NCBI RefSeq assembly: GCF_018588945.1
Contig: NZ_JAFIWA010000002.1
Coordinates: forward strand, 62,001-126,000
Source of the DNA: Microbacterium flavescens
GTDB taxonomy: Bacteria; Actinomycetota; Actinomycetes; Actinomycetales; Microbacteriaceae
DNA length: 64,000 bases
Direction of reading: 5' to 3'
This document shows positions 1-64,000 of the stretch, one piece after another. The notes below the pieces were generated by a model. The model saw only the letters and a list, made by a program, of their open reading frames with translations, had not been told where the DNA came from and did no database searches. Within the stretch, counting starts at the first letter, position 1. Each line of letters starts with the position of its first letter. The position numbers and the translations under genes are program-made.

Positions 1-1831
1 GGTTCGGCAGGGCGGCCTTGAGCTCGTCGTCGCTCATCGCCTGGATCTCGGCGCCGCTCGCGGCACCGGGTCCGAGCCCGAGCTTCGCGCCGATCGCGGC
101 GGCCGTGATGGCGTGGTCGCCCGTGATCATCCGCACCTCGATGCCGGCCTCCAGTGCAACCCGCACCGCTTCCTTCGACGAGGGTCGCAGCGGGTCGATG
201 ATGCCGACGAGCCCGACGAAGGTGAGGTCGGTGATCTCGGCCATGGGGTCTGCCGGCACCGGCGACCCGGGCGCGAAGCGACGCACCGCGAAGGCCAGCA
301 CGCGCAGCCCTTGCTCGGAGAGCTTGCGGTTCGCGTCCAGCACGGCGTCACGCTGGGCCTCGATCGGCGCGGGACCGTCGGGCGTCATGACGGTCGAGCA
401 GCGGTCGAGCACCACGTCGGGCCCTCCCTTGACGAGCGCGATGAGTCGCGTCGCACCGTCCTGCGGCACCTCGTGGAAGGTCGCCATGAACTTGTAGGCA
501 GAGTCGAACGGCACCTCGGCGGCGCGCGGGTACTGCGCCCGCGTGAGCTCGGCGTCAGCGCCCATCTTGGCGGCGAGCACGACGAGCGCAGCCTCGGTCG
601 GATCGCCGATCACCGCCCCGTCGTCCGAGACCGTGGCGTCGCTGCACAGGGTGAGCCCGAGCGCGAGGTGCGTGAAGTCGGGAACCGGCTGGCCGGCGAC
701 CTGACGGATCTCGCCGGACTTCTCATACCCGCTGCCCGCGACGGTGAACCAGTCGCCCGCGAAGTACAGCGACTCCACCGTCATCTCGTTCATCGTGAGC
801 GTGCCGGTCTTGTCGGAGTTGATCGCGCTGGTCGCGCCCAGCGTCTCCACGTCGGTGAGGTTCTTCACGACGGCCTTGTGCTCGGCGAGCTGCCGGGAGC
901 CGTACGACAGCATCGCCTGCACGAACGACGGCATGCCCGTCGGGATCGCCGAGATCGCCATTGAGATGCCGAGCAGGATGACCGAGGCGATCGGCTGGTC
1001 GCGCACCAGGCCGAAGATGACGATGACGGCGACGGCGCCCCACGCGATCCACCCCAGCACGCCCGTGAGCGCATCGAGTTCGCGCTGGAGCGGTGACTTC
1101 GCCTGCTTGACGCCGGACAGCATCGACGCGATCTGCCCCATCTGCGTCGTCATCCCGGTGTCGGTGATCACGATCGTCGCAGTGCCCCGGGTCACCTGCG
1201 TGTTCTGGAACGCCATGTTCGCGCGGTCACCCAGCGTGGTCTCGGGATCGGCGATGGTCGCGGCATCCTTCGCGATCGGAGCGCTCTCGCCGGTGAGGGC
1301 CGCCTCCTGGGTCTCGAGGGTCGCCGAACGCAGGATGCGGCCGTCGGCGGGCACGATGTCGCCCGCTTCCAGGGCGACGATGTCGCCCGGCACGATGTCG
1401 GTCGCCGCGACCTGAAGGAGGCTCCCGTCGCGGATCACGCGGGCCTGCGGGATCTGCATCTTCGACAGCGCATCGACAGAGGCCTTGGCCTTCATCTCCT
1501 GGCTCGCGCCGAGGAACACGTTCAAGACCACGAGCGCGCCGACCACGATGCCGACGCTGACCTGCCCGATGAGGAGGCTGATCACCGCGACGATGACGAG
1601 CATGATGTTCATCGGGTCGGCGAGCTGGCCGAGCGACACCTGCCACAGCGAGGGCGCCTTCTCGGCCGCGATCGCGTTGGGCCCGTGCTCGGCGAGTCGC
1701 CGTGCGGCCTCGGCCTGGGTGAGACCCCGCTCGCGGTCGGATCCGAGTGCGGCCACCACCGCATCCGGCTCCTGCGTGTACCAGGGTGTCGCTCCGGTGG
1801 CGGCGGTCGGCGACGATTCCACGGTGCTCAT
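1..1831 (-). CDS. Cation-translocating P-type ATPase (P2-like), C-terminus cut off
   Basis: An integral-membrane, ATP-driven cation pump. About 610 residues are visible; the C-terminal part lies outside the window. In order I see an N-terminal cation-ATPase domain, a TM pair, the actuator motif ALTGES, a TM pair, the phosphorylation motif INSDKTGTLT (coded near 805-835), and part of the nucleotide/P domain with MITGDH. The ATG start at 1831 gives a normal family N-terminus. In the fourth TM segment the usual calcium-pump PEGLP is replaced by IPTGMP, so the acidic ion ligand is missing and calcium specificity should not be assumed. It stands alone, with a convergence-free 84-bp gap to the TetR gene. 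The transported ion is unknown. Confidence 0.9.
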   Translation of the reverse strand, partial: MSTVESSPTAATGATPWYTQEPDAVVAALGSDRERGLTQAEAARRLAEHGPNAIAAEKAPSLWQVSLGQLADPMNIMLVIVAVISLLIGQVSVGIVVGALVVLNVFLGASQEMKAKASVDALSKMQIPQARVIRDGSLLQVAATDIVPGDIVALEAGDIVPADGRILRSATLETQEAALTGESAPIAKDAATIADPETTLGDRANMAFQNTQVTRGTATIVITDTGMTTQMGQIASMLSGVKQAKSPLQRELDALTGVLGWIAWGAVAVIVIFGLVRDQPIASVILLGISMAISAIPTGMPSFVQAMLSYGSRQLAEHKAVVKNLTDVETLGATSAINSDKTGTLTMNEMTVESLYFAGDWFTVAGSGYEKSGEIRQVAGQPVPDFTHLALGLTLCSDATVSDDGAVIGDPTEAALVVLAAKMGADAELTRAQYPRAAEVPFDSAYKFMATFHEVPQDGATRLIALVKGGPDVVLDRCSTVMTPDGPAPIEAQRDAVLDANRKLSEQGLRVLAFAVRRFAPGSPVPADPMAEITDLTFVGLVGIIDPLRPSSKEAVRVALEAGIEVRMITGDHAITAAAIGAKLGLGPGAASGAEIQAMSDDELKAALPN

Positions 1832-1915
1832 GGGCAGACCATACCGCCGCTCATCGGGCGCGGCGAGGGTGAAATCCGCGCTGCGAGGGTGATTTCGAAG
1901 AGCGGATGCCGCGGC

Positions 1916-2599
1916 TCAGTCGAGCCGCTCCCGCAGGCGCCGCGCCACCTCGGCGGTGGGCATCGAGCGGGGGAAGACCGCCACGACGACGTCGTCGGCC
2001 GCGGCATCCCGAGTCTCATCGTCGGGCTGCACGCCGAAGCGGCGCAGCGCGTCGTCGAGCGCGCGGCGCAGGACCGAGACCGGGACGCGCTTCGGCCCCC
2101 GCAGCAGCTGGCGCAGCACGTGGTTGTGGATCGCCGTGACGAGGGCGGCGAACCCGACGGCGTCGATGGGGTCGAGACCGGGCAGCGCGCCGCGCAGGTA
2201 CTCGTCGAAGAGGCGCTCGTAGCGGAAGACCGTGACGATCTCGCGCTCGCGGAGGGCCGGCACCTGGCGCACCACGGTGTAGCGCCGGCGCGCGAGCTCG
2301 GGGTCGGCGGCGAAGTGGGCGTAGACGAGGACGGATGCCTCGCACACCGCCTTCCACGGGTCGGGATGCGAACCCGCCAGGAAGTCGCGCAGGCGCTCGA
2401 GCAGCAGCTCGTGATCGGCGAACACGACGTCGTCCTTGCCGCCGAACTGGCGGAAGAAGGTCGAACGCGACACTCCGGCCGCGTGCGCGATCTGCTCGAC
2501 GGACGTCTGATCGAAGCCCTGCTCGGCGAAGAGCTCGAGGGCCGCGGCGACGACCGCGGCCTGCGGCGCGGCGGACGGGATCGCGGTGGTGTCGGACAT
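1916..2599 (-). CDS. TetR/AcrR family transcriptional regulator
   Basis: A 227-residue DNA-binding repressor-type protein. The N-terminal helix-turn-helix (about residues 10-60) contains the typical segments SVEQIAHAAGVSRSTFF and GGKDDVVFAD; the C-terminal ligand domain is not assignable. The ATG at 2599 lies just before a recognisable TetR N-terminus. It is divergent from the FAD/Rieske oxidoreductase starting at 2729, with a 129-bp shared promoter region, so it probably controls itself and that gene. The inducer is unknown. Confidence 0.88.
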   Translation of the reverse strand: MSDTTAIPSAAPQAAVVAAALELFAEQGFDQTSVEQIAHAAGVSRSTFFRQFGGKDDVVFADHELLLERLRDFLAGSHPDPWKAVCEASVLVYAHFAADPELARRRYTVVRQVPALREREIVTVFRYERLFDEYLRGALPGLDPIDAVGFAALVTAIHNHVLRQLLRGPKRVPVSVLRRALDDALRRFGVQPDDETRDAAADDVVVAVFPRSMPTAEVARRLRERLD

Positions 2600-2728
2600 C
2601 TCGGGGGAGAGCCTAGTGAACGTGGAGGCCCGGTTGCGGCATCCGGTGTCCTTCCCGATCGATCCCACTCGCGCGGCGCCGTTGTCAACCCGCTGTCGCC
2701 GAGGCGCTCGGCGGCATTGACTGACCCC

Positions 2729-4351
2729 ATGACCGCGATCTGGAAGCTCGAAGCCGACCTCGTCGAGGGGACGCCGTTCGAGCCGGGCAGCCACCACGAC
2801 GTGATCGTCGTGGGGGCGGGCGTGACCGGGCTCTCCACCGCCCTCATGCTCGCGCGCGACGGTCATGACGTCGCCGTCCTCGACGCCGGCGAGGTGGCGA
2901 ACCTGGCGACGGGGTCGAACACGGGCAAGCTCTCGCTGCTGCAGGGCTCGACGCTCTCGACGCTCCGTCGGCACCATCCGGCGCGGCTCGTGCGGGCCTA
3001 CGCCGACGCGAACCGCGATGGAGTCGAGTGGCTGCTGGGGTTCGCCGACAGCGCGGGCGTGCCGTACTCGCACCGCACGGCCTATTCGTATGCGCAGACG
3101 CCGGACGGCGCGGAGTGCGTCGATGCGGAGTGGGATGCCGCGGCCGAGGCCGGGCTGCCGCTGCGCCGCGTCGCCGCCGACGAGCTCGACGGCAGCGTGC
3201 CGATGACGGCGGCGGTCGCGCTCGACGACCAGGTCGCCATCGATCCCCAGCGGCTCGCGGTCGCGCTCGCACGCGCGTTCCTCGCGGCGGGCGGGACGCT
3301 GCACACCGGAGCGCGGGTCACGCGCGTGCACGTGGTGCCCAAGCCGCGGGTGTGGACGCCCCAGGGCTCCGCGTCGGCAGACCGTGTCGTGCTGGCGACA
3401 GCGGCACCGATCACCGATCGAGGGCTGTACTTCGCCAAGGTGCGCGGCCTGCGGTCGTCGTGCGTCGCGTTCACCTTCGACGGGCCGGTGCCCGAGGGGC
3501 TGTATCTCTCGGTCGACGGTGCGACGAAGTCCATCCGGTCGATCACGCCCGACGACGGCCCGGCCGATATCGCGCAGCTGATCGTCGGGGGCAACGGGTT
3601 CCCGGTCGGACGCGCCGAGTCGCCGCAGGCGGCGATCGACGACCTGGTCCGCTGGACGCGCGCGCACTTCCCCGGCGCGGAGCCCGTCGCGCAGTGGTCG
3701 GCACAGGACTACCAGTCGCACGACCTCATGCCGTTCGTCGGCGCCATGCCGCGAAGTCTGGGGCGCATCCGGTTCGCCACCGGCTACGCGAAGTGGGGGC
3801 TGTCCAACGGGCCGGCCGCGGCGCTGCGGCTCACGGCCGAGATCGAGCGGGTGCCGTGGCGTGAGCGACCGGAGTGGATGCGGGTCATCGCGACGCGCGT
3901 GACCGTGCCCGCCGACCTGGCACGCGGCGGGGTCGAGAACCTCCGGATCGGGTGGGAGGCGGCGAGCGGCTGGGCCGGCGCACAGGCCGTGCCGACACCG
4001 GTGCGGCGGCCCGCGGAGGGCGAAGGGGTCGTGGCCAACCGTGGTGGCCACCCCGTCGGGATCTCGACGGTCGACGGCACGACGCGCGCGGTCAGCGCGG
4101 TGTGCACGCACCTCGGCGGCGTCCTGTCCTGGAACGACGCCGAGCGGTCGTGGGACTGCCCGCTGCACGCGTCTCGCTTCGCTCCCGACGGCACGCGCAT
4201 CGAAGGACCGGCCGTGTGCGATCTCGCCCGGCTGCCGCGCGTGCGCGGCGAGGAGCGAGAAGAGCATGACGACGAGGAGCACGCGGCTCCGGTCGGATCC
4301 GTGGAGCGGGAGGTGCACTCGAGCCCCATCGCGGCCTCGTCCGCCGGCTGA
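2729..4351 (+). CDS. FAD-dependent oxidoreductase with C-terminal Rieske [2Fe-2S] domain
   Basis: A 540-residue two-domain redox protein. Residues about 24-390 form a D-amino-acid-oxidase-like flavoprotein, with the dinucleotide-binding motif [10 protein letters not shown] at about 27-36. Residues about 425-510 form a Rieske domain with CTHLGG and CPLHASRF, which supply the two Cys-His pairs. The protein ends in a charged tail of about 40 residues rich in Glu and Asp, longer than I expect for this family. The ATG at 2729 is chosen because it gives the normal FAD-domain N-terminus. Family members are annotated as Rieske/DAO oxidoreductases of unknown substrate. The divergent TetR gene is its likely regulator. 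Confidence 0.88.
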
Positions 4352-4423
4352 GGACAACCGTCCGCGCGTCGCTGCGGTCAGGAGCGCCCGGCAGGCGGTA
4401 GTAGGCTGGGGCACTGGTCGATA

Positions 4424-4437
4424 TCTCGACGTCGAGA
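4424..4437. promoter_or_regulatory. Perfect 14-bp palindrome upstream of sucC
   Basis: TCTCGACGTCGAGA is a perfect inverted repeat 50 bp before the sucC start codon. The surrounding stretch from 4421 (ATATCTCGACGTCGAGA) closely matches one upstream of icd at 20541. A possible -10 box, TAGGCT, lies just upstream at about 4402-4407, which would place the palindrome around the transcription start, as for a repressor site. The binding protein is unknown. Confidence 0.5.
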
Positions 4438-4487
4438 CGCTTTTCGCGTCATCCCACCCCCATTCGCCACCTGCGAAGGAATGCACT

Positions 4488-5651
4488 GTGGATCTGTACG
4501 AGTACCAGGCACGTGACCTTTTCGAGAAGTACGAGGTGCCGGTTCTCGCCGGCATCATCGCGGACACGCCGGAGGAGGTGCGGGCCGCAGCCGAGAAGAT
4601 CGGCGGAGTCGTCGTCGTCAAGGCGCAGGTCAAGACCGGAGGCCGCGGCAAGGCCGGTGGCGTGAAGGTCGCCAAGACCCCCGACGAGGCCTATGAGGCC
4701 GCGAAGGCCATTCTCGGCCTCGACATCAAGGGCCACGTCGTCAAGCGCGTCATGGTCGCGCAGGGCGCGCGCATCGACAAGGAGTACTACTTCTCGGTGC
4801 TGCTCGACCGCGCGAACCGCTCCTACCTCTCGCTCGCGAGCGTCGAGGGCGGCATGGAGATCGAAGAGCTCGCCGTCGAGCGCCCCGAGGCCCTCGCCCG
4901 CGTGAGCGTCGACCCGCTGCAGGGCATCGACAAGCAGAAGGCCGTCGAGATCGCCGAGGCCGCCGGCTTCGCGCCCGAGCTCGTCGACAAGGTGAGCGAC
5001 GTCTTCGTCAAGCTCTACGCCGTCTACAAGGGCGAGGACGCCACGCTCGTCGAGGTGAACCCGCTCATCCTGTCGGAGGAGGGCGAGGTCATCGCCCTCG
5101 ACGGCAAGGTCTCGCTCGACGAGAACGCCGACTTCCGCCACGCGGGTCACTCGCTGCTCGAGGACAAGGCCGCGGCCGACCCGCTCGAGGCGAAGGCCAA
5201 GGAGAACGACCTCAACTACGTCAAGCTCGACGGTCAGGTGGGCGTGATCGGCAACGGCGCGGGCCTCGTCATGTCGACGCTCGACGTCGTCGCCTACGCC
5301 GGTGAGAACCACGGCGGCGTGAAGCCCGCCAACTTCCTCGACATCGGCGGCGGCGCCTCGGCCGAGGTCATGGCCGCAGGCCTCGACGTCATCCTGGGCG
5401 ACCCGCAGGTCAAGAGCGTCTTCGTCAACGTGTTCGGCGGCATCACGGCGTGCGACGCCGTGGCCAAGGGCATCGTCGGCGCGCTGGCAGAGCTGGGCTC
5501 GAGCGCCTCGAAGCCGCTCGTGGTGCGCCTCGACGGCAACAAGGTCGAGGAGGGCCGCGCGATCCTCCGCGACGCGAACCACCCGCTCGTGACCCTGGCC
5601 GAGACCATGGACGAGGGCGCCGACAAGGCCGCCGAACTCGCCAACGCCTGA
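4488..5651 (+). CDS. sucC: Succinyl-CoA synthetase, beta (ADP-forming) subunit
   Basis: TCA-cycle enzyme subunit: with SucD it interconverts succinyl-CoA plus NDP/Pi and succinate plus NTP. 387 residues, essentially the length of the family. An ATP-grasp domain starts directly at [19 protein letters not shown], and the C-terminal ligase-CoA domain includes [13 protein letters not shown] and VFGGITACD. The GTG at 4488 is chosen because GAAGGA lies 7 nt upstream and the N-terminus is canonical. It is co-transcribed with sucD 33 nt downstream. The palindrome at 4424 suggests regulation together with icd. Confidence 0.97.
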
Positions 5652-6587
<936 letters not shown>

Positions 6588-6600
6588 ACACGCGTTTTTC

Positions 6601-6643
6601 GAAGGGGCGGATGCCGCGGCCAGGGCCGCGCGTCCGCCCCTTC
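6601..6643 (+). terminator. Hairpin after sucD
   Basis: GAAGGGGCGGA (6601-6611) pairs with TCCGCCCCTTC (6633-6643), an 11-bp perfect stem with a GC-rich loop that can pair further. It lies 13 nt after the sucD stop. There is no strong U-tract, so termination efficiency is uncertain. The stem contains GGATGCC, a word repeated in other terminal hairpins here. Confidence 0.6.
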
Positions 6644-6666
6644 GTCGTGCGGGTTAGGGTGAGGGA

Positions 6667-7107
6667 ATGCCGCTGACCGGAGAGTACAAGCCGTCCACAT
6701 CCGACTGGGCCCGCAAGCAGGCCGAGGCGTACGAGGCCTCGAACGGGCAGAAGGCCAACACCCTGCGCGGTGTGCCGATCATCGTGCTGACGTCAGTCGG
6801 CGCCAAGAGCGGCGGACTCCGCAAGACGGCGCTCATGCGCGTCGAGCACGACGGCCGATACCTCGCCGTCGCCTCCAAGGGCGGCCACCCCGAGCCGCCG
6901 CAGTGGTACTGGAACATCGTCAAGAACCCGCACGTCGAGCTGCAGGACGGCGCCGTCAAGCGCGACTACCTGGCGCGGGAGCTGTCGGGCGAGGAGCGCA
7001 CCGAGTGGTGGGCCCGCGCGGTCGAGGTGTGGCCCGACTACGACCAGTACCAGACCAAGACCGACCGCCAGATCGCGATCTTCCTGCTGGAGCCGGTCGA
7101 GGCCTGA
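6667..7107 (+). CDS. Nitroreductase/deazaflavin (F420)-dependent oxidoreductase family protein (Ddn-like)
   Basis: 146 residues of the DUF385/Ddn split beta-barrel family. Recognised from [21 protein letters not shown], which resembles the family core TTxGRKSGxxRxxPL, followed by [16 protein letters not shown] and NPHVELQ. Members use F420H2 to reduce quinones, nitro compounds or fatty acids; the substrate here cannot be inferred. The ATG at 6667 is 23 nt after the sucD hairpin. It ends before a bidirectional terminator. Confidence 0.85.
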
Positions 7108-7161
7108 CCCTCCCGGGGTCCGGCGTCGGCGCCGGGGCGCCGGGTCGGCCGGGCGCAGAAT

Positions 7162-7226
7162 CGGAGATCAACGGCGAAACGCCGGGACGAGGCATCCCCG
7201 TCCCGGCGTTTCTCGCACGATCTCCG
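7162..7226. terminator. Bidirectional two-tier hairpin between convergent genes
   Basis: Outer arms CGGAGATC (7162-7169) and GATCTCCG (7219-7226), and inner arms AACGCCGGGACG (7178-7189) and CGTCCCGGCGTT (7199-7210), all perfect. It sits between the convergent Ddn-like gene (+) and purine permease gene (-) and probably terminates both. Confidence 0.75.
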
Positions 7227-7237
7227 AGTTGCGGCGG

Positions 7238-8710
7238 TCAGCCGGCGAGGAGCAGCTCCAGCGGGCCGCGGGCGAAGTAGAGCACGAACCCGGCGGCGAC
7301 GATCCACAGCAGCGGGCTGATCTCCTTCGCCTTGCCCGACAGCGACCGCACGATCACCCACGAGATGAAGCCCGCGCCGATGCCGTTCGCGATCGAGTAG
7401 GTGAGCGGCATGACGGTGACCGCGAGGAACACCGGCAGCAGCACCGAGAAGTCCGAGAAGTCGATGAAGCGGATCTGCGCCATCATGAGCGCACCGACGA
7501 TGACCAGAGCGGATGCCGCGACCTCGGTGGGCACGATCGACACGAGCGGGGTGAAGAACATCGCGACGAGGAACAGCACGCCGGTGACCACGTTCGCAAG
7601 ACCGGTCCGCGCGCCCTCGCCGATGCCGGCGCCGGACTCGATGAACACGGTGTTCGACGAGGCGGACGCGTAGCCGCCCGCGACGGCGCCGACGCCCTCG
7701 ACGATCAGCGCCGACTTGATGCGCGGGAAGTCGCCCTTCGCATCGGCGAGGCCCGCCTCCTTCGAGAGGCCGGTCATGGTGCCCATGGCGTCGAAGAAGT
7801 TCGTGAAGACGAGCGTGAAGACGAGCATGAGCGCGGCGAGCCAGCCGATGCGCTCGAACGAGCCCAGCGACACCTGGCCGATGAGCGACAGGTCGGGGAT
7901 GCTGACGAGCGACGCCGGAAGCTCGGGCACCGAGAGCCCCCAGCCGCCCGGGTTGACCTCGTCGCCGGCGAACTTGGGGCCGATGTCCCAGATCGCCTCG
8001 ACGACCACGGCGAGAACCGTGCCGCTGACGAGGCCGATGAGGATGCCGCCCTTGACCTTGCGCGCGACGAGGATGCCGGTCAGCAGGAGGGTGAACACGA
8101 AGATGAGGGCGGGCACGGTTGCGACCGATCCGTCGACGCCCAGGCCGACCGGGGGAGAGGATGCACCGGTCGTCGTGACGAAGCCGGCGTCGACGAAGCC
8201 GATGAAGGCGATGAACAGGCCGATGCCGACCGTGATCGCGAGCTTGAGCTGCACGGGCACCGCGTCGAAGATCATGCGGCGCAGGCCGGTCGCCGCGAGC
8301 AGCACGATGATGAGGCCGTTGATGACCACGAGGCCCATCGCCTCTGCCCACGTGACCTGACCGACGACGGACACGGCCAGGAACGAGTTGATCCCGAGGC
8401 CGGCGGCGAAGGCGAACGGCAGGCGGGTCACGAGGCCGAACAGCACCGTCATGACGCCCGCGGTCAGCGCCGTGACGGCGGCGACCTGCGTGAACCCGAG
8501 GGAGTTGCCGTCGACGTCCACGCCGCCCGACAGGATGATCGGGTTCAGGATCACGATGTACGCCATCGTCACGAAGGTCACCACGCCACCGCGGACCTCG
8601 GCGCCGACGGTCGAGCCGCGGCGCGTGATCTCGAAGAAGCGGTCCACCCTGCTGCGCGGTTCGGGGGACTCTGCGGTGGTGTCGACGACGGGCGACGGGG
8701 CTGTGCTCAT
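7238..8710 (-). CDS. NCS2-family purine permease (AzgA/GhxP-like adenine/guanine/hypoxanthine permease)
   Basis: A 490-residue polytopic membrane protein, a proton-coupled nucleobase importer of the AzgA-like branch. Recognised from FFEITRRGSTVGAEVRGGVV near residue 25, FVTMAYIVILNP, LPFAFAAGLGINSFLA, FFDAMGTMTGLSKEAGL and SSNTVFIESGAGIGEGARTG. The ATG at 8710 is chosen because GGAGG lies 6 nt upstream; an alternative start at 8728 lacks this. The purine synthesis genes downstream on the other strand fit a purine-salvage role. The exact base is uncertain. Confidence 0.92.
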   Translation of the reverse strand: MSTAPSPVVDTTAESPEPRSRVDRFFEITRRGSTVGAEVRGGVVTFVTMAYIVILNPIILSGGVDVDGNSLGFTQVAAVTALTAGVMTVLFGLVTRLPFAFAAGLGINSFLAVSVVGQVTWAEAMGLVVINGLIIVLLAATGLRRMIFDAVPVQLKLAITVGIGLFIAFIGFVDAGFVTTTGASSPPVGLGVDGSVATVPALIFVFTLLLTGILVARKVKGGILIGLVSGTVLAVVVEAIWDIGPKFAGDEVNPGGWGLSVPELPASLVSIPDLSLIGQVSLGSFERIGWLAALMLVFTLVFTNFFDAMGTMTGLSKEAGLADAKGDFPRIKSALIVEGVGAVAGGYASASSNTVFIESGAGIGEGARTGLANVVTGVLFLVAMFFTPLVSIVPTEVAASALVIVGALMMAQIRFIDFSDFSVLLPVFLAVTVMPLTYSIANGIGAGFISWVIVRSLSGKAKEISPLLWIVAAGFVLYFARGPLELLLAG

Positions 8711-8830
8711 GAAAACCTCCGCGCTCAACGTTAGCGCTCACCGACTGGTGGGAACGACCAGGCCGGATGCTGCGACCGGCCGCTCCGCCGTCCGGGACCC
8801 GGCCCGGGCGCTGGGTAGGGTCGATGGCGC

Positions 8831-10315
8831 ATGCATCGCCTCACCGTCGCCCTCCTCTCCGCCGTCGACGCCGCCATCGCGGTGGCCGTCGGCATCGCGG
8901 CGACCCTCGCCCCGCTGACGCTGCTCTTCGTCTTCACCTTCGGCGCGGGCGCCGACTGGTCGGCGCTCTGGCCGGCGGGGGTCACGGCGTGGCAGTTCGG
9001 CAACCTGGTGCCGCTGCTCGTGACGCTCCCGGCGGAGTACGTCGCCGCCACGGGGATCGACCCGGCCGCGGCATCCTTCACTCTCTCCCTCGCTCCGCTC
9101 GCGTTCGCCGGGTTCACGATGATCTTCGCGGCGCGCTCGGGTGTGAGGGCGTCGCGTGCGGATGCCTGGGCCACGGGTGTCGTGTCGGGCACGGCGGCGT
9201 TCGGCCTGCTGGCGACGATCGCGGGCTTCACGTCGCAGAACCTCGTGGCCGACGCCGAGCTGTGGCAGGCGATCCTGGTGCCGACGCTCGTGTTCGGTCT
9301 GCTCTCGCTCGCCGGCGCCGTCGTCACGGAGTGGCGCGAGGCCGGAGCCGGCCCGGTGGCGCAGTTCCGGGATCGCATCGAGGCCGTGCCGCACGGCTGG
9401 GGAGAGGTGCCTGCGCTCATCGCCCGCGGGTCGGCGGTCGTCGTCGTCGGCCTGATCGGCCTGGGCGCGGTGGTCACGGCGGTCGCCGTGCTGCTGCGCG
9501 GCGGCGAGGTCGTCGCTCTCTTCCAGGCGGGCAACGTGGACGCGCTCGGCGCGGTCGTCGTGACCCTCGCGCAGCTGGCCTACCTGCCGACCCTCGTGAT
9601 CTGGGGCATGACGTTCGCCGCCGGCCCCGGCTTCGCCGTCGGCGAGGGGACGGCGGTGTCGCCGTCGGGTACGCAGACGGGCGTCGTGCCCGGCATCCCG
9701 ATCCTCGGCGCCGTTCCCGACTCGACGACGCCCTGGCTGCTGCTGCTCGCCCTCGTGCCCGTCGCGCTCGGCGCCCTCGCGGGATGGATCGCGCGTTCGC
9801 GCCTCGTCGCGCCCGGGACGGCGCTCCGCGACGGTGCCGTCGCCGCGGATGCGGCAGCCGATGACGAAGGTCCGGTCGTCTTGACCGGGCTGCTCGCCTC
9901 GGCGCCCGTGATCGAGCCCGAGGCCGCGCCGTCTCCCGCGGGGAACGACGATCCGATGACCGCGCGCCTCGCCATCGTCGCGGGCATCGCGGTGGTGTCC
10001 GCCGCCGGTGCGGCTCTGCTTGCGGCCATCGCCTCGGGCTCCCTCGGGCCGGGTCGCCTCGCCCACGTCGGCCCCGAGCCGGGCCCCGTCGCCCTCGCGG
10101 TCGGGCTCGAAGTGCTCGTCGGGGCGTCGATCCTCCTGCTGTCGCCTCGCGGGCGGTCCCGCGCCGGCGAGTCCCGGTGGACGGTCGTGGAGCCGGAGAC
10201 GCCCGTCGATCCTCCCGAGACGGATCGGGATGCCTCGCCCGCCCCTCTCGCGGACGAGCAGTCGACCCTCGACCTGGGCCCCCGACGGCCCGGCGCGAGC
10301 GCGCCGGTAGACTAG
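8831..10315 (+). CDS. DUF6350 family membrane protein
   Basis: 494 residues with about nine or ten hydrophobic segments and a low-complexity acidic C-terminal tail. The position directly before purN and the pattern of Ala/Val/Leu-rich helices with the conserved-looking segment [20 protein letters not shown] match the DUF6350 family, found beside purN/purH in many actinobacteria. Function unknown; some members are annotated as cell-division membrane proteins, which I cannot confirm. The purN start lies 4 nt after its stop, so they form one operon. Confidence 0.82.
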
Positions 10316-10319
10316 CCGG

Positions 10320-10967
10320 GTGCTCACGGTCGCGGTCCTCATCTCGGGCACAGGGTCGAATCTGCGCGCTCTGCTCGATGCGGCCGCCGACCCCGATTAC
10401 CGCGCCGAGGTCGTCGTCGTCGGCGCCGACCGCGAGGCCGACGGCTTCGCCCACGCCGAGGAGTACGGCATCCCCTCGTTCATGGTGCCGTGGGCGCAGT
10501 TCGCGTCCCGTGAGGAGTGGGGCGCCGAGCTCAGCGCGCAGCTCGCCGTGTGGCGACCCGACCTCGTCGTGCTGAGCGGTCTCATGCGGCTTCTGCCGGC
10601 GTCCCTCGTCGACGAATGGTCGCCCCGCATCATCAACACCCATCCGGCCTACCTGCCCGAGTTCCCCGGCGCCCACGGCGTGCGCGACGCGCTCGCGGCC
10701 GGTGTGCGGCAGTCCGGCGCCAGCGTCATCATCGTCGACAACGGGGTCGACTCAGGCCCGATCCTCGCCCAGGAGCGCGTGCCCGTGCTCCCCGGCGACG
10801 ACCAGCACACCCTTCACGACCGCATCAAGCCCGTCGAACGCCGGCTGCTGATCGACGTCGTCCGGCGCATCGCGTCCGGCGAGCTGGATCTGCAGGCCGC
10901 CTCGGCGAGCGCGGTCGCCCCGTCGACGGTCGCCGAGGGCGACGTGTCGGCATCGCCCGCTTCCTGA
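10320..10967 (+). CDS. purN: Phosphoribosylglycinamide formyltransferase (GART)
   Basis: 215 residues. Transfers the formyl group of 10-formyl-THF to GAR in purine synthesis, in the cytoplasm. Motifs: [13 protein letters not shown] at the N-terminus (phosphate binding), [20 protein letters not shown] with the catalytic Asn and His, and VDSGPIL with the catalytic Asp. A short Ala/Ser-rich tail follows the catalytic domain. Start is GTG at 10320, 4 nt after the DUF6350 gene. It is followed by purH 23 nt downstream. Confidence 0.96.
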
Positions 10968-10990
10968 CCCCATCGACGAGGAGATCCTCC

Positions 10991-12595
10991 ATGGCCGGCC
11001 CGAGCCACGACCCCGCCCTGTACCGCCACCGCGACGCGGTCCCGATCCGCCGCGCCCTCGTGTCGGTGAGCGACAAGACCGGCCTCCTCACGCTGGCGGA
11101 GGCCCTCGCCGCCGCCGGCGTCGAGATCGTCTCGACCGGGTCGACCGCTGCGACGATCCGCGAGGCCGGGCACGACGTGACGGATGTCGCCGCCGTGACC
11201 GGATTCCCGGAGTCGCTCGGCGGGCGCGTGAAGACCCTCCACCCCGGCGTGCACGCCGGTCTGCTCGCCGACCTGCGCCTCGACGACCACGAGCAGCAGC
11301 TGGACGAGCTGGGCATCCAGCCGTTCGAGCTCGTCGTCGTCAACCTCTACCCGTTCGTCGAGACCGTGCGCTCCGGCGCCGAGGGTGACGACGTCGTGGA
11401 GCAGATCGACATCGGCGGGCCCGCGATGGTGCGTGCGTCGGCGAAGAACTTCGCCAACGTCGCGATCGTCGTCTCGCCCGAGTCGTATCCGGCGATCATC
11501 GAGGCGGTCGGCAGCGGCGGGACCACCCTCAAGCAGCGTCGCGAGCTCGCCGCGCGGGCCTTCGCCCACACGTGCGAGTACGACCGGGCCGTGGCGACCT
11601 GGTTCGCCGAGCAGACGCTCCGCGAGCCCGACCTGCCGCAGCACCTCACCATCAAGGCCGAGCGTCTCGCCACGCTGCGCTACGGCGAGAACGCGCACCA
11701 GCGCGCCGCCATCTACACGAGCGTCGGCGGCCACGGCATCGCCCAGGCGACGCAGCTGCAGGGCAAGGAGATGTCGTACAACAACTACGTCGACGCCGAC
11801 GCCGCCCTGCGCGCCGCCTTCGACATGGTCAAGCCCGCGGTCGCCATCATCAAGCACGCCAATCCCTGCGGCATCGCGGTCGCGGCCCCCAACGCCCTCG
11901 ACCCCATCGCGAGCGCCCACCTGCGTGCGCACGAGTGCGACCCGGTGTCGGCCTACGGCGGGGTGATCGCAGCCAACGGCACCGTCACACTCAAGATGGC
12001 CGAGAACCTCAAGGACATCTTCACCGAGGTCATCGTCGCCCCCTCGTTCGAGCCGGCGGCCCTCGAGGTGTTCAAGGCGAAGAAGAACCTCCGCCTGCTG
12101 CAGCTCCCCGACGACTGGCAGCAGGAGCGCATGGACGTGCGCCTCGTCTCGGGCGGGCTCCTCCTGCAGGACGCCGACCGGTTCCCGTCCGACATCGAGT
12201 CGGTCGCCACGGACTGGGAGCTCGTCTCGGGCGAGCGCCCCGCGGCCGAGGAGATGGAGAACATGATCTTCGCGTGGAAGGCCTGCCGGGCCGTGAAGTC
12301 CAACGCGATCGTGCTGGCCAAGGCGTCGGCGACCGTCGGCATCGGCATGGGCCAGGTCAACCGGGTGGACTCGTGCCGGCTCGCGGTCGAGCGAGCCGGA
12401 GACCGCGCAGCGGGGTCGGTCGCGGCATCCGACGCCTTCTTCCCGTTCGCCGACGGGCCTCAGGTGCTCCTCGACGCCGGCGTCGCGGCGATCGTGCAGC
12501 CCGGCGGATCCGTGCGCGACGAAGAGGTCATCGAGGCCGCGCGCGCCGCGAACGTGACGATGTTCTTCACCGGCGAGCGCCACTTCTTCCACTGA
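10991..12595 (+). CDS. purH: Bifunctional AICAR formyltransferase/IMP cyclohydrolase
   Basis: 534 residues catalysing the last two steps of IMP synthesis. The N-terminal MGS-like cyclohydrolase domain carries [40 protein letters not shown] and VVVNLYPF. The AICARFT domain carries [22 protein letters not shown] and the C-terminal [17 protein letters not shown] at 10991 with AGGAG upstream. Last gene of the purN-purH operon. Confidence 0.97.
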
Positions 12596-12620
12596 CCCGC
12601 CCGGGCCCCTCCCCCTGGTC

Positions 12621-12712
12621 GTCCCCGTTTTTCGCGAGACTTCATCGGTGCACCGAGACTGCGGCTGGTGTCCGCGGTCTCGGTGCACCGGTGCCTTCTC
12701 GCGGGTGGGGAC
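12621..12712. repeat. Cruciform intergenic repeat, copy 1
   Basis: About 90 bp between purH and the glycosylase gene. Nested inverted repeats: GTCCCC/GGGGAC at the edges, CGCGAGA/TCTCGCG, and CACCGAGAC/GTCTCGGTG inside. It begins with CGTTTTTCGCGAGACT, which recurs with the same arm order at 40539-40616. Probably a non-autonomous palindromic element or elaborate terminator; it may act as the purH terminator. Confidence 0.7.
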
Positions 12713-12800
12713 ACAGGGCCGCCGATCACGCTACCCCGCGGGAGATCGTCGTGTCCGATTTCCGCTAGAGGATGTCGGCGGGGCATGTCAGGCTGAGGAC

Positions 12801-14327
12801 ATGAGCAGCCCGGCCATGACCTTCGACGAGCGGTACCGCGCAATCGACTCGCGCGACACCCGCTTCGACGGGCAGTTCGTCACGGCCGTCCGCTCGACCG
12901 GCATCTACTGCCGCCCGAGCTGCCCCGCGCGCACACCCAAGCCGTCGAATGTGACGTTCTACCCGACCAGCGCCGCGGCGCACGAGGCCGGCTTCCGCGC
13001 CTGCAAGCGCTGCCTACCCGAAGCCGCCCCGGGGTCGCCCCAGTGGAACCTCCGGGGCGACACCGCCGGGAGGGCCATGCGCCTCATTGCCGACGGCGTC
13101 GTCGAGCGCGAGGGCGTGCCGGGCCTCGCGCGGCGCCTGGGCTACTCGCCCCGCCACCTCACGCGGCTGCTGACGACCGAGCTCGGGGCCGGTCCACTCG
13201 CGCTCAGCCGGGCCCACCGTGCGCAGACCGCCCGCATGCTGCTGGTCGGCACCGATCTGGCCGCCGCCGACGTCGCGTTCTCATCCGGCTTCGCCAGCGT
13301 CCGCCAGTTCAACGACACCGTGCGCGAGGTGTTCGGCATGTCGCCGCTCGAGCTTCGCGCCCGTCGCCGCCTCGTGCCCGGAACCCGCGCCGTCGTACCC
13401 GCACCCGGCGCGATCGACCTCGTGCTGCCGCACCGCGGCCCGCTCGACGCCGATGGTCTCTTCGCGTGGATGGCGGCCCGTGCCGTCGACGAAGCCGAGC
13501 GCGCGACGCCGTCGTCCTTCGCCCGTACGCTCCGGCTGGCCGGTGGGCCGGCGTGGTTCGAGCTGCGGCTGGACGACGCCGGGCGCATGCGCCTGCGCGC
13601 GCGGCTCACCCACCTCGGCGACCTGTCGACCCTCGTGACCCGCGCCCGGCGCCTGTTCGACCTCGACGCCGACCCGATCGCCGTCGACGAGGCGCTCGCG
13701 CAGCATTCCGCTCTCGCTCCGCTGGTCGCGGGGCTCCCGGGCATCCGCGTGCCGGGCGCCGCCGATCCGCACGAGATGCTGATCCGCGCGATGGTGGGGC
13801 AGCAGATCACGGTCGTTGCGGCCCGTACCGCGCTGTCGGCGCTGACCGTCGCTCTCGGCGAATCGGTCGACGGCTTCGACGGCGCCACGCGCCTGTTCCC
13901 GTCGATGGCCGCCATCGCCGAGCACGGCGCCGACGTCCTGCGCGGGCCGGCCGCCCGCATCCGGTCCATCGTCGGTGCTGCGGCCGCCCTCGCCGACGGC
14001 ACCCTGCCGCTGACGACAGGCGACGACGGCGCCGACCAGCGCGCCGCGCTCCTGGCGATGCCCGGCATCGGCCCGTGGACGGCCGACTACGTGCGCATGC
14101 GCGTACTCGGCGATCCCGACGTCTTCCTCCCCGGCGACGTCGCGGTGCGCTCCGGCGCCGTCGCCGCCGGTCTCCCATCCGAGCCGAAGCCCCTCACCGA
14201 GTGGGCGGCGCGCACCGCGCCGTGGCGAAGCTACCTCACCGCGCACCTGTGGCGCGCCGTCCCGCCGAGGCCCCCGCGCGTGCGCCGGGGCGCGGCATCC
14301 GATCTCCAGAAAGAGGCGAGCACATGA
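12801..14327 (+). CDS. Ada-type metal-binding/AraC domain fused to AlkA DNA-3-methyladenine glycosylase
   Basis: 508 residues. Residues about 1-75 form the Ada-type zinc domain with Cys ligands in YCRPSCPAR and CKRCLPEA (four Cys in total, including the methyl-acceptor position). An AraC-type HTH (about 90-185) follows, then an AlkA fold with [18 protein letters not shown] and the HhH-GPD segment [21 protein letters not shown]. It therefore probably senses methylphosphotriesters, activates transcription, and excises alkylated bases. ATG at 12801. Its stop overlaps the Ogt start by 4 nt (ATGA), making a two-gene alkylation-repair operon. Confidence 0.93.
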
Positions 14328-14836
14328 GCGTCGCGACCATCCAGACCGTCGACACCCCCGACGGAGCCTTCACGATCCTCACCGACGACGCGCAGCGCGT
14401 GCTGGCATCCGGGTGGACCGCCGATGCCGACCGCATCCTCGGCAGGCTGCGGGGGAACGATCGGCCGGCTATGGTGCGAGAGGGCGTGACGGATGCCGCG
14501 ACCGCCGTCGCGGCGTACTACGACGGAGATCTCGCGGCCATCGACGACGTCGCCGTCGCGCAGCGCGGCACGGCCATGCAGCTCGCCGGCTGGGATGCGC
14601 TGCGCCGCGTCGAGCCCGGGCGACCGCTGACGTACTCGGAGTTCGCTGCCGTCCTCGGCTCGCCGAGCGCCGTCCGGGCGGCGGCATCGATCTGCGCACG
14701 CAACGCTCCCGCGCTCTTCGTTCCGTGCCATCGCGTGCTGCGCACGGGCGGTGCGCTCGGCGGATTCGCGTGGGGCCTCGAGGTGAAGCAGCGTCTGCTC
14801 GACCGCGAGGCGGGGGTTCCCGCGCTCATCGCCTGA
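14324..14836 (+). CDS. ogt: Methylated-DNA--protein-cysteine methyltransferase (Ogt type)
   Basis: 170 residues. Direct suicidal repair of O6-alkylguanine. Motifs: [20 protein letters not shown] (recognition helix with the Arg finger region), [12 protein letters not shown] with the acceptor Cys, and [17 protein letters not shown]. The ATG at 14324 overlaps the previous stop, which ties it to the glycosylase gene. Confidence 0.95.
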
Positions 14837-14878
14837 CGCGACCGCCTCGCCACCGCCCGCGCAGGCGGAAAGCGGTTG

Positions 14879-14906
14879 TTGCGTTCAGCGAACTCCCAGG
14901 TATAGG
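14879..14906 (+). promoter_or_regulatory. Candidate promoter of the leader ORF/ABC exporter operon
   Basis: TTGCGT (14879-14884) and TATAGG (14901-14906) are separated by 16 nt. Transcription would start near 14913, about 58 nt before the leader ORF. This is a pattern match only. Confidence 0.35.
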
Positions 14907-14970
14907 CTGGAGGGCTGTCGCGCTCAACAGGGTGCGGCAGTCCACTTCCGCTCTCACCAAGGAGGATGCC

Positions 14971-15051
14971 ATGTATCAGGCCGCCATCGCCGCGAAGTCC
15001 GTCTTCGTCCTCCGCATTGCCGGGCCGAAGCGCCTCCGCGTCCAGGGGTAG
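14971..15051 (+). CDS. 26-residue leader peptide candidate upstream of ABC exporter
   Basis: ATG at 14971 follows a near-perfect Shine-Dalgarno AAGGAGG with 4-6 nt spacing, the strongest one in this stretch. The product is basic and hydrophobic, beginning MYQAAIAAKSVFVLRIAG and ending after GPKRLRVQG. No gene-sized ORF is otherwise present between ogt and the exporter. The arrangement resembles the leader peptide/attenuator control of bmrCD-type exporters in Bacillus, where antibiotic-stalled ribosomes allow read-through. The role is inference; it could also be a small independent peptide. Confidence 0.5.
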   Translation: MYQAAIAAKSVFVLRIAGPKRLRVQG

Positions 15052-15069
15052 ACAGCTCCCTCGCGCATT

Positions 15070-15169
15070 CCGGCGATTTCGCCGGCTTCGGCATACCGCC
15101 GTCCTCCGGAGCGTTCCCTTGATCGGGGCTCCGTCGCGCCTCGCGCATCCTCCGACCCGACGCCGGGTC
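15070..15169 (+). promoter_or_regulatory. Hairpins between the leader ORF and ABC exporter
   Basis: Two compact hairpins: CCGGCG-ATTT-CGCCGG (15070-15085) and GACCCG-ACGC-CGGGTC (15154-15169). The second lies 26 nt before the exporter start and could sequester the leader or form part of an attenuator. No clear U-run follows either hairpin, so translational control or Rho-type control is as likely as intrinsic attenuation. Confidence 0.35.
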
Positions 15170-15195
15170 ATCCGCACCACCCTCCCACAAGGATC

Positions 15196-17037
15196 ATGAC
15201 CACCACCGCCCTCCCCGACGGCACGACGCCGTCGCCACGGTCCGAACAGTCCACCATCCAGGCTCTTTCGCGGCTGCTCCCGTTCGCCAAGCCCGTCCTC
15301 CCGCGCCTCGTGATGGGCGCCGCCAGTGCGCTCGCGGCGAGCCTGCTCGCACTCTCGATCCCGCTCATCCTCGAGGTGATCGTCGCCGGACCCATCGCCT
15401 CGGGTGACATGACCCAGATCATCTGGGGATCGGCCCTCATCCTGGTCCTCGGCCTCGCCGAGGCCGCCATGGTGTGGCTGCGTCGCTGGTTCGTGCTCGG
15501 ACCGGCCACCAAGGTCGAGTACGAGCTCCGCCACTCGTTCTACTCGCGCCTGCAGCGTCTGCCCGTCTCGTTCCACGACAAGTGGCAGTCCGGGCAGCTG
15601 CTCAGCCGCATGATGCAGGACATCAGCATGCTGCGCCGCTGGATGGCGTTCGGCATCGTGCTGCTGGTCGTCAACGCCCTCACGATCCTGGTCGGCTCGC
15701 TGCTGATCTTCCGCTGGCACTGGCTGCTGGGAACGATCTTCCTCGTCACGAGCGCACCGCTCTGGTACGCCGGCTACCGGTTCGAGAAGACCTACGGCTC
15801 GCTCGCGCGCCAGAGTCAGGACCAGGCCGGCGACCTCGCGACCTCGGTCGAGGAGAGCGTGCACGGCATCCGCGTGCTCAAGGCCTTCGGCCGCGGCAAG
15901 CACGCGTTGCAGAAGTTCACCCGCCAGGCCGAGACGCTGCGCGAGACCGAGCTGAGCAAGGCGCGCGCGATCGGCTGGATCTGGTTCTGGCTCGTCCTGC
16001 TGCCCGACATCGCCTTCGCGCTGTGCCTGGGCGCAGGCGTGTACCTCACCGCGGTCGGCCAGCTCCAGGCGGCCGAGCTCATCGCGTTCTTCGCGATGGC
16101 GACGGTGCTGCGGTGGCCGATGGAGTCGATCGGATTCCTGTTCTCGTTCACGCTCGACGCGCGGACGGCGACCGACCGCATCTTCGAGGTGTTCGACGAG
16201 GAGAACTCGATCGTCGATCCCGAGGCGCCGAGCACCATCGCCCGCCCGCGCGGCGAGCTCGCGTTCGAGGGCGTGCACTTCCGCTACCAGGACGCCGCCG
16301 CACGCGAGCGCGATCTGCTCGACGGCATCGACCTCGTCCTGCGCCCGGGCGAGACCATGGCGCTCGTCGGCCTCACCGGCTCGGGCAAGACGACGCTCAC
16401 CACGCTGCCCGCGCGCCTCTACGACGTCACCCAGGGCCGCGTCACGCTCGACGGCGTCGACGTGCGCGACCTGACGCTCAGCGAGCTGCGCCGGCACGTC
16501 GGCATGGCCTTCGAGGACGCCACGCTCTTCTCGCAGTCGGTGCGTGACAACGTGCTGCTCGGCCGCGAAGACCTCGTGCCCGGAAGCCCCGAGGCCGAGG
16601 CCGTCGTGCGCGAGGCGCTGCAGGTCGCCCAGGCCGGCTTCGTCGACGACCTGCCGGACGGGGTCGACACGGTCATCGGCGAGGAGGGCCTGTCGCTCTC
16701 CGGCGGTCAGCGCCAGCGCCTGGCACTCGCACGTGCGGTCGCGGCACGCCCTGCCGTGCTCGTGCTCGACGACCCGCTGTCGGCGCTCGACGTCGACACC
16801 GAGGCTCTCGTCGAGGACGCGCTCCGTGAAGTGCTGCACGCGACGACCGCGCTCGTGGTCGCCCACCGCCCGTCCACCGTCATGCTGGCCGACCGCGTCG
16901 CCCTGCTCGAAGCGGGGCGCGTCACAGCGGTCGGCACGCACTCCGAGCTGCTGCGCGAGAGCGAGCACTACCGACATGTGATCTCGAGCCTCGAGGTCGA
17001 GGAAGCCCGTCTGCGGGAGAGGGAGGTGAACCTGTGA
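15196..17037 (+). CDS. ABC multidrug-type exporter half-transporter (degenerate catalytic site)
   Basis: 613 residues: about six TM helices (residues 35-330) followed by a nucleotide-binding domain. Walker [11 protein letters not shown] near 392, signature [12 protein letters not shown] near 500, and Walker [13 protein letters not shown] near 523. The residue after the Walker B Asp is Asp, not the catalytic Glu, as in one half of heterodimeric exporters such as TM287/288 or BmrCD. ATG at 15196. It overlaps the second half-transporter by 4 nt (GTGA). Substrate unknown; multidrug or lipid export is inferred from family. Confidence 0.92.
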
Positions 17038-18851
17038 GCACCACGACCGTCACCGGAACCAGCGGCGAAGACCGCTCCGACTACACCAAGGTCGAGAGCA
17101 AGGCGATCCGCAAGCGTTCGCTGCGCCTGCTCGGCTCGCTCGTCACGCCCGTGCGGCGCGATCTGTGGCTCGCCGGGATCGTGCTCGTCGTGTCGACGAT
17201 CTTCCGGGTCGCGGGTCCCGCCCTCATCGCCTATGGCATCAACCAGGCGCTGCCCACGGCGGTCGACCAGATGGACTGGCTGCCGACGATCGGCGTCGTC
17301 GTGGTGTACCTCGTCACGGGCATGGCCGGCGCGGCGCTCATCGGCTGGTACGTCGTCGTGGCCGCCCGGCTCACGCAGGCGATCATGCTCGACCTGCGCA
17401 AGCGCATCTTCCTGCACACGCAGCGGCTCAGCCTCGAGTTCCACGAGTCGTACACCTCCGGCCGCATCATCTCGCGCCAGACGAGTGATCTCGACTCGAT
17501 TCGCGAGCTGCTCGACGGCGGCCTCAACGAGCTCGTCTCGGGCATCCTCTACGGCGGGTTCACGCTGGTCGCGCTGCTGCTCGTGGACTGGCAGTCGGGC
17601 GTCATCCTCGCGGTGATGGGCATCCCGCTGTTCCTCCTCATGCGCTGGTTCTACACGCGTTCGCAGGTCGTCTACCGGGAGTCTCGCGTCGTCAGCGCGA
17701 AGGTCATCGTCAAGTTCGTCGAGACGATGACGGGCATCCGCGCCGTGAAGGCATTCCGCAAGGAGACCCGCAACGACGAGGAGTTCGGCCAGCAGGCGAG
17801 CGACTACCGCGACGTGAACATGCGGACGATCCGCTTGTTCGGCACGTTCGAGCCCGGCCTCATGGCCGTCGCCTCGGTCACCCTGGCGTTCGTCCTGCTG
17901 TGGGGCGCATTCCGCGTCGTGGACGGCACGCTCCTGCTCGGAACGCTGCTGGCCGCGGTGGTCTACGTCCGCAACTTCTTCTCGCCGCTGCAGGAGGTCG
18001 CGTTCTTCCTGAACTCGTACCAGTCCGCGACGGCCGCGCTCGAGAAGGTCTCGGGCGTGCTCGAGGAGCAGCCCACGGTGCCCGACCCGGCCGAGCCGGT
18101 CGACCTGTGGAGTGCGCGCGGTCACGTGCGGTTCGACGACGTCCTGTTCGGATACTCGAACGACCGCGTGATCCTGCCGGACTTCTCGCTCGACATCCCG
18201 GCAGGTCAGACGATCGCCCTCGTGGGAACGACCGGTGCCGGCAAGTCGACGCTCGCCAAGCTCGTGTCACGGTTCTACGACCCGACGCGCGGCGCGGTGA
18301 CCCTCGACGGGGTCGACCTGCGCTCGCTGCACCCGAAGGACCTCCGGCGCGCGATCGTCATGGTCACGCAGGAGGCCTACCTGTTCAGCGGCACGGTCGC
18401 CGACAACATCGCGCTCGGCAAGCCCGATGCGACGCTCGACGAGATCCAGGCCGCGGCACGCGCGGTCGGAGCCGACGAGTTCATCCAGGCGCTGCCCGAC
18501 GGCTACGACACCGACGTGAACAAGCGCGGCGGCCGTGTCTCGGCGGGCCAGCGTCAGCTGATCTCGTTCGCGCGGGCGTTCCTCGCCGACCCGGCGGTGC
18601 TCATCCTCGACGAGGCGACCGCATCGCTCGACATCCCGAGCGAGCGCCAGATCCAGGACGCACTTCAGACGCTGCTGGCCGACCGCACGGCGATCATCAT
18701 CGCCCACCGCCTGTCGACCGTCGCGATCGCCGATCGCGTCCTCGTCATGGAGCACGGCCGCATCATCGAGGACGACTCGCCCGAGGCGCTCATCGGCGGC
18801 GACGGTCGCTTCGCCAAGCTGCACGCGGCCTGGCGCGAGTCTCTGGTCTGA
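17034..18851 (+). CDS. ABC multidrug-type exporter half-transporter (canonical catalytic site)
   Basis: 605 residues: six TM helices, then an NBD with Walker [11 protein letters not shown] near 398, a signature that reads [12 protein letters not shown] instead of LSGGQ near 502, and Walker [13 protein letters not shown] near 523 with the normal Glu. A canonical Walker B Glu here and a degenerate one in the partner, plus a weakened signature here, indicate one active and one degenerate ATP site in the heterodimer. GTG start at 17034 inside the stop of the first gene. A hairpin follows the stop. Confidence 0.92.
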
Positions 18852-18860
18852 CGACGGTTC

Positions 18861-18900
18861 CGGATGCCTCGGCCCCGCCTCGCGCGGCGGCCGGGGCATC
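18861..18900. terminator. Hairpin between convergent ABC exporter and BadF-type kinase genes
   Basis: GGATGCC (18861-18867) pairs with GGCATCC (18894-18900), with additional GC pairing inside (CGGCC/GGCCG). It sits between two converging genes and could terminate both. Confidence 0.65.
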
Positions 18901-18907
18901 CGCCGTC

Positions 18908-19831
18908 TCAGCTGCCGGCGGCCGACACGAAGGAAGCGAGCGGATGCTGCGGCTCGAGCTGCGCGAGCGCGAGCGCTCCGTCGATGCCCTGACCGCGCGG
19001 CTCGACGAATCGCGCGCCGGGCACGGCCGAGCGCAGGCTCGCCTCGAACTCCGCGCGCAGCAGGCGTGATCCGAACACGCCGCCGATCGTGCAGACCGCC
19101 GGCTCGTCGGTGTCGCCGACGCGGCGAAGCGCCGTCGAGACGCTCAGCGCGAGCTCATCGCCGGCGCGCACGAGGATGGTGCGCGACACCGCGTCGCCCT
19201 CTTCGGCCAGGCGCGCCGCCGCTTCCGCGAAGGATGCGACGACGCTGACCCGCTCGGCCGAGGACTGGAGGTCGATGTACGCCTCCGACAGCTCGGGCCA
19301 CCGCGCCGCGGCGAGGTCCTGCAGCGCGGTGCCGGGGCCACGGCCGTCGTACGCGCGCATGACCGCCTCCAGGGCTTCGCGGCCGATCCAGTAACCGCTG
19401 CCGGCGTCGCCCATCACGTTGCCCCAGCCGTCGACGCGGGCGACGCTCTCTGGCCCGACGGCCAGCGTGACGACTCCGGTGCCGGCGGCCACGACCGCGC
19501 CGCGCGCCGGACCCATCGCCCCCAGGTACGACGTCGTCGAGTCGTGGGCGAGCACCACCCGGTCGATGCCGGCGTCGCGGACGAACGGAAGCAGGGCCGA
19601 GGCATCCGCTTCCCTCGAGGTGAGTCCTGAGACGCCGGCGGCGGCGATGACTCCCTGGCCGGGCTGCCACTGCGCCAGGGCGTGACGGACGGCGGCGGCG
19701 AGCTGGGGGAGCAGCGCCTCGTGCGTGCGGATGCCGGGCAGCACCGCGTCCTCGGTTATCGAAGGGGAGCGGAGCCGGAGCTTGATCCCGGTCTGCCCGG
19801 CGTCGATGGCCAGGATGCTCCGCGCGGTCAC
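18908..19831 (-). CDS. BadF/BadG/BcrA/BcrD-type ATPase (N-acetylglucosamine-kinase-like)
   Basis: 307 residues of the ASKHA sugar-kinase fold. The phosphate-1 motif LAIDAGQTGIKLRL is at the N-terminus, adenosine/phosphate-2 segments AAGTGVVTLAVG and GDAGSGYWIGREAL follow, and CTIGGVFGSRLL is near the C-terminus. Members phosphorylate GlcNAc or related sugars, which would fit the amino-sugar genes 6 kb away, but the gene stands alone. GTG start at 19831. The substrate is inferred from family only. Confidence 0.8.
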   Translation of the reverse strand: MTARSILAIDAGQTGIKLRLRSPSITEDAVLPGIRTHEALLPQLAAAVRHALAQWQPGQGVIAAAGVSGLTSREADASALLPFVRDAGIDRVVLAHDSTTSYLGAMGPARGAVVAAGTGVVTLAVGPESVARVDGWGNVMGDAGSGYWIGREALEAVMRAYDGRGPGTALQDLAAARWPELSEAYIDLQSSAERVSVVASFAEAAARLAEEGDAVSRTILVRAGDELALSVSTALRRVGDTDEPAVCTIGGVFGSRLLRAEFEASLRSAVPGARFVEPRGQGIDGALALAQLEPQHPLASFVSAAGS

Positions 19832-20013
19832 GGCACCCCTCTCGTCTCGCGATCCTGCCTCACCCTAGCGGCACCCTGACGGCGCCAAGACGGGCCGGAG
19901 CAGAGGGCGACGGAGCCTCGATGGGGGAGGGGTATTCGAGGCCCCGCCGCCGGTCTCGGGAGCCCGGGCGGGCTGTGTCGCTGCTGCTGTGTTCGGGTAG
20001 GAGCGCGAGGTCG

Positions 20014-20466
20014 TCAGAGACGGATCTCTGCGATGACTTCACCGTACTCGGTCTCGCCGACGGGTGTGAAGCCCACACGCTGGAAGAATGCTTCGGGTCC
20101 GCCTTCGCCGGCCTCGTAGATCACGTTGACGCGGTCGAGGCCCCGATTGCGCGCCTCTTCGAGGAGCTGCTCGACGGCGAATCGACCGACACCTCGGCCC
20201 TGATCGTCGGCATCGACGTTGATGCGCCACAGCACGGAGTGGAAGTGGTCGACGGGCGCCTCGGGGTCGAAGTTGGCGCTGACGAAGGCGACGACCTCGT
20301 CGCCGTCCAGCACGACGCGCTGCCAGGTGGTCTGGGGATTCATGACCGTGGCGGCGATGCCGTAGCTGACCGGTGCGAGGAACTGCTCCTGACCCGGCTT
20401 GAGCGACAGATTGTTGACCGCCACGATCGTGGAGGCGGAGAGTTCGACGAGTCGCAGATCAGCCAT
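20014..20466 (-). CDS. GNAT family N-acetyltransferase
   Basis: 150 residues. The acetyl-CoA-binding motif A appears as WRINVDADDQGRGVGRFA, followed by VEQLLEEARNRGLDRV and a C-terminal AFFQRVGFTPVGE. It resembles the spermidine/diamine acetyltransferase-like subgroup by overall pattern, but the acceptor is unknown. ATG at 20466 chosen; a GTG 6 nt upstream is also possible and neither has a clear Shine-Dalgarno. The 182 bp before 20014 hold nothing I can recognise. Confidence 0.85.
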   Translation of the reverse strand: MADLRLVELSASTIVAVNNLSLKPGQEQFLAPVSYGIAATVMNPQTTWQRVVLDGDEVVAFVSANFDPEAPVDHFHSVLWRINVDADDQGRGVGRFAVEQLLEEARNRGLDRVNVIYEAGEGGPEAFFQRVGFTPVGETEYGEVIAEIRL

Positions 20467-20541
20467 ACGCACAGGCTAGCCCGGATGAGCGCGCCCGGCA
20501 CCGCCCGATGATCTTGTTCACATGCGGTTTACACGGCGAGA

Positions 20542-20559
20542 TATCTCGATGTCAAGATA
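20542..20559. promoter_or_regulatory. Imperfect 18-bp palindrome upstream of icd
   Basis: TATCTCGATGTCAAGATA: seven of nine arm positions are symmetric. Its left half and spacing equal the perfect palindrome before sucC (TATCTCGACGTCGAGA). It lies 51 bp before the icd start. A plausible -10, TAAGCT (20575-20580), lies downstream, so a bound protein would overlap the -35 region. Confidence 0.5.
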
Positions 20560-20609
20560 CTTTCGCCCTTGCGATAAGCTGGAATCACCACTGAACGGAG
20601 ACGAACCCG

Positions 20610-22829
<2,220 letters not shown>

Positions 22830-22838
22830 CCTGACGAA

Positions 22839-22878
22839 GAGAAGAGCGGATGCCTCGGCCGAGGCATCCGCTCTTCTC
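22839..22878. terminator. Perfect 40-bp palindrome between convergent icd and L,D-transpeptidase genes
   Basis: Two exact 20-bp arms meet without a loop: GAGAAGAGCGGATGCCTCGG followed by its reverse complement. It lies 9 nt after the icd stop and 25 nt after the end of the opposing gene. Probably a bidirectional terminator. As DNA it could extrude as a cruciform. Confidence 0.8.
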
Positions 22879-22903
22879 ATTCACCCGCGAAGCGGGCAGG
22901 GCG

Positions 22904-24820
22904 TCAGGCGTAGACGTTGACCTCGGTGCCGGTGGGCGCCCAGTCGTAGACGAACTTGGCGACGTCGATCGGCATGTTCACGCAGCCGTGGCTCATCCGG
23001 TTGCCGAAGTTGTTGTGCCAGTAGGTGCCGTGGAAGCCCTGGTCACCGTTGAAGTAGGTCACCCAGGGGACGTTCTCCGTGCAGTAGCTGTTCTGGGCCT
23101 CGGGGTTGTAGCAGAGCTCGCCCATGTCCTGCATGCTCACGTGCGCGAAGATGCGGAACGAGCCGGTCTGCGTCGGCGTGCCCGGGAGGCCCGACGAGAT
23201 CGCGTAGGAGGCGATCACCTGGTCGTTCTCGAAGAGATAGGTCGTCTGGGCGCTCAGGTCGACCTCGATGCGGCGCTCGAGCGCCGTCGTGGCGAACTCG
23301 GTCTCGGTGACCGGCAGCTCGTACTTCGCGTTGCCGGCGGCGAGCTGCGCGGCGTACTCGTCGGCGATGCCGACGGTGTCGCCGAGCTCGCGGCCCGGCA
23401 CGCCGACGGCCAGTTCGGTGAGCACCCCGCCGCCCGAGTCGGTGATGACCTTGGCGTTGACGACGTCGCGGTTGACGGCGGCCGGAAGGGTGGCGACGAC
23501 CTCCTCGATCGCGGCGGAGTCGACCGAGATGTCGAACGTTCCGCGCTCCCCGGGTGTGACGGTGAGCCACGACGCGGCCACCTCGCGTGCCACGGGAACG
23601 GTCCGCTCGCTGCCGACGTAGAAGCCGGCAGTCGTGAGGATGCCGTTGAGGCGATCGGCCGTGGCGTCGGCGACGTAGGTGGGCGTGGAGGCCTGAACGG
23701 GAGCCGAGACGGCGTCGAACTCGACGCGGGTCTCGCCCGCCTTGAAGGCGTCCTGCAGCGTCGCGCGCAGGGCGTCGACGTCGATGCCGGTCCCCGGCTC
23801 GGCGGGCGTCGTCACGTAGGAGACCGACGTCGCGTCGAAGGCCAGTGTGGCGTCGACCGGGTCGGAGTAGAGTTCCGGCGCGGCTGCCCGGAGCACGGAG
23901 CTCGCGGTCTCGTGGTCGATGCGCACCGGTGCGTCGACGGATGCCGGGAACCACGCCGTGACGTTCCACAGCGGGTTGGCGGCGAAGGCGTCGGCGACCA
24001 GGCCGCTCGCGTCGACCGATGCGCCGAGGTCGGCGCCGGTCACTTCGGCGTCGCCTCCCTCGCCGGTGAGGACGATGGTCGTGTCGGCGAGGCGCTGGTT
24101 CACGGCGTCGGTGGCGGCTGCGGTCGGCAGGAGCCCGACCGGCACGCCGGCGATCGATGTGCCGGGCGCGATGAGGGTGACCGAGGCGACGGCGAGTGCG
24201 ATGACCGCGACTCCGGCGGCCAGGCCGATCCACAGCGCCTTGCGGCTCTTCTTGGGCGCGGGCTCGTTCGGTGCCCACGCGTACACCGGGGAGTCGGGAC
24301 CGCCGCCGACGGGGGCGTCTGCGTCGATCGCGTCGTCGTCGGCAGGCGTGACGGGGGAGACGACCTCGGTGGGGGCGTCGGGCGCCGGCACAACCTCGGT
24401 GGTGTCGACGGCATCGAGGACCCTGGTCGCGTCGTCGGCCGGCTCGGTCGTGACGGGCTCGGTCTCGGTCTCGGTCTCGGTCTCGTCGACGGGATCCGCG
24501 TCGGCCTCGACCTCGGCCGCGGCCTCGTCGGCCTCGGCGTCGTCGACTTCAGCGTCTGCCTCGTCGACCTCGGCGTCGTCGACTTCAGCGTCTGCCTCGT
24601 CGAGGTCAGCGGAGTCACCGAGCTCTGCCTCGTCGACGTCAGCAGAATCAACGAGTTCTGCCTCGTCGACGTCAGCCGAGTCATCGAGTTCGGTCTCGTC
24701 GACGTCCGCAGAGTCGTCGACTTCGCCCGTTTCGGCGTCGGTGATCGCGGCGTCGTCGATGAGCGCAGCGTCGTCCGACTGCGCGTCCTCGGCTCCTGAC
24801 TTGGTCGCCAGATCCGTCAC
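22904..24820 (-). CDS. L,D-transpeptidase (YkuD) with long acidic cytoplasmic region
   Basis: 638 residues. Residues about 1-190 are a very acidic, repetitive region with near-copies of DSADVDEAEL and DAEVDEADAEV. A single TM helix (about 195-217, WIGLAAGVAVIALAVASVTL) follows, then repeated extracellular domains and a C-terminal YkuD domain with the catalytic motif SHGCVNM near 612. It forms 3-3 or other L,D crosslinks in peptidoglycan on the outer face of the membrane. Start is GTG at 24820. The acidic N-tail is a signal-anchor side domain of unknown role. Confidence 0.9.
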   Translation of the reverse strand: MTDLATKSGAEDAQSDDAALIDDAAITDAETGEVDDSADVDETELDDSADVDEAELVDSADVDEAELGDSADLDEADAEVDDAEVDEADAEVDDAEADEAAAEVEADADPVDETETETETEPVTTEPADDATRVLDAVDTTEVVPAPDAPTEVVSPVTPADDDAIDADAPVGGGPDSPVYAWAPNEPAPKKSRKALWIGLAAGVAVIALAVASVTLIAPGTSIAGVPVGLLPTAAATDAVNQRLADTTIVLTGEGGDAEVTGADLGASVDASGLVADAFAANPLWNVTAWFPASVDAPVRIDHETASSVLRAAAPELYSDPVDATLAFDATSVSYVTTPAEPGTGIDVDALRATLQDAFKAGETRVEFDAVSAPVQASTPTYVADATADRLNGILTTAGFYVGSERTVPVAREVAASWLTVTPGERGTFDISVDSAAIEEVVATLPAAVNRDVVNAKVITDSGGGVLTELAVGVPGRELGDTVGIADEYAAQLAAGNAKYELPVTETEFATTALERRIEVDLSAQTTYLFENDQVIASYAISSGLPGTPTQTGSFRIFAHVSMQDMGELCYNPEAQNSYCTENVPWVTYFNGDQGFHGTYWHNNFGNRMSHGCVNMPIDVAKFVYDWAPTGTEVNVYA

Positions 24821-24922
24821 GTCTTCACCCCCCGGTTGTGAGCAACGTTGCCCCCATGGTAAATGACAGGGCTGTGCGCGTGCGCAACGACCTGATCACG
24901 CTCTCGCACCGAGGCGCGCGCA

Positions 24923-25387
24923 TCACTCGCTGGGTGCGCACAGCTCCTCGAAGCGAGCGCCGGTCTCCTTGAAGCTCGCGCCGAGATCCTCGAGCTCGCC
25001 GACCTTCGACGTGTCGCCTTCGACGATCGCGGCCATGAGGTCGGCCACCTGTCCGAACATCGCCTGGAGATCAGGGAGGATCGCGGCCACCTCCTCGTTG
25101 CTGACCTGCTCCGACGCGTCGGAGAGGCTCTGCACCGCGGCATCCATCGCCTCGACGACCGCGTCGGGGTCGTTGGGGTCCATGTTCTCGAACTCCGCTG
25201 TCGCCTCGGTCATGATGTCGTTGACGACCTCGCACGCTTCCGTCGTGGTCTGCGTGCCGTTGTCGGTCCCGCTCGCGGACTGGTCGCCGTTCCCGGCGCC
25301 AGGGCCCGTGCATCCCGTCAGGCCGATGAGCGCGACCGCCGCCAGAGTGAGCGCGGCGAGGCGGTGGGGGAGGTACGTCGTACGCAT
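24923..25387 (-). CDS. Small predicted lipoprotein, acidic
   Basis: 154 residues. Signal peptide with lipobox LIGLTGC near residue 21-27, followed by a Gly/Ser/Thr linker and a helical acidic domain rich in Glu, Asp and Ala. Two Cys (in EACEVV and ELCAPSE) could form a disulfide. I do not recognise a family. ATG at 25387. It is upstream of the L,D-transpeptidase on the same strand, and a cell-envelope role is plausible. Confidence 0.75.
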   Translation of the reverse strand: MRTTYLPHRLAALTLAAVALIGLTGCTGPGAGNGDQSASGTDNGTQTTTEACEVVNDIMTEATAEFENMDPNDPDAVVEAMDAAVQSLSDASEQVSNEEVAAILPDLQAMFGQVADLMAAIVEGDTSKVGELEDLGASFKETGARFEELCAPSE

Positions 25388-25505
25388 CGTCCCACTGTAG
25401 GTGACGGCATCCGGCTCTCGCAGGGCGGGCGGAAACTCCTTGCGACCACCCGTGTAACAGTTTTGTAAACACGCCGCCCAAACCGGTCGCGAGGGCTTGC
25501 GGTTC

Positions 25506-25532
25506 GTTTGTTCGTAAGGTCTACTAACAAAC
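25506..25532. promoter_or_regulatory. ROK-type operator abutting the ROK repressor start codon
   Basis: GTTTGTTCGTA (25506-25516) and TACTAACAAAC (25522-25532) are an inverted repeat with 10 of 11 matching positions and a 5-nt spacer. The right arm ends directly before the ATG at 25533, so there is no room for a Shine-Dalgarno and the gene may have a very short or no leader. The GTTAGTA/TACTAAC core is typical of ROK repressor sites, which supports autoregulation. Confidence 0.6.
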
Positions 25533-26732
25533 ATGTCTGCATCGGAAGTGCAGCGCGGCTCTTCCACCATCGAGTCGCCGCACCCTTCAGGAAACGCGAA
25601 CGCCCGCGGCTTCAGCTCGAAGCGCGCGCTGCGCCAGGGAGCCAAGGTCCTGCCCGAGCACGCCCGCGGCCACAACCGCGCTCTGGTGCTGCAGACACTC
25701 TTCCATCAGGGCGCCATGAGCCGCGCCGATCTCTCGCGCGAGACCGGCCTCACCCGCGTGACGATCTCCGACCTCGTCGGCGAGCTCATCGCCGACGGCT
25801 TCGTCGCCGAGAAGGGTGTGCGAGAGGCCTCCGGTCCCGGCAAGCCCGCGATCCTCGTCGACCTCGACCGCGACGGTCACCGGATCGTCGGCATCGACCT
25901 CTCGGAGAGCGACACCATCTTCGGCGCGGTGCTCACCCTCGACGGTGACATCGTCTTCCGACGCGAGGTCCCGCTGCCGACGGCCGACGACGTCGTCGCG
26001 ACCGTCGTCGAACTGGCGAGAGTGCTCGTCGCAGAGTCGCACGCCCCGGTCCTCGGCATCGGGGTGGGCACCCCGGGTGTCGTCGACGATCGCGGCGTCA
26101 TCCTGACCGCTCCGAACTTCGGGTGGGCGGGCTTCGATCTCGAGGGAGCGCTGCAGAGCGCGCTCAGCCTGCCGGTCCTCGTCGCCAACGACGCCAACGC
26201 CGCGGTGCTCGCCGAGTACACGTTCGGAGGCGCCGGCGACGACGTCCTGCTCGTGAAAGTTGGCCGCGGTGTCGGCTCCGGCCTTCTCGCCGGCGGCCAG
26301 CCGATGCGCGGGAGCCGCTTCGCCGCGGGCGAGATCGGTCACGTCACCGTCGGCACCGACGGCGGCCCGGTCTGCGGCTGCGGGAAGATCGGATGCCTCG
26401 AGGCGTGGCTGTCGGTGCCGTCGCTGTCATCGCGCTTGGCCGCGGCATCCGCTCCCGAAGATCGGGACGGCATCCTCCGCGACGCGGGGGAGCGCCTCGG
26501 GATCGCGCTCGCGCCCGTGGTCGGGGTGCTCGACCTGTCGGAGATCGTGCTCTCGGGCCCCATCGAACTTCTCGACGGACCACTCGCGGAAGCGACCGTC
26601 GAGACCCTCCGCAAGCGCACGCTGGCGCAGTTCCAGGACAGCGTGCGCGTGCGGATGACGGAGCAAGGCCAGGACATCGTCCTGCGCGGAGCGGCCGTCA
26701 TGGTCCTGTCAGGACAACTCGGGGTGTCGTAG
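25533..26732 (+). CDS. ROK family transcriptional repressor of the amino-sugar operon
   Basis: 399 residues. Winged HTH at about 45-95 (NRALVLQTLFHQGAMSRADL, then GLTRVTISDLV), followed by a ROK sugar-binding domain. The zinc site is near 265-285 (GEIGHV...CGCGKIGCLEAW). The kinase-type catalytic DxGGT is not obvious, as expected for regulators. ATG at 25533; no RBS can be seen because the operator palindrome abuts it. Heads the operon for a sugar ABC importer, ROK kinase and nagB, so the effector is probably GlcNAc-6-phosphate or a related amino sugar. Confidence 0.9.
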   Translation: MSASEVQRGSSTIESPHPSGNANARGFSSKRALRQGAKVLPEHARGHNRALVLQTLFHQGAMSRADLSRETGLTRVTISDLVGELIADGFVAEKGVREASGPGKPAILVDLDRDGHRIVGIDLSESDTIFGAVLTLDGDIVFRREVPLPTADDVVATVVELARVLVAESHAPVLGIGVGTPGVVDDRGVILTAPNFGWAGFDLEGALQSALSLPVLVANDANAAVLAEYTFGGAGDDVLLVKVGRGVGSGLLAGGQPMRGSRFAAGEIGHVTVGTDGGPVCGCGKIGCLEAWLSVPSLSSRLAAASAPEDRDGILRDAGERLGIALAPVVGVLDLSEIVLSGPIELLDGPLAEATVETLRKRTLAQFQDSVRVRMTEQGQDIVLRGAAVMVLSGQLGVS

Positions 26733-26747
26733 CCACGCACCCGGCCT

Positions 26748-26763
26748 GGGGTCCGAGAACCCC
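26748..26763 (+). terminator. Weak hairpin between ROK repressor and binding-protein gene
   Basis: GGGGT-CCGAGA-ACCCC followed by TAATTTCC. Short stem, yet followed by a few T residues. It may partly separate repressor and transporter expression. Confidence 0.35.
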
Positions 26764-26827
26764 TAATTTCCCCCCGGATGGGTCACCCGACCCTTCCGAA
26801 CCATCAAGAAACACGAAGGAAGACACC

Positions 26828-28072
26828 ATGAACAAGAAGCTCGGAGCCCTCGCGCTCGTCGGCGCCGCCGCCGTCGTGCTCGCGGGCTGCGCCAGCGGCT
26901 CGGGCGGATCGAACCCCTCCGACTCGGCAGAGGCCGAGATCCGGGTGTGGCTCGTCGGCACCGACACTCCGCAGGACGCACGCGACTACCTGGTCGAGAC
27001 GTTCGAGGAGGAGAACCCCGGTTCCACCCTCGTCATCGAGGAGCAGACCTGGGAAGGTCTCGTCGACAAGCTCACGACCAGCCTCTCGAGCTCGGACAGC
27101 CCTGACCTGGTGGAGTTCGGCAACACCCAGGCGCCCGCGTTCACGTCGGTCGGCGCTCTGCTCGACATCAGCGACGAGTACGAGGCCCTCGGCGGCGACG
27201 ACCTGCTGCCCGGCTTCGTCGAGGCTGGATCGTACGACGGCAGCTTCTACGCGCCGCCGCTGTACTCGGGAGCTCGCGTGGTCTTCGCCGACCCCGCGCT
27301 CGTCTCGGAGGCGCCTGCGACGCTCGACGACTTCGTCGCGAACGCCAAGGACCTCGCGGCGGCGAACGAGGGCAAGTCGGGCCTCTACTTCGCCGGTCAG
27401 GACTGGTACAACGCGCTCCCGTTCATCTGGGAGAACGGCGGCGAGATCGCCGTCGCCGACGGTGAGACGTGGGACGCGCAGCTGAGCTCCGACGAATCCG
27501 TCGCCGGACTGCTGCAGGTGCAGGACCTCATGACGAACGCCTCGCTCGCACCGAAGGACGGCGACAACGCCGAGCCGTGGACGCCCTACTGCGAGGGCAC
27601 CTCGATCCAGTTCTCGGCCCCCAACTGGGCGCTGGGTCTGGCCAGCGAATGCGAGACCGCATCCCCGCCGGCCGCGCCCTTCGTGTACGCGATGCCCGGC
27701 ATGGACGGCGGCGCCGCCCAGGTATTCGCCGGCGGCTCGAACATCGGCATCTCGGCGAAGTCGGCTCACCCCGAGCTCGCGAAGAAGGCACTCGCCATCA
27801 TCCTGAGCGACGAGTTCCAGACGATCTACGGCGAGAACGGCCTCATCCCGGCGAAGAAGTCGCTGGCCTCGACGCTCGGCGACACCCCCGAGGCGATGGC
27901 GTTCACCGAGGCTGCCGGCAACGCGAAGCTCACGCCCGCGTCGCCCAACTGGGCCGAGGTCGAGGCCGCGCGCATCCTCGAGGACTTCTTCGTGAAGATC
28001 GCTCAGGGCGGCGACGTCAAGGCTCTCGCCGAAGAGGTCGACGTCAAGATCGAGGACATCCTCAACGGCTGA
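26828..28072 (+). CDS. Carbohydrate ABC transporter substrate-binding lipoprotein
   Basis: 414 residues. Signal peptide with lipobox VLAGC near residue 20, then a family-1 extracellular solute-binding fold (EIRVWLVGTDTPQDARDYLV, FIWENGGEIAVADG, FAGGSNIGIS). Located with two permeases, a ROK kinase and nagB, so it likely binds GlcNAc or a chito-oligosaccharide. ATG at 26828 with GAAGGAAG upstream. A hairpin in the 121-nt gap to the permease gene probably boosts its expression over the permeases. Confidence 0.92.
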   Translation: MNKKLGALALVGAAAVVLAGCASGSGGSNPSDSAEAEIRVWLVGTDTPQDARDYLVETFEEENPGSTLVIEEQTWEGLVDKLTTSLSSSDSPDLVEFGNTQAPAFTSVGALLDISDEYEALGGDDLLPGFVEAGSYDGSFYAPPLYSGARVVFADPALVSEAPATLDDFVANAKDLAAANEGKSGLYFAGQDWYNALPFIWENGGEIAVADGETWDAQLSSDESVAGLLQVQDLMTNASLAPKDGDNAEPWTPYCEGTSIQFSAPNWALGLASECETASPPAAPFVYAMPGMDGGAAQVFAGGSNIGISAKSAHPELAKKALAIILSDEFQTIYGENGLIPAKKSLASTLGDTPEAMAFTEAAGNAKLTPASPNWAEVEAARILEDFFVKIAQGGDVKALAEEVDVKIEDILNG

Positions 28073-28130
28073 TCCCACAGGCGCGCTGCGCCTTCGGCTT
28101 CCACGCCGATGACGCGTCCGCGTCGAATCC

Positions 28131-28161
28131 GGGCCGGCGGTGCATCACTGCCCGCCGGCCC
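28131..28161 (+). terminator. Intercistronic hairpin after binding-protein gene
   Basis: GGGCCGGCGG (28131-28140) pairs exactly with CCGCCGGCCC (28152-28161). No T-tract. Such hairpins between binding-protein and permease genes commonly stabilise the upstream mRNA or partly stop transcription. Confidence 0.6.
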
Positions 28162-28193
28162 GGCCACCTGTTCTGCCCTTCCCAGGAGTCACC

Positions 28194-29186
28194 ATGTCCA
28201 CCGCATCCAGCCGGCTCACCCCGATGGTGCAGCCCGTCGACGGCGAGGGGGAGTTCCCGTCCACCGGGATCGAGCCGCCCGAGCGTCGCCGATTCCTCCG
28301 GCCCGGGACGCTCACTCCTTTCGCGCTGCTGACCCCCGCGCTGATCGCCCTCGTCGTCATCACCGGCTGGCCGCTCCTGCAGCTGCTGATCATGTCGTTC
28401 CAGGAGTACGGCCGCGCCCAGGTGTTCGGCGCTCCGCCCGAGTTCGTCGGCCTCGAGAACTACATCGACATCCTCACCGATGCGGAATTCTGGGGTGTCC
28501 TCGGCCGCTCCGTCGCCTTCGCCGCAGTGTGCGTCGTCGCGACCATGGTGCTCGGCGTCCTGATCGCGCTGCTGATGAACCGCCTCGGCAAGGTGATGCG
28601 CACCGTCGTCTCGGTCGGGCTGCTGCTCTCCTGGGCGATGCCGCCGCTGTCGGCGACCATCGTCTGGGGCTGGATCTTCGACCCGCAGTACGGGGTCTTG
28701 AACAACATCCTCACGAACTGGTTCGGTCTCGATTTCGCCGGCCATCCGTGGCTCCTCGAGCCGCTCAGCTTCTTCTTCGTCGCGGCCATCATCATCGTGT
28801 GGGGCGCGATCCCCTTCGTGGTGTTCACCGTGTTCGCCGGCCTCACCCAGGTGCCGGACGAGGTGCTCGAGGCCGCGCAGCTCGACGGCGCCGGCGGGAC
28901 GAAGCGCTTCTTCCTCGTCGTCGTGCCGTACATCAAGTCGATCCTCGTGATCGTCACGATCCTCCAGATCATCTGGGACCTGCGCGTGTTCACGCAGATC
29001 TATGCGCTGCAGTCGATCGGCGGCCTCGCCGAGCAGACGAACACGCTCGGCGTGTACATCTACCGGGTGTCCCTCGGGTCGGGCGACTTCGGAGTCGGCG
29101 GCGCCATCTCCGTCATCGTCGTGCTGCTCCTCGCGGCCGTCTCGATCTTCTACGTCCGTCAGACCGTCAAGGAGGACTCGCTGTGA
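28194..29186 (+). CDS. Sugar ABC transporter permease (CUT1, MalF-like)
   Basis: 330 residues with six TM helices and the EAA loop EVLEAAQLDGAGGTKRFFLV near 240. It has an N-terminal extension of about 35 polar residues. AGGAGT precedes the ATG at 28194. Its stop overlaps the second permease (GTGA). With the partner it forms the pore of the amino-sugar importer; no ATPase gene is in the operon, so a shared MsiK/MsmX-type ATPase elsewhere is expected. Confidence 0.93.
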   Translation: MSTASSRLTPMVQPVDGEGEFPSTGIEPPERRRFLRPGTLTPFALLTPALIALVVITGWPLLQLLIMSFQEYGRAQVFGAPPEFVGLENYIDILTDAEFWGVLGRSVAFAAVCVVATMVLGVLIALLMNRLGKVMRTVVSVGLLLSWAMPPLSATIVWGWIFDPQYGVLNNILTNWFGLDFAGHPWLLEPLSFFFVAAIIIVWGAIPFVVFTVFAGLTQVPDEVLEAAQLDGAGGTKRFFLVVVPYIKSILVIVTILQIIWDLRVFTQIYALQSIGGLAEQTNTLGVYIYRVSLGSGDFGVGGAISVIVVLLLAAVSIFYVRQTVKEDSL

Positions 29187-30097
29187 GCACCGCCACGGCC
29201 CCCTCGCCCTCCGCTCCGCGCGTCGTCGAACGCTCGGAGCGCGACCTCCGCTCCCGGCGCAGCCGCCGTCTCACGGCCGTCCTGCGCAACGCCGCCGCCG
29301 TCGTCGTCTTCGTCGCCTCGGTCTTCCCGGTGTACTGGATGGTCAACACGTCCTTCCAGCCGAACGGGCAGGTGCGCGGAGCCGATCTGCACTTCTGGCC
29401 CGACAACGGCACGCTCGAGAACTACGCCGCCGTCATGTTCGGCGATACGCGCGCCCCATTCGGCCCAGCCCTCGCCAACTCCATCGCCGTGACGCTGCTG
29501 ACGGTCGTCGCCGCGCTCGTGATCGGCTTCCTGGCCGCGCTCGCCGTAACGCGCTTCCGCTTCCGCACCCGTGGAGCGTTCATCATCGCGATCCTCGTGG
29601 TTCAGATGATTCCCGCCGAGGCGATGATCATCTCGATCTTCCGGCTGGTCGACGGCTGGCAGCTGCTCAACACCATCCTGGGTCTGTCGTTGGTCTACGT
29701 CGCCACGGTGCTGCCGTTCACCATCTGGACCCTGCGCGGCTTCGTCAACGGCGTGCCTGCCGACCTCGAGGAGGCCGCCATGATCGACGGCCTGAGCAGG
29801 CCGCAGGCATTCTGGCGGATCACCTTCCCGCTGCTGGCCCCCGGCCTCGTCGCCACCGGCGTGTTCGCGTTCATCCAGGCCTGGAACGAGTTCGTGTTCG
29901 CCCTGGTGCTCAATCCGCGTCCCGAGGCCATGACGCTTCCGGTCTGGCTGCGCACGTTCCTCGACCCGAACGGGGGCATCAACTGGGCGGAGCTCATGGC
30001 GGCATCCACGCTCGTCGCCATCCCCGTCGTGGTCTTCTTCCTGATCATCCAGGGGCGCATGACGAGCGGCCTCGTCGCGGGGGCGGTCAAGGGCTGA
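29183..30097 (+). CDS. Sugar ABC transporter permease (CUT1, MalG-like)
   Basis: 304 residues with six TM helices, starting with SVFPVYWMVNTSFQPNG typical of MalG-like subunits, and the EAA motif DLEEAAMIDGLSRPQAFWRI near 200. GTG start at 29183 overlapping the previous stop. Forms the importer channel with the preceding permease. Confidence 0.93.
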   Translation: MSTATAPSPSAPRVVERSERDLRSRRSRRLTAVLRNAAAVVVFVASVFPVYWMVNTSFQPNGQVRGADLHFWPDNGTLENYAAVMFGDTRAPFGPALANSIAVTLLTVVAALVIGFLAALAVTRFRFRTRGAFIIAILVVQMIPAEAMIISIFRLVDGWQLLNTILGLSLVYVATVLPFTIWTLRGFVNGVPADLEEAAMIDGLSRPQAFWRITFPLLAPGLVATGVFAFIQAWNEFVFALVLNPRPEAMTLPVWLRTFLDPNGGINWAELMAASTLVAIPVVVFFLIIQGRMTSGLVAGAVKG

Positions 30098-30140
30098 TGC
30101 GCGCGCACAACGACACCCTCTCCCGCGGGGAGACGGGGCG

Positions 30141-31067
30141 ATGAAGGTCGGCCTGGACGTCGGCGGCACGAAGACCGACGCCGTCGCCGTCGACAACTCC
30201 GGCGCGATCGTGGGTCACGTGCGCCTCGCGACAGGGTGGGGACCGGATGCCGTCACCGCCACGGTCCTCGATGCGGTGAGCGCCCTGGGGCGCGAGGCCG
30301 GCGTCGACGTCTCGGCGATCCGCTCCGTCGGCATCGGCATCCCGGGCCAGATCGAGCCGGGAGCGGGACGCGTGGTGCATGCCGTCAACCTCGGTGTCGA
30401 GGAACTCGACCTCGTGGCCGCGACGCAGCCGCGCCTCGGCGTGCCGGTCGGGGTGGAGAACGACGTCAAGGCGGCCGCGCTCGGTGCGTTCGCCCTGCAC
30501 GGCGGCTCGGGCTCGATGGGCTACCTGAACCTCGGCACCGGCATCGCGGCGGGCATCGTGAGCGAGGGCGTCCTGTGGCGAGGCGCGCGCGGCACGGCCG
30601 GCGAGGTCGGGCACATCTCCGTCGATCCGAGCGGACCGCTCTGCCGCTGCGGTCAGCACGGCTGCATCGAGGCGCTCGCCGGTGGCGGGGCGATCGCCGA
30701 GCGGTGGGGTCATGCCGCGGCGCTGCCGGTGCGCGACGTGTTCGACGCCGCCGATGCGGGAGACCCCACCGCGCGCGAGCTGCGGGCCGGGCTCGCACGG
30801 GGTGTCGCGGCGGCCGTGCGCGTGCTCGTGCTGACCGCCGACCTCGACGCCGTCGTCCTGGGCGGCGGCGTGACCGCTCTCGGCGAGCGTTTGATGACGG
30901 ATGTCGCGGCCGAGCTCGCGGCCAGTGCCGAGGCATCCCCGTTCATGCGATCCCTGCGCCTCCAGGAGCGCGTCGAGCTGCTGCCTGCGGGCTCTCCCGC
31001 CGCGGCACTCGGCGCTGCCCTCGTCGGCGCGGCCCGCGACCCGGAGGGAGCACTCGCCCGTGGCTGA
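30141..31067 (+). CDS. ROK family sugar kinase (probable N-acetylglucosamine/glucose kinase)
   Basis: 308 residues. ATP-binding DVGGTKTDAVAV at the N-terminus, GIGIPGQIEPGAG, catalytic-region ENDVKAAALG, and the ROK zinc motif GHISVDPSGPLCRCGQHGC. Lacks the HTH of the repressor at 25533, so it is an enzyme. Placed between the importer and nagB, it most likely makes GlcNAc-6-phosphate. ATG at 30141; its stop overlaps the nagB GTG by 8 nt. Confidence 0.9.
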   Translation: MKVGLDVGGTKTDAVAVDNSGAIVGHVRLATGWGPDAVTATVLDAVSALGREAGVDVSAIRSVGIGIPGQIEPGAGRVVHAVNLGVEELDLVAATQPRLGVPVGVENDVKAAALGAFALHGGSGSMGYLNLGTGIAAGIVSEGVLWRGARGTAGEVGHISVDPSGPLCRCGQHGCIEALAGGGAIAERWGHAAALPVRDVFDAADAGDPTARELRAGLARGVAAAVRVLVLTADLDAVVLGGGVTALGERLMTDVAAELAASAEASPFMRSLRLQERVELLPAGSPAAALGAALVGAARDPEGALARG

Positions 31068-31839
31068 GATCATCATCGTCGGCGATCAGGCCGAGGCCGG
31101 CGCCATCGCCGCCGACGAGATCGTGCGCCTCATCCGCGCGAACCCCGAGACGGTGCTCGGACTGGCCACCGGATCCACGCCGCTGCCGGTCTACGAGGCG
31201 CTTCGCCCGCGCGTCGCCGCCCTGGACGTGTCGCGTGTGCGCGGCTTCGCCCTCGACGAGTACGTCGGCCTCGACCCCGCGCATCCCGAGAGCTATCGCT
31301 CGGTGATCTCGCGCGAGGTCGTCGAGCCGCTCGGTCTCGACCCGGCCCTCGTCCGCGTTCCGGACGGGTCGCTCGACGGCATCGAGCACGCCGGCGACGC
31401 CTACGAGCGCGCGATCGTGGACGCGGGCGGCGTCGACCTGCAGATCCTCGGCATCGGGACGGACGGCCACATCGGCTTCAACGAGCCGGGTTCCTCATTC
31501 GCGTCGCTGACGCGCGTGAAGACCCTTACCGAGCAGACGCGCGAAGACAACGCGCGCTTCTTCGACAGCGTCGACGACGTGCCGCGGCACTGCATCACGC
31601 AGGGTCTCGGCACGATCATGCGCGCGCGGCATCTCGTGCTCCTCGCGTTCGGCGAGGGCAAGGCCGAGGCCGTCGCGGGCGCGGTGGAGGGCCCGGTGAC
31701 GGCATCCCTTCCCGGCTCGGCGATCCAGCTGCACCCGCACGCCACGGTGCTCGTCGACGAGGCCGCCGCTTCGCGCCTCGCCCATGCCGACTACTACCGC
31801 TACGCGTACGCGAACAAGCCCGCCTGGCAGGGTCTCTGA
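31060..31839 (+). CDS. nagB: Glucosamine-6-phosphate deaminase
   Basis: 259 residues. Converts glucosamine-6-phosphate to fructose-6-phosphate and ammonia. Motifs: LGLATGSTPLPVYEAL, FALDEYVGLDPAHPES with the catalytic Asp, and GIGTDGHIGFNEPGSSF with the catalytic His region. GTG at 31060 has GGAGGGA upstream and overlaps the kinase gene. Completes the import-phosphorylate-deaminate route, with nagA supplied from 36191-37318. Confidence 0.96.
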   Translation: MAEIIIVGDQAEAGAIAADEIVRLIRANPETVLGLATGSTPLPVYEALRPRVAALDVSRVRGFALDEYVGLDPAHPESYRSVISREVVEPLGLDPALVRVPDGSLDGIEHAGDAYERAIVDAGGVDLQILGIGTDGHIGFNEPGSSFASLTRVKTLTEQTREDNARFFDSVDDVPRHCITQGLGTIMRARHLVLLAFGEGKAEAVAGAVEGPVTASLPGSAIQLHPHATVLVDEAAASRLAHADYYRYAYANKPAWQGL

Positions 31840-31862
31840 CCGCCCGCACACTAGCCGGGCGG
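31840..31862. terminator. Bidirectional hairpin after nagB
   Basis: CCGCCCG (31840-31846) pairs with CGGGCGG (31856-31862) around a 9-nt loop, starting directly after the nagB stop. It separates nagB from the converging FAD-oxidase gene, which ends at 31870. Confidence 0.65.
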
Positions 31863-31869
31863 TCCGGTT

Positions 31870-33261
31870 TCAGTCCGAGAACACCTTGCCCGGGTTCAGG
31901 ATGCCGAGCGGGTCGAACTCGCGCGTGATCCGGCGCTGCAGGTCCCACTGGTCGGCGCCGAGCTCTTCGACGAGCCAGCGGCGCTTGAGCACGCCGACGC
32001 CGTGCTCGCCCGTGAGCGTGCCGCCGAGGCGCAGCGCTGCGCGGAAGAGGTCGTCGGCGGCCGCCCAGATGTGAGCGGGCGCCTCGACGACGCCGAACTC
32101 GTCGGGCTCGGCATCGAAGATGAAGTTCGGGTGCAGGTTGCCGTCGCCCGCGTGCGCCACCGTCGGGATGACGACGCCGTGCTCGCGTTCCACCCGGGCG
32201 ATCTCGTCGAACATGGCGGGGAGCGCGCTGCGCGGCACCGAGACGTCTTCGATGAGGGCGGTGCCGAGGCTCTCCATCGCCGGGTGCATCGACCGTCGGA
32301 TCGCGAGCAGGCGCTCGCCCTCCTCGCGGTCGTGCGAGACCGCGACGGTGCCGCCCGCGGCGGTCAGGACGGCGGCGATCCGATCCGCCTCCGCACCGGC
32401 AGCGGGGCCGTCGGTCTGGATCGTCAGCTGCGCGGCGCCGGGGGTCGGCGGCTCGAGCGACAGGAGCGCGTGGACGGCGGCGAGGGACGCGGCATCCATC
32501 AGCTCCATGATCGCGGGCTGCGCACCCGACGCCGTGACCGCAGCGGATGCCTCGGCCGCGGTACGCACACCCGGGAACGTGGCCGCGATCGTGCACACCT
32601 CCCCGGGCACGAGCCGGCGCAGCTTCAGGGTCGCGCTGACGACCACACCGAGCGTGCCCTCGGACCCGATGACGAGCGACGTCAGATCGAGTCCGGTCAC
32701 GCCCTTCACCGTCCGGTGGCCGAGGCGCAGCAGGCGGCCGTCGGCGAGCACGAGGTCGACGCCCAGCACCGCGTCGCGCACCACGCCGTACTTCGCGCAC
32801 AGCAGGCCGCCCGCTCCGGTGGCGATGTTGCCGCCGACCGTCGAGATCGCACGGCTGGCGGGATCGGGAGCCCACCACAGCCCGTGCTCGGCCAGAGCGG
32901 CGTTGAGGTCGGCGTTGATGATGCCCGGTTCGACGACGGCGAGCAGGTCGTCAGGACGCACCTCGAGGATGCGATCCATTCCTCTCACCGAGAGGGCGAT
33001 CTCGCCGGCGCCGGCGTTCGCGGCTCCGGCCAGGCCGGTGCCGGCTCCGCGGGTGACGACGGGCGTCCTGGTGGCGGTCGCGATGCGGAGGGTCTGCTGC
33101 ACATCGGTCACCGAAGCCGCGTGGACGACAGCGAGCGGGATTCCGGATGCCGCGTGCCCCGACTTGTCGGCGCGTGCGGCGGCGAGCGACCCGGGGGAGG
33201 TGTCGACGCGGTCTCCGAGCGCGGCGCGCAGCTGCGCGACGACGTCGGCCGGCTCGGTCAC
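31870..33261 (-). CDS. FAD-linked oxidase (glycolate oxidase GlcD/D-lactate dehydrogenase family)
   Basis: 463 residues. PCMH-type FAD-binding domain with TRGAGTGLAGAAN, STVGGNIATGAGGLLCAKYG and LVIGSEGTLGVV, then the FAD-oxidase C domain with TVAHAGDGNLHPNF and GEHGVG. Oxidises an alpha-hydroxy acid (glycolate, D-lactate or similar); the substrate is not resolvable. GTG at 33261 overlaps the stop of the upstream DUF2568 gene by 4 nt, which defines the start. Confidence 0.92.
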   Translation of the reverse strand: MTEPADVVAQLRAALGDRVDTSPGSLAAARADKSGHAASGIPLAVVHAASVTDVQQTLRIATATRTPVVTRGAGTGLAGAANAGAGEIALSVRGMDRILEVRPDDLLAVVEPGIINADLNAALAEHGLWWAPDPASRAISTVGGNIATGAGGLLCAKYGVVRDAVLGVDLVLADGRLLRLGHRTVKGVTGLDLTSLVIGSEGTLGVVVSATLKLRRLVPGEVCTIAATFPGVRTAAEASAAVTASGAQPAIMELMDAASLAAVHALLSLEPPTPGAAQLTIQTDGPAAGAEADRIAAVLTAAGGTVAVSHDREEGERLLAIRRSMHPAMESLGTALIEDVSVPRSALPAMFDEIARVEREHGVVIPTVAHAGDGNLHPNFIFDAEPDEFGVVEAPAHIWAAADDLFRAALRLGGTLTGEHGVGVLKRRWLVEELGADQWDLQRRITREFDPLGILNPGKVFSD

Positions 33262-33644
33262 GCGAACCGGCGCCGGCCCGCGATCACGCCGATCGTCACG
33301 GCGACCACGCCGAAGCCCAGCCCGATCCAGGCCTGGTCCATGCTCCACCACGCGATGGTCGCCGAGGCGTACACGAGGAGCTCGACCAGGGCGCGGACGA
33401 ACGGATGCACCGCGAACACGGCGCGGGGAGAGACGAACAGGGCCCACACCACGATGGCCAGGAGGGGTGCGCCGATGCCCGCGACGATGTTCCATGGGAA
33501 CGGCCAGGACGCGAAGCCCCAGATGGCGAGGGTGGCGAACGCGAAGAGCTGGCAGAGGAGAGCGAGGATGTCGATCGCCGACAGGGGGGCCCGCGTGCCC
33601 GGGACGGGCTCGGCGGACGACGCGGGGCGTGCGGAGTCGGACAT
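33258..33644 (-). CDS. YrdB family protein (DUF2568), small membrane protein
   Basis: 128 residues with four hydrophobic helices (for example ILALLCQLFAFATLAIWG and IVAGIGAPLLAIVVWALF) after a polar N-terminal stretch of about 20. Fits the DUF2568/YrdB family. Function unknown. Translationally coupled to the FAD-linked oxidase through a GTGA overlap. Confidence 0.8.
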   Translation of the reverse strand: MSDSARPASSAEPVPGTRAPLSAIDILALLCQLFAFATLAIWGFASWPFPWNIVAGIGAPLLAIVVWALFVSPRAVFAVHPFVRALVELLVYASATIAWWSMDQAWIGLGFGVVAVTIGVIAGRRRFA

Positions 33645-33694
33645 GCCTCCAGTTTAGGCGCCGCGCCTCACCGGCTTGTGGCGCGCGGTGCGCC

Positions 33695-35752
33695 TCAGCC
33701 GAGCGCGCTCAGCTTCGCACCGACCGGCGGGCCGACGTGGGCACCTTCGACGTAGCGCAACTCGAGGCGGGCATCCGCCGCGATCTCGGCGGCCGTGGGC
33801 GCGAGGGTGAGAACGCCGATTCCGCTGCCATCGAGGGTCGTCGTCGCGTGAACCGCGCCGCGGATCCGCGCCTGCACGGATGCGCCTGCGGCACCGCTGA
33901 CCGTCACGTCGATCGTCGTCTGACCCGACCCCGTCGACGCGGTGCTCGAGACGATCGAGGGCGTTCCAGCGGGAAGGGAGGGTCCTGCGGGCTTTCCGGC
34001 GCCGCCGGCGTTGCTGTTGGAGCTGCCGCTGTTCGCGTTGCCGCTCTGCGGGGTGCCGTTGTTCACGCCCGGGGCCGTGTTCCCGTTGTTCGTGCCGCCG
34101 TTGTTGGTTCCGGCGTGCGCGTTGGCGTTCGCGTTGGCATTGGCGTTGCCGCTGGCGCTGGCGCTGGCGCCGTTGTTGGTGCTGCCGTTGTTCGTGCCGC
34201 CGTTGTTCGTGACGCCGCTGGGGGTGCTGGTGGGGCCGTTGCCGGTGCCCGTGGCTCCGTTGCCGGTTCCGGCGTTGCTCGTACCGCCCGCGTCGGTGCT
34301 GCCGGAGCCGTTGGCCGGAGCATCCGCGTTCCCATCGCTGCCGCCGCCCGCGCCCGCGTTCTCAGCCGGGGAGCCGCCGTCGGACTGCTCATGCGCTGAG
34401 GCATCGGTCGACTCCGACGGAATCACCGGGATGTCGGCAGGCGAGGGGCCGCCCGGCGCGGAGATGGGGATCGTCCCCTCCTCGATCGTCTCGAGAGGGG
34501 TGTCGTGCGCATCGGCCAGAGTCCGCACGGACGCAGTCTCGACGTCCGACGGAGCACGGCCAGGCGACTCCGGCAGTGCGATCGCGGCCGCGACCGTCCC
34601 GGCGACGACGAGTCCGGCCGCTGCGAGGCCGGCCACACCCGCCCCCGTGAGCACGCCGCCCGTGGCGGCGGCGGCGGTCACCGTCGCCGCAGCGCCCGCG
34701 GCACCGACACCGGCGGCTGCCGCTCCGGCAGTCGCGGCCGATCCGGCACCGGCGGCCGATCCTGCGCCGACGAGGGTCGATGAAGCGGCGGCTGCACTCC
34801 CGGCCGCCGTGGATCCTGCCGCTGCCGCCGAGGAGCCGACACCCGCCGCGCCGATCCCGGCCGCAGCGGATCCGGCCGAGCCCGCGCCCGCGGTCACGGC
34901 GCCCTGGACCACCGACGACGGCATCGCGGCGAGTGCGATGATCGGCACGCCGCTCTGCAGCGTCGCCAGGTATCCGGCGGTGCCGACCACTCCGACCGTG
35001 AGCGGGATGAGCACCAGGGCCAGGCGGCTCGAAACCTCCCGAGCCTCGCTCGCGACGATCGCGCAGCGCGCGCAGCCCGCGAGGTGCTCCTCGACGCGGG
35101 CCCGATCACGGCGTCCGACGTTGTTGCGCGCGTATGCGCCGAGCCGTTCGATCGACCAGGCGCAGTCCGAGCCGTCGGCGACCGAGCGCAGGTGCGCCTG
35201 GATCCACGCCTCCCGCAGGCCCTCTCGCGCGCGGAAGGTGAGCTGTGCGACGGCGGTCGCCTTCATGCCGAGCAGCGGCGCAATCTCGGAGGGCTTCATG
35301 CGCTCGATCTCCGAGTACCAGAGCACCTCCTGCCAGCGGGTCGGGAGGCTGCGGAACGCCTGGTGGGTCAGCCCTCGGTCGAGCGATGCGGCGGTCGCCT
35401 CGTCGGTCGTCGTCGGGTCTTCGAGCGTCTCGATCTCGTCGATGGTGGTCTCGCGCCGGCTGCGGCCCCAGCCGGCAGCCGTGTTGCGGATGCTGGTGAA
35501 CAGGTAGGCGCGGAACGATCCGGTCGGACCCCCGCCGCGCTGGATCGACTGGAAGATCTTCGTGTACGCCTCTTGCACGAGGTCGTCGGGGTCGGTCGTC
35601 GGCGAGACGCTGCGGGCGACGGCGATGCCGGAGCGGTAGTGGCGTCGCCACAGCTCGCCGAAGGCGGTGGCGTCACCGGACCTGCTGCGCAGGACGAGAT
35701 CGACGTCGGCGATCTCCGCCGGCGGATCGGTCGTCGCGTCGTGTTCGGTCAC
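33695..35752 (-). CDS. ECF sigma factor fused to zinc-finger, membrane region and Asn/Gly-rich extracellular part
   Basis: 685 residues in one uninterrupted frame. Residues about 20-95 form sigma region 2 (DPDDLVQEAYTKIFQSIQRG), and 130-190 form region 4 (LPTRWQEVLWYSEIERMKPS). An anti-sigma-like zinc motif EEHLAGCARC follows near 225, then a hydrophobic segment near 240-265. Residues about 280-400 are Ala/Gly-rich with a further hydrophobic helix near 375-400. Residues about 445-610 are low complexity (repeats of NNGGTNNG and NANANAN), ending in a small beta-rich domain. This resembles the ECF52/53-type membrane-tethered sigma factors of actinobacteria. Start is GTG at 35752. Release by proteolysis is a plausible activation route. 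Confidence 0.85.
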   Translation of the reverse strand: MTEHDATTDPPAEIADVDLVLRSRSGDATAFGELWRRHYRSGIAVARSVSPTTDPDDLVQEAYTKIFQSIQRGGGPTGSFRAYLFTSIRNTAAGWGRSRRETTIDEIETLEDPTTTDEATAASLDRGLTHQAFRSLPTRWQEVLWYSEIERMKPSEIAPLLGMKATAVAQLTFRAREGLREAWIQAHLRSVADGSDCAWSIERLGAYARNNVGRRDRARVEEHLAGCARCAIVASEAREVSSRLALVLIPLTVGVVGTAGYLATLQSGVPIIALAAMPSSVVQGAVTAGAGSAGSAAAGIGAAGVGSSAAAAGSTAAGSAAAASSTLVGAGSAAGAGSAATAGAAAAGVGAAGAAATVTAAAATGGVLTGAGVAGLAAAGLVVAGTVAAAIALPESPGRAPSDVETASVRTLADAHDTPLETIEEGTIPISAPGGPSPADIPVIPSESTDASAHEQSDGGSPAENAGAGGGSDGNADAPANGSGSTDAGGTSNAGTGNGATGTGNGPTSTPSGVTNNGGTNNGSTNNGASASASGNANANANANAHAGTNNGGTNNGNTAPGVNNGTPQSGNANSGSSNSNAGGAGKPAGPSLPAGTPSIVSSTASTGSGQTTIDVTVSGAAGASVQARIRGAVHATTTLDGSGIGVLTLAPTAAEIAADARLELRYVEGAHVGPPVGAKLSALG

Positions 35753-36190
35753 AGTCTCCCCCAGTCGACTGGGCGGTCATGATCGCTCCCCAGCGGCGAC
35801 CGGCCCAAGCGGCCCCGAGCTGAACGGGCCACCGGGTCCATTCTGACGGCGAACCGCTGATTTGGCCAGATCAATCCTCCAATCGGTGCGCGCTTCGGGT
35901 GGTGCGTGCGGATCCCCTCGGGAATTTCTCGGAACCCGCGTAATAGAACGCCCGACGCGCCGTCTCATGGGTGACACATCGTTGCTCACCGAATCGTGGG
36001 GATCAGGTGAGCATCGGCGAAGGACGGATTTCCGTCCGTGTCGCCGAAGGCGGGGCTCGGTGGGAACTCGGGGGAGGGACCACCGGCCCCGCTCTACCCC
36101 TGGACTGCGTGGCCACGCCCGAATGGCAGCGGTCGCCACTCACGCTCCGTCCGTCGCGCAGCACCCCGGTTTGCGCGGCGGGCGGACCAG
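35753..36190. other. 438-bp gene-free region upstream of the ECF sigma fusion
   Basis: I find no convincing ORF on either strand. It should hold the sigma-factor promoter (reading leftwards) and the nagA terminator hairpin at 36014-36047. I could not find a clear GGAAC/CGTC ECF promoter pair with normal spacing. Confidence 0.5.
36014..36047. terminator. Strong hairpin downstream of nagA
   Basis: Outer arms TCGGCGA/TCGCCGA and inner arms GGACGGA/TCCGTCC with a 2-nt loop. It lies about 144 bp after the nagA stop, in an otherwise gene-free stretch. Could terminate nagA transcripts or be an independent structured element. Confidence 0.5.
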
Positions 36191-37318
36191 TCAGACCGTC
36201 GCGCCGCCGACCCAGACGCGGCTCACGCGCAGGTCGGCATCGAGCAGCACGGCGTCCGCGACGCCGCCGACCGCGAGCGTGCCGAGATCGGATCGTCCGA
36301 CGGCCCTCGCCGGCGTCGACGTGAGCGCGCGCACCGCCGTCGGCAGCGGCACCCCCGCCGCCACCACGCGGCGCAGGGCTTCGTCCTGCGTCAGGGTCGA
36401 GCCGGCGATGGCACCGCCCTCGTCCAGCCGTGCCACACCGTCATCGACGGTGACCGCGAGGCCGCCGAGCTCGTAGCGACCGTCGGCCGACCCGGCGGCG
36501 GCCATCGCGTCGGTCACGAGCGCGACGCGATCACCGGCGGCCGCGAACGTGACGGCGATCAGGTCGAGGTCGACGTGAGCGCCGTCGGCGACCAGCTCCA
36601 GGATCACTCTCCCGTCCCGCATCGCGGCGACGACCGGACCGGGCGCGCGGTGGTGGATGCCGGGCATCGCATTGAAGGCGTGCGTGAGGATGGTGGCCCC
36701 GGCGTCGAACGCGCGTCGAGCGGCGTCCGCATCGGCGTTCGTGTGCCCGACGGCCACAGCGACGCCGGCGTCGACGAACCGCCCGATCGCCTCGTCCGCG
36801 CCCGGCAGCTCCGGAGCGAGCGTGACCTGGCGGATCGTGCCTCGTCCCGCCTCGAGGAGACGATCGACGGATGCCGCATCCGGCGCCCGCAGGAGCGCCT
36901 CGGTGTGCGCGCCCTTGTGTCCCGGATCGAGGAACGGCCCCTCCAGGTGCGAGCCGAGGATGCCGGGGTCGGCGGCGGCGAGGTCGGCGACCATGGCCAC
37001 GCGCGCGACCAGGTCGTCGAGCGATGCCGTGACCAGCGACACCACGGCCCGGGTCGTGCCGTGCGCCAGGTGCAGCGTCCGCGCCGTGCGGATCGCGTCC
37101 GGACCGTCGTCGTAGCTCGCGCCGGCGCCGCCGTGCCCGTGGATGTCGACGAAGCCGGGGACGAGGCATCCACCACCGCCGTCGATGACCTCGTCGGACG
37201 CCGGTCGATCCCGGCCGACGCCGGCTGCGCGAACCCGGCCGTCGTCGAACAGCACCCACGCGTCGTCCCTGACGCGTCCGTCGTCGACGAGCCGCACCGC
37301 GTGGACGAGTGCGCTCAC
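36191..37318 (-). CDS. nagA: N-acetylglucosamine-6-phosphate deacetylase
   Basis: 375 residues of the amidohydrolase superfamily. Metal- and substrate-binding segments: VPGFVDIHGHGGAGASYDDG, SHLEGPFLDPGHKGAH, VAVGHTNAD, THAFNAMPG and the catalytic Asp in VALVTDAMAAAG. Converts GlcNAc-6-P to GlcN-6-P for NagB. GTG at 37318 overlaps the stop of the hexosaminidase gene (GTGA), so the two are one operon, separate from but functionally linked to the importer operon at 25533. Confidence 0.95.
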   Translation of the reverse strand: MSALVHAVRLVDDGRVRDDAWVLFDDGRVRAAGVGRDRPASDEVIDGGGGCLVPGFVDIHGHGGAGASYDDGPDAIRTARTLHLAHGTTRAVVSLVTASLDDLVARVAMVADLAAADPGILGSHLEGPFLDPGHKGAHTEALLRAPDAASVDRLLEAGRGTIRQVTLAPELPGADEAIGRFVDAGVAVAVGHTNADADAARRAFDAGATILTHAFNAMPGIHHRAPGPVVAAMRDGRVILELVADGAHVDLDLIAVTFAAAGDRVALVTDAMAAAGSADGRYELGGLAVTVDDGVARLDEGGAIAGSTLTQDEALRRVVAAGVPLPTAVRALTSTPARAVGRSDLGTLAVGGVADAVLLDADLRVSRVWVGGATV

Positions 37319-38910
37319 TCGGTCGCCCAGTCGATCTCGTCGCTGGGGTGGAAGCCGATGCCCAGGCTCGTCCACAGCGGCCCGAGCGACCCGACCCGCT
37401 CGCGGAACGAGTCCCACGTGCGCAGCTCGCTCGCATCGGTCGCCGGCGACCAGCCTGCCTCCGCGGCGGCGGCGATCCGGGGGAACGCCATCGTCTCGAT
37501 GTCGTCGAGCGTCCGGATGGTCTCGCTCCACAGCGGCGCCTCGACTCCGAGGATGTCGCTGTCGTCGACGTCGGCGAGGATCGTGGAGGGCTCCCACTCG
37601 TAGGCCCGCTGCACGCTTGTCGGCCCGTTCGCCCACGTGAGTCCGAGCTGCGGGCCGGTCGGGTACTGCATGTCGAGGTAGATCGCGTCGGCGGGCGAGA
37701 GAATCAGCCGACCGCCGTTGCGCACGAAGCCGCGCGCCTTGTCGTCCATGCCATCCGTGGGTCGCATGAAGCCCCAGTACTGACCGACCGTGGCCTCGGC
37801 CAGGTCGGGCGCGTCTCCTGCCTCGTGCCACGCCACGGGCGTCTTCCCGAGGTCGGCGATGATGCCGCTCACCCGCGAGACGAACAGGGCGAAGTCCTCG
37901 TCGGGAGTCCCGAGCGCCTCGTCGCCGCCCAGGTGCAGGTACGGGCCGGGGGTCATGGCGGCGAGCTCGCCGAAGACATCAGCGGCGAAGTCGTAGGTCG
38001 CCTCGTCGTGGATCTTGAGCGAGGAGAAGCCGACCGCGATTCCGCCGTAGTGCTTGCCGCTCTCCGGCAGCTCGCTGCCGTCCTCGCGCATGTGGTCCGC
38101 GATCACGGGCTCCTCGACGAGTTCGGGATACGCGAGGCCGACCGCGTGTGTGTGCCCCGGCATGTCGATCTCGGGCACGACGATCATGTGACGGGATGCC
38201 GCGTGCTCGACGATCTCGCGGTAGTCGTCGCGCGTGTAGAAGCCTCCGGCGTCGCCCCCGACCGCGCTGCCCGCTGCCAGCTCGGTGAGCTTCGGACGCG
38301 AGTGCAGCTCGATGCGCCAGCCCTGGTCGTCGCTCAGGTGCAGGTGGAGGGCGTTGAACTTGAGCCCGGCCGCGTCGTCGATGTAGGCCTTGACGGTCTC
38401 GACCGAGTGGAAGTGGCGGGCGACGTCGAGCATCACGCCGCGGTAGGCGAACCGCGGCGCGTCGTCGATCGAGACGGCGGGCACGATCCAGTCGTCGCCA
38501 TCGCGGGCGATGAGCTGGCCGAGCGTCTGCACGCCGTAGAAGAGGCCTGCGTCGTCGGCGCCGGTGATGGTGACGGATGCCTCGTCCGCGACGAGCCGGT
38601 ACGACTCGGCCGGGCCGCCCCGCTCGATCGCGACGGTCACCGTGGGGCCGCCGCCGTTCGCGGCCGGGCTCAGACCTGTGCGCGCCTCGACGAGAGCGGT
38701 GAGCGCGGTCGCGGCATCCGCTTCGCCTTCGATCCGCGTCGAGTCGGAGAGGCGGAACGGCGCGCCGGCGGCCTGCTCGATCGAGGCGGGGGCGGGGACC
38801 ACGGCGGGAAGCGACACAGTGTCTCCATTCTGGGCGGGAGGCGCGCAGCCCGCCAGCAACGCCGCGGCGACGGCGGCCAGAGCCAGCGTCCGTCCTCGAC
38901 GACGATTCAT
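37315..38910 (-). CDS. Beta-N-acetylhexosaminidase, GH20, lipoprotein
   Basis: 531 residues. Signal peptide with lipobox LLAGC at about residues 18-22. A GH20b N-terminal domain (VPAPASIEQAAG) and catalytic barrel follow: FAYRGVMLDVARHFHS, LHLHLSDDQGWRIEL, and the catalytic Asp-Glu in YLHLGGDEALG near 325-332. Releases terminal GlcNAc/GalNAc from chito-oligosaccharides or muropeptides outside the cell, feeding the importer. ATG at 38910. A ROK-like site directly abuts the start codon. Confidence 0.94.
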   Translation of the reverse strand: MNRRRGRTLALAAVAAALLAGCAPPAQNGDTVSLPAVVPAPASIEQAAGAPFRLSDSTRIEGEADAATALTALVEARTGLSPAANGGGPTVTVAIERGGPAESYRLVADEASVTITGADDAGLFYGVQTLGQLIARDGDDWIVPAVSIDDAPRFAYRGVMLDVARHFHSVETVKAYIDDAAGLKFNALHLHLSDDQGWRIELHSRPKLTELAAGSAVGGDAGGFYTRDDYREIVEHAASRHMIVVPEIDMPGHTHAVGLAYPELVEEPVIADHMREDGSELPESGKHYGGIAVGFSSLKIHDEATYDFAADVFGELAAMTPGPYLHLGGDEALGTPDEDFALFVSRVSGIIADLGKTPVAWHEAGDAPDLAEATVGQYWGFMRPTDGMDDKARGFVRNGGRLILSPADAIYLDMQYPTGPQLGLTWANGPTSVQRAYEWEPSTILADVDDSDILGVEAPLWSETIRTLDDIETMAFPRIAAAAEAGWSPATDASELRTWDSFRERVGSLGPLWTSLGIGFHPSDEIDWATE

Positions 38911-38928
38911 GTAAAGAGTCCTAACAAA
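38911..38928 (-). promoter_or_regulatory. Candidate ROK repressor site before the hexosaminidase gene
   Basis: On the minus strand TTTGTTAGGACTCTTTAC runs to the base before the ATG, as does the operator of the ROK gene at 25506. Against the reverse strand of that operator (TTTGTTAGTAGACCTTACG) I count 14 of 19 identical positions. Only one arm is well conserved, so it is a candidate. Confidence 0.4.
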
Positions 38929-38955
38929 AGGTGGACTCAGCCTATCGCCCCTACC

Positions 38956-39017
38956 GTCGAGCGTCCAAGACTCGCCGCGCGCCGAGCGGCGGGCGCGGCG
39001 TGTCCTGGACGCTCGAC
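38956..39017. repeat. Large hairpin between hexosaminidase and glyA leaders
   Basis: GTCGAGCGTCCA (38956-38967) pairs exactly with TGGACGCTCGAC (39006-39017), and the inner CGCCGCGC pairs with GCGCGGCG. About 62 bp between two divergent promoters. It looks like a REP-type element; no function is evident. Confidence 0.6.
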
Positions 39018-39054
39018 CGGGGAAGAGGGTGGGGTGAGGCATCCGTTATGCTCG

Positions 39055-39130
39055 GAGAGTCGCGACTGGCGTTGAGGTGGGCCACCACCGGGGAGCGACC
39101 GACTACGGCATTCGACCGCGCGCCTGGGCC
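39055..39130 (+). promoter_or_regulatory. ZTP riboswitch (pfl motif) upstream of glyA-folD
   Basis: The leader contains the pfl-motif landmarks in order: GTCGCGACTGGCG, then GGTGGGCCACCACCGGGGAGCG (split by family convention into ACCACCGGGGAGCGAC), then after a linker CCGCGCGCCTGGGCC. GTCGC at 39058 can pair with GCGAC at about 39094, closing the first domain. The aptamer binds ZTP/ZMP, which accumulates when 10-formyl-THF is low, and turns on one-carbon genes. glyA and folD downstream are typical targets. A possible -10 box, TATGCT, lies just upstream near 39047. The expression platform is not clear. Confidence 0.82.
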
Positions 39131-39137
39131 GATGTGT

Positions 39138-39178
39138 GTTTCGATACGCGCGCGCTTCGCGGGCTGCTCAACAACCGC
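39138..39178. repeat. REP-like element, diverged copy, in the glyA leader
   Basis: GTTTCGATACGCGCGCGCTT followed by CGCGGGCTGCTCAACAACCG matches the organisation of the GTTTCGTCTCGC...GCTCAACGACCG elements elsewhere in the window. It sits between the riboswitch aptamer and glyA, so it may form or disturb the expression platform. Confidence 0.5.
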
Positions 39179-39206
39179 TGTTCACTGCCGCAGTCAGGAG
39201 ATCGTC

Positions 39207-40481
39207 ATGACCGATCAGTACTTCAACGCCCCTCTCTCCGAGGTCGACCCCGAGATCGCCCAGGTGCTCGAGCGTGAGCTCGAACGCCAGCGCGGCTACC
39301 TCGAGATGATCGCCTCCGAGAACTTCGTGCCCGTGTCGGTGCTGCAGTCGCAGGGCTCGGTGCTCACCAACAAGTACGCCGAGGGCTACCCGGGGCGTCG
39401 CTACTACGGCGGCTGCGAAGAGGTCGACGTCGCCGAAGAGCTCGCGATCGCTCGAGCGAAGGAGCTGTTCGGCGCCGAGTTCGCCAACGTGCAGCCGCAC
39501 TCGGGCGCGACCGCGAACGCCGCCGTGCTGCACGCCATCGCGCGCCCGGGCGACACGCTCCTCGGACTCTCGCTCGACCAGGGCGGTCACCTCACGCACG
39601 GCATGAAGATCAACTTCTCGGGCCGCCTGTACGACATCGTCGCGTACGGCGTCGACCCCGAGACCTCGATCATCGACATGGACGAGGTGCGTCGCCTCGC
39701 GATCGAGCACAAGCCCAAGGTCATCATCGCCGGCTGGTCGGCGTACCCGCGTCAGCTCGACTTCGCCGCGTTCCGCGCGATCGCCGACGAGGTCGGCGCA
39801 CTCCTCTGGGTCGACATGGCGCACTTCGCCGGCCTCGTCGCCGCCGGCCTGCACCCGAACCCGGTGCCCCACGCCCACGTCGTCTCGTCGACGGTGCACA
39901 AGACGATCGGCGGCCCGCGCTCGGGCTTCATCCTGACCAACGACGCCGACATCGCGAAGAAGATCAACTCGGCCGTCTTCCCGGGTCAGCAGGGCGGTCC
40001 GCTCATGCACGTCATCGCCGCCAAGGCGACCGCGTTCAAGCTCGCCGGAACCCCGGAGTTCACGGAGCGCCAGGAGCGCGTGCTGCGCGGCGCGCACATC
40101 ATCGCCGAGCGCCTGTCTCAGCAGGATGTGGCGGATGCGGGCATCACGGTGCGCTCCGGCGGCACCGACGTGCACCTGGTGCTGGTCGACCTGCGCAACG
40201 CCGAGATCGACGGCAAGCAGGCCGAGGACCTCCTGCACGAGATCCACATCACCGTCAACCGCAACGCGGTGCCGAACGACCCGCGTCCGCCGATGATCAC
40301 GTCGGGTCTGCGGATCGGCACGCCCGCCCTCGCGACGCGCGGCTTCGGCGACGCCGAGTTCACCGAGGTGGCCGACGTCATCGCCCTGGCGCTCCTGCCC
40401 GGCGCCGACGTCGAGGCGCTCCGCGCCCGCGTCGCCGCCCTGACGGCCGCCTTCCCGCTCTACCCCGGCCTTCAGCAGTAG
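39207..40481 (+). CDS. glyA: Serine hydroxymethyltransferase
   Basis: 424 residues, PLP-dependent, cytoplasmic. Serine plus THF to glycine plus 5,10-methylene-THF. Motifs: [47 protein letters not shown], and the PLP lysine in [14 protein letters not shown] near residue 231. ATG at 39207 with AGGAG upstream. First gene after the ZTP riboswitch, followed by folD. Confidence 0.97.
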
Positions 40482-40538
40482 CCCCGGCCGCGGCATCCCA
40501 CCCCCACCCGGCCCGCCGGGCGCCCTCGCCCTACGTCC

Positions 40539-40616
40539 CGTTTTTCGCGAGACTGCATTGGTGCACCGAGACCGCTGCCGGTGGCTGCAGTCTCGGAGCA
40601 CGTTTGCGGTCTCGCG
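40539..40616. repeat. Cruciform intergenic repeat, copy 2
   Basis: Starts with CGTTTTTCGCGAGACTGCAT, shares the order of arms with copy 1 at 12621 (GGTGCACCGAGAC then GTCTCGG), and ends GGTCTCGCG. Located between glyA and folD. Arms are less perfect than in copy 1. Confidence 0.65.
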
Positions 40617-40657
40617 TACCGGCGGAGGCTCGCAGCGACGAACACAGGAGAAGTCAG

Positions 40658-41539
40658 ATGACGGCGATCAAGCTCGACGGCAAGGCCGCTGCGGCCGAGA
40701 TCAAGGCGGAGCTGGCCGAGCGCGTCTCCGCGCTCAAGGAGCGCGGCATCACGCCCGGCATCGCGACCGTGCTGGTCGGCGCAGACCCGGCCTCGCAGCT
40801 GTACGTCGGCATGAAGCACCGCGAGTCCGAGTCGATCGGCATGAACTCGATCCAGCGTGAGCTTCCCGCGGACGCCTCGCAGGCCGAGGTCGAAGCGCTC
40901 ATCGACGAGCTCAACGCCGACCCCGAGTGCCACGGCTATATCGTGCAGCTGCCGCTGCCCAAGCACATCGACACCGACGCGATCCTCGAGCGCATCGACC
41001 CCGCGAAGGACGCCGACGGACTCCACCCGACGAACCTCGGGCGGCTCGTGCTCAATGTGAACACGCCCATCACGTCGCCGCTGCCCTGCACCCCGCGCGG
41101 TGTGATCGAGCTGCTCCTGCGCAACGGCTACGACCTCAACGGCAAGGACGTGGTCGTCGTCGGCCGCGGCGTGACGATCGGCCGGTCCATCGGCCTGCTG
41201 CTCACGCGCCGCGAGTACAACGCGACCGTGACCCTCACCCACACCGGCACGGCCGACCTCGCCCACCACCTGCGTCAGGCCGACGTGGTCGTCGCTGCGG
41301 CGGGCGTCAAGCACATCGTGCGCGCCGAGGACGTCAAGCCGGGCGCCGCCGTCCTCGACGTCGGCGTCACCCGCGAGGTCGACCCCGAGACGGGCAAGTC
41401 GAAGATCTTCGGCGATGTCGCACCCGACGTCGCCGAGGTCGCCGGCTTCCTGTCGCCGAATCCCGGCGGCGTCGGCCCGATGACGGTCGCGCTGCTGATG
41501 ACGAACGTCGTCGAGGCCGCGGAGCGGCTCGCCGGCTGA
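40658..41539 (+). CDS. folD: Bifunctional methylene-THF dehydrogenase/methenyl-THF cyclohydrolase
   Basis: 293 residues. Oxidises 5,10-methylene-THF with NADP and hydrolyses methenyl-THF to 10-formyl-THF, the donor for PurN and PurH. Motifs: [14 protein letters not shown] with the catalytic Lys in the family position, [35 protein letters not shown] and [11 protein letters not shown] (the family usually has GRSxxVG at this site). C-terminal [17 protein letters not shown] at 40658 with AGGAGAAG upstream; a longer frame starting at 40604 runs into the repeat and is not used. Confidence 0.96.
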
Positions 41540-41613
41540 CGCGGGTCGGGCTGGTTCAACCGCGCCGCTTTGCGCTTCGGCGGCGTCCTGCGCCGCGCTC
41601 CGGCGCGGTTGGG

Positions 41614-41807
41614 GCGTGAGGCGTGGGGTTTCAACCGCGTCAACGGGCAACTGACGGTGAGCGGATGCCGCACCTCGGCGCGGTTGAGCAGGGCGGCGCG
41701 CCGGCGGGTTGGTTCGGCGCGGGGGTTGAGGCGTGAGGCGCGGGGTTCGACCGCGCCAACGGGTGCATCCAGGCGAGCGGATGCCGCACCTCGGCGCGGC
41801 TGAGCAG
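41614..41807. repeat. Direct repeat of a 77-78 bp unit in the folD-downstream gap
   Basis: Unit 1 (41614-41691) and unit 2 (41731-41807) both start GCGTGAGGCG, contain AACGGG and end with GCGGATGCCGCACCTCGGCG then CGG(T/C)TGAGCAG. A partial third CAACCGCGCC motif lies near 41558. The 346-bp gap 41540-41885 contains no credible gene. Origin and role unknown. Confidence 0.65.
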
Positions 41808-41885
41808 CTCATGGCTCCCCAGCCGAGACTTTACGGCGAGCGGCGATCGATGGCAGGTTGAGGGTGTGAACACCGGGGTGCCGTC

Positions 41886-42443
41886 GTGCTGATCTTCTCC
41901 ATGGGCGTGTCCGTCGACGGCTACATCGCCGATCGCGACGGCGGCTTCGGGTGGAGCGCCCCGAGCGACGAGCAGTTCGCCTTCCACATCGAGGAGATCC
42001 GCGGGCTCGGCGGGTGCCTGCTCGGGCGGCGTCTGTACGAGACGATGGTCGTCTGGGAGACCGACCCGTCCTTGCGCGACAGCGACGCGACGACGGAGTT
42101 CGCCGAGCTGTGGTCCGCCCTCCCCAAGGTGGTGTTCAGCCGCACGCTCGACCGGGTCGAGGGCAACGCCCGGCTCGCCGAAGGGTCGCTCGCGGACGAG
42201 GCGGCGCACATGCTCGCGGCGACGGACAAGGACATCGAGGTCGGCGGCGCGACTCTCGCCTCCGCCGCGATCGACCTCGGGCTCGTCGGTGAGCTGCGGA
42301 TGTTCCGCCACCCCGTCGTTGTGGGCGGCGGCACGCCGTTCCTGCCGCCGGTCGCGCGCGCCATCGACCTCGAACTGCTCGAGACGCGCACCTTCGGCAC
42401 GGGCGTGGTGTTCGAGCGGTACCGCGTCGCGCAGGATGCCTGA
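41886..42443 (+). CDS. Dihydrofolate reductase family protein (RibD C-terminal-like)
   Basis: 185 residues. N-terminal FSMGVSVDGYIADRDGGFGW and the NADPH-binding segments CLLGRRLYETM and DIEVGGATLASAAIDLGLV are typical of the RibD-C/YyaP-type reductases. Natural substrate unknown. GTG at 41886. The next gene overlaps by 8 nt. Confidence 0.88.
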   Translation: MLIFSMGVSVDGYIADRDGGFGWSAPSDEQFAFHIEEIRGLGGCLLGRRLYETMVVWETDPSLRDSDATTEFAELWSALPKVVFSRTLDRVEGNARLAEGSLADEAAHMLAATDKDIEVGGATLASAAIDLGLVGELRMFRHPVVVGGGTPFLPPVARAIDLELLETRTFGTGVVFERYRVAQDA

Positions 42444-42837
42444 CGCCGTGCCTGATCTCGACGACATGCGTCGCACCGCGTCCCAGCTTCCGGGCAGTGA
42501 GGAGCGCTCGACGACCGGCGGCGCGGCATGGTTCGTGCGCGGCAAGCTGTACGCGTGGGAGTGCCATCCGTGGCCGAGCATCCCCGAGGACATGCGCGCG
42601 ATTATCGCGGCGGAGCTCGTCGTCGGAGTGAAGGTCGCCGATCGCGTCGACGCGCTCGCCTTGGTCGAAATGGAGCCCGATGTGTTCCTGCGCACGACGA
42701 CGGCGTGGAACGAGCCGAAGGTCGCCCTCCGCATGGCGGGGATCGATCCCGACCACCTGGCGGAACTCGTCACGGAGGCGTGGCGCACGCAGGCGCCGAA
42801 GTACCTGCGGCGGGAGTTCGACGAGCGTCCCGCCTGA
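42436..42837 (+). CDS. MmcQ/YjbR family protein
   Basis: 133 residues with the CyaY-like fold pattern: FVRGKLYAWECHPW, VKVADRVDALALVEMEPDVF, TTAWNEPKVALRM and a C-terminal EAWRTQAPKYLRREF. ATG at 42436 overlaps the previous stop (ATGCCTGA). Often called DNA-binding; no function is established. A second family member is at 43782. Confidence 0.8.
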   Translation: MPDAVPDLDDMRRTASQLPGSEERSTTGGAAWFVRGKLYAWECHPWPSIPEDMRAIIAAELVVGVKVADRVDALALVEMEPDVFLRTTTAWNEPKVALRMAGIDPDHLAELVTEAWRTQAPKYLRREFDERPA

Positions 42838-42891
42838 CGCGCGCGCCGCATCCCGTCGCGGGGCGGCGGTCTGACATGCGAGAGTGACGGG

Positions 42892-43434
42892 ATGCCGTCG
42901 CCGCAGTCCCTCAGTGAAGACGACCGTCGGCTCGTCGCCTCGTGGGCGGCCGACTGTGCGGAGCGGGTGCTCTCGCTGTTCGAGGCGGAAGCTCCAGGCG
43001 ACGACCGGCCGCGCGACGCCATCGCCCGCACCCGCGCGTTCGCGCGCGGCGACCTCACGGCAGCGGGCGAGATCAAGCGGCGCTTCGTCGCGGGCCGGGC
43101 AGCGGGCGCCGTCACGTCACGGTCCGCCGTCGCCGCCGCTCGCGCGGCCGCGCAGGCCGCGGGGGTCGCGCACATGGGAGCGCACGCGCTCGGTGCGGCG
43201 GCCTACGCGGCGCGAGCGGCCGGCGCGGCCGAGACGGACGCATCCGCCGCCGCCGCACGCGAACTGCAGTGGCAGCTCGAGCGCATGAGCGACGAGGTCG
43301 CATCCGCTCTGCGACAGCTCCCCCCGCTCGGTCACGACTCGGCCGGCCCGCTCGGTCCTGGGCTGCTCGCCTCGGGCGACCTCGGTGACCATATCCGCGC
43401 GATCCAGGCTGGGCTGAAGGACAGAGACGGATGA
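42892..43434 (+). CDS. Imm-5-like predicted immunity protein
   Basis: 180 residues, Ala-rich and mostly helical. The pattern WAADCAERVLSLFEAEAP, DAIARTRAFARGD and ARAAAQAAGVAHMGAHALGA matches the Imm-5 family of putative immunity proteins. No polymorphic toxin gene is visible nearby, so it is an orphan. ATG at 42892. Function unproven. Confidence 0.65.
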   Translation: MPSPQSLSEDDRRLVASWAADCAERVLSLFEAEAPGDDRPRDAIARTRAFARGDLTAAGEIKRRFVAGRAAGAVTSRSAVAAARAAAQAAGVAHMGAHALGAAAYAARAAGAAETDASAAAARELQWQLERMSDEVASALRQLPPLGHDSAGPLGPGLLASGDLGDHIRAIQAGLKDRDG

Positions 43435-43438
43435 TGAT

Positions 43439-43456
43439 CGGATGCCGCGGCATCCG
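43439..43456. terminator. 18-bp perfect palindrome after the Imm-5-like gene
   Basis: CGGATGCCGCGGCATCCG, five bases after the stop, with CGCTCTCTCG following. It separates the + strand gene from the converging small ORF ending at 43489. It belongs to the GGATGCC hairpin group. Confidence 0.55.
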
Positions 43457-43488
43457 CTCTCTCGATCAGAACGCGCGCGCGACCCCGG

Positions 43489-43656
43489 TCACGACCGGCG
43501 CCCGCTGTGATCCTCGACGTCCGGCTTCGCTCGCGCTCGATCGGCGATCTCCTCCTCCGGGCGCGGGGCGATCGTCTCGTCGTCCTCGAGCTCGGGGATC
43601 GTGGCTTCGTCGGGACCGGGGACGTGGTCCGGCGACGGGTGCTCGCGCTGAGACAT
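43489..43656 (-). CDS. Small acidic hypothetical protein
   Basis: 55 residues starting MSQREHPSPDHVPGPDEA, rich in Pro, Glu and Asp and probably disordered. ATG at 43656 with a weak GAGGGA upstream. I know no family. Its acidic composition and codon bias look coding, but it is short. Confidence 0.45.
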   Translation of the reverse strand: MSQREHPSPDHVPGPDEATIPELEDDETIAPRPEEEIADRARAKPDVEDHSGRRS

Positions 43657-43781
43657 GGGGATTCCCTCACTTCCGCTGTCGCTCGGTTCTCCCAGCATGC
43701 GCCCGACCGCGCGTCGCCTCAAGCGGGCGACGGGCTCTCACGGCCTAGCGGGCAGGACGCCCACGAGGGCACACTGAACCC

Positions 43782-44144
43782 GTGACACCGGAAGAGATCC
43801 ACGAGTACTGCGCTGCGAAGTGGGGAGCGTGGGAGGACGAGCCGTGGGAGGGCGACGTCGTCTTCAAGGTCGGGCCGGGGGAGCGCGGCAAGATCTTCGC
43901 CTTCCTCGGCGACGGACGCTCGATCGGGGTCAAGGCGGCGGCCACCCGTGAGGAGGCGGACGAGTGGCTGATCCGCTATCCGGACGATGCCCGGGTCTCC
44001 GCCTACATCGGCCGGTCCGGCTGGAACACACTCGACACCGGCGGCGGGATCCCCGACGACGAGCTTCGCGAGGCGATCGACCGCTCGTACGAACTCGTGG
44101 TGGCGGGCCTGCCCAAGAAGTACCGCGAACCCCCGGAGGAGTGA
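43782..44144 (+). CDS. MmcQ/YjbR family protein
   Basis: 120 residues: MTPEEIHEYCAAKWGAWEDE, VVFKVGPGERGKIFAFLGD, VKAAATREEADEWL and SYELVVAGLPKKYRE. GTG start at 43782. Family role unknown. The next gene (P-loop kinase-like) begins 5 nt after its stop. Confidence 0.85.
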   Translation: MTPEEIHEYCAAKWGAWEDEPWEGDVVFKVGPGERGKIFAFLGDGRSIGVKAAATREEADEWLIRYPDDARVSAYIGRSGWNTLDTGGGIPDDELREAIDRSYELVVAGLPKKYREPPEE

Positions 44145-44149
44145 CCACC

Positions 44150-44692
44150 GTGACGGGAAGCATCACGATCGTCACCGGCCCGGCCGGGGCTGGAAAGAGC
44201 TCGGTCGCGCGACGCGTCGCGTCGGCGCGCCGACTGGCCGTGCACCTCCACACCGACGACTTCTGGGGCTTCATCGCCGCGGGCGGAGTCCTGCCGTATC
44301 TGCCGGAGGCCGACGCTCAGAACCACACGGTGCTCGACGCCATCGCGGCCGCCGCGTTCGCGTACGCGGAGGGCGGGTACGAGGTGGTCGCGGATGGCGT
44401 CGTCGGACCCTGGATGCTCGACCACTACACCCGCCCGGCCACCGCTCACCCCGGCATCCCGCTCCGTTACATCGTCCTCCGGCCCGACCTCGCCGTCACC
44501 CTGCGGCGCGCGCAGGCGCGCACGGCGACGGACGCCCTGACCGATGGTGACGTGGTCGCCGACCTGTGGCACAAGTTCTCGAACCTCGGGGCGCTCGAGT
44601 CGCACGTCATCGACACGTCAGGGCTCGAGCTCGGCGAGACGGTGCAGGCGGTGGAGGCCGCGATGGTGTCCGCGGACTACGTCCTCACCTGA
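44150..44692 (+). CDS. P-loop NTPase, small kinase-like (AAA_33 type)
   Basis: 180 residues. Walker A VTGPAGAGKSSVARRV at the N-terminus, HTDDFWGFIAAG in the substrate position, and VLRPDLAVTLRRAQAR in the lid region, as in small gluconate/shikimate-kinase-like proteins. Substrate unknown. GTG at 44150 is chosen because GGAGG lies about 10 nt upstream; a GTG at 44141 overlapping the previous stop is the alternative. Confidence 0.82.
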   Translation: MTGSITIVTGPAGAGKSSVARRVASARRLAVHLHTDDFWGFIAAGGVLPYLPEADAQNHTVLDAIAAAAFAYAEGGYEVVADGVVGPWMLDHYTRPATAHPGIPLRYIVLRPDLAVTLRRAQARTATDALTDGDVVADLWHKFSNLGALESHVIDTSGLELGETVQAVEAAMVSADYVLT

Positions 44693-44714
44693 CCGGGCGT
44701 GATCCTCGCGCGGG

Positions 44715-45770
44715 TCATCCCGCCGCGCGAGCGCGCGCCTCGGCCGCCGCCAGCGCGGCGGCCGCGCCCTCGGTGGGCGCGATCGCGACGAGCCCGCGAT
44801 ACAGCGTCACCAGGGCGTCGACGTCGAGCTCGCCCGTGCGGGCCCGGTCGCAGTGCACGGCCTGAATCGCCGCCTCGAGCTGGAACCTTCCGAGTGGCCG
44901 ACCGAGAGCCGACGCGCGGCGGAGCAGGGCTGCCCCTTCGACGATCATGCCGTGGTCCCAGTCGGACGGATCCTGCTCGTCGAGAGGCGGCCAGGGGACG
45001 GCTGTCCGTGCCGGAGCACGCGACTGCGCGTAGGTCAGCAGCGCAGCCAGACCCCACGCCTCCGGCTCGTCGTCGAGCAGGCTCGCGGCGAGCACCGCGA
45101 GCCATCGGGCCTCGTCGGCGAGTGACTCCCTCGGCTCGTCACCCTGGTCGAGCCACTCGAGCGCGTATGCGCCGTAGATCGCTTCGAGCACCGCCGGCAG
45201 ACGGGCCGGCATGTCGGCGCGGGTGGGCACGGCGAACGGGATGCCGGCGTCGCGGATCCGCCGCTTCGCCCGCACGAGTCTCTGCGCCATGGTCGCAGGC
45301 GGCACACCGAACGCGCGCGCCACGTCGGCGGCCTCGAAGCCGAGGACCGTCTGCAGCATGAGGGGCGAGCGCACGTCGGGGTCGATGGCCGGGTGCGCGC
45401 ACGCGAAGAGCAGCTCCAGCCGCTTGTCGGGGATGTCGTCGCGCCGCTCCACCACGGCGGTCGGATCGAGGGCCCGGTCGTCGGCGAGCGTCGCGGCGAC
45501 GGCCTCGTCGAGCGGCACGCCGGTGCGCCGGGCGGCCGAGCCGAGGGCGTCACGCAGTCGGTTGCGTGCCACGGTGAGCAGCCATCCTTCGGGATTGGCA
45601 GGGATGCCGGCATCCGGCCACGTCCTCAGCGCGCGCTCGAACGCATCGGCGAGGGCGTCCTCGGCGAGCGCGACGTCACGCGTGCCTGCGGCGACCAGCG
45701 CCAGGAGGTGACCGTACGACGTGCGGGCCGCGCGCTCGGTGGCGGACCGCACGTCGTCGGAGCCGGGCAT
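44715..45770 (-). CDS. ECF42-type RNA polymerase sigma factor (DUF6596), shortened C-terminus
   Basis: 351 residues. Sigma-2 core (ALVAAGTRDVALAEDALADAFERALR) and sigma-4 region (LMLQTVLGFEAADVARAFGV), then the DUF6596 domain (AIYGAYALEW, EARWLAVLAASLL). Normal ECF42 proteins are about 400 residues and end in a TPR-like part with a SPVVxLNRAVAV motif; here the sequence passes from TLYRGLVAIAPT to a short Ala-rich end, so that part is missing. ATG at 45770 overlaps the stop of the YCII gene, its usual partner. Confidence 0.88.
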   Translation of the reverse strand: MPGSDDVRSATERAARTSYGHLLALVAAGTRDVALAEDALADAFERALRTWPDAGIPANPEGWLLTVARNRLRDALGSAARRTGVPLDEAVAATLADDRALDPTAVVERRDDIPDKRLELLFACAHPAIDPDVRSPLMLQTVLGFEAADVARAFGVPPATMAQRLVRAKRRIRDAGIPFAVPTRADMPARLPAVLEAIYGAYALEWLDQGDEPRESLADEARWLAVLAASLLDDEPEAWGLAALLTYAQSRAPARTAVPWPPLDEQDPSDWDHGMIVEGAALLRRASALGRPLGRFQLEAAIQAVHCDRARTGELDVDALVTLYRGLVAIAPTEGAAAALAAAEARARAAG

Positions 45771-46150
45771 CACACCGCGAAGCTCGTCCAGGCGCCGTCG
45801 ACGAACCGGGTCGCCGTCGGCCGGATCTCGACCGTGCCCCACCCGATGGACGGAGCCTGGGCGGCCCACCCGATCGCGGCGTCGAGGTCGTCGACCTCGA
45901 TCACGAACGTGCCGCCGAGCTGCTCCTTGGTGTCGGCGAACGGGCCGTCCTGCACGCGCAGCGTGCCGTCCGGCGCGGTGACCGAGGTCGTCACGGCCGA
46001 GGGCTGCAGCACCTCGGCCGACCGCAGCACGCCGGCCGCGTCGATCGCCTTGGCGTACTCGTCGAACTCGCGCATGCCTTCGGCCCAGGCATCCGGCCCC
46101 ATGTCGTCGGAGGTCATCTCGGGATAGTGGAGGAGGAGCGTGTAACGCAT
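45770..46150 (-). CDS. YCII-related (DGPF domain) protein
   Basis: 126 residues with YTLLLHYPE at the N-terminus and the signature QDGPFADTKEQLGG. Such proteins are the constant neighbours of ECF42 sigma factors and may sense a signal for them. ATG at 46150 with GGACGACAT immediately upstream; the stop overlaps the sigma-factor start. Confidence 0.9.
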   Translation of the reverse strand: MRYTLLLHYPEMTSDDMGPDAWAEGMREFDEYAKAIDAAGVLRSAEVLQPSAVTTSVTAPDGTLRVQDGPFADTKEQLGGTFVIEVDDLDAAIGWAAQAPSIGWGTVEIRPTATRFVDGAWTSFAV

Positions 46151-46230
46151 GATGTCGTCCTTTCGTCAGTGCTGCGACACCACGATGACGATCGAGGATG
46201 CCGCGGATCGACAGCCCTGCGGGATTCTCC

Positions 46231-46803
46231 TCAGCCCTTGCCGAGCTCGTCGAGCATGCGCCGCTGCTCGTCGGTGAGCCCGTCATGGAGCTCGCGACGG
46301 CCCGCGGCCTCCTCGGGACTCGGGATGCGCGGAGCCGAGTCAGCCGATACCGCCGCCGTCGAACCCCTGCCTCCGGAGGCCCGGTCGTACAGGGAGCCGG
46401 CGTGTGCCTCGACCTTGTCGTCGATCGCGTCGTAGATCGCCCAGCCGATGAGGAGGATCACCGGGGGGAGCACGTATCCCCAGAAAGCTCCGAAGAAGCC
46501 GCCCCCGATCGAGACGCCCGACAGCCACACGGTCGCGATCCATACCAGGAACGCGACGGCGAACCCGAGCAGGAACTCGACGAACTTCTCACCCGCCTTG
46601 GTCCGCTGATTCGCCGACTTCGCCGCCATCGAGCGGAACCAGCGGTGAACGGCCGGCTTGATCCAGATGACGAGCGCCGTCATGACGATGGCGGCCCACA
46701 GAGCGGACCAGCCGACCCGCGCGGGCGTCAGGAATCCGATGACGAGCAGCACGACGATGTTGAAGACCAGCAGCGACGCGAAACGGACGATCCACTTCCT
46801 CAT
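46231..46803 (-). CDS. Hypothetical membrane protein
   Basis: 190 residues. About four hydrophobic helices (FASLLVFNIVVLLVIGFL, ALWAAIVMTALVIWI, FLLGFAVAFLVWIATVWL, YVLPPVILLIGWAIYDAI) and a polar C-terminal tail of about 60 residues ending in LHDGLTDEQRRMLDELGKG, a helix often seen in such tails. Unrecognised family. ATG at 46803. Confidence 0.75.
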   Translation of the reverse strand: MRKWIVRFASLLVFNIVVLLVIGFLTPARVGWSALWAAIVMTALVIWIKPAVHRWFRSMAAKSANQRTKAGEKFVEFLLGFAVAFLVWIATVWLSGVSIGGGFFGAFWGYVLPPVILLIGWAIYDAIDDKVEAHAGSLYDRASGGRGSTAAVSADSAPRIPSPEEAAGRRELHDGLTDEQRRMLDELGKG

Positions 46804-46845
46804 GGGATCACTGTGCCACGTCGGGACGCGGTCGCGGGAGCCCGC

Positions 46846-47643
46846 TCACCAGATCGAGACGAGCTCCGTGATGTCGTCGTCGGGCAGCACATCGGCGGTC
46901 GCGGTGACCTCCATGTCGATCAGGTCGGCGCGGCCGGACATCACCGTCAGGAATGCCGTGTCTGCGGCATCCCTCCCCGTAGCGATGCGCACGAGCGACG
47001 ATCGCGGCGCGAGGGTGGTCGCGTCGACCGCGCGCCAGGCATCGTCGATCCACGCCTCGGCCACCGCGTGGAAGTCCATCGGCGAGACGCCCGGGGCGTA
47101 CACGGCGACGCTGCGCGCGGGGACCCCGAGGCCTCGCAGCAGCGCGACGGACAGGTGCGCGTAATCGCGGCAGACTCCCTGCCGGGCCAGGAGGGTGCGC
47201 GTCGCGCCGTCGGTGGGCAGCGACGAACCCGAGACGTAGCGCAGGCGCGTGCCCACCCAGGACGAGACGGAGGCGAGCAGCTCGGACGGATCGGTGATGC
47301 CCGCGAACTCCCCTCCGGCCGTCGGCGCGAGGGCGTCGGACTCCGCGTACCGGCTCGGCCGGCTGTAGATCAGGAGGTCCGCTTCGGTCGCGTCCGCGGT
47401 CTGCGCGGTCCCGTCCACGCGCGCGGTGTACTCCGCGGTGAGCCTGCCGACACCCGACTTCACGCGGTGCAGACGCGTGCCGTGGGCGTCGGAGACCACG
47501 TGCCAGTCGAGGGATTCGCCGTCGAGCGTCGCGGAGAAGTGCTCCTGCGACGGCGCGTACTGGTCGGCCACCGCGATCGCGAACACCAGGTCGGCGGGCT
47601 CGGTGATTTCGAGAACGATCCGGCTCGAGACATCCCTCTGCAT
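46846..47643 (-). CDS. Transglutaminase-like (cysteine protease-fold) protein
   Basis: 265 residues. An N-terminal beta domain precedes the transglutaminase core. The catalytic triad is visible: Cys in RQGVCRDYAHL, His in SPMDFHAVAEAW, and Asp in WRAVDATTL. No signal peptide. Related cytoplasmic proteins in actinobacteria have unknown roles. ATG at 47643. Confidence 0.88.
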   Translation of the reverse strand: MQRDVSSRIVLEITEPADLVFAIAVADQYAPSQEHFSATLDGESLDWHVVSDAHGTRLHRVKSGVGRLTAEYTARVDGTAQTADATEADLLIYSRPSRYAESDALAPTAGGEFAGITDPSELLASVSSWVGTRLRYVSGSSLPTDGATRTLLARQGVCRDYAHLSVALLRGLGVPARSVAVYAPGVSPMDFHAVAEAWIDDAWRAVDATTLAPRSSLVRIATGRDAADTAFLTVMSGRADLIDMEVTATADVLPDDDITELVSIW

Positions 47644-47739
47644 GTCCTCACCCTGACACGCGCGGGCGCCGGATGTGGGGACTTGACAGAGCGGATGCCG
47701 CGACCAGGGTGCGGTGGGATCGTCGCGGCGGGCGGGATC

Positions 47740-48540
47740 TCAGTACGAAGAGCGGTTGCCGTCGGATGCCGCGACCCAGCGCGCCGCGAGGGATTCCGAC
47801 GCCCGCGCGAGTACTGCCACGTCGGCGCCGACCAGCACGAAGCCCGCTCCGGCGTCGACGTACGACTGGGCCGCCGCCGGGTCGAACGCGTTCACGCCGA
47901 CCGGCTTGCCTGCCGCGAGCACCGCATCGAAGGCGCGGACGACGGCGGCCGCGACATCCGCGTGCGTCTGCTGACCCAGCAGCCCCATCGAGGCGGCGAG
48001 GTCGCTCGGCCCGACGAAGACGCCGTCGATGCCGTCGACCGCCGCGATCGTCCCGGCGGCCTCGACGCCTTCCACGGTCTCGACCTGGACGAACAGCGAG
48101 ACGTGCTCGTCGGCGTTCGCCAGGTAGTCGTCGACGCGGTTCCAGCGGGCGGAGCGGGCGAGCGCCGAGCCGACGCCGCGACGGCCGCGCGGGGGATAGC
48201 GCACGGCCTCGACCAGCTGGGCGGCCTCCTCGGCGGACGACACCATCGGCACGAGGATGTTCTGGGCGCCGAGATCGAGCACCTGCTTGAGGGTGACGAC
48301 GTCGCCGATCGGGACGCGCACGACCGGGCTCACCGGATAGGCGGCGACCGCCTGGAGCTGCGCGAGCACCGACTCCAGGCCGTTGGGGGAGTGCTCCATG
48401 TCGATGAGCAGCCAGTCCAGGCCGGACCCGGCGCAGATCTCGGCGACGAGCGGGGATCCGGAGCAGACCCACATGCCCGCCAGCGCGCGATCGGCGCCGG
48501 AGAGCGCGTCGCGGAATGTGGGGCTCAGATGAAGCGACAT
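47740..48540 (-). CDS. hpaI: 4-Hydroxy-2-oxoheptanedioate aldolase family (HpcH/HpaI)
   Basis: 266 residues. Final hpa enzyme: splits 4-hydroxy-2-oxoheptane-1,7-dioate into pyruvate and succinic semialdehyde. Motifs: MWVCSGSPLVAEICAGSG, LLIDMEHSPNG with metal Glu, and FVQVETVEGVE plus VFVGPSDLAASMG with the second metal ligand. ATG at 48540 overlaps the hpaH 3' end by 16 nt. Last gene of the hpa operon in the direction of transcription. Confidence 0.93.
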   Translation of the reverse strand: MSLHLSPTFRDALSGADRALAGMWVCSGSPLVAEICAGSGLDWLLIDMEHSPNGLESVLAQLQAVAAYPVSPVVRVPIGDVVTLKQVLDLGAQNILVPMVSSAEEAAQLVEAVRYPPRGRRGVGSALARSARWNRVDDYLANADEHVSLFVQVETVEGVEAAGTIAAVDGIDGVFVGPSDLAASMGLLGQQTHADVAAAVVRAFDAVLAAGKPVGVNAFDPAAAQSYVDAGAGFVLVGADVAVLARASESLAARWVAASDGNRSSY

Positions 48541-49310
48541 GCGATCTTTCCCATCGGTCCGTAGTCGCACAGCACGCTATCGCCCCGCGACACCCACAGG
48601 GGGCGCGTGAACGATCCGGCGAGGATGATCTCGCCCGCCTCCAGCCGCGCGCCGTGCTGGTGGAACTTGTTCGCGAGCCACGCCACACCGGTCGCCGGGT
48701 GGCCGAGGACGCCGGCCGCGACGCCGGTCTCCTCGATCTCGCCGTTGCGGCTGAGCACGCCCGGGACCCACCTCAGGTCGATCTCATCGGGCCGCTTGCG
48801 CACGTCGCCCAGCACCATGGCGCCGTACGCGGCGTTGTCGGCGATGGTGTCGACGATGGTGCGTCCCTCGAGCTCGATGTGCGAGTTGAGCACTTCGAGC
48901 GCCGGCACGGCGTAGTCGATCGCCGCCAGCGCGTCGTCGAGGGTCGCCTCAGGCCCCTCCAGCGGCTTGGCGAGCACGAACGCGAGCTCGACCTCGATCC
49001 GGACGTTCGAGAACAGGTCGACCGGGATCTCCGCGCCGGACTGGTACACGGTGTCGTCGAACATGACGCCGTAGTCGGGCTCGGTGATGCCGGTGGCCTG
49101 CTGCATGGCCTTCGACGTCAGCCCGATCTTGCGGCCCACCAGACGGCGTCCGGCCGCGAGGTTCTGGTCGCGCCACACGCCCTGGATGGCGTACGAGTCC
49201 TCGATCGTCGCGTCGGGGTAGCGCGCGGTGATGCGCGGGATCACGCCGTGCGTGCGGTCGGCTTCGGCGAGCTCGTCCGCGAGCTTCGCGATGACGTCGG
49301 GTGGAAGCAT
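48525..49310 (-). CDS. hpaH: 2-Oxohepta-3-ene-1,7-dioate hydratase
   Basis: 261 residues of the FAA-hydrolase/MhpD hydratase family. Adds water to the 2-oxohept-3-ene dioate. Motifs: GRKIGLTSKAMQQATGI, EVELAFVLAKPLEGPEA with metal Glu, and LVGRKI at the N-side. ATG at 49310 with AAGGAGAGAC upstream. A REP-like element lies directly upstream, between hpaD and hpaH. Confidence 0.93.
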   Translation of the reverse strand: MLPPDVIAKLADELAEADRTHGVIPRITARYPDATIEDSYAIQGVWRDQNLAAGRRLVGRKIGLTSKAMQQATGITEPDYGVMFDDTVYQSGAEIPVDLFSNVRIEVELAFVLAKPLEGPEATLDDALAAIDYAVPALEVLNSHIELEGRTIVDTIADNAAYGAMVLGDVRKRPDEIDLRWVPGVLSRNGEIEETGVAAGVLGHPATGVAWLANKFHQHGARLEAGEIILAGSFTRPLWVSRGDSVLCDYGPMGKIACRFI

Positions 49311-49325
49311 GTCTCTCCTTGGTGG

Positions 49326-49359
49326 GCGTTTCGTCTCGCTTCGCTCGCTCAACGACCGG
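49326..49359. repeat. REP-like element in the hpaH/hpaD gap
   Basis: GCGTTTCGTCTCGCTTCGCT followed by CGCTCAACGACCGG. Same unit as in paaH (58739) and paaC (63589). It fills nearly all of the 55-bp space between hpaD and hpaH. Confidence 0.7.
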
Positions 49360-49365
49360 GGCCGG

Positions 49366-50532
49366 TCAGAGCTGGTGGCCGAGCTTGTACTCGCCCTGCT
49401 TCCAGCTGGGCAGCTCCTCCGCCTTGTCGTCCGGTCGCGTGTACGAGAACCCGTCCGCGCCGATCGTGACCGCCATCTCCGACGTGTCGGTGCGGGCGAC
49501 GACCGGCTGCGGGTTGCCGTCGAGATCGAGCACAAGGGATGCCTCGGTGTACCACGACGGCACGACGGGGTTGCCCCACCAGTCGCGGCGCTGGTTGTCG
49601 TGCACGTCCCACGTGATGACCGGGTTGTCGGGGTCGCCCGTGTAGTAGTCCTGCGTGTAGATCTCCACGCGGTGGCCGTCGGGGTCGCGCAGGTACAGGT
49701 AGAAGGCGTTGCTCACCCCGTGGCGCCCGGGTCCGCGCTCGATCGCGTCGGAGCGACGCAGCGCGCCGAGCTTGTCGCAGATCGCGAGGATGTTGTGCTT
49801 CTCGTGCGTGGCGAACGCGACGTGGTGCATGCGCGGGCCGTCGCCGCCGGTCATCGCGGTGTCGTGCACGGTCGGCTTGCGGCGCATCCACGCGGCGTAC
49901 ACGGTGCCCTCGTCGTCCTGGATGTCCTCCGTGACGCGGAACCCGAGGTCCTGCATGAACGCGACCGCCCGCGGCACGTCGGGCGTGACCTGGTTGAAGT
50001 GGTCGAGGCGGACGAGCTCTCCGGGGGTGTGGAGGTCGTAGCGCCACGACAGGCGCTCGACGTGCTCGGTCTGGAAGAAGAACTCGTACGGGAAGCCGAG
50101 CGGGTCGGTCACGCGCACCGAGTCGCCGATGCCCTGGGTGAATCCTTCCGGGCGGCGCTCGACGCGGCATCCGAGTTCCTCATAGAAGGCGACCGCCTTG
50201 TCGAGGTCCTCCGGCGTGCGCACGCGGTACGAGAACGCGGCGACGGCGGCGACCGGCCCCTGACGGAGCACGAGGTTGTGGTGGATGAACTCCTCCGTGG
50301 AGCGGAGGTAGATCGCGTCGCCGTCCTCCTCGGTGACGTAGAGCCCGAGCACGTCGACGTAGAAGGTGCGCGAGGCGGCGAGGTCGGTCACCACGAGCTC
50401 CATGTACGCGCAGCGCAGGATGTCGGGGGCCGGGCTCGACGGCGTGGGCACCGGGTTGTCAGTGTGGATCGGGGCCTCCTGGCTCACGTAGAAGCCGGAC
50501 GAGGTCAGGGTCTTGTCGGTGTGGCGGGTCAT
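49366..50532 (-). CDS. hpaD: 3,4-Dihydroxyphenylacetate 2,3-dioxygenase
   Basis: 388 residues, vicinal-oxygen-chelate extradiol dioxygenase of the Fe/Mn homoprotocatechuate type. Opens the ring of homoprotocatechuate. Metal ligands: His in RLDHFNQVT near 179, His in RMHHVAFAT near 234, and Glu in GHRVEIYTQDYY near 289. ATG at 50532. Near the start of the catabolic sequence but not first in the operon. Confidence 0.95.
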   Translation of the reverse strand: MTRHTDKTLTSSGFYVSQEAPIHTDNPVPTPSSPAPDILRCAYMELVVTDLAASRTFYVDVLGLYVTEEDGDAIYLRSTEEFIHHNLVLRQGPVAAVAAFSYRVRTPEDLDKAVAFYEELGCRVERRPEGFTQGIGDSVRVTDPLGFPYEFFFQTEHVERLSWRYDLHTPGELVRLDHFNQVTPDVPRAVAFMQDLGFRVTEDIQDDEGTVYAAWMRRKPTVHDTAMTGGDGPRMHHVAFATHEKHNILAICDKLGALRRSDAIERGPGRHGVSNAFYLYLRDPDGHRVEIYTQDYYTGDPDNPVITWDVHDNQRRDWWGNPVVPSWYTEASLVLDLDGNPQPVVARTDTSEMAVTIGADGFSYTRPDDKAEELPSWKQGEYKLGHQL

Positions 50533-50551
50533 GTCGTCGCGTCCTCGGGTC

Positions 50552-52114
50552 TCAGGCCTGCAGCTTGGTGGCGGCGTCCGTCTGGTCGGCGGGAGAGCCG
50601 GACTTGCCGAAGGTGGGGTTGTGGGCGGGGCCGAGCGTGATGTGCACGGCCTGCTGGTCGGTGTAGAAGTCGATGGAGCGGTAGCCGCCCTCGTGGCCGA
50701 GGCCCGAGGCCTTCACCCCGCCGAACGGCGTGCGCAGGTCGCGCACGTTGTTCGAGTTGAGCCACACCATGCCGGCCTCGATCGCCTGCGAGAAGTTGTG
50801 AGCTCGCTTGAGGTCGCTCGTCCACACGTAGGCGGCGAGGCCGTACTTCACGCCGTTGGCGAGCGCCAGCGCCTCCTCGTCGGTGTCGAACGGCGTGATC
50901 GCGACGACCGGGCCGAAGATCTCCTCCTGGAAGATTCGCGCGTCGGGCGCGACATCCGCGAACACCGTCGGAGCCACGTAGTTGCCGGTGGGGAAGCCGT
51001 CGGGGCGGCCGCCGCCCGCGACGAGACGGCCCTCGGTCTTGCCGATCTCGATGTAGGACATCACCTTGTCGTAGTGCTCGGGGTGCACGAGCGCGCCGAC
51101 TTCGGTCCGGGGGTCCTGCGGGTCGCCGACGATCACGCGCGACGCTTGCGCCGCGTAGCGCTCGACGAACTCGTCGTAGACCTCGCGCTGCACGAGGATG
51201 CGCGATCCGGCGGTGCAGCGCTCGCCGTTGAGCGAGAAGACGCCGAAGATCGTGGCGTCGATCGCGGCGTCGAGGTCGGCGTCGGCGAACACGATGGCGG
51301 GCGACTTGCCGCCGAGCTCCATCGACAGACCCTTCAGGAACGGCGCCGCGTTGCCGAAGATGAGCTGGCCGGTGCGGCTCTCGCCCGTGAACGAGATGAG
51401 CGGGACATCCGGATGCTTCACCAGTGCGTCGCCCGCCTCCTCACCGAGTCCGTTCACGAGGTTGAACACGCCCTGGGGCAGGCCGGCCTCCTCGAAGATC
51501 CCGGCCCACAGCGAGGCCGAGAGGGGGGTGAACTCGGCCGGCTTGAGTACGACGGTGTTGCCCGTCGCGAGGGCCGGGCCGAGCTTCCACGACTCGAGCA
51601 TGAAGGGGGTGTTCCACGGCGTGATGAGCCCGGCGACGCCGATCGGCTTGCGGTTGACGTAATTCAGCTGACGCCCCGGCACCTTGAACGCGTCGTCGGT
51701 CTGGGCGACGATCAGGTCGGCGAAGAACCGGAAGTTCTCGGCCGCGCGCCGCGCCTGGCCGAGCGCCTGGGTGATGGGCAGCCCCGAGTCGTACGACTCG
51801 AGCTCGGCGAGCCGCGCATCGCGTGACTCCACGAGATCGGCGATGCGGTGCAGGATGCGCGAGCGCTCGCGCGGCAGCATCCGCGGCCAGGGGCCTTCGG
51901 TGAAGGCACGTCGGGCGGCTGCGACGGCGCGATCGATGTCGGCCTTCTTGCCGGCTGCGGCCTGCAGGTAGGTCTCGTTCGTGACCGGGTCGAGGACGTC
52001 GAACGTGTCGCCGTCGACCGAGTCGACGAACTCGCCGTCGATGTAGTGCCGGATGTGGTCGGGCAGGTCGGCGGGCACGTGGCGTGCCGAGGTGGCCTGG
52101 GCGGTGTCGGTCAT
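50552..52114 (-). CDS. hpaE: 5-Carboxymethyl-2-hydroxymuconate semialdehyde dehydrogenase
   Basis: 520 residues of the ALDH superfamily. Oxidises the ring-cleavage semialdehyde to 5-carboxymethyl-2-hydroxymuconate. Motifs: TPWNTPFMLESWKLGPAL, MELGGKSPAIVF with the general-base Glu near 266, and SLNGERCTAGSRI with the catalytic Cys near 301. ATG at 52114 with GGAGC 5-7 nt upstream. Assigned by position between hpaD and the regulator. Confidence 0.92.
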   Translation of the reverse strand: MTDTAQATSARHVPADLPDHIRHYIDGEFVDSVDGDTFDVLDPVTNETYLQAAAGKKADIDRAVAAARRAFTEGPWPRMLPRERSRILHRIADLVESRDARLAELESYDSGLPITQALGQARRAAENFRFFADLIVAQTDDAFKVPGRQLNYVNRKPIGVAGLITPWNTPFMLESWKLGPALATGNTVVLKPAEFTPLSASLWAGIFEEAGLPQGVFNLVNGLGEEAGDALVKHPDVPLISFTGESRTGQLIFGNAAPFLKGLSMELGGKSPAIVFADADLDAAIDATIFGVFSLNGERCTAGSRILVQREVYDEFVERYAAQASRVIVGDPQDPRTEVGALVHPEHYDKVMSYIEIGKTEGRLVAGGGRPDGFPTGNYVAPTVFADVAPDARIFQEEIFGPVVAITPFDTDEEALALANGVKYGLAAYVWTSDLKRAHNFSQAIEAGMVWLNSNNVRDLRTPFGGVKASGLGHEGGYRSIDFYTDQQAVHITLGPAHNPTFGKSGSPADQTDAATKLQA

Positions 52115-52176
52115 GGGGTGCTCCTTTGCGGGGGAGGTCCGGGGTGCGCGCAGTGGGCGGGCGACTCCGGTGGGGG

Positions 52177-52887
52177 TCAGAAGGCGGGGAGGCCGAGGGC
52201 CTCGTCGGGATGCTCGTGGATCATGTAGGCGTCGAGGGTGGCCGAGCGGTGGCGGCGGGCCGCCTTCTCGATCTCCCCGAGGGGCGCGCCCGACTCGATG
52301 AGCTGGACGATGTTCTCGTGTTCGCGCACGGACTCCTGGGCGCGGCCGGGAACGAAGCTGAAAGTGGAGTCGCGCAGGTGCCCGAGTCGCGCCCATTCGC
52401 CGCGCACCAGCTCGAGCATGCGCGGGTTGGCGCACTTCTCGTAGAGGGCGGCGTGGAACTCCTGGTTGAGCGCGGTGAACGCCCGCGGGTCGAAGTGCTC
52501 GAGAGTCTCGATCATCAGCTCGTTGATGCGGCGGGCGTTGCGGATGTCGTCGGGAGTGAGCCGCCGCGCCGCCAGCGCGGTGGCGGCGCCTTCGAGGATC
52601 GACAGCGCCTGCATGCTGAACCGGTACTGGGTGTCGTCGACCATCGACACGCGCGCGCCGACGTTGCGCTCGAACATCACGAGCCCTTCGGCCTCGAGCT
52701 GCCGGATCGCCTCGCGCACCGGCACGACGCTCATGTCGAGCTCGCCGGCGATGCTCCCCAGGACGAGCCGGTACCCCGGCGTGAACTCCTGATTGGCGAT
52801 CCGTTCCTTCACCCAGCGGTACGCCTGCTGCGACTTGCTGAGCTCCGCGTTCGGGCTGTCGCGCACGGCGGCGTCGAACGGAGTCAT
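52177..52887 (-). CDS. GntR family regulator (FCD subfamily) of the hpa cluster
   Basis: 236 residues. Winged HTH at about 20-85 (SQQAYRWVKERIANQEF, VPVREAIRQLEAEGLV) and a C-terminal all-helical FCD domain with metal-binding-type residues (ALNQEFHAALY, HENIVQLIES). ATG at 52887 overlaps the stop of the FAA/RraA gene (ATGA). Inside the hpa operon, so it probably controls it through the palindrome in the divergent promoter at 54507. Confidence 0.92.
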   Translation of the reverse strand: MTPFDAAVRDSPNAELSKSQQAYRWVKERIANQEFTPGYRLVLGSIAGELDMSVVPVREAIRQLEAEGLVMFERNVGARVSMVDDTQYRFSMQALSILEGAATALAARRLTPDDIRNARRINELMIETLEHFDPRAFTALNQEFHAALYEKCANPRMLELVRGEWARLGHLRDSTFSFVPGRAQESVREHENIVQLIESGAPLGEIEKAARRHRSATLDAYMIHEHPDEALGLPAF

Positions 52888-54473
52888 CGCGCGTCTCCCT
52901 GCTCCGCGGCGTCCGCTGCGTAGCGGGCCCGCCATTCGGCGTTCATCGGGAACAGCCCGTCGACGGGATGTCCCTCCGCGACGCGCTGCGCGATCCAGGC
53001 GTCCTCGTCCTCCTGCGCGAGGGCGGCGTCCACGACCTCCTCGACGAGGGCCGGCGGGATGACGATCACGCCGTCGGCGTCTCCCACGATGACGTCTCCG
53101 GGCTGCACCGTCGTGCCGCCGCATCCGATCGTCACATCGTGGTCCCAGGGCACGTGCTTGCGACCGAGCACCGCGGGATGCGCGCCCGTCGTGTACACCG
53201 GGATGCCGACGGCCGTCACGGCGTCGGCGTCGCGCACGCCGCCGTCGGTCACGATGCCGGCGGCGCCGCGCGCGTGGGCGCGGATCGCGAGGATGTCGCC
53301 GAGCGTGCCGGAGCCGGCCTCGCCGCGCGCCTCGATCACGATGACCTCGCCCTCGCCGACGGCGTCGAACGCGCGCTTCTGGGCGTTGTAGCCGCCGCCG
53401 TGGCTGCTGAAGAGGTCCTCGCGATTCGGGACGAAGCGCAGCGTGCGCGCGGTGCCGACGAGTTTGGCTTCGGGATGCAGCGGCCGCACGCCGTCGATCG
53501 TGACGTTGTTCAGTCCGCGCTTGCGCAGCTGGGCGCTGAGCCCTGCGACGGGGACCGCGGCGAGCTTGGCGCGGAGCTCCTCGCTGAGAACAGGTGTTCC
53601 GGCGGAGGCAGGAGGATTCGGCGCCGATGCCCCTGCGTCCGGCAGAACACCTGTTCCGGGCAAGGGGGCGGGTTCCTCGGGGGTGGGGGCCTCGGGCGGG
53701 AGGCCGGCCGCCTCGCGCGAGCCCCAGGCCTCGGTGCGCTGCAGGTCGTCGGCCGCAGGCAGCGAGCCGAGCGCCGGGTCGAAGCCGACCTCCCCCTGTA
53801 CGACGGTCGTGGTGAGCCGGCCGGACGTCGGCCCGCCGGGCACGTCGACCTCGACCTCGACGACGTCGCCCGGAACGGCGACCGACGAGCCCGCCGGCGT
53901 GCCCGTGAGGATCACGTCGCCCGGCTCGAGGGTGAAGTGCTGGGACAGGTCGGCGACGATCTGCGCGAGGGGGAAGATCATCCCGGCGGCGGTGTCGTCC
54001 TGGACCAGCGCGCCGTTGAGCCAGGTGCGCACGCGCAGCGAAGTCGGGTCGATCGCGGCGGCATCGATGAGCGCAGGCCCGAGCGGGGTGTATCCGTCGC
54101 CGCCCTTCGAGCGGACGTTGGAGCCCTTGTCGTTAGCGCGCAGGTCGTAGAGGCCGAAGTCGTTCGCGGCGGTCACGGCCGCGACGTGGCTCCAGGCGCT
54201 GTCGGCGCTCACGCGCCGGGCGGCGACGCCGATCACGAGTGCGATCTCGCCCTCGAACGCGAGCAGCTCGGTGCCGGCGGGTCGTTCGATGGTGGCGCCG
54301 GACGGTGCGAGCGAACTCGACGGCTTGAAGAAGTACGACGGATGCTGCGGCCGGCGTCCCCGCTGGTCGGCACGTGACGCGTAGCTCAGGTGGATGGCAA
54401 CGATCTTGCCGGGCCGGGCGTGCAGCGTCCGGAATCGGGGGTCGGATGCGGCATCCGCTGTGCTCTCGTCCAT
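52884..54473 (-). CDS. HpaG-like FAA hydrolase fused to an RraA-like domain
   Basis: 529 residues. Residues about 20-285 are an FAA-hydrolase/HpaG domain (FEGEIALVIGVAARR, NDFGLYDLRANDKGSNVRSK, DVILTGTPAGSSV). A Pro-rich linker (about 285-320) leads to an RraA-like domain (about 325-525) with GSGTLGDILAIRAHARGAAG and TDGGVRDADAV, the expected metal/substrate site. The first domain should do isomerisation/decarboxylation of the C8 acid. The second may decarboxylate, cleave or isomerise an oxo-acid. ATG at 54473 chosen; a GTG at 54488 is possible. First gene of the operon. Confidence 0.88.
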   Translation of the reverse strand: MDESTADAASDPRFRTLHARPGKIVAIHLSYASRADQRGRRPQHPSYFFKPSSSLAPSGATIERPAGTELLAFEGEIALVIGVAARRVSADSAWSHVAAVTAANDFGLYDLRANDKGSNVRSKGGDGYTPLGPALIDAAAIDPTSLRVRTWLNGALVQDDTAAGMIFPLAQIVADLSQHFTLEPGDVILTGTPAGSSVAVPGDVVEVEVDVPGGPTSGRLTTTVVQGEVGFDPALGSLPAADDLQRTEAWGSREAAGLPPEAPTPEEPAPLPGTGVLPDAGASAPNPPASAGTPVLSEELRAKLAAVPVAGLSAQLRKRGLNNVTIDGVRPLHPEAKLVGTARTLRFVPNREDLFSSHGGGYNAQKRAFDAVGEGEVIVIEARGEAGSGTLGDILAIRAHARGAAGIVTDGGVRDADAVTAVGIPVYTTGAHPAVLGRKHVPWDHDVTIGCGGTTVQPGDVIVGDADGVIVIPPALVEEVVDAALAQEDEDAWIAQRVAEGHPVDGLFPMNAEWRARYAADAAEQGDAR

Positions 54474-54506
54474 CAGGAGCGTCCTCACTCTTGCGTCGTA
54501 TCCGAA

Positions 54507-54518
54507 ATCGTATATGAT
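54507..54518. promoter_or_regulatory. Candidate GntR operator between hpa operon and MFS gene
   Basis: ATCGTATATGAT: five of six arm positions symmetric, A/T-rich in a GC-rich region, midway between the divergent starts at 54473 (-) and 54596 (+). Similar to GTATA/TATAC FCD-GntR sites. A single site could control both directions. Confidence 0.45.
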
Positions 54519-54595
54519 CGTCGCACATCCGGCAACACCCTGCACGAACGCCGCCGGTGACGAAGTCGTCAGTCCAGACACAGGAGTCAGAGCTC

Positions 54596-55978
54596 ATGAG
54601 CACACGCCCACCCGGAGACGGGTTCACGCCCACCGGAACCATCGCGAACCCCGTCGACCGACGCCGGGTCGTCTTCGCGACCGTCGTCGGGACCACCGTC
54701 GAGTGGTACGACTTCTTCATCTACGCCACGGCGGTCGGACTCGTGTTCGGCCAGCTGTTCTTCGCGCCGCTGGGCGCCAACAGCGCGATCGTCGCCTTCG
54801 CGACCGTCGGCGTCAGCTTCCTCTTCCGCCCGCTCGGAGCCTTCCTCGCGGGACACTTCGGCGACAAGTATGGCCGCAAGGTCGTGCTGATGTGGACGCT
54901 GATCCTCATGGGTGCCGCGACCGCCCTCATCGGCGTGCTGCCCACGTACGAGGCCATCGGCGTGTGGGCTCCGATCCTGCTCGTGCTGCTGCGCATCCTG
55001 CAGGGCATCTCGGCCGGCGGCGAGTGGGGCGGTGCCGTGCTCATGGCCGTCGAGCATGCCCCGAAGAAGCGCCGCGGCATGTTCGGCGCCTCGCCGCAGA
55101 TCGGCGTGCCCCTCGGACTCCTGCTGGCCTCGGGCGTCATGGCGCTCATGGCGATGATCGCCCCCGGCGACGCGTTCCTCGAGTGGGGCTGGCGTGTGCC
55201 GTTCCTCCTCAGCGTCGTGCTGATCTTCATCGGCTGGTACGTGCGCCGCCGCGTCGAGGAGAGCCCCGTCTTCATGGAGCTCGCCGAGCGCAAGGAGAAG
55301 GCGCAGATGCCGATCGTCCAGCTGTTCCGCAAGCACGCGCTCCTCGTCCTGATCGCCGCGCTGGTCTTCGCCGGCAACAACGCCGTCGGGTACATGACCA
55401 CGGGCGGCTACATCCAGGGCTACTCGACGAACCCCGACGGACCGCTGGGCCTCGAGCGCGGACCGGTCCTGTGGGCGGTCACCGGCTCGGCCGTCACGTG
55501 GCTGCTGTCGACCCTTGTCGCAGGCTGGGCCTCCGACCGCATCGGGCGCCGCACGACGTACATCATCGGCTGGATCCTGCAACTGGTGGGCGTGTTCCTG
55601 CTCTTCCCGCTCGTGAACACCGGCAACATCTGGCTGCTGTTCCTCGGCCTGGCGATCCTGACCATCGGACTCGGCTTCACCTACGGTCCTCAGGCCGCGC
55701 TGTACGCCGAGCTGTTCCCTGCATCCATCCGCTTCTCGGGCGTCTCGATCTCGTATGCGATCGGCGCGATCCTGGGCGGCGCGTTCGCCCCGACCATCGC
55801 GACCGCGCTGGTGCAGGCGACAGGATCGACCGTGTCGGTCACGTGGTACCTGGCCGGCATGACGATCGTCGGCCTGATCGCGACGCTGCTGCTGCGCGAC
55901 CGCTCCGGCATCCCGCTCGGTCCGGACCACGAGGCCGAGCAGAACGTCTCGCCGATCTACGGCCTCGCGAAGGCCTGA
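54596..55978 (+). CDS. MFS transporter, metabolite:H+ symporter (MHS) family
   Basis: 460 residues with 12 TM helices. MHS-family marks: TTVEWYDFFIYATA at the first helix, FLAGHFGDKYGRKVVL between TM2 and TM3, and LRILQGISAGGEWGG. Divergent from the hpa operon, so the likely substrate is a hydroxyphenylacetate or related aromatic acid, though MHS members also take up other acids. ATG at 54596 with AGGAG 9 nt upstream. Ends at a strong hairpin. Confidence 0.92.
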   Translation: MSTRPPGDGFTPTGTIANPVDRRRVVFATVVGTTVEWYDFFIYATAVGLVFGQLFFAPLGANSAIVAFATVGVSFLFRPLGAFLAGHFGDKYGRKVVLMWTLILMGAATALIGVLPTYEAIGVWAPILLVLLRILQGISAGGEWGGAVLMAVEHAPKKRRGMFGASPQIGVPLGLLLASGVMALMAMIAPGDAFLEWGWRVPFLLSVVLIFIGWYVRRRVEESPVFMELAERKEKAQMPIVQLFRKHALLVLIAALVFAGNNAVGYMTTGGYIQGYSTNPDGPLGLERGPVLWAVTGSAVTWLLSTLVAGWASDRIGRRTTYIIGWILQLVGVFLLFPLVNTGNIWLLFLGLAILTIGLGFTYGPQAALYAELFPASIRFSGVSISYAIGAILGGAFAPTIATALVQATGSTVSVTWYLAGMTIVGLIATLLLRDRSGIPLGPDHEAEQNVSPIYGLAKA

Positions 55979-55993
55979 TCCCGCAGGTCACCG

Positions 55994-56048
55994 ACGCTCG
56001 CCTGTCACGATCCTGGGGTGCCACCCCGGTTTCGTGACAGGCGAGCGT
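55994..56048. terminator. 17-bp perfect-stem hairpin between convergent MFS and TetR genes
   Basis: ACGCTCGCCTGTCACGA (55994-56010) pairs exactly with TCGTGACAGGCGAGCGT (56032-56048). The loop contains TGGGGTGCCACCCC, itself a small hairpin. Likely a bidirectional terminator. Confidence 0.75.
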
Positions 56049-56085
56049 TCGTGCGTGGGGGAGGAGAGGGGTGGGACGCCGCGGC

Positions 56086-56706
56086 TCAGCGCGTGCGCAT
56101 GCCGTCGAGGGCGACCGCCACGACGTCGTGGGCCAGACGCTCGCTGTCGACCGGGCCGCCGGGGCGGTACCACTCGACGAGGGAGTTCACCATTCCGAAG
56201 AGCAGGCGGGTCGCGACGGGTCCGTCGATGTCGTCGCGCACGAGCCCTGCGGTCTGCGCCTCCTCGACGAGCCCGGTCACGCGGTGGTCGAAGGCGCGTC
56301 GGCGTTCGAGCGCGGCACGCTCGACGTCGCTGTTCCCGCGCACCCGCAGCAGCAGGGTGACGTAGGGGAGCCGGTCGACGAGCACGCGCACGGCGCCGCG
56401 GAGCACCGCGTCGAGACGCTCGGCCGCGGATCCGACGGTCGCGCCCGGCTCGTCGAGCACGCCCTCCAGCCCGCTCAGCGCCTGGTCGAGGGCGAGCGCG
56501 AGCAGCTGCTCCTTCGAATCGAAGTGGTGGTACAGCGCCGACTTGGTCAGGCCGAGGCGCGTCGCGAGATCGGCGACCGAGGTGGCGTCGTAGCCCTGTT
56601 CGTTGAAGAGGGCGACAGCGACCGCCAGCACCTGCGCCCGGTCATACCCGGGGCGGCCGCGCCGCGGGGCGGCGCTCTGAGCGCGGTCGACATCGAGGGC
56701 GGGCAT
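56086..56706 (-). CDS. TetR family regulator, probable PaaR
   Basis: 206 residues. HTH at about 25-75 (YDRAQVLAVAVALFNEQGYD, SVADLATRLGLTKSALYHHF, DSKEQLLALAL). Divergent from the thiolase gene that opens the paa operon. A site resembling TetR/PaaR operators lies in the shared promoter and again before paaA, so it probably represses the phenylacetate genes and responds to phenylacetyl-CoA. ATG at 56706. Name inferred from context. Confidence 0.85.
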   Translation of the reverse strand: MPALDVDRAQSAAPRRGRPGYDRAQVLAVAVALFNEQGYDATSVADLATRLGLTKSALYHHFDSKEQLLALALDQALSGLEGVLDEPGATVGSAAERLDAVLRGAVRVLVDRLPYVTLLLRVRGNSDVERAALERRRAFDHRVTGLVEEAQTAGLVRDDIDGPVATRLLFGMVNSLVEWYRPGGPVDSERLAHDVVAVALDGMRTR

Positions 56707-56734
56707 GGCACCAGTGTCGCACGCGAGATTGGAA

Positions 56735-56755
56735 TACTGAACGATCGGTTAGGTA
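56735..56755. promoter_or_regulatory. PaaR-type operator candidate before the thiolase gene
   Basis: TACTGAACGATCGGTTAGGTA, with a partly symmetric AACGATCGGTT core, in the 93-bp region between the TetR gene and the thiolase gene. The first ten bases recur exactly before paaA at 62252. Confidence 0.55.
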
Positions 56756-56799
56756 TCATCGAACCGGTGCCGCGCCGTCGCGGCCGCGGAGGGATGACG

Positions 56800-57990
56800 A
56801 TGTCCGAGGCCTATCTGGTCGGTGGAGTGCGCACGCCCGTCGGCCGCTACGGCGGCGTGCTCGCCGGTGTCCGCCCCGACGACCTCGCCGCGCTCGTCGT
56901 CGCAGAGGCGGTCGCCCGCGCCGGACTTCCCGCCTCGGCCGTCGAGGAGGTCATCCTCGGCGCGGCGAACCAGGCAGGGGAGGACAACCGCAACGTCGCA
57001 CGCATGGCCGCGCTGCTCGCCGGCCTCCCCGACGAAGTCCCGGGCATCACCGTCAACCGCCTGTGCGCATCGGGCATGTCGGCGATCGCGCTCGCCGCCC
57101 AGGCCATCCGCGCGGGCGACGCCGCCGCGATGGTCGCCGGCGGGGTGGAGTCGATGACGCGCGCCCCCTGGGTGCAGGCCAAGCCCGACCGCGCATGGGG
57201 CAAGCCCGGGGAGGCGTTCGACACGTCGATCGGCTGGCGCTTCGTCAACCCGCGCATGAAGGCCCGCGACAAGGCCACCTTCTCGATGCCCGAGACCGCA
57301 GAGGAGGTCGCCCGCGTCGACGGCATCACCCGAGCGGATGCCGATGCCTTCGCCCTGCGCAGCCACCAGCGCGCGATCGCCGCGATCGACGGCGGCCGCT
57401 TCGCGGCAGAGATCGTCGCGGTGCCGACCCGCTCCGGTGAGGTGACCGTCGACGAAGGACCCCGCCGCGACACGTCGCTCGAACTGCTCGCCGGACTCCG
57501 CCCGGTGGTCGCAGGAGGTGAGGTCGTCACAGCCGGCAACGCCAGCACGCTCAACGACGGCGCCTCCGCGATCGTCGTGGCGTCGGCCGACGCGGTCGCC
57601 CGCTATGGCCTGCGCCCACGCGCCCGGATCGTCGCGACGGCCAACGCGGCGCTCGCGCCCGAGATCATGGGACTCGGCCCGGTGCCCGCGACAGAGAAGG
57701 CCCTCGCCAAGGCGGGGCTCACCGTCGCCGACATCGGCGCCGTCGAGCTGAACGAGGCCTTCGCGTCGCAGTCGCTCGCGTCGATGCGCCGGCTCGGACT
57801 CGACGAGGCCATCGTCAACGCCGACGGCGGTGCGATCGCGCTCGGCCACCCGCTCGGGTCGAGTGGCAGTCGGCTCGTCGTGACGCTGCTCGGTCGCATG
57901 GAGCGCGAAGGCGTCCGCTACGGGCTGGCCACCATGTGCGTCGGCGTCGGGCAGGGCACCGCGATGATCGTGGAGCGGACGGATGCCTGA
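56800..57990 (+). CDS. paaJ: Acetyl-CoA acyltransferase (thiolase), probable PaaJ/PcaF
   Basis: 396 residues. Catalytic Cys in NRLCASGMSAI near 88, His in ALGHPLGSSGSRL near 349, and Cys in TMCVGVGQG near 379. Probable 3-oxoadipyl-CoA/3-oxo-5,6-didehydrosuberyl-CoA thiolase, since it leads a paa operon. ATG at 56800 is preferred over 56794 because GGAGGG is 6 nt from it. Overlaps paaF by 8 nt. Confidence 0.9.
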   Translation: MSEAYLVGGVRTPVGRYGGVLAGVRPDDLAALVVAEAVARAGLPASAVEEVILGAANQAGEDNRNVARMAALLAGLPDEVPGITVNRLCASGMSAIALAAQAIRAGDAAAMVAGGVESMTRAPWVQAKPDRAWGKPGEAFDTSIGWRFVNPRMKARDKATFSMPETAEEVARVDGITRADADAFALRSHQRAIAAIDGGRFAAEIVAVPTRSGEVTVDEGPRRDTSLELLAGLRPVVAGGEVVTAGNASTLNDGASAIVVASADAVARYGLRPRARIVATANAALAPEIMGLGPVPATEKALAKAGLTVADIGAVELNEAFASQSLASMRRLGLDEAIVNADGGAIALGHPLGSSGSRLVVTLLGRMEREGVRYGLATMCVGVGQGTAMIVERTDA

Positions 57991-58720
57991 ACCGCTGCAC
58001 ATCGAGAGCACCGACGACCGCGTCGTCGCGACGCTGACGCGGCCGGAGGTGCGCAACGCGATCGACCAGGCGATGGTCGACGCTCTGCACGACCTGTGCG
58101 CCGACCTCGAAGCGGCGCCGCGGACACTCATCCTCATCGGCTCGGATGGCGTCTTCGCCTCGGGCGCCGACATCGCGCAGCTGCGCGACCGCCGCGCCGC
58201 CGACGCGCGCCGCGGCATCAACACCCGGGCCTTCGAGCGTATCCGGGCGCTTCCGATGCCGGTGATCGCGGCGATCGACGGCTACGCGCTCGGCGGCGGT
58301 GCCGAGCTCGCCTACGCGGCAGACCTGCGGATCGGCAGCACGCGCATGAAGATCGGCAACCCCGAGACCGGCCTGGGCATCATCGCGGGGGCGGGGGCGA
58401 CCTGGCGGCTGCCGCAGATCGTCGGCGAGGCCCGTGCGGCCGAGCTTCTCCTGACCGGCCGCATCCTCGACGCCGACGAGGCGCTGGCGTGGGGGCTGGT
58501 CTCGTCGCTGCACGAGCCGGGAGAGCTGCTGACCGCGGCGCACGCGATGGCCCATCGCATCGCCGGGAACGACCCGCTCGCGACGCGCCACACCAAGACG
58601 GCGCTCGCCGCCGCGCCCGACGCGCACCCGGGCATCGAGCTCGAACTGCAGGCCGAGCTCTTCGAGAGCCCCGAAAAGGAGCGACGCATGACGGCATTCC
58701 TCGAGAGGCGCCGGCGATGA
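57983..58720 (+). CDS. paaF: Enoyl-CoA hydratase/isomerase, probable PaaF
   Basis: 245 residues of the crotonase family. Oxyanion-hole segments FASGADIAQL and GGGAELAYAADLRIG, the latter with a catalytic Glu, and NPETGLGIIAGAGATWRLPQ. Hydrates 2,3-dehydroadipyl-CoA in the lower paa route. ATG at 57983 within the last codons of the thiolase gene; its stop overlaps paaH (ATGA). Confidence 0.9.
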   Translation: MPEPLHIESTDDRVVATLTRPEVRNAIDQAMVDALHDLCADLEAAPRTLILIGSDGVFASGADIAQLRDRRAADARRGINTRAFERIRALPMPVIAAIDGYALGGGAELAYAADLRIGSTRMKIGNPETGLGIIAGAGATWRLPQIVGEARAAELLLTGRILDADEALAWGLVSSLHEPGELLTAAHAMAHRIAGNDPLATRHTKTALAAAPDAHPGIELELQAELFESPEKERRMTAFLERRRR

Positions 58721-59685
58721 GCGAGCACGGGTCCGACCGCGTTTCGTCTCGTCGCTCCGCTCCTCGCTCAACGACCGGGGAGCCCGAGGCCGGCGCGGAC
58801 CCCCGGGTCGTTGAGCGAGCGGAGCGAGACGAAGCGCGGCTCCCCGCCCGGGTCGGCGTGATCGGCGGAGGCCGCATGGGCGCGGGCATCGCGCACGCGT
58901 TCGCGCTGGCGGGCGCCGACGTCGTCGTCGTCGAGCGCGACGAGGAGGCGGCGGGCGCGGCATCCGCTCGTGTCCTCGAGGCGCTGCGGCGCAGCGTCGA
59001 CCGCGGAACGACCTCGCGCCCGATCAACGTGCTCGCGGCCGCCCTGACGACGGCGACGGATGCCGCGGCCTTCGCCGGCTGCGGACTCGTCGTCGAAGCC
59101 GTTCCTGAAGACCGGGAGCTCAAGGTCGCCGCACTCTCGCGGGCGGAGCGTGCGCTGGAGGCGGGCGCCGTGCTGGCGACGAACACGTCATCCATCTCGA
59201 TCGACGATCTCGCGGCCGCCCTCGAGCGCCCGGACCGCTTCGTGGGCCTGCACTTCTTCAACCCCGTGCCGGCGTCGCTGCTGGTCGAGGTCGTCGTGGG
59301 CGCGGCCACGGAGGATGCGGTCGCAGACGCGGCGCGGAGCTGGGTCGAGCAGATCGGCAAGACCGCCGTCGTCGTGCGCGATGCCCCCGGATTCGCGTCG
59401 AGCCGGCTGGGCGTCGCGCTCGGACTCGAGGCGATCCGCATGGTCGAGGAGGGCGTCGCCTCGCCGGCCGACATCGACGCCGCGATGGAGCTCGGGTACC
59501 GGCATCCGGTCGGACCCCTGCGCACGACCGACCTCGTCGGCCTGGACGTGCGCCTCGGCATCGCCGAGGAGCTGCACGCGCGGCTGGGCGACAGGTTCGC
59601 ACCCCCCGAACTGCTGCGGCGCATGGTCGCCGACGGACGACTGGGCCGCAAGACCGGCCGCGGATTCTACGAATGGAGCGAGTGA
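58717..59685 (+). CDS. paaH: 3-Hydroxyacyl-CoA dehydrogenase, probable PaaH, with REP-derived N-terminus
   Basis: 322 residues. The conserved enzyme begins near residue 46 with RVGVIGGGRMGAGIAHAFAL (NAD binding); FVGLHFFNPVP near 178 carries the catalytic His. The C-terminal domain includes GFASSRLGVALGLEAI. Residues about 8-41 (from VSSRRSAPRSTTGE to RVVERAERDEAR) are encoded by two inverted REP-like units, so the roughly 45-residue extension is not part of the family. ATG at 58717 overlaps the paaF stop. An unreported start downstream of the repeat (GTG at about 58857) cannot be excluded. Confidence 0.88.
   Translation: MSEHGSDRVSSRRSAPRSTTGEPEAGADPRVVERAERDEARLPARVGVIGGGRMGAGIAHAFALAGADVVVVERDEEAAGAASARVLEALRRSVDRGTTSRPINVLAAALTTATDAAAFAGCGLVVEAVPEDRELKVAALSRAERALEAGAVLATNTSSISIDDLAAALERPDRFVGLHFFNPVPASLLVEVVVGAATEDAVADAARSWVEQIGKTAVVVRDAPGFASSRLGVALGLEAIRMVEEGVASPADIDAAMELGYRHPVGPLRTTDLVGLDVRLGIAEELHARLGDRFAPPELLRRMVADGRLGRKTGRGFYEWSE
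58739..58837. repeat. Inverted pair of REP-like units inside paaH
   Basis: Left unit 58739-58780 (GCGTTTCGTCTCGTCGCTCC ... CGCTCAACGACCGGGG) and right unit 58801-58837, its reverse complement form (CCCCGGGTCGTTGAGCGAGC ... GAGACGAAGCGC), separated by 20 bp. The pair of 99 bp equals 33 codons and is open in the paaH frame. Confidence 0.8.
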
Positions 59686-61793
59686 TGACCGACATCCTTC
59701 CCAGCTACGTGCTCGGCGAGTGGTGGACCCCGGCGGACGCCTCCGCCGCCGTGACCGTCGCAGACGCGTCGACCGGCGAGGCGGTCATCCGGGTGAGCAC
59801 CGAGGGCCTCGACCTCGCCGCAGTGCTCGACTTCGCACGCACGACGGGGCAGGGGAGCCTCGGAGCACTGACCTTCCACCAGCGGGCCATGCTGCTCAAG
59901 CAGTTCGCGATCGCGCTCACCGAGCGCAAGCAGGATCTCTACGACCTCTCCAAGCGGGCGGGCGCCACCGAGCGCGACTCGCTGAACGACGTCGACGGCG
60001 GCATCGGCGTGCTCTTCACGTACTCCTCGAAGGGACGCCGCGAGCTCCCCGACGGCCAGGTGTATCTCGACGGGCCCGTCGAGTCGCTGTCCAAGGACGG
60101 TTCATTCCTCGGACGGCATGTGTACACGCGCCTGCCCGGCGTCGCGGTGCAGATCAACGCCTTCAACTTCCCGATGTGGGGTGCGCTCGAGAAGTTCGCG
60201 CCCGCGTTCCTCGCCGGCGTGCCGACCGTCGTCAAGCCCGCGACGCCCACCGTCTACGTCGCCGAGGCATGGGTGCGCGTCCTCGTCGACACCGGGCTGC
60301 TTCCCGACGGGTCGCTCCAGCTCGTCTGCGGCAGCGTGCCCGGGCTGTTCGACCATCTGCGACTCGGCGACCTCGTCGGGTTCACGGGCAGCGCATCGAC
60401 GGCGGATCGGCTGCGCGCGCACCCGAGCATCCAGACCGGCGGGGTGCGGTTCACGAACGAGACCGACTCGATCAACGCGAGCGTCCTCGGACCCGACGCC
60501 GTCGCCGGCACCCCCGAGTTCGACGCGTACGTCAAGCAGCTCATGGTCGAGCTGACGACGAAGGCCGGTCAGAAGTGCACGGCGATCCGGCGCGCGATCG
60601 TGCCCGAGGGCTCGGTCGACGACCTCGTCGCGGCCGTCCGCGCCAAGGTCGCGGAGCGGGTGGTGCTCGGCGACCCGCACGCGGCGGGCGTCACGATGGG
60701 GCCCCTCGTGTCGGTGGCACAGCGCGACGAGGTGCTGCGTGCCGTGGGCGAGCTCCAGGCCGCCGGCGGCCGCGTGCTGCTCGGATCGACGGACGCTCCC
60801 GAGGTGGTGCGCGCCGACGGATCGGTCGGCACGGCCCCGGACGGCGCGTTCGTGGAGCCGCTGCTGATCGGGTTCGCGGATGCCTCGACCGACGCCGTCC
60901 ACGAGGTCGAGGCCTTCGGCCCGGTCGCGAGCGTGCTGGCCTACCGCACGGTCGATGAGGCTGCGGACCTCGTCGCGCGGGGCGGAGGGTCGCTCGTGAC
61001 GAGCGTGGCGACGAACGACCCCGCGGTGGCGACGGCGCTGCTGTCGCGCGTCGCGGCGTTCAACGGACGCCTCCTCTTCCTCGACCGCGCCGACGCGCGC
61101 ACGTCGACGGGACACGGGGCGCCGGTGCCGCACCTCGTCCACGGCGGTCCCGGTCGCGCCGGCGGCGGCGAGGAGCTCGGCGGCATGCGTGCCGTGCTCC
61201 ACCACATGCAGCGGACCGCGGTGCAGGGCTCGCCCGAGATGCTGACGGCGCTGACCGGCGTGTGGCACCAGGGCGCGGCATCCCGCACCGACCGGCACCC
61301 GTTCCGCAAGTCGCTGGCTGAGCTCGCGATCGGCGACCAGCTCGTGTCGCCGCTGCGCGTGGTGACCCTCGACGACATCGAGACGTTCGCGAACTTCACC
61401 GGCGACCTGTTCTACGCGCACATGGACGAGAAGGCCGCAGCGGCGAACCCGTTCTTCCCCGGACGCGTGGCGCACGGCTACCTCCTCGTCTCGTGGGCCG
61501 CGGGCCTGTTCGTCGACCCCGAGCCCGGGCCCGTGCTGGCGAATTACGGCCTGGAGAACCTCCGCTTCGTCACCCCGGTCTCGCCCGGCGACGAGATCCG
61601 CGTCGTGCTCACCGCGAAGCAGATCACCCCGCGCGAGACCGACGAGTACGGCGAAGTGCGCTGGGACGCGGTCATCTACAACCAGTCCGACGAGATCGTC
61701 GCGACCTACGACGTGCTGACGCTGGTGGCGAAGGAAGCGGATGCCTCGGCCGAGACATCCGGAGCCGCTCAGCCCGCTGGGGTGGGTGCATGA
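59685..61793 (+). CDS. paaZ: PaaZ: oxepin-CoA hydrolase/3-oxo-5,6-dehydrosuberyl-CoA semialdehyde dehydrogenase
   Basis: 702 residues. N-terminal ALDH domain with [36 protein letters not shown] (catalytic Glu and Cys near 297), and [21 protein letters not shown]-terminal MaoC-like hydratase domain (about 540-695) with [16 protein letters not shown] holding its Asp/His pair. Opens the oxepin ring and oxidises the aldehyde. ATG at 59685 overlaps the paaH stop (TGATG). Its stop overlaps paaI. Confidence 0.95.
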
Positions 61794-62215
61794 CGGACCC
61801 CGCCGAGCACTTCGCCGGGCAGCGCCGGATGCTCCAGCGCGACCGCGCGTCGGCGGCGCTCGGCATGGTCGTCGAGCGCGACGAGGCGGGGGAGGCCGTC
61901 GTGTCGATGCGCGTTCGCGACGACATGACGAACGGCTTCGCGATCACGCACGGGGGCATGGTGTTCGCCCTCGCCGACACCGCATTCGCCATGGCGTGCA
62001 ACGAGGACGACGACGTGACGGTCGCGGCAGGTGCCGACATCGCGTTCCTCAAGGCGACGCACGCCGGTCAGACCCTTACCGCGCACGCGCGGCGGCGCGC
62101 GGCGTCCGGACGCAGCGGGCTGTACGACGTGACCGTGACCGACGAGACCGGCGACGTGGTGGCGGAGTTCCGCGGGCGGTCGTTCATGACGCGCCGGGCG
62201 CACCCGGACGGCTGA
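61790..62215 (+). CDS. paaI: Hydroxyphenylacetyl-CoA thioesterase PaaI
   Basis: 141 residues, hot-dog fold thioesterase. Active-site segment [20 protein letters not shown]. Releases CoA from dead-end intermediates in the phenylacetate route. ATG at 61790 overlaps the paaZ stop (ATGA). Followed by the paaA promoter region. Confidence 0.92.
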
Positions 62216-62251
62216 CCTCGCCGCGCGCGGACGGGCGACCCGTAGTAGACT

Positions 62252-62271
62252 TACTGAACGAATGGTCTGTA
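62252..62271. promoter_or_regulatory. PaaR-type operator candidate before paaA
   Basis: TACTGAACGAATGGTCTGTA, sharing TACTGAACGA..GGT with the site at 56735. It overlaps a possible -10 (TAGACT, 62246-62251) and lies 15 nt before paaA. Suggests an internal, coregulated promoter. Confidence 0.55.
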
Positions 62272-62286
62272 ATTAAGGAGTCGATG

Positions 62287-63267
62287 ATGACGACCGCACC
62301 CGACCTCACCGTGGTCGAGCCCGACGAGGCTGCCGAGCAGGCCACATTCGATGCGCTCATCGCAGCGGAGCAGCGCATCGAGCCGCGTGACTGGATGCCC
62401 GAGGCGTATCGCAAGACGCTGATCCGGCAGATCTCGCAGCACGCGCACTCCGAGATCATCGGCATGCAGCCGGAGGGCAACTGGATCACGCGCGCGCCGA
62501 GCCTCAAGCGCAAGGCGATCCTGATGGCCAAGGTGCAGGACGAGGCCGGGCACGGGCTCTACCTCTACTCGGCGGCTCAGACCCTCGGCATCACGCGCGA
62601 CGAGATGACCGAGCAGCTCATCTCGGGCAGGGCGAAGTACTCCTCGATCTTCAACTACCCGACGCCCACGTGGGCCGACATGGGCGCGATCGGCTGGCTC
62701 GTCGACGGCGCCGCGATCTGCAACCAGGTGCCCCTCTGCCGGGCGTCGTACGGGCCTTACGGGCGCGCGATGGTGCGCATCTGCAAGGAGGAGTCGTTCC
62801 ACCAGCGCCAGGGATTCGAGATCCTGCTCGCGCTCATGCAGGGCACGGTCGCGCAGCGCGAGATGGCGCAGGAATCCGTCAATCGCTGGTACTGGCCGAG
62901 CCTCATGATGTTCGGGCCACCCGACGACGAATCGCCCAACTCGGCGCAGTCGATGGCGTGGAAGATCAAGCGCTTCTCGAACGACGAGCTGCGCCAGCGG
63001 TTCATCGGGATGCTCGTGCCGCAGGCCGAGGTGCTGGGTGTGACGCTGCCCGACCCCGAGCTGCGCTGGGACGAGGACGCCCAGCGGTGGCACATGACCG
63101 AGATCGATTGGACCGAGTTCCACGAGGTCCTGCGCGGCCGCGGCCCGATGAACGCCGAGCGCCTGCGCAACCGCCGCAACGCCCACGAGGACGGCGCGTG
63201 GGTGCGTGAGGCGGCCGCCGAGTACGCCCGCAAGCAGGCCACGCGCGCGGAAGGGAAGGTGGCGTGA
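62287..63267 (+). CDS. paaA: Phenylacetyl-CoA 1,2-epoxidase subunit PaaA
   Basis: 326 residues, the di-iron catalytic subunit that epoxidises the ring of phenylacetyl-CoA together with PaaBCE. Iron-ligand regions: [19 protein letters not shown] and [19 protein letters not shown]. Also [14 protein letters not shown] at 62287 is preferred because AAGGAG is 6 nt away; ATG at 62284 is also possible. It overlaps paaB (TGATG). Confidence 0.96.
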
Positions 63268-63572
63268 TGGCTACTCCGGGATACTCCGACCGCGAGACCT
63301 GGCCCCTGTGGGAGGTCTTCGTGCGTGCGAGCCGCGGGCTCAGCCACGTGCACGCCGGCTCGCTGCACGCGCCCGATGCCGAACTGGCGCTGCGCAACGC
63401 CCGCGACCTGTACACCCGCCGCGGCGAGGGCACGTCGGTCTGGGTCGTCCCGGCAGACGCGATCACGACGAGCGACCCCGACTCGAAGGGCGCCTTCTTC
63501 GAGAGCCCGGCGGGCAAGAACTACCGGCACGCGGTGTACTACACGGCGTCCGAGGGGGTGCCGCACCTGTGA
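63267..63572 (+). CDS. paaB: Phenylacetyl-CoA epoxidase subunit PaaB
   Basis: 101 residues, small structural/bridging subunit. WPLWEVFVRASRGLSHVHAGSLHAPD and NARDLYTRRGEGTSVWV are typical. ATG at 63267 overlaps the paaA stop; its own stop overlaps the paaC start (GTGA). Confidence 0.95.
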   Translation: MATPGYSDRETWPLWEVFVRASRGLSHVHAGSLHAPDAELALRNARDLYTRRGEGTSVWVVPADAITTSDPDSKGAFFESPAGKNYRHAVYYTASEGVPHL

Positions 63573-64000
63573 GCACGGATGGCCAGGGCGTTTCGTCTCG
63601 CTCCGCTCGCTCAACGACCGTTGAGCGAGGGAGCGCAGCGACCGAGACGAAACGCGACGCGCACGGCGACGTCAGCGTCGACCGCCTCGAGCTCGCCGAC
63701 GAACTGGCAGGCGAAGGCGGCCGCGCGGCGACCGCCGACATCGCCGAGTACGCCCTGCGCCTCGGCGATGACGCGCTGATCCTGTCGCAGCAGCTCGGCG
63801 CCTGGATCGCACGCGCCCCCGAGCTCGAGGAGGATGTCGCGCTCGGCAACATCGCGCTCGACCTCCTCGGGCACGCCCGCTCGTTCCTCCGCTACGCCGG
63901 CACCTACGACGGCCGCACCGAGGACGACCTGGCGTACTGGCGCGACGAGCAGCAGTTCCGCTGCGCGTGGCTCTTCGAACAGCCGAACGGCGACTTCGCG
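63569..64000 (+). CDS. paaC: Phenylacetyl-CoA epoxidase subunit PaaC (3' end outside window), REP-derived N-terminus
   Basis: 144 residues visible. Structural ferritin-like partner of PaaA. The family sequence starts near residue 33 (DVSVDRLELADELAG, then IAEYALRLGDDALILSQQLG). Residues about 8-30 (VSSRSARSTTVERGSAATE) are encoded by an inverted pair of the REP-like unit. GTG at 63569 within the paaB stop. No frameshift is seen. Confidence 0.9.
   Translation, partial: MSTDGQGVSSRSARSTTVERGSAATETKRDAHGDVSVDRLELADELAGEGGRAATADIAEYALRLGDDALILSQQLGAWIARAPELEEDVALGNIALDLLGHARSFLRYAGTYDGRTEDDLAYWRDEQQFRCAWLFEQPNGDFA
63589..63655. repeat. Inverted pair of REP-like units inside paaC
   Basis: GCGTTTCGTCTCGCTCCGCT then CGCTCAACGACCG (63589-63621) followed directly by GTTGAGCGAGGGAGCGCAGC then GACCGAGACGAAACGC (to 63655). 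Same family as in paaH and before hpaD. The unit is in frame. Confidence 0.8.

Follow-up and report, generated by a model that had tools for sequence, protein, structure and literature searches.

A sigma factor fused to its zinc anti-sigma domain in Microbacterium, with a promoter-like element and a putative divergent small RNA

The window analysed here, 64,000 nucleotides of contig NZ_JAFIWA010000002.1 of Microbacterium flavescens, contains a minus-strand gene (33695..35752) that encodes a protein of 685 amino acids in a frame free of interruption from its GTG start, located after CTGGGGGAGACT, to the stop codon. All parts of the protein described below lie on the same strand. The N-terminal portion consists of sigma region 2 (residues 34-98, 35459..35653; Pfam Sigma70_r2, E 9.6e-8) and sigma region 4 (residues 130-177, 35222..35365; Sigma70_r4_2, E 3.3e-6), followed by a zinc anti-sigma motif (zf-HC2, residues 197-231, 35060..35164; E 1.5e-8), all three over the Pfam cut-offs. 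The presence of regions 2 and 4, with neither region 3 nor region 1, identifies an ECF sigma factor, and the NCBIfam sigma70-ECF model scores 74.7 bits on the protein against a cut-off of 42.9. The anti-sigma part has the Hx3Cx2C motif and the upstream fourth ligand of a ZAS domain (C197, H223, C227, C230); among 42 aligned rows, the window included, H223 and C227 are invariant and C197 and C230 are retained in at least 90%. Next come a hydrophobic segment, H1 (residues 244-262, 34967..35023; hydropathy 2.02), an uncharged Ala/Gly/Ser stretch of 107 residues (264-370, 34643..34963), a second hydrophobic segment, H2 (about residues 371-393, with the peak at about 365-395; 34574..34642; hydropathy 2.18), a linker that is acidic and then Asn/Gly-rich (residues 400-588, 33989..34555), and a C-terminal Ig-like beta domain (residues 589-685, 97 residues, 33698..33988). 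Thus, the covalent union of a sigma factor and a zinc anti-sigma domain with hydrophobic segments, proposed in the first-pass annotation from the letters alone, is confirmed by the domain matches, the zinc ligands and the hydropathy.

The structure predicted by AlphaFold2 for residues 1-290 (mean pLDDT 80.9, pTM just 0.48) shows the sigma and zinc-finger helices with good confidence and then a helix over H1 (residues 244-265), and its best matches among solved structures are ECF sigma factors, with Escherichia coli sigmaE in first place (E 1.5e-5). The terminal domain is modelled as a seven-strand Ig-like sandwich with a mean pLDDT of 91.8, in agreement with the small beta domain expected at this end of the protein. 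The Foldseek matches of this domain to solved structures are weak (best E 0.019, none at E <=0.001), and there is no Pfam carbohydrate-binding match in residues 589-685. The Asn/Gly-rich low-complexity stretch is present as first noticed; its length is 138 residues (451-588; 25% G, 20% N) rather than about 165.

The direction in which the outer part of the protein points depends on which hydrophobic segments cross the membrane. If both did, the linker and the Ig-like domain would be cytoplasmic, an arrangement that is compatible with the similar hydropathy of H1 and H2. The basic residues leave the direction unsettled: in a set of 95 proteins, whose start codons are partly heuristic and whose loci include a few near-duplicates, K/R are more frequent in the 15 residues ahead of H2 than in the 15 behind it in 14 proteins, and the reverse holds in 18. 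At least two K/R precede H2 within 15 residues in 14 proteins of the set; this speaks for a cytoplasmic loop at that point and hence against two crossings, as does the acidity of the stretch after H2 (mean 1.37 D/E per 15 residues, compared with 0.23 before it). Charged residues are few or absent between H1 and H2 in the orthologs. Lectin and Ig domains, moreover, are typically found outside the cell, and two crossings appear quite unlikely to us. H2 is the likelier membrane-spanning helix of the two, which would leave the C-terminus outside, and H1 would either belong to the anti-sigma end or be a segment that does not span the membrane. The outer part of the protein is likely extracellular, with the charge statistics over the 95 proteins being mixed.

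The sigma and zinc-finger part is matched at E 1e-20 or better in 108 of the 149 genomes of the genus, and these matches comprise an ortholog group (57-90% identity) and a more distant group (at most 50%); the ortholog is carried by 62 of the first 99 genomes. In its own genome, besides itself, the fused protein is matched by just two unfused sigma factors, with weak scores. The named relatives come from Microbacterium, Compostimonas, Plantibacter, Agromyces, Subtercola, Humibacter, Cellulosimicrobium, Puerhibacterium, Isoptericola, Rathayibacter, Leifsonia and Nocardioides, and nearly all full-length ones are continuous from the sigma regions into the outer part; the Streptomyces matches of the same scan, about 220-255 amino acids long, have no long extension. 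Because the same layout recurs in the Microbacterium orthologs and in other actinobacterial families, a fusion produced by sequencing error, the possibility that would have undone the original reading, is excluded. Tandem paralogs of the fused sigma factor occur at four loci (L068, L070, L072 and L073), with one of the L068 copies ending after sigma region 4, at 200 amino acids. The later part of two further relatives (L163 and L177) reads as if frame-shifted, being Arg-rich, and was left unmended.

An ortholog that is 88% identical (L046) has an Asn/Gly linker with NNGGTNNG repeats, whereas others carry, in the same place, the Pro/Thr/Asp/Glu repeats TPTPTP (L047, L060), DPTDPT (L048, L051), TEPTEP (L050) or VDPVDP (L055), or else NGNGNG (L056-L058, L151, L154), the last group having no C-terminal beta domain recognisable by eye. 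Because the letters are replaced between orthologs while the place is kept, the initial suggestion that the Asn/Gly linker binds the wall or chitin is unsupported, and the conserved chitin or wall binder was rejected as a candidate. The corrected reading of the linker is that its place is conserved and its composition is free, so that it reads as a spacer. The terminal domain itself is exchanged among genera: Laminin_G_3 in Leifsonia (L209), Big_6 in Puerhibacterium (L189), DUF11 and CARDB-like stretches in Isoptericola (L195, L196), and NPCBM (L233) or a ricin-type lectin (L237) in Streptomyces. At one ortholog locus (L062), the outer part is much longer and differently built.

Fused sigma factors of this kind are already known. 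The sections of PMC8999054 and PMC5826349 on such proteins describe ECF48, ECF52 and ECF53 as sigma factors to which a zinc anti-sigma domain and one or two membrane helices are fused and for which activation by proteolysis is expected, and the ECF52/53-like layout proposed at first sight agrees with these descriptions. The studied ECF52 member, SCO4117 of Streptomyces coelicolor, likewise combines sigma regions 2 and 4, a zinc finger, a membrane segment, a long low-complexity extension and a terminal domain in one protein, and is suspected of autoregulation (PMC5826349, in its account of SCO4117). The one-protein layout of ECF52 given there is found in the Microbacterium protein, the membrane crossing being predicted. 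In contrast, SCO4117 is described in that account with a proline-rich linker, an NPCBM-type domain and a proposed motif CSGYN-17-SRHA, compared with an Asn/Gly-rich linker, an Ig-like domain and GCGTAAT-N16-CGTCTC here; in the place of the terminal carbohydrate-binding domain of ECF52, residues 589-685 carry the Ig-like model. The C-terminal fusion of an anti-sigma domain and membrane helices, with proteolytic release expected, is shared with ECF53 and ECF48 as presented in the relevant parts of PMC8999054 and PMC10766802. Release by proteolysis was shown for another single-chain sigma and membrane anti-sigma fusion, IutY of Pseudomonas putida (ECF243), which differs in being FecR-type, in serving iron signalling in a Gram-negative bacterium and in its outer-membrane receptor (PMC8999054, in the passages on IutY). 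In three Streptomyces genomes, the best match is the NPCBM-bearing L233 (44% identity, E 1.4e-49); a tree of 41 rows places it together with three Streptomyces rows (99/99) and away from those of the Microbacteriaceae. Because of this separation, the protein, which is ECF52/53-like by layout when compared with the group descriptions, is filed in neither ECF52 nor ECF53.

The promoter motif search proposed in the first-pass annotation, carried out by comparing 41 upstream regions (the remainder after the removal of matches below 53% identity and of identical sequences), gave GCGTAAT-N16-CGTCTC beside the gene, in two orientations. With one pattern, 18 of these regions contain the element pointing toward the sigma gene, 21 contain it pointing away, and 10 contain neither; a looser pattern finds the divergent element in 33 of the 41. 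The most conserved copy points away from the sigma gene, and the window has this divergent copy alone (GCGTAATAGAACGCCCGACGCGCCGTCTC, 35938..35966, plus strand), the copy toward the sigma gene being absent. Of the 26 named Microbacterium orthologs, 20 have the element within 300 bp upstream, where the remainder of these loci would predict 0.05, and among 29 further loci it is found at 11, against an expectation of 0.13; these 11 are three Microbacterium loci and eight among 24 other-genus loci, namely Compostimonas, Agromyces, Humibacter, Cellulosimicrobium and four Nocardioidaceae; these counts are descriptive and not blind, given that the element was found from these upstream regions and the 300-bp pattern was tuned on such loci. 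Even so read, the spread of the element into other genera is hard to explain by chance. The upstream region of the Streptomyces relative L233 has no such element. The sigma gene itself probably has a basal promoter, with AGAATGG (35838..35844, minus strand, 92 bp upstream) as its probable -10 element; this heptamer occurs in 29 of the 41 upstream regions and in 0.7% of 2000 random windows. In the four Nocardioidaceae (L190, L193, L197 and L198), similar frames of about 250 codons (with RSGLPHRFEAVGEAL within them) follow the divergent element, in place of the hairpin RNA described below, and might represent a partner gene.

Directly upstream of the sigma gene is a nagA-type amidohydrolase gene (36191..37312, minus strand, start approximate; Pfam Amidohydro_1), and the next gene downstream encodes a small membrane protein of the DUF2568 family (33258..33644, minus strand). 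The gene was initially described as lying between amino-sugar genes, and so it does: one flank has Amidohydro_1 and GH20, and the other has an FAD-linked oxidase and then Glucosamine_iso (nagB) and a ROK kinase, all by Pfam. An arrangement of this kind would suit a protein that binds fragments of chitin or peptidoglycan through its linker and Ig-like domain and that controls the surrounding amino-sugar genes, and the association is widespread: nagA directly upstream and the DUF2568 gene directly downstream accompany the sigma gene at 21 of 26 ortholog loci, and in the named set nagA is upstream at 21 of 26, a contig end cutting two of the other five (L149, L156). The lectin-like outer domains of other relatives fit as well. 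The variable letters of the linker speak against such binding, however, and the sigma gene persists at three loci (L061, L062 and L083) where glyA and folD are kept and nagA and GH20 are absent nearby; of the 14 paralog loci (L066-L079), none has nag neighbours. Loose matches to the element in the window number 6 against 4.6 expected, and the divergent one is the sole intergenic site near the gene. Because no copy of the element precedes a nag gene in the window, control of the amino-sugar genes is unsupported; the amino-sugar regulon was rejected for this reason, and the chitin-sensing scheme as a whole seems improbable.

Beyond the sigma locus, GCGTMAT-N16-CGTCTC has 107 listed sites in 99 genomes, compared with 4 for a reversed control pattern. 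A tighter form (R or T, R, A after the first box), which was set after the sites had been seen, leaves 60 sites, of which 59 are in the 62 genomes with the ortholog (38 at the sigma locus and 21 elsewhere) and 1 is in the 37 genomes without it. These numbers bear on whether the element might belong to another sigma factor or regulator that controls the fused sigma gene. The genome encodes several ECF sigma factors (19 Sigma70_r2 matches), and the assignment of the element to this one is a proposal from sequence. The near-confinement of the tighter sites to ortholog-bearing genomes and the tracking of the family by the element into other genera nonetheless make another owner decidedly doubtful. 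Sigma promoters typically consist of two boxes at a fixed spacing, here 16 bp, which also suits recognition by a sigma factor.

Inspection covered 23 of the 59 listed non-locus sites, picked mainly for the tighter form, together with the second exact site and an N17 site of the window's own genome. That genome has only two exact copies of the element, and the second is located 248 nt before the gene of a membrane protein whose sequence includes a collagen-like stretch (Pfam Collagen, 26.8 bits, slightly under the cut-off of 27.2), with hairpins in between. In other genomes, the element stands no more than 150 nt ahead of genes for a SpaA_4 and DUF5979 protein with a LALTG-like signal at its end (L118), a second SpaA-type protein (SpaA, L133), a secreted protein with LATTG at its end (L134), a membrane protein with a GGDEF domain (L124), a GntR regulator (L138) and small hydrophobic proteins (L120, L126, L131); we take the LAxTG-like ends to be sorting signals. 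Similar Arg-rich peptides of 38-47 residues are encoded 22-47 nt after the element at three loci (L127, L135, L136). No clear target follows the element at four loci (L128, L130, L132, L140), some of which look like chance. The theme of these candidate targets appears to be the cell surface, not amino sugars. The Arg-rich peptides end in RDxxLxRxLR or a similar string. A GC-rich hairpin stretch directly after the element is common to L119, L122, L123 and L137, possibly a second small RNA or a leader, and at L119 and L137 it is followed by a hydrolase gene.

The divergent element faces a putative small RNA with three hairpins (35973..36105, plus strand, ends inferred), which is probably turned on by the fused sigma factor. 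The region folds at -76.1 kcal/mol (z -5.7), and its opposite strand folds too (z -6.0). Hairpin 1 (35983..36013, plus strand) has a loop with GGGG, and hairpin 3 (36045..36098, plus strand) has the loop CTCGGGGGAG, which stays nearly invariant among loci while the stem changes. A first alignment (A1, 24 rows) yielded 7 consensus pairs with the hairpins slid against each other and was replaced by a loop-anchored one (A5) of 31 of 37 windows, from which five windows with a weaker or differently formed hairpin (L023, L039, L084, L146, L165) and one near copy (L159) were omitted. In these 31 rows, changes on both sides of the stem affect 15 of 20 pairs, the cells with such changes number 66 against 29.2 in shuffles (sd 4.5, 0 of 500), and the covariation score is 0.293, compared with at most 0.183 when slid. 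A simpler test on 28 sequences agrees: 7.68 of 12 positions pair, whereas exchanging the arms gives 6.64 (0 of 2000).

A covariance model of the RNA, partly trained on genomes in which the matches arise, gives one match each in 29 of 99 genomes, all beside the sigma gene, and none in the 37 genomes without that gene. It misses copies in two genomes (G061 and G039) in which, by eye, the element and a G-rich-loop hairpin (L125, L139) are found together about 24 kb from the sigma gene. The idea that the divergent transcript codes for a short protein was considered and rejected: by eye, the frames after the element vary from locus to locus, and the relocated copies at L125 and L139 show a one-base length difference near their beginning. 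Rfam gives no convincing match at the RNA in the window and none at the RNA in seven other loci, where the matches over the cut-off are ZTP riboswitches away from the RNA. Two of these riboswitches are on the glyA/folD side, at L061:6063-6150 (minus strand) and L083:13065-13152 (plus strand).

The hairpin region also follows nagA, and the two strands fold about equally, as would be expected if the hairpins were a terminator region or 3' RNA of nagA on the other strand, with C-rich loops and no divergent RNA. The wobble pairs bear on the choice of strand: G-U cells outnumber A-C cells 48 to 20 overall, and the ratio is 16 to 1 when only the 14 best-formed rows are counted, and because of this excess the plus strand is favoured, the one that the divergent element would transcribe. 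A terminator, furthermore, has no need of an invariant loop, the hairpins occur at L169 with no nagA within 6 kb upstream, and the element and G-rich hairpin stay together at L125 and L139, some 24 kb from the sigma gene. We consider a nagA terminator or 3' RNA unlikely and favour a small RNA of the plus strand.

Fused sigma and anti-sigma proteins are predicted in large numbers, with promoter, targets and signal known for very few. We infer from the domains and their conservation, from the element and its enrichment and from the covariation of the RNA a one-protein transmembrane switch, to which we assign a probability of roughly 0.6. At rest, the zinc anti-sigma part would mask sigma regions 2 and 4 of its own chain, and a hydrophobic helix, probably H2, would anchor the protein in the membrane, while the variable linker would carry the small Ig-like domain away from the membrane and into the wall or through it. 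Cleavage, brought about by a change at the surface, would free the sigma part, which would recognise GCGTMAT-N16-CGTC promoters and activate its own gene in many species, the divergent small RNA with G-rich hairpin loops in most species, and genes for surface-anchored and membrane proteins elsewhere in the genome. Counting against this scheme are the 10 of 41 upstream regions with the element in neither orientation, the four sites that look like chance or have no clear target, the presence of just two exact copies in the window's own genome, the mixed topology statistics and the pTM of 0.48. What appears to be new, as far as our searches of the open-licence literature reach, is the promoter element with its candidate targets, the divergent RNA and the free composition of the linker, for which we found no earlier report. 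A precise 29-bp promoter element with candidate targets across genera makes the group directly testable, and the RNA, if real, would be an undescribed Microbacterium small RNA tied to a sigma factor that acts alone.

The closest known parallel to the divergent RNA is the 6C RNA of actinobacteria (RF01066), which also has hairpins with loops rich in a single base, one of them terminator-like; its loops are C-rich, in contrast to the G-rich loops here, and its covariance model has no match at E up to 5 in the window between 33000 and 37400. Elsewhere, a threshold of E up to 0.1 gives 6C-like matches in 18 of 59 genomes, with 3 over the cut-off. The window's own genome has a 6C-like match of 37.1 bits, short of the cut-off of 47, which contains ACCCCCCGAAG and could form seven pairs with UCGGGGG of the hairpin loop. 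At L143, the 6C-like RNA has CCCCCGA, the complement of the same UCGGGGG; such complementarity is of limited weight, as G-runs pair with C-runs by nature. The hairpin loop also resembles CTGGGGGAG before the sigma start. In mycobacteria, the 6C homologue B11 pairs with targets through a C-rich loop, according to the passages on B11 in PMC12395582. Pairing of the RNA loop with the C-rich loops of 6C, or its likeness to CTGGGGGAG, is offered as a suggestion only. That the loops of a divergent RNA made by the freed sigma factor pair with 6C-type RNAs or imitate the CUGGGGGAG ribosome-binding sites ahead of the sigma gene and its targets strikes us as very improbable; if true, the switch would control surface proteins at transcription and translation together.

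The window encodes a second sigma factor (44718-46286, minus strand), with Sigma70_r2, Sigma70_r4_2 and a C-terminal DUF6596, which presumably resembles the ECF42 type.
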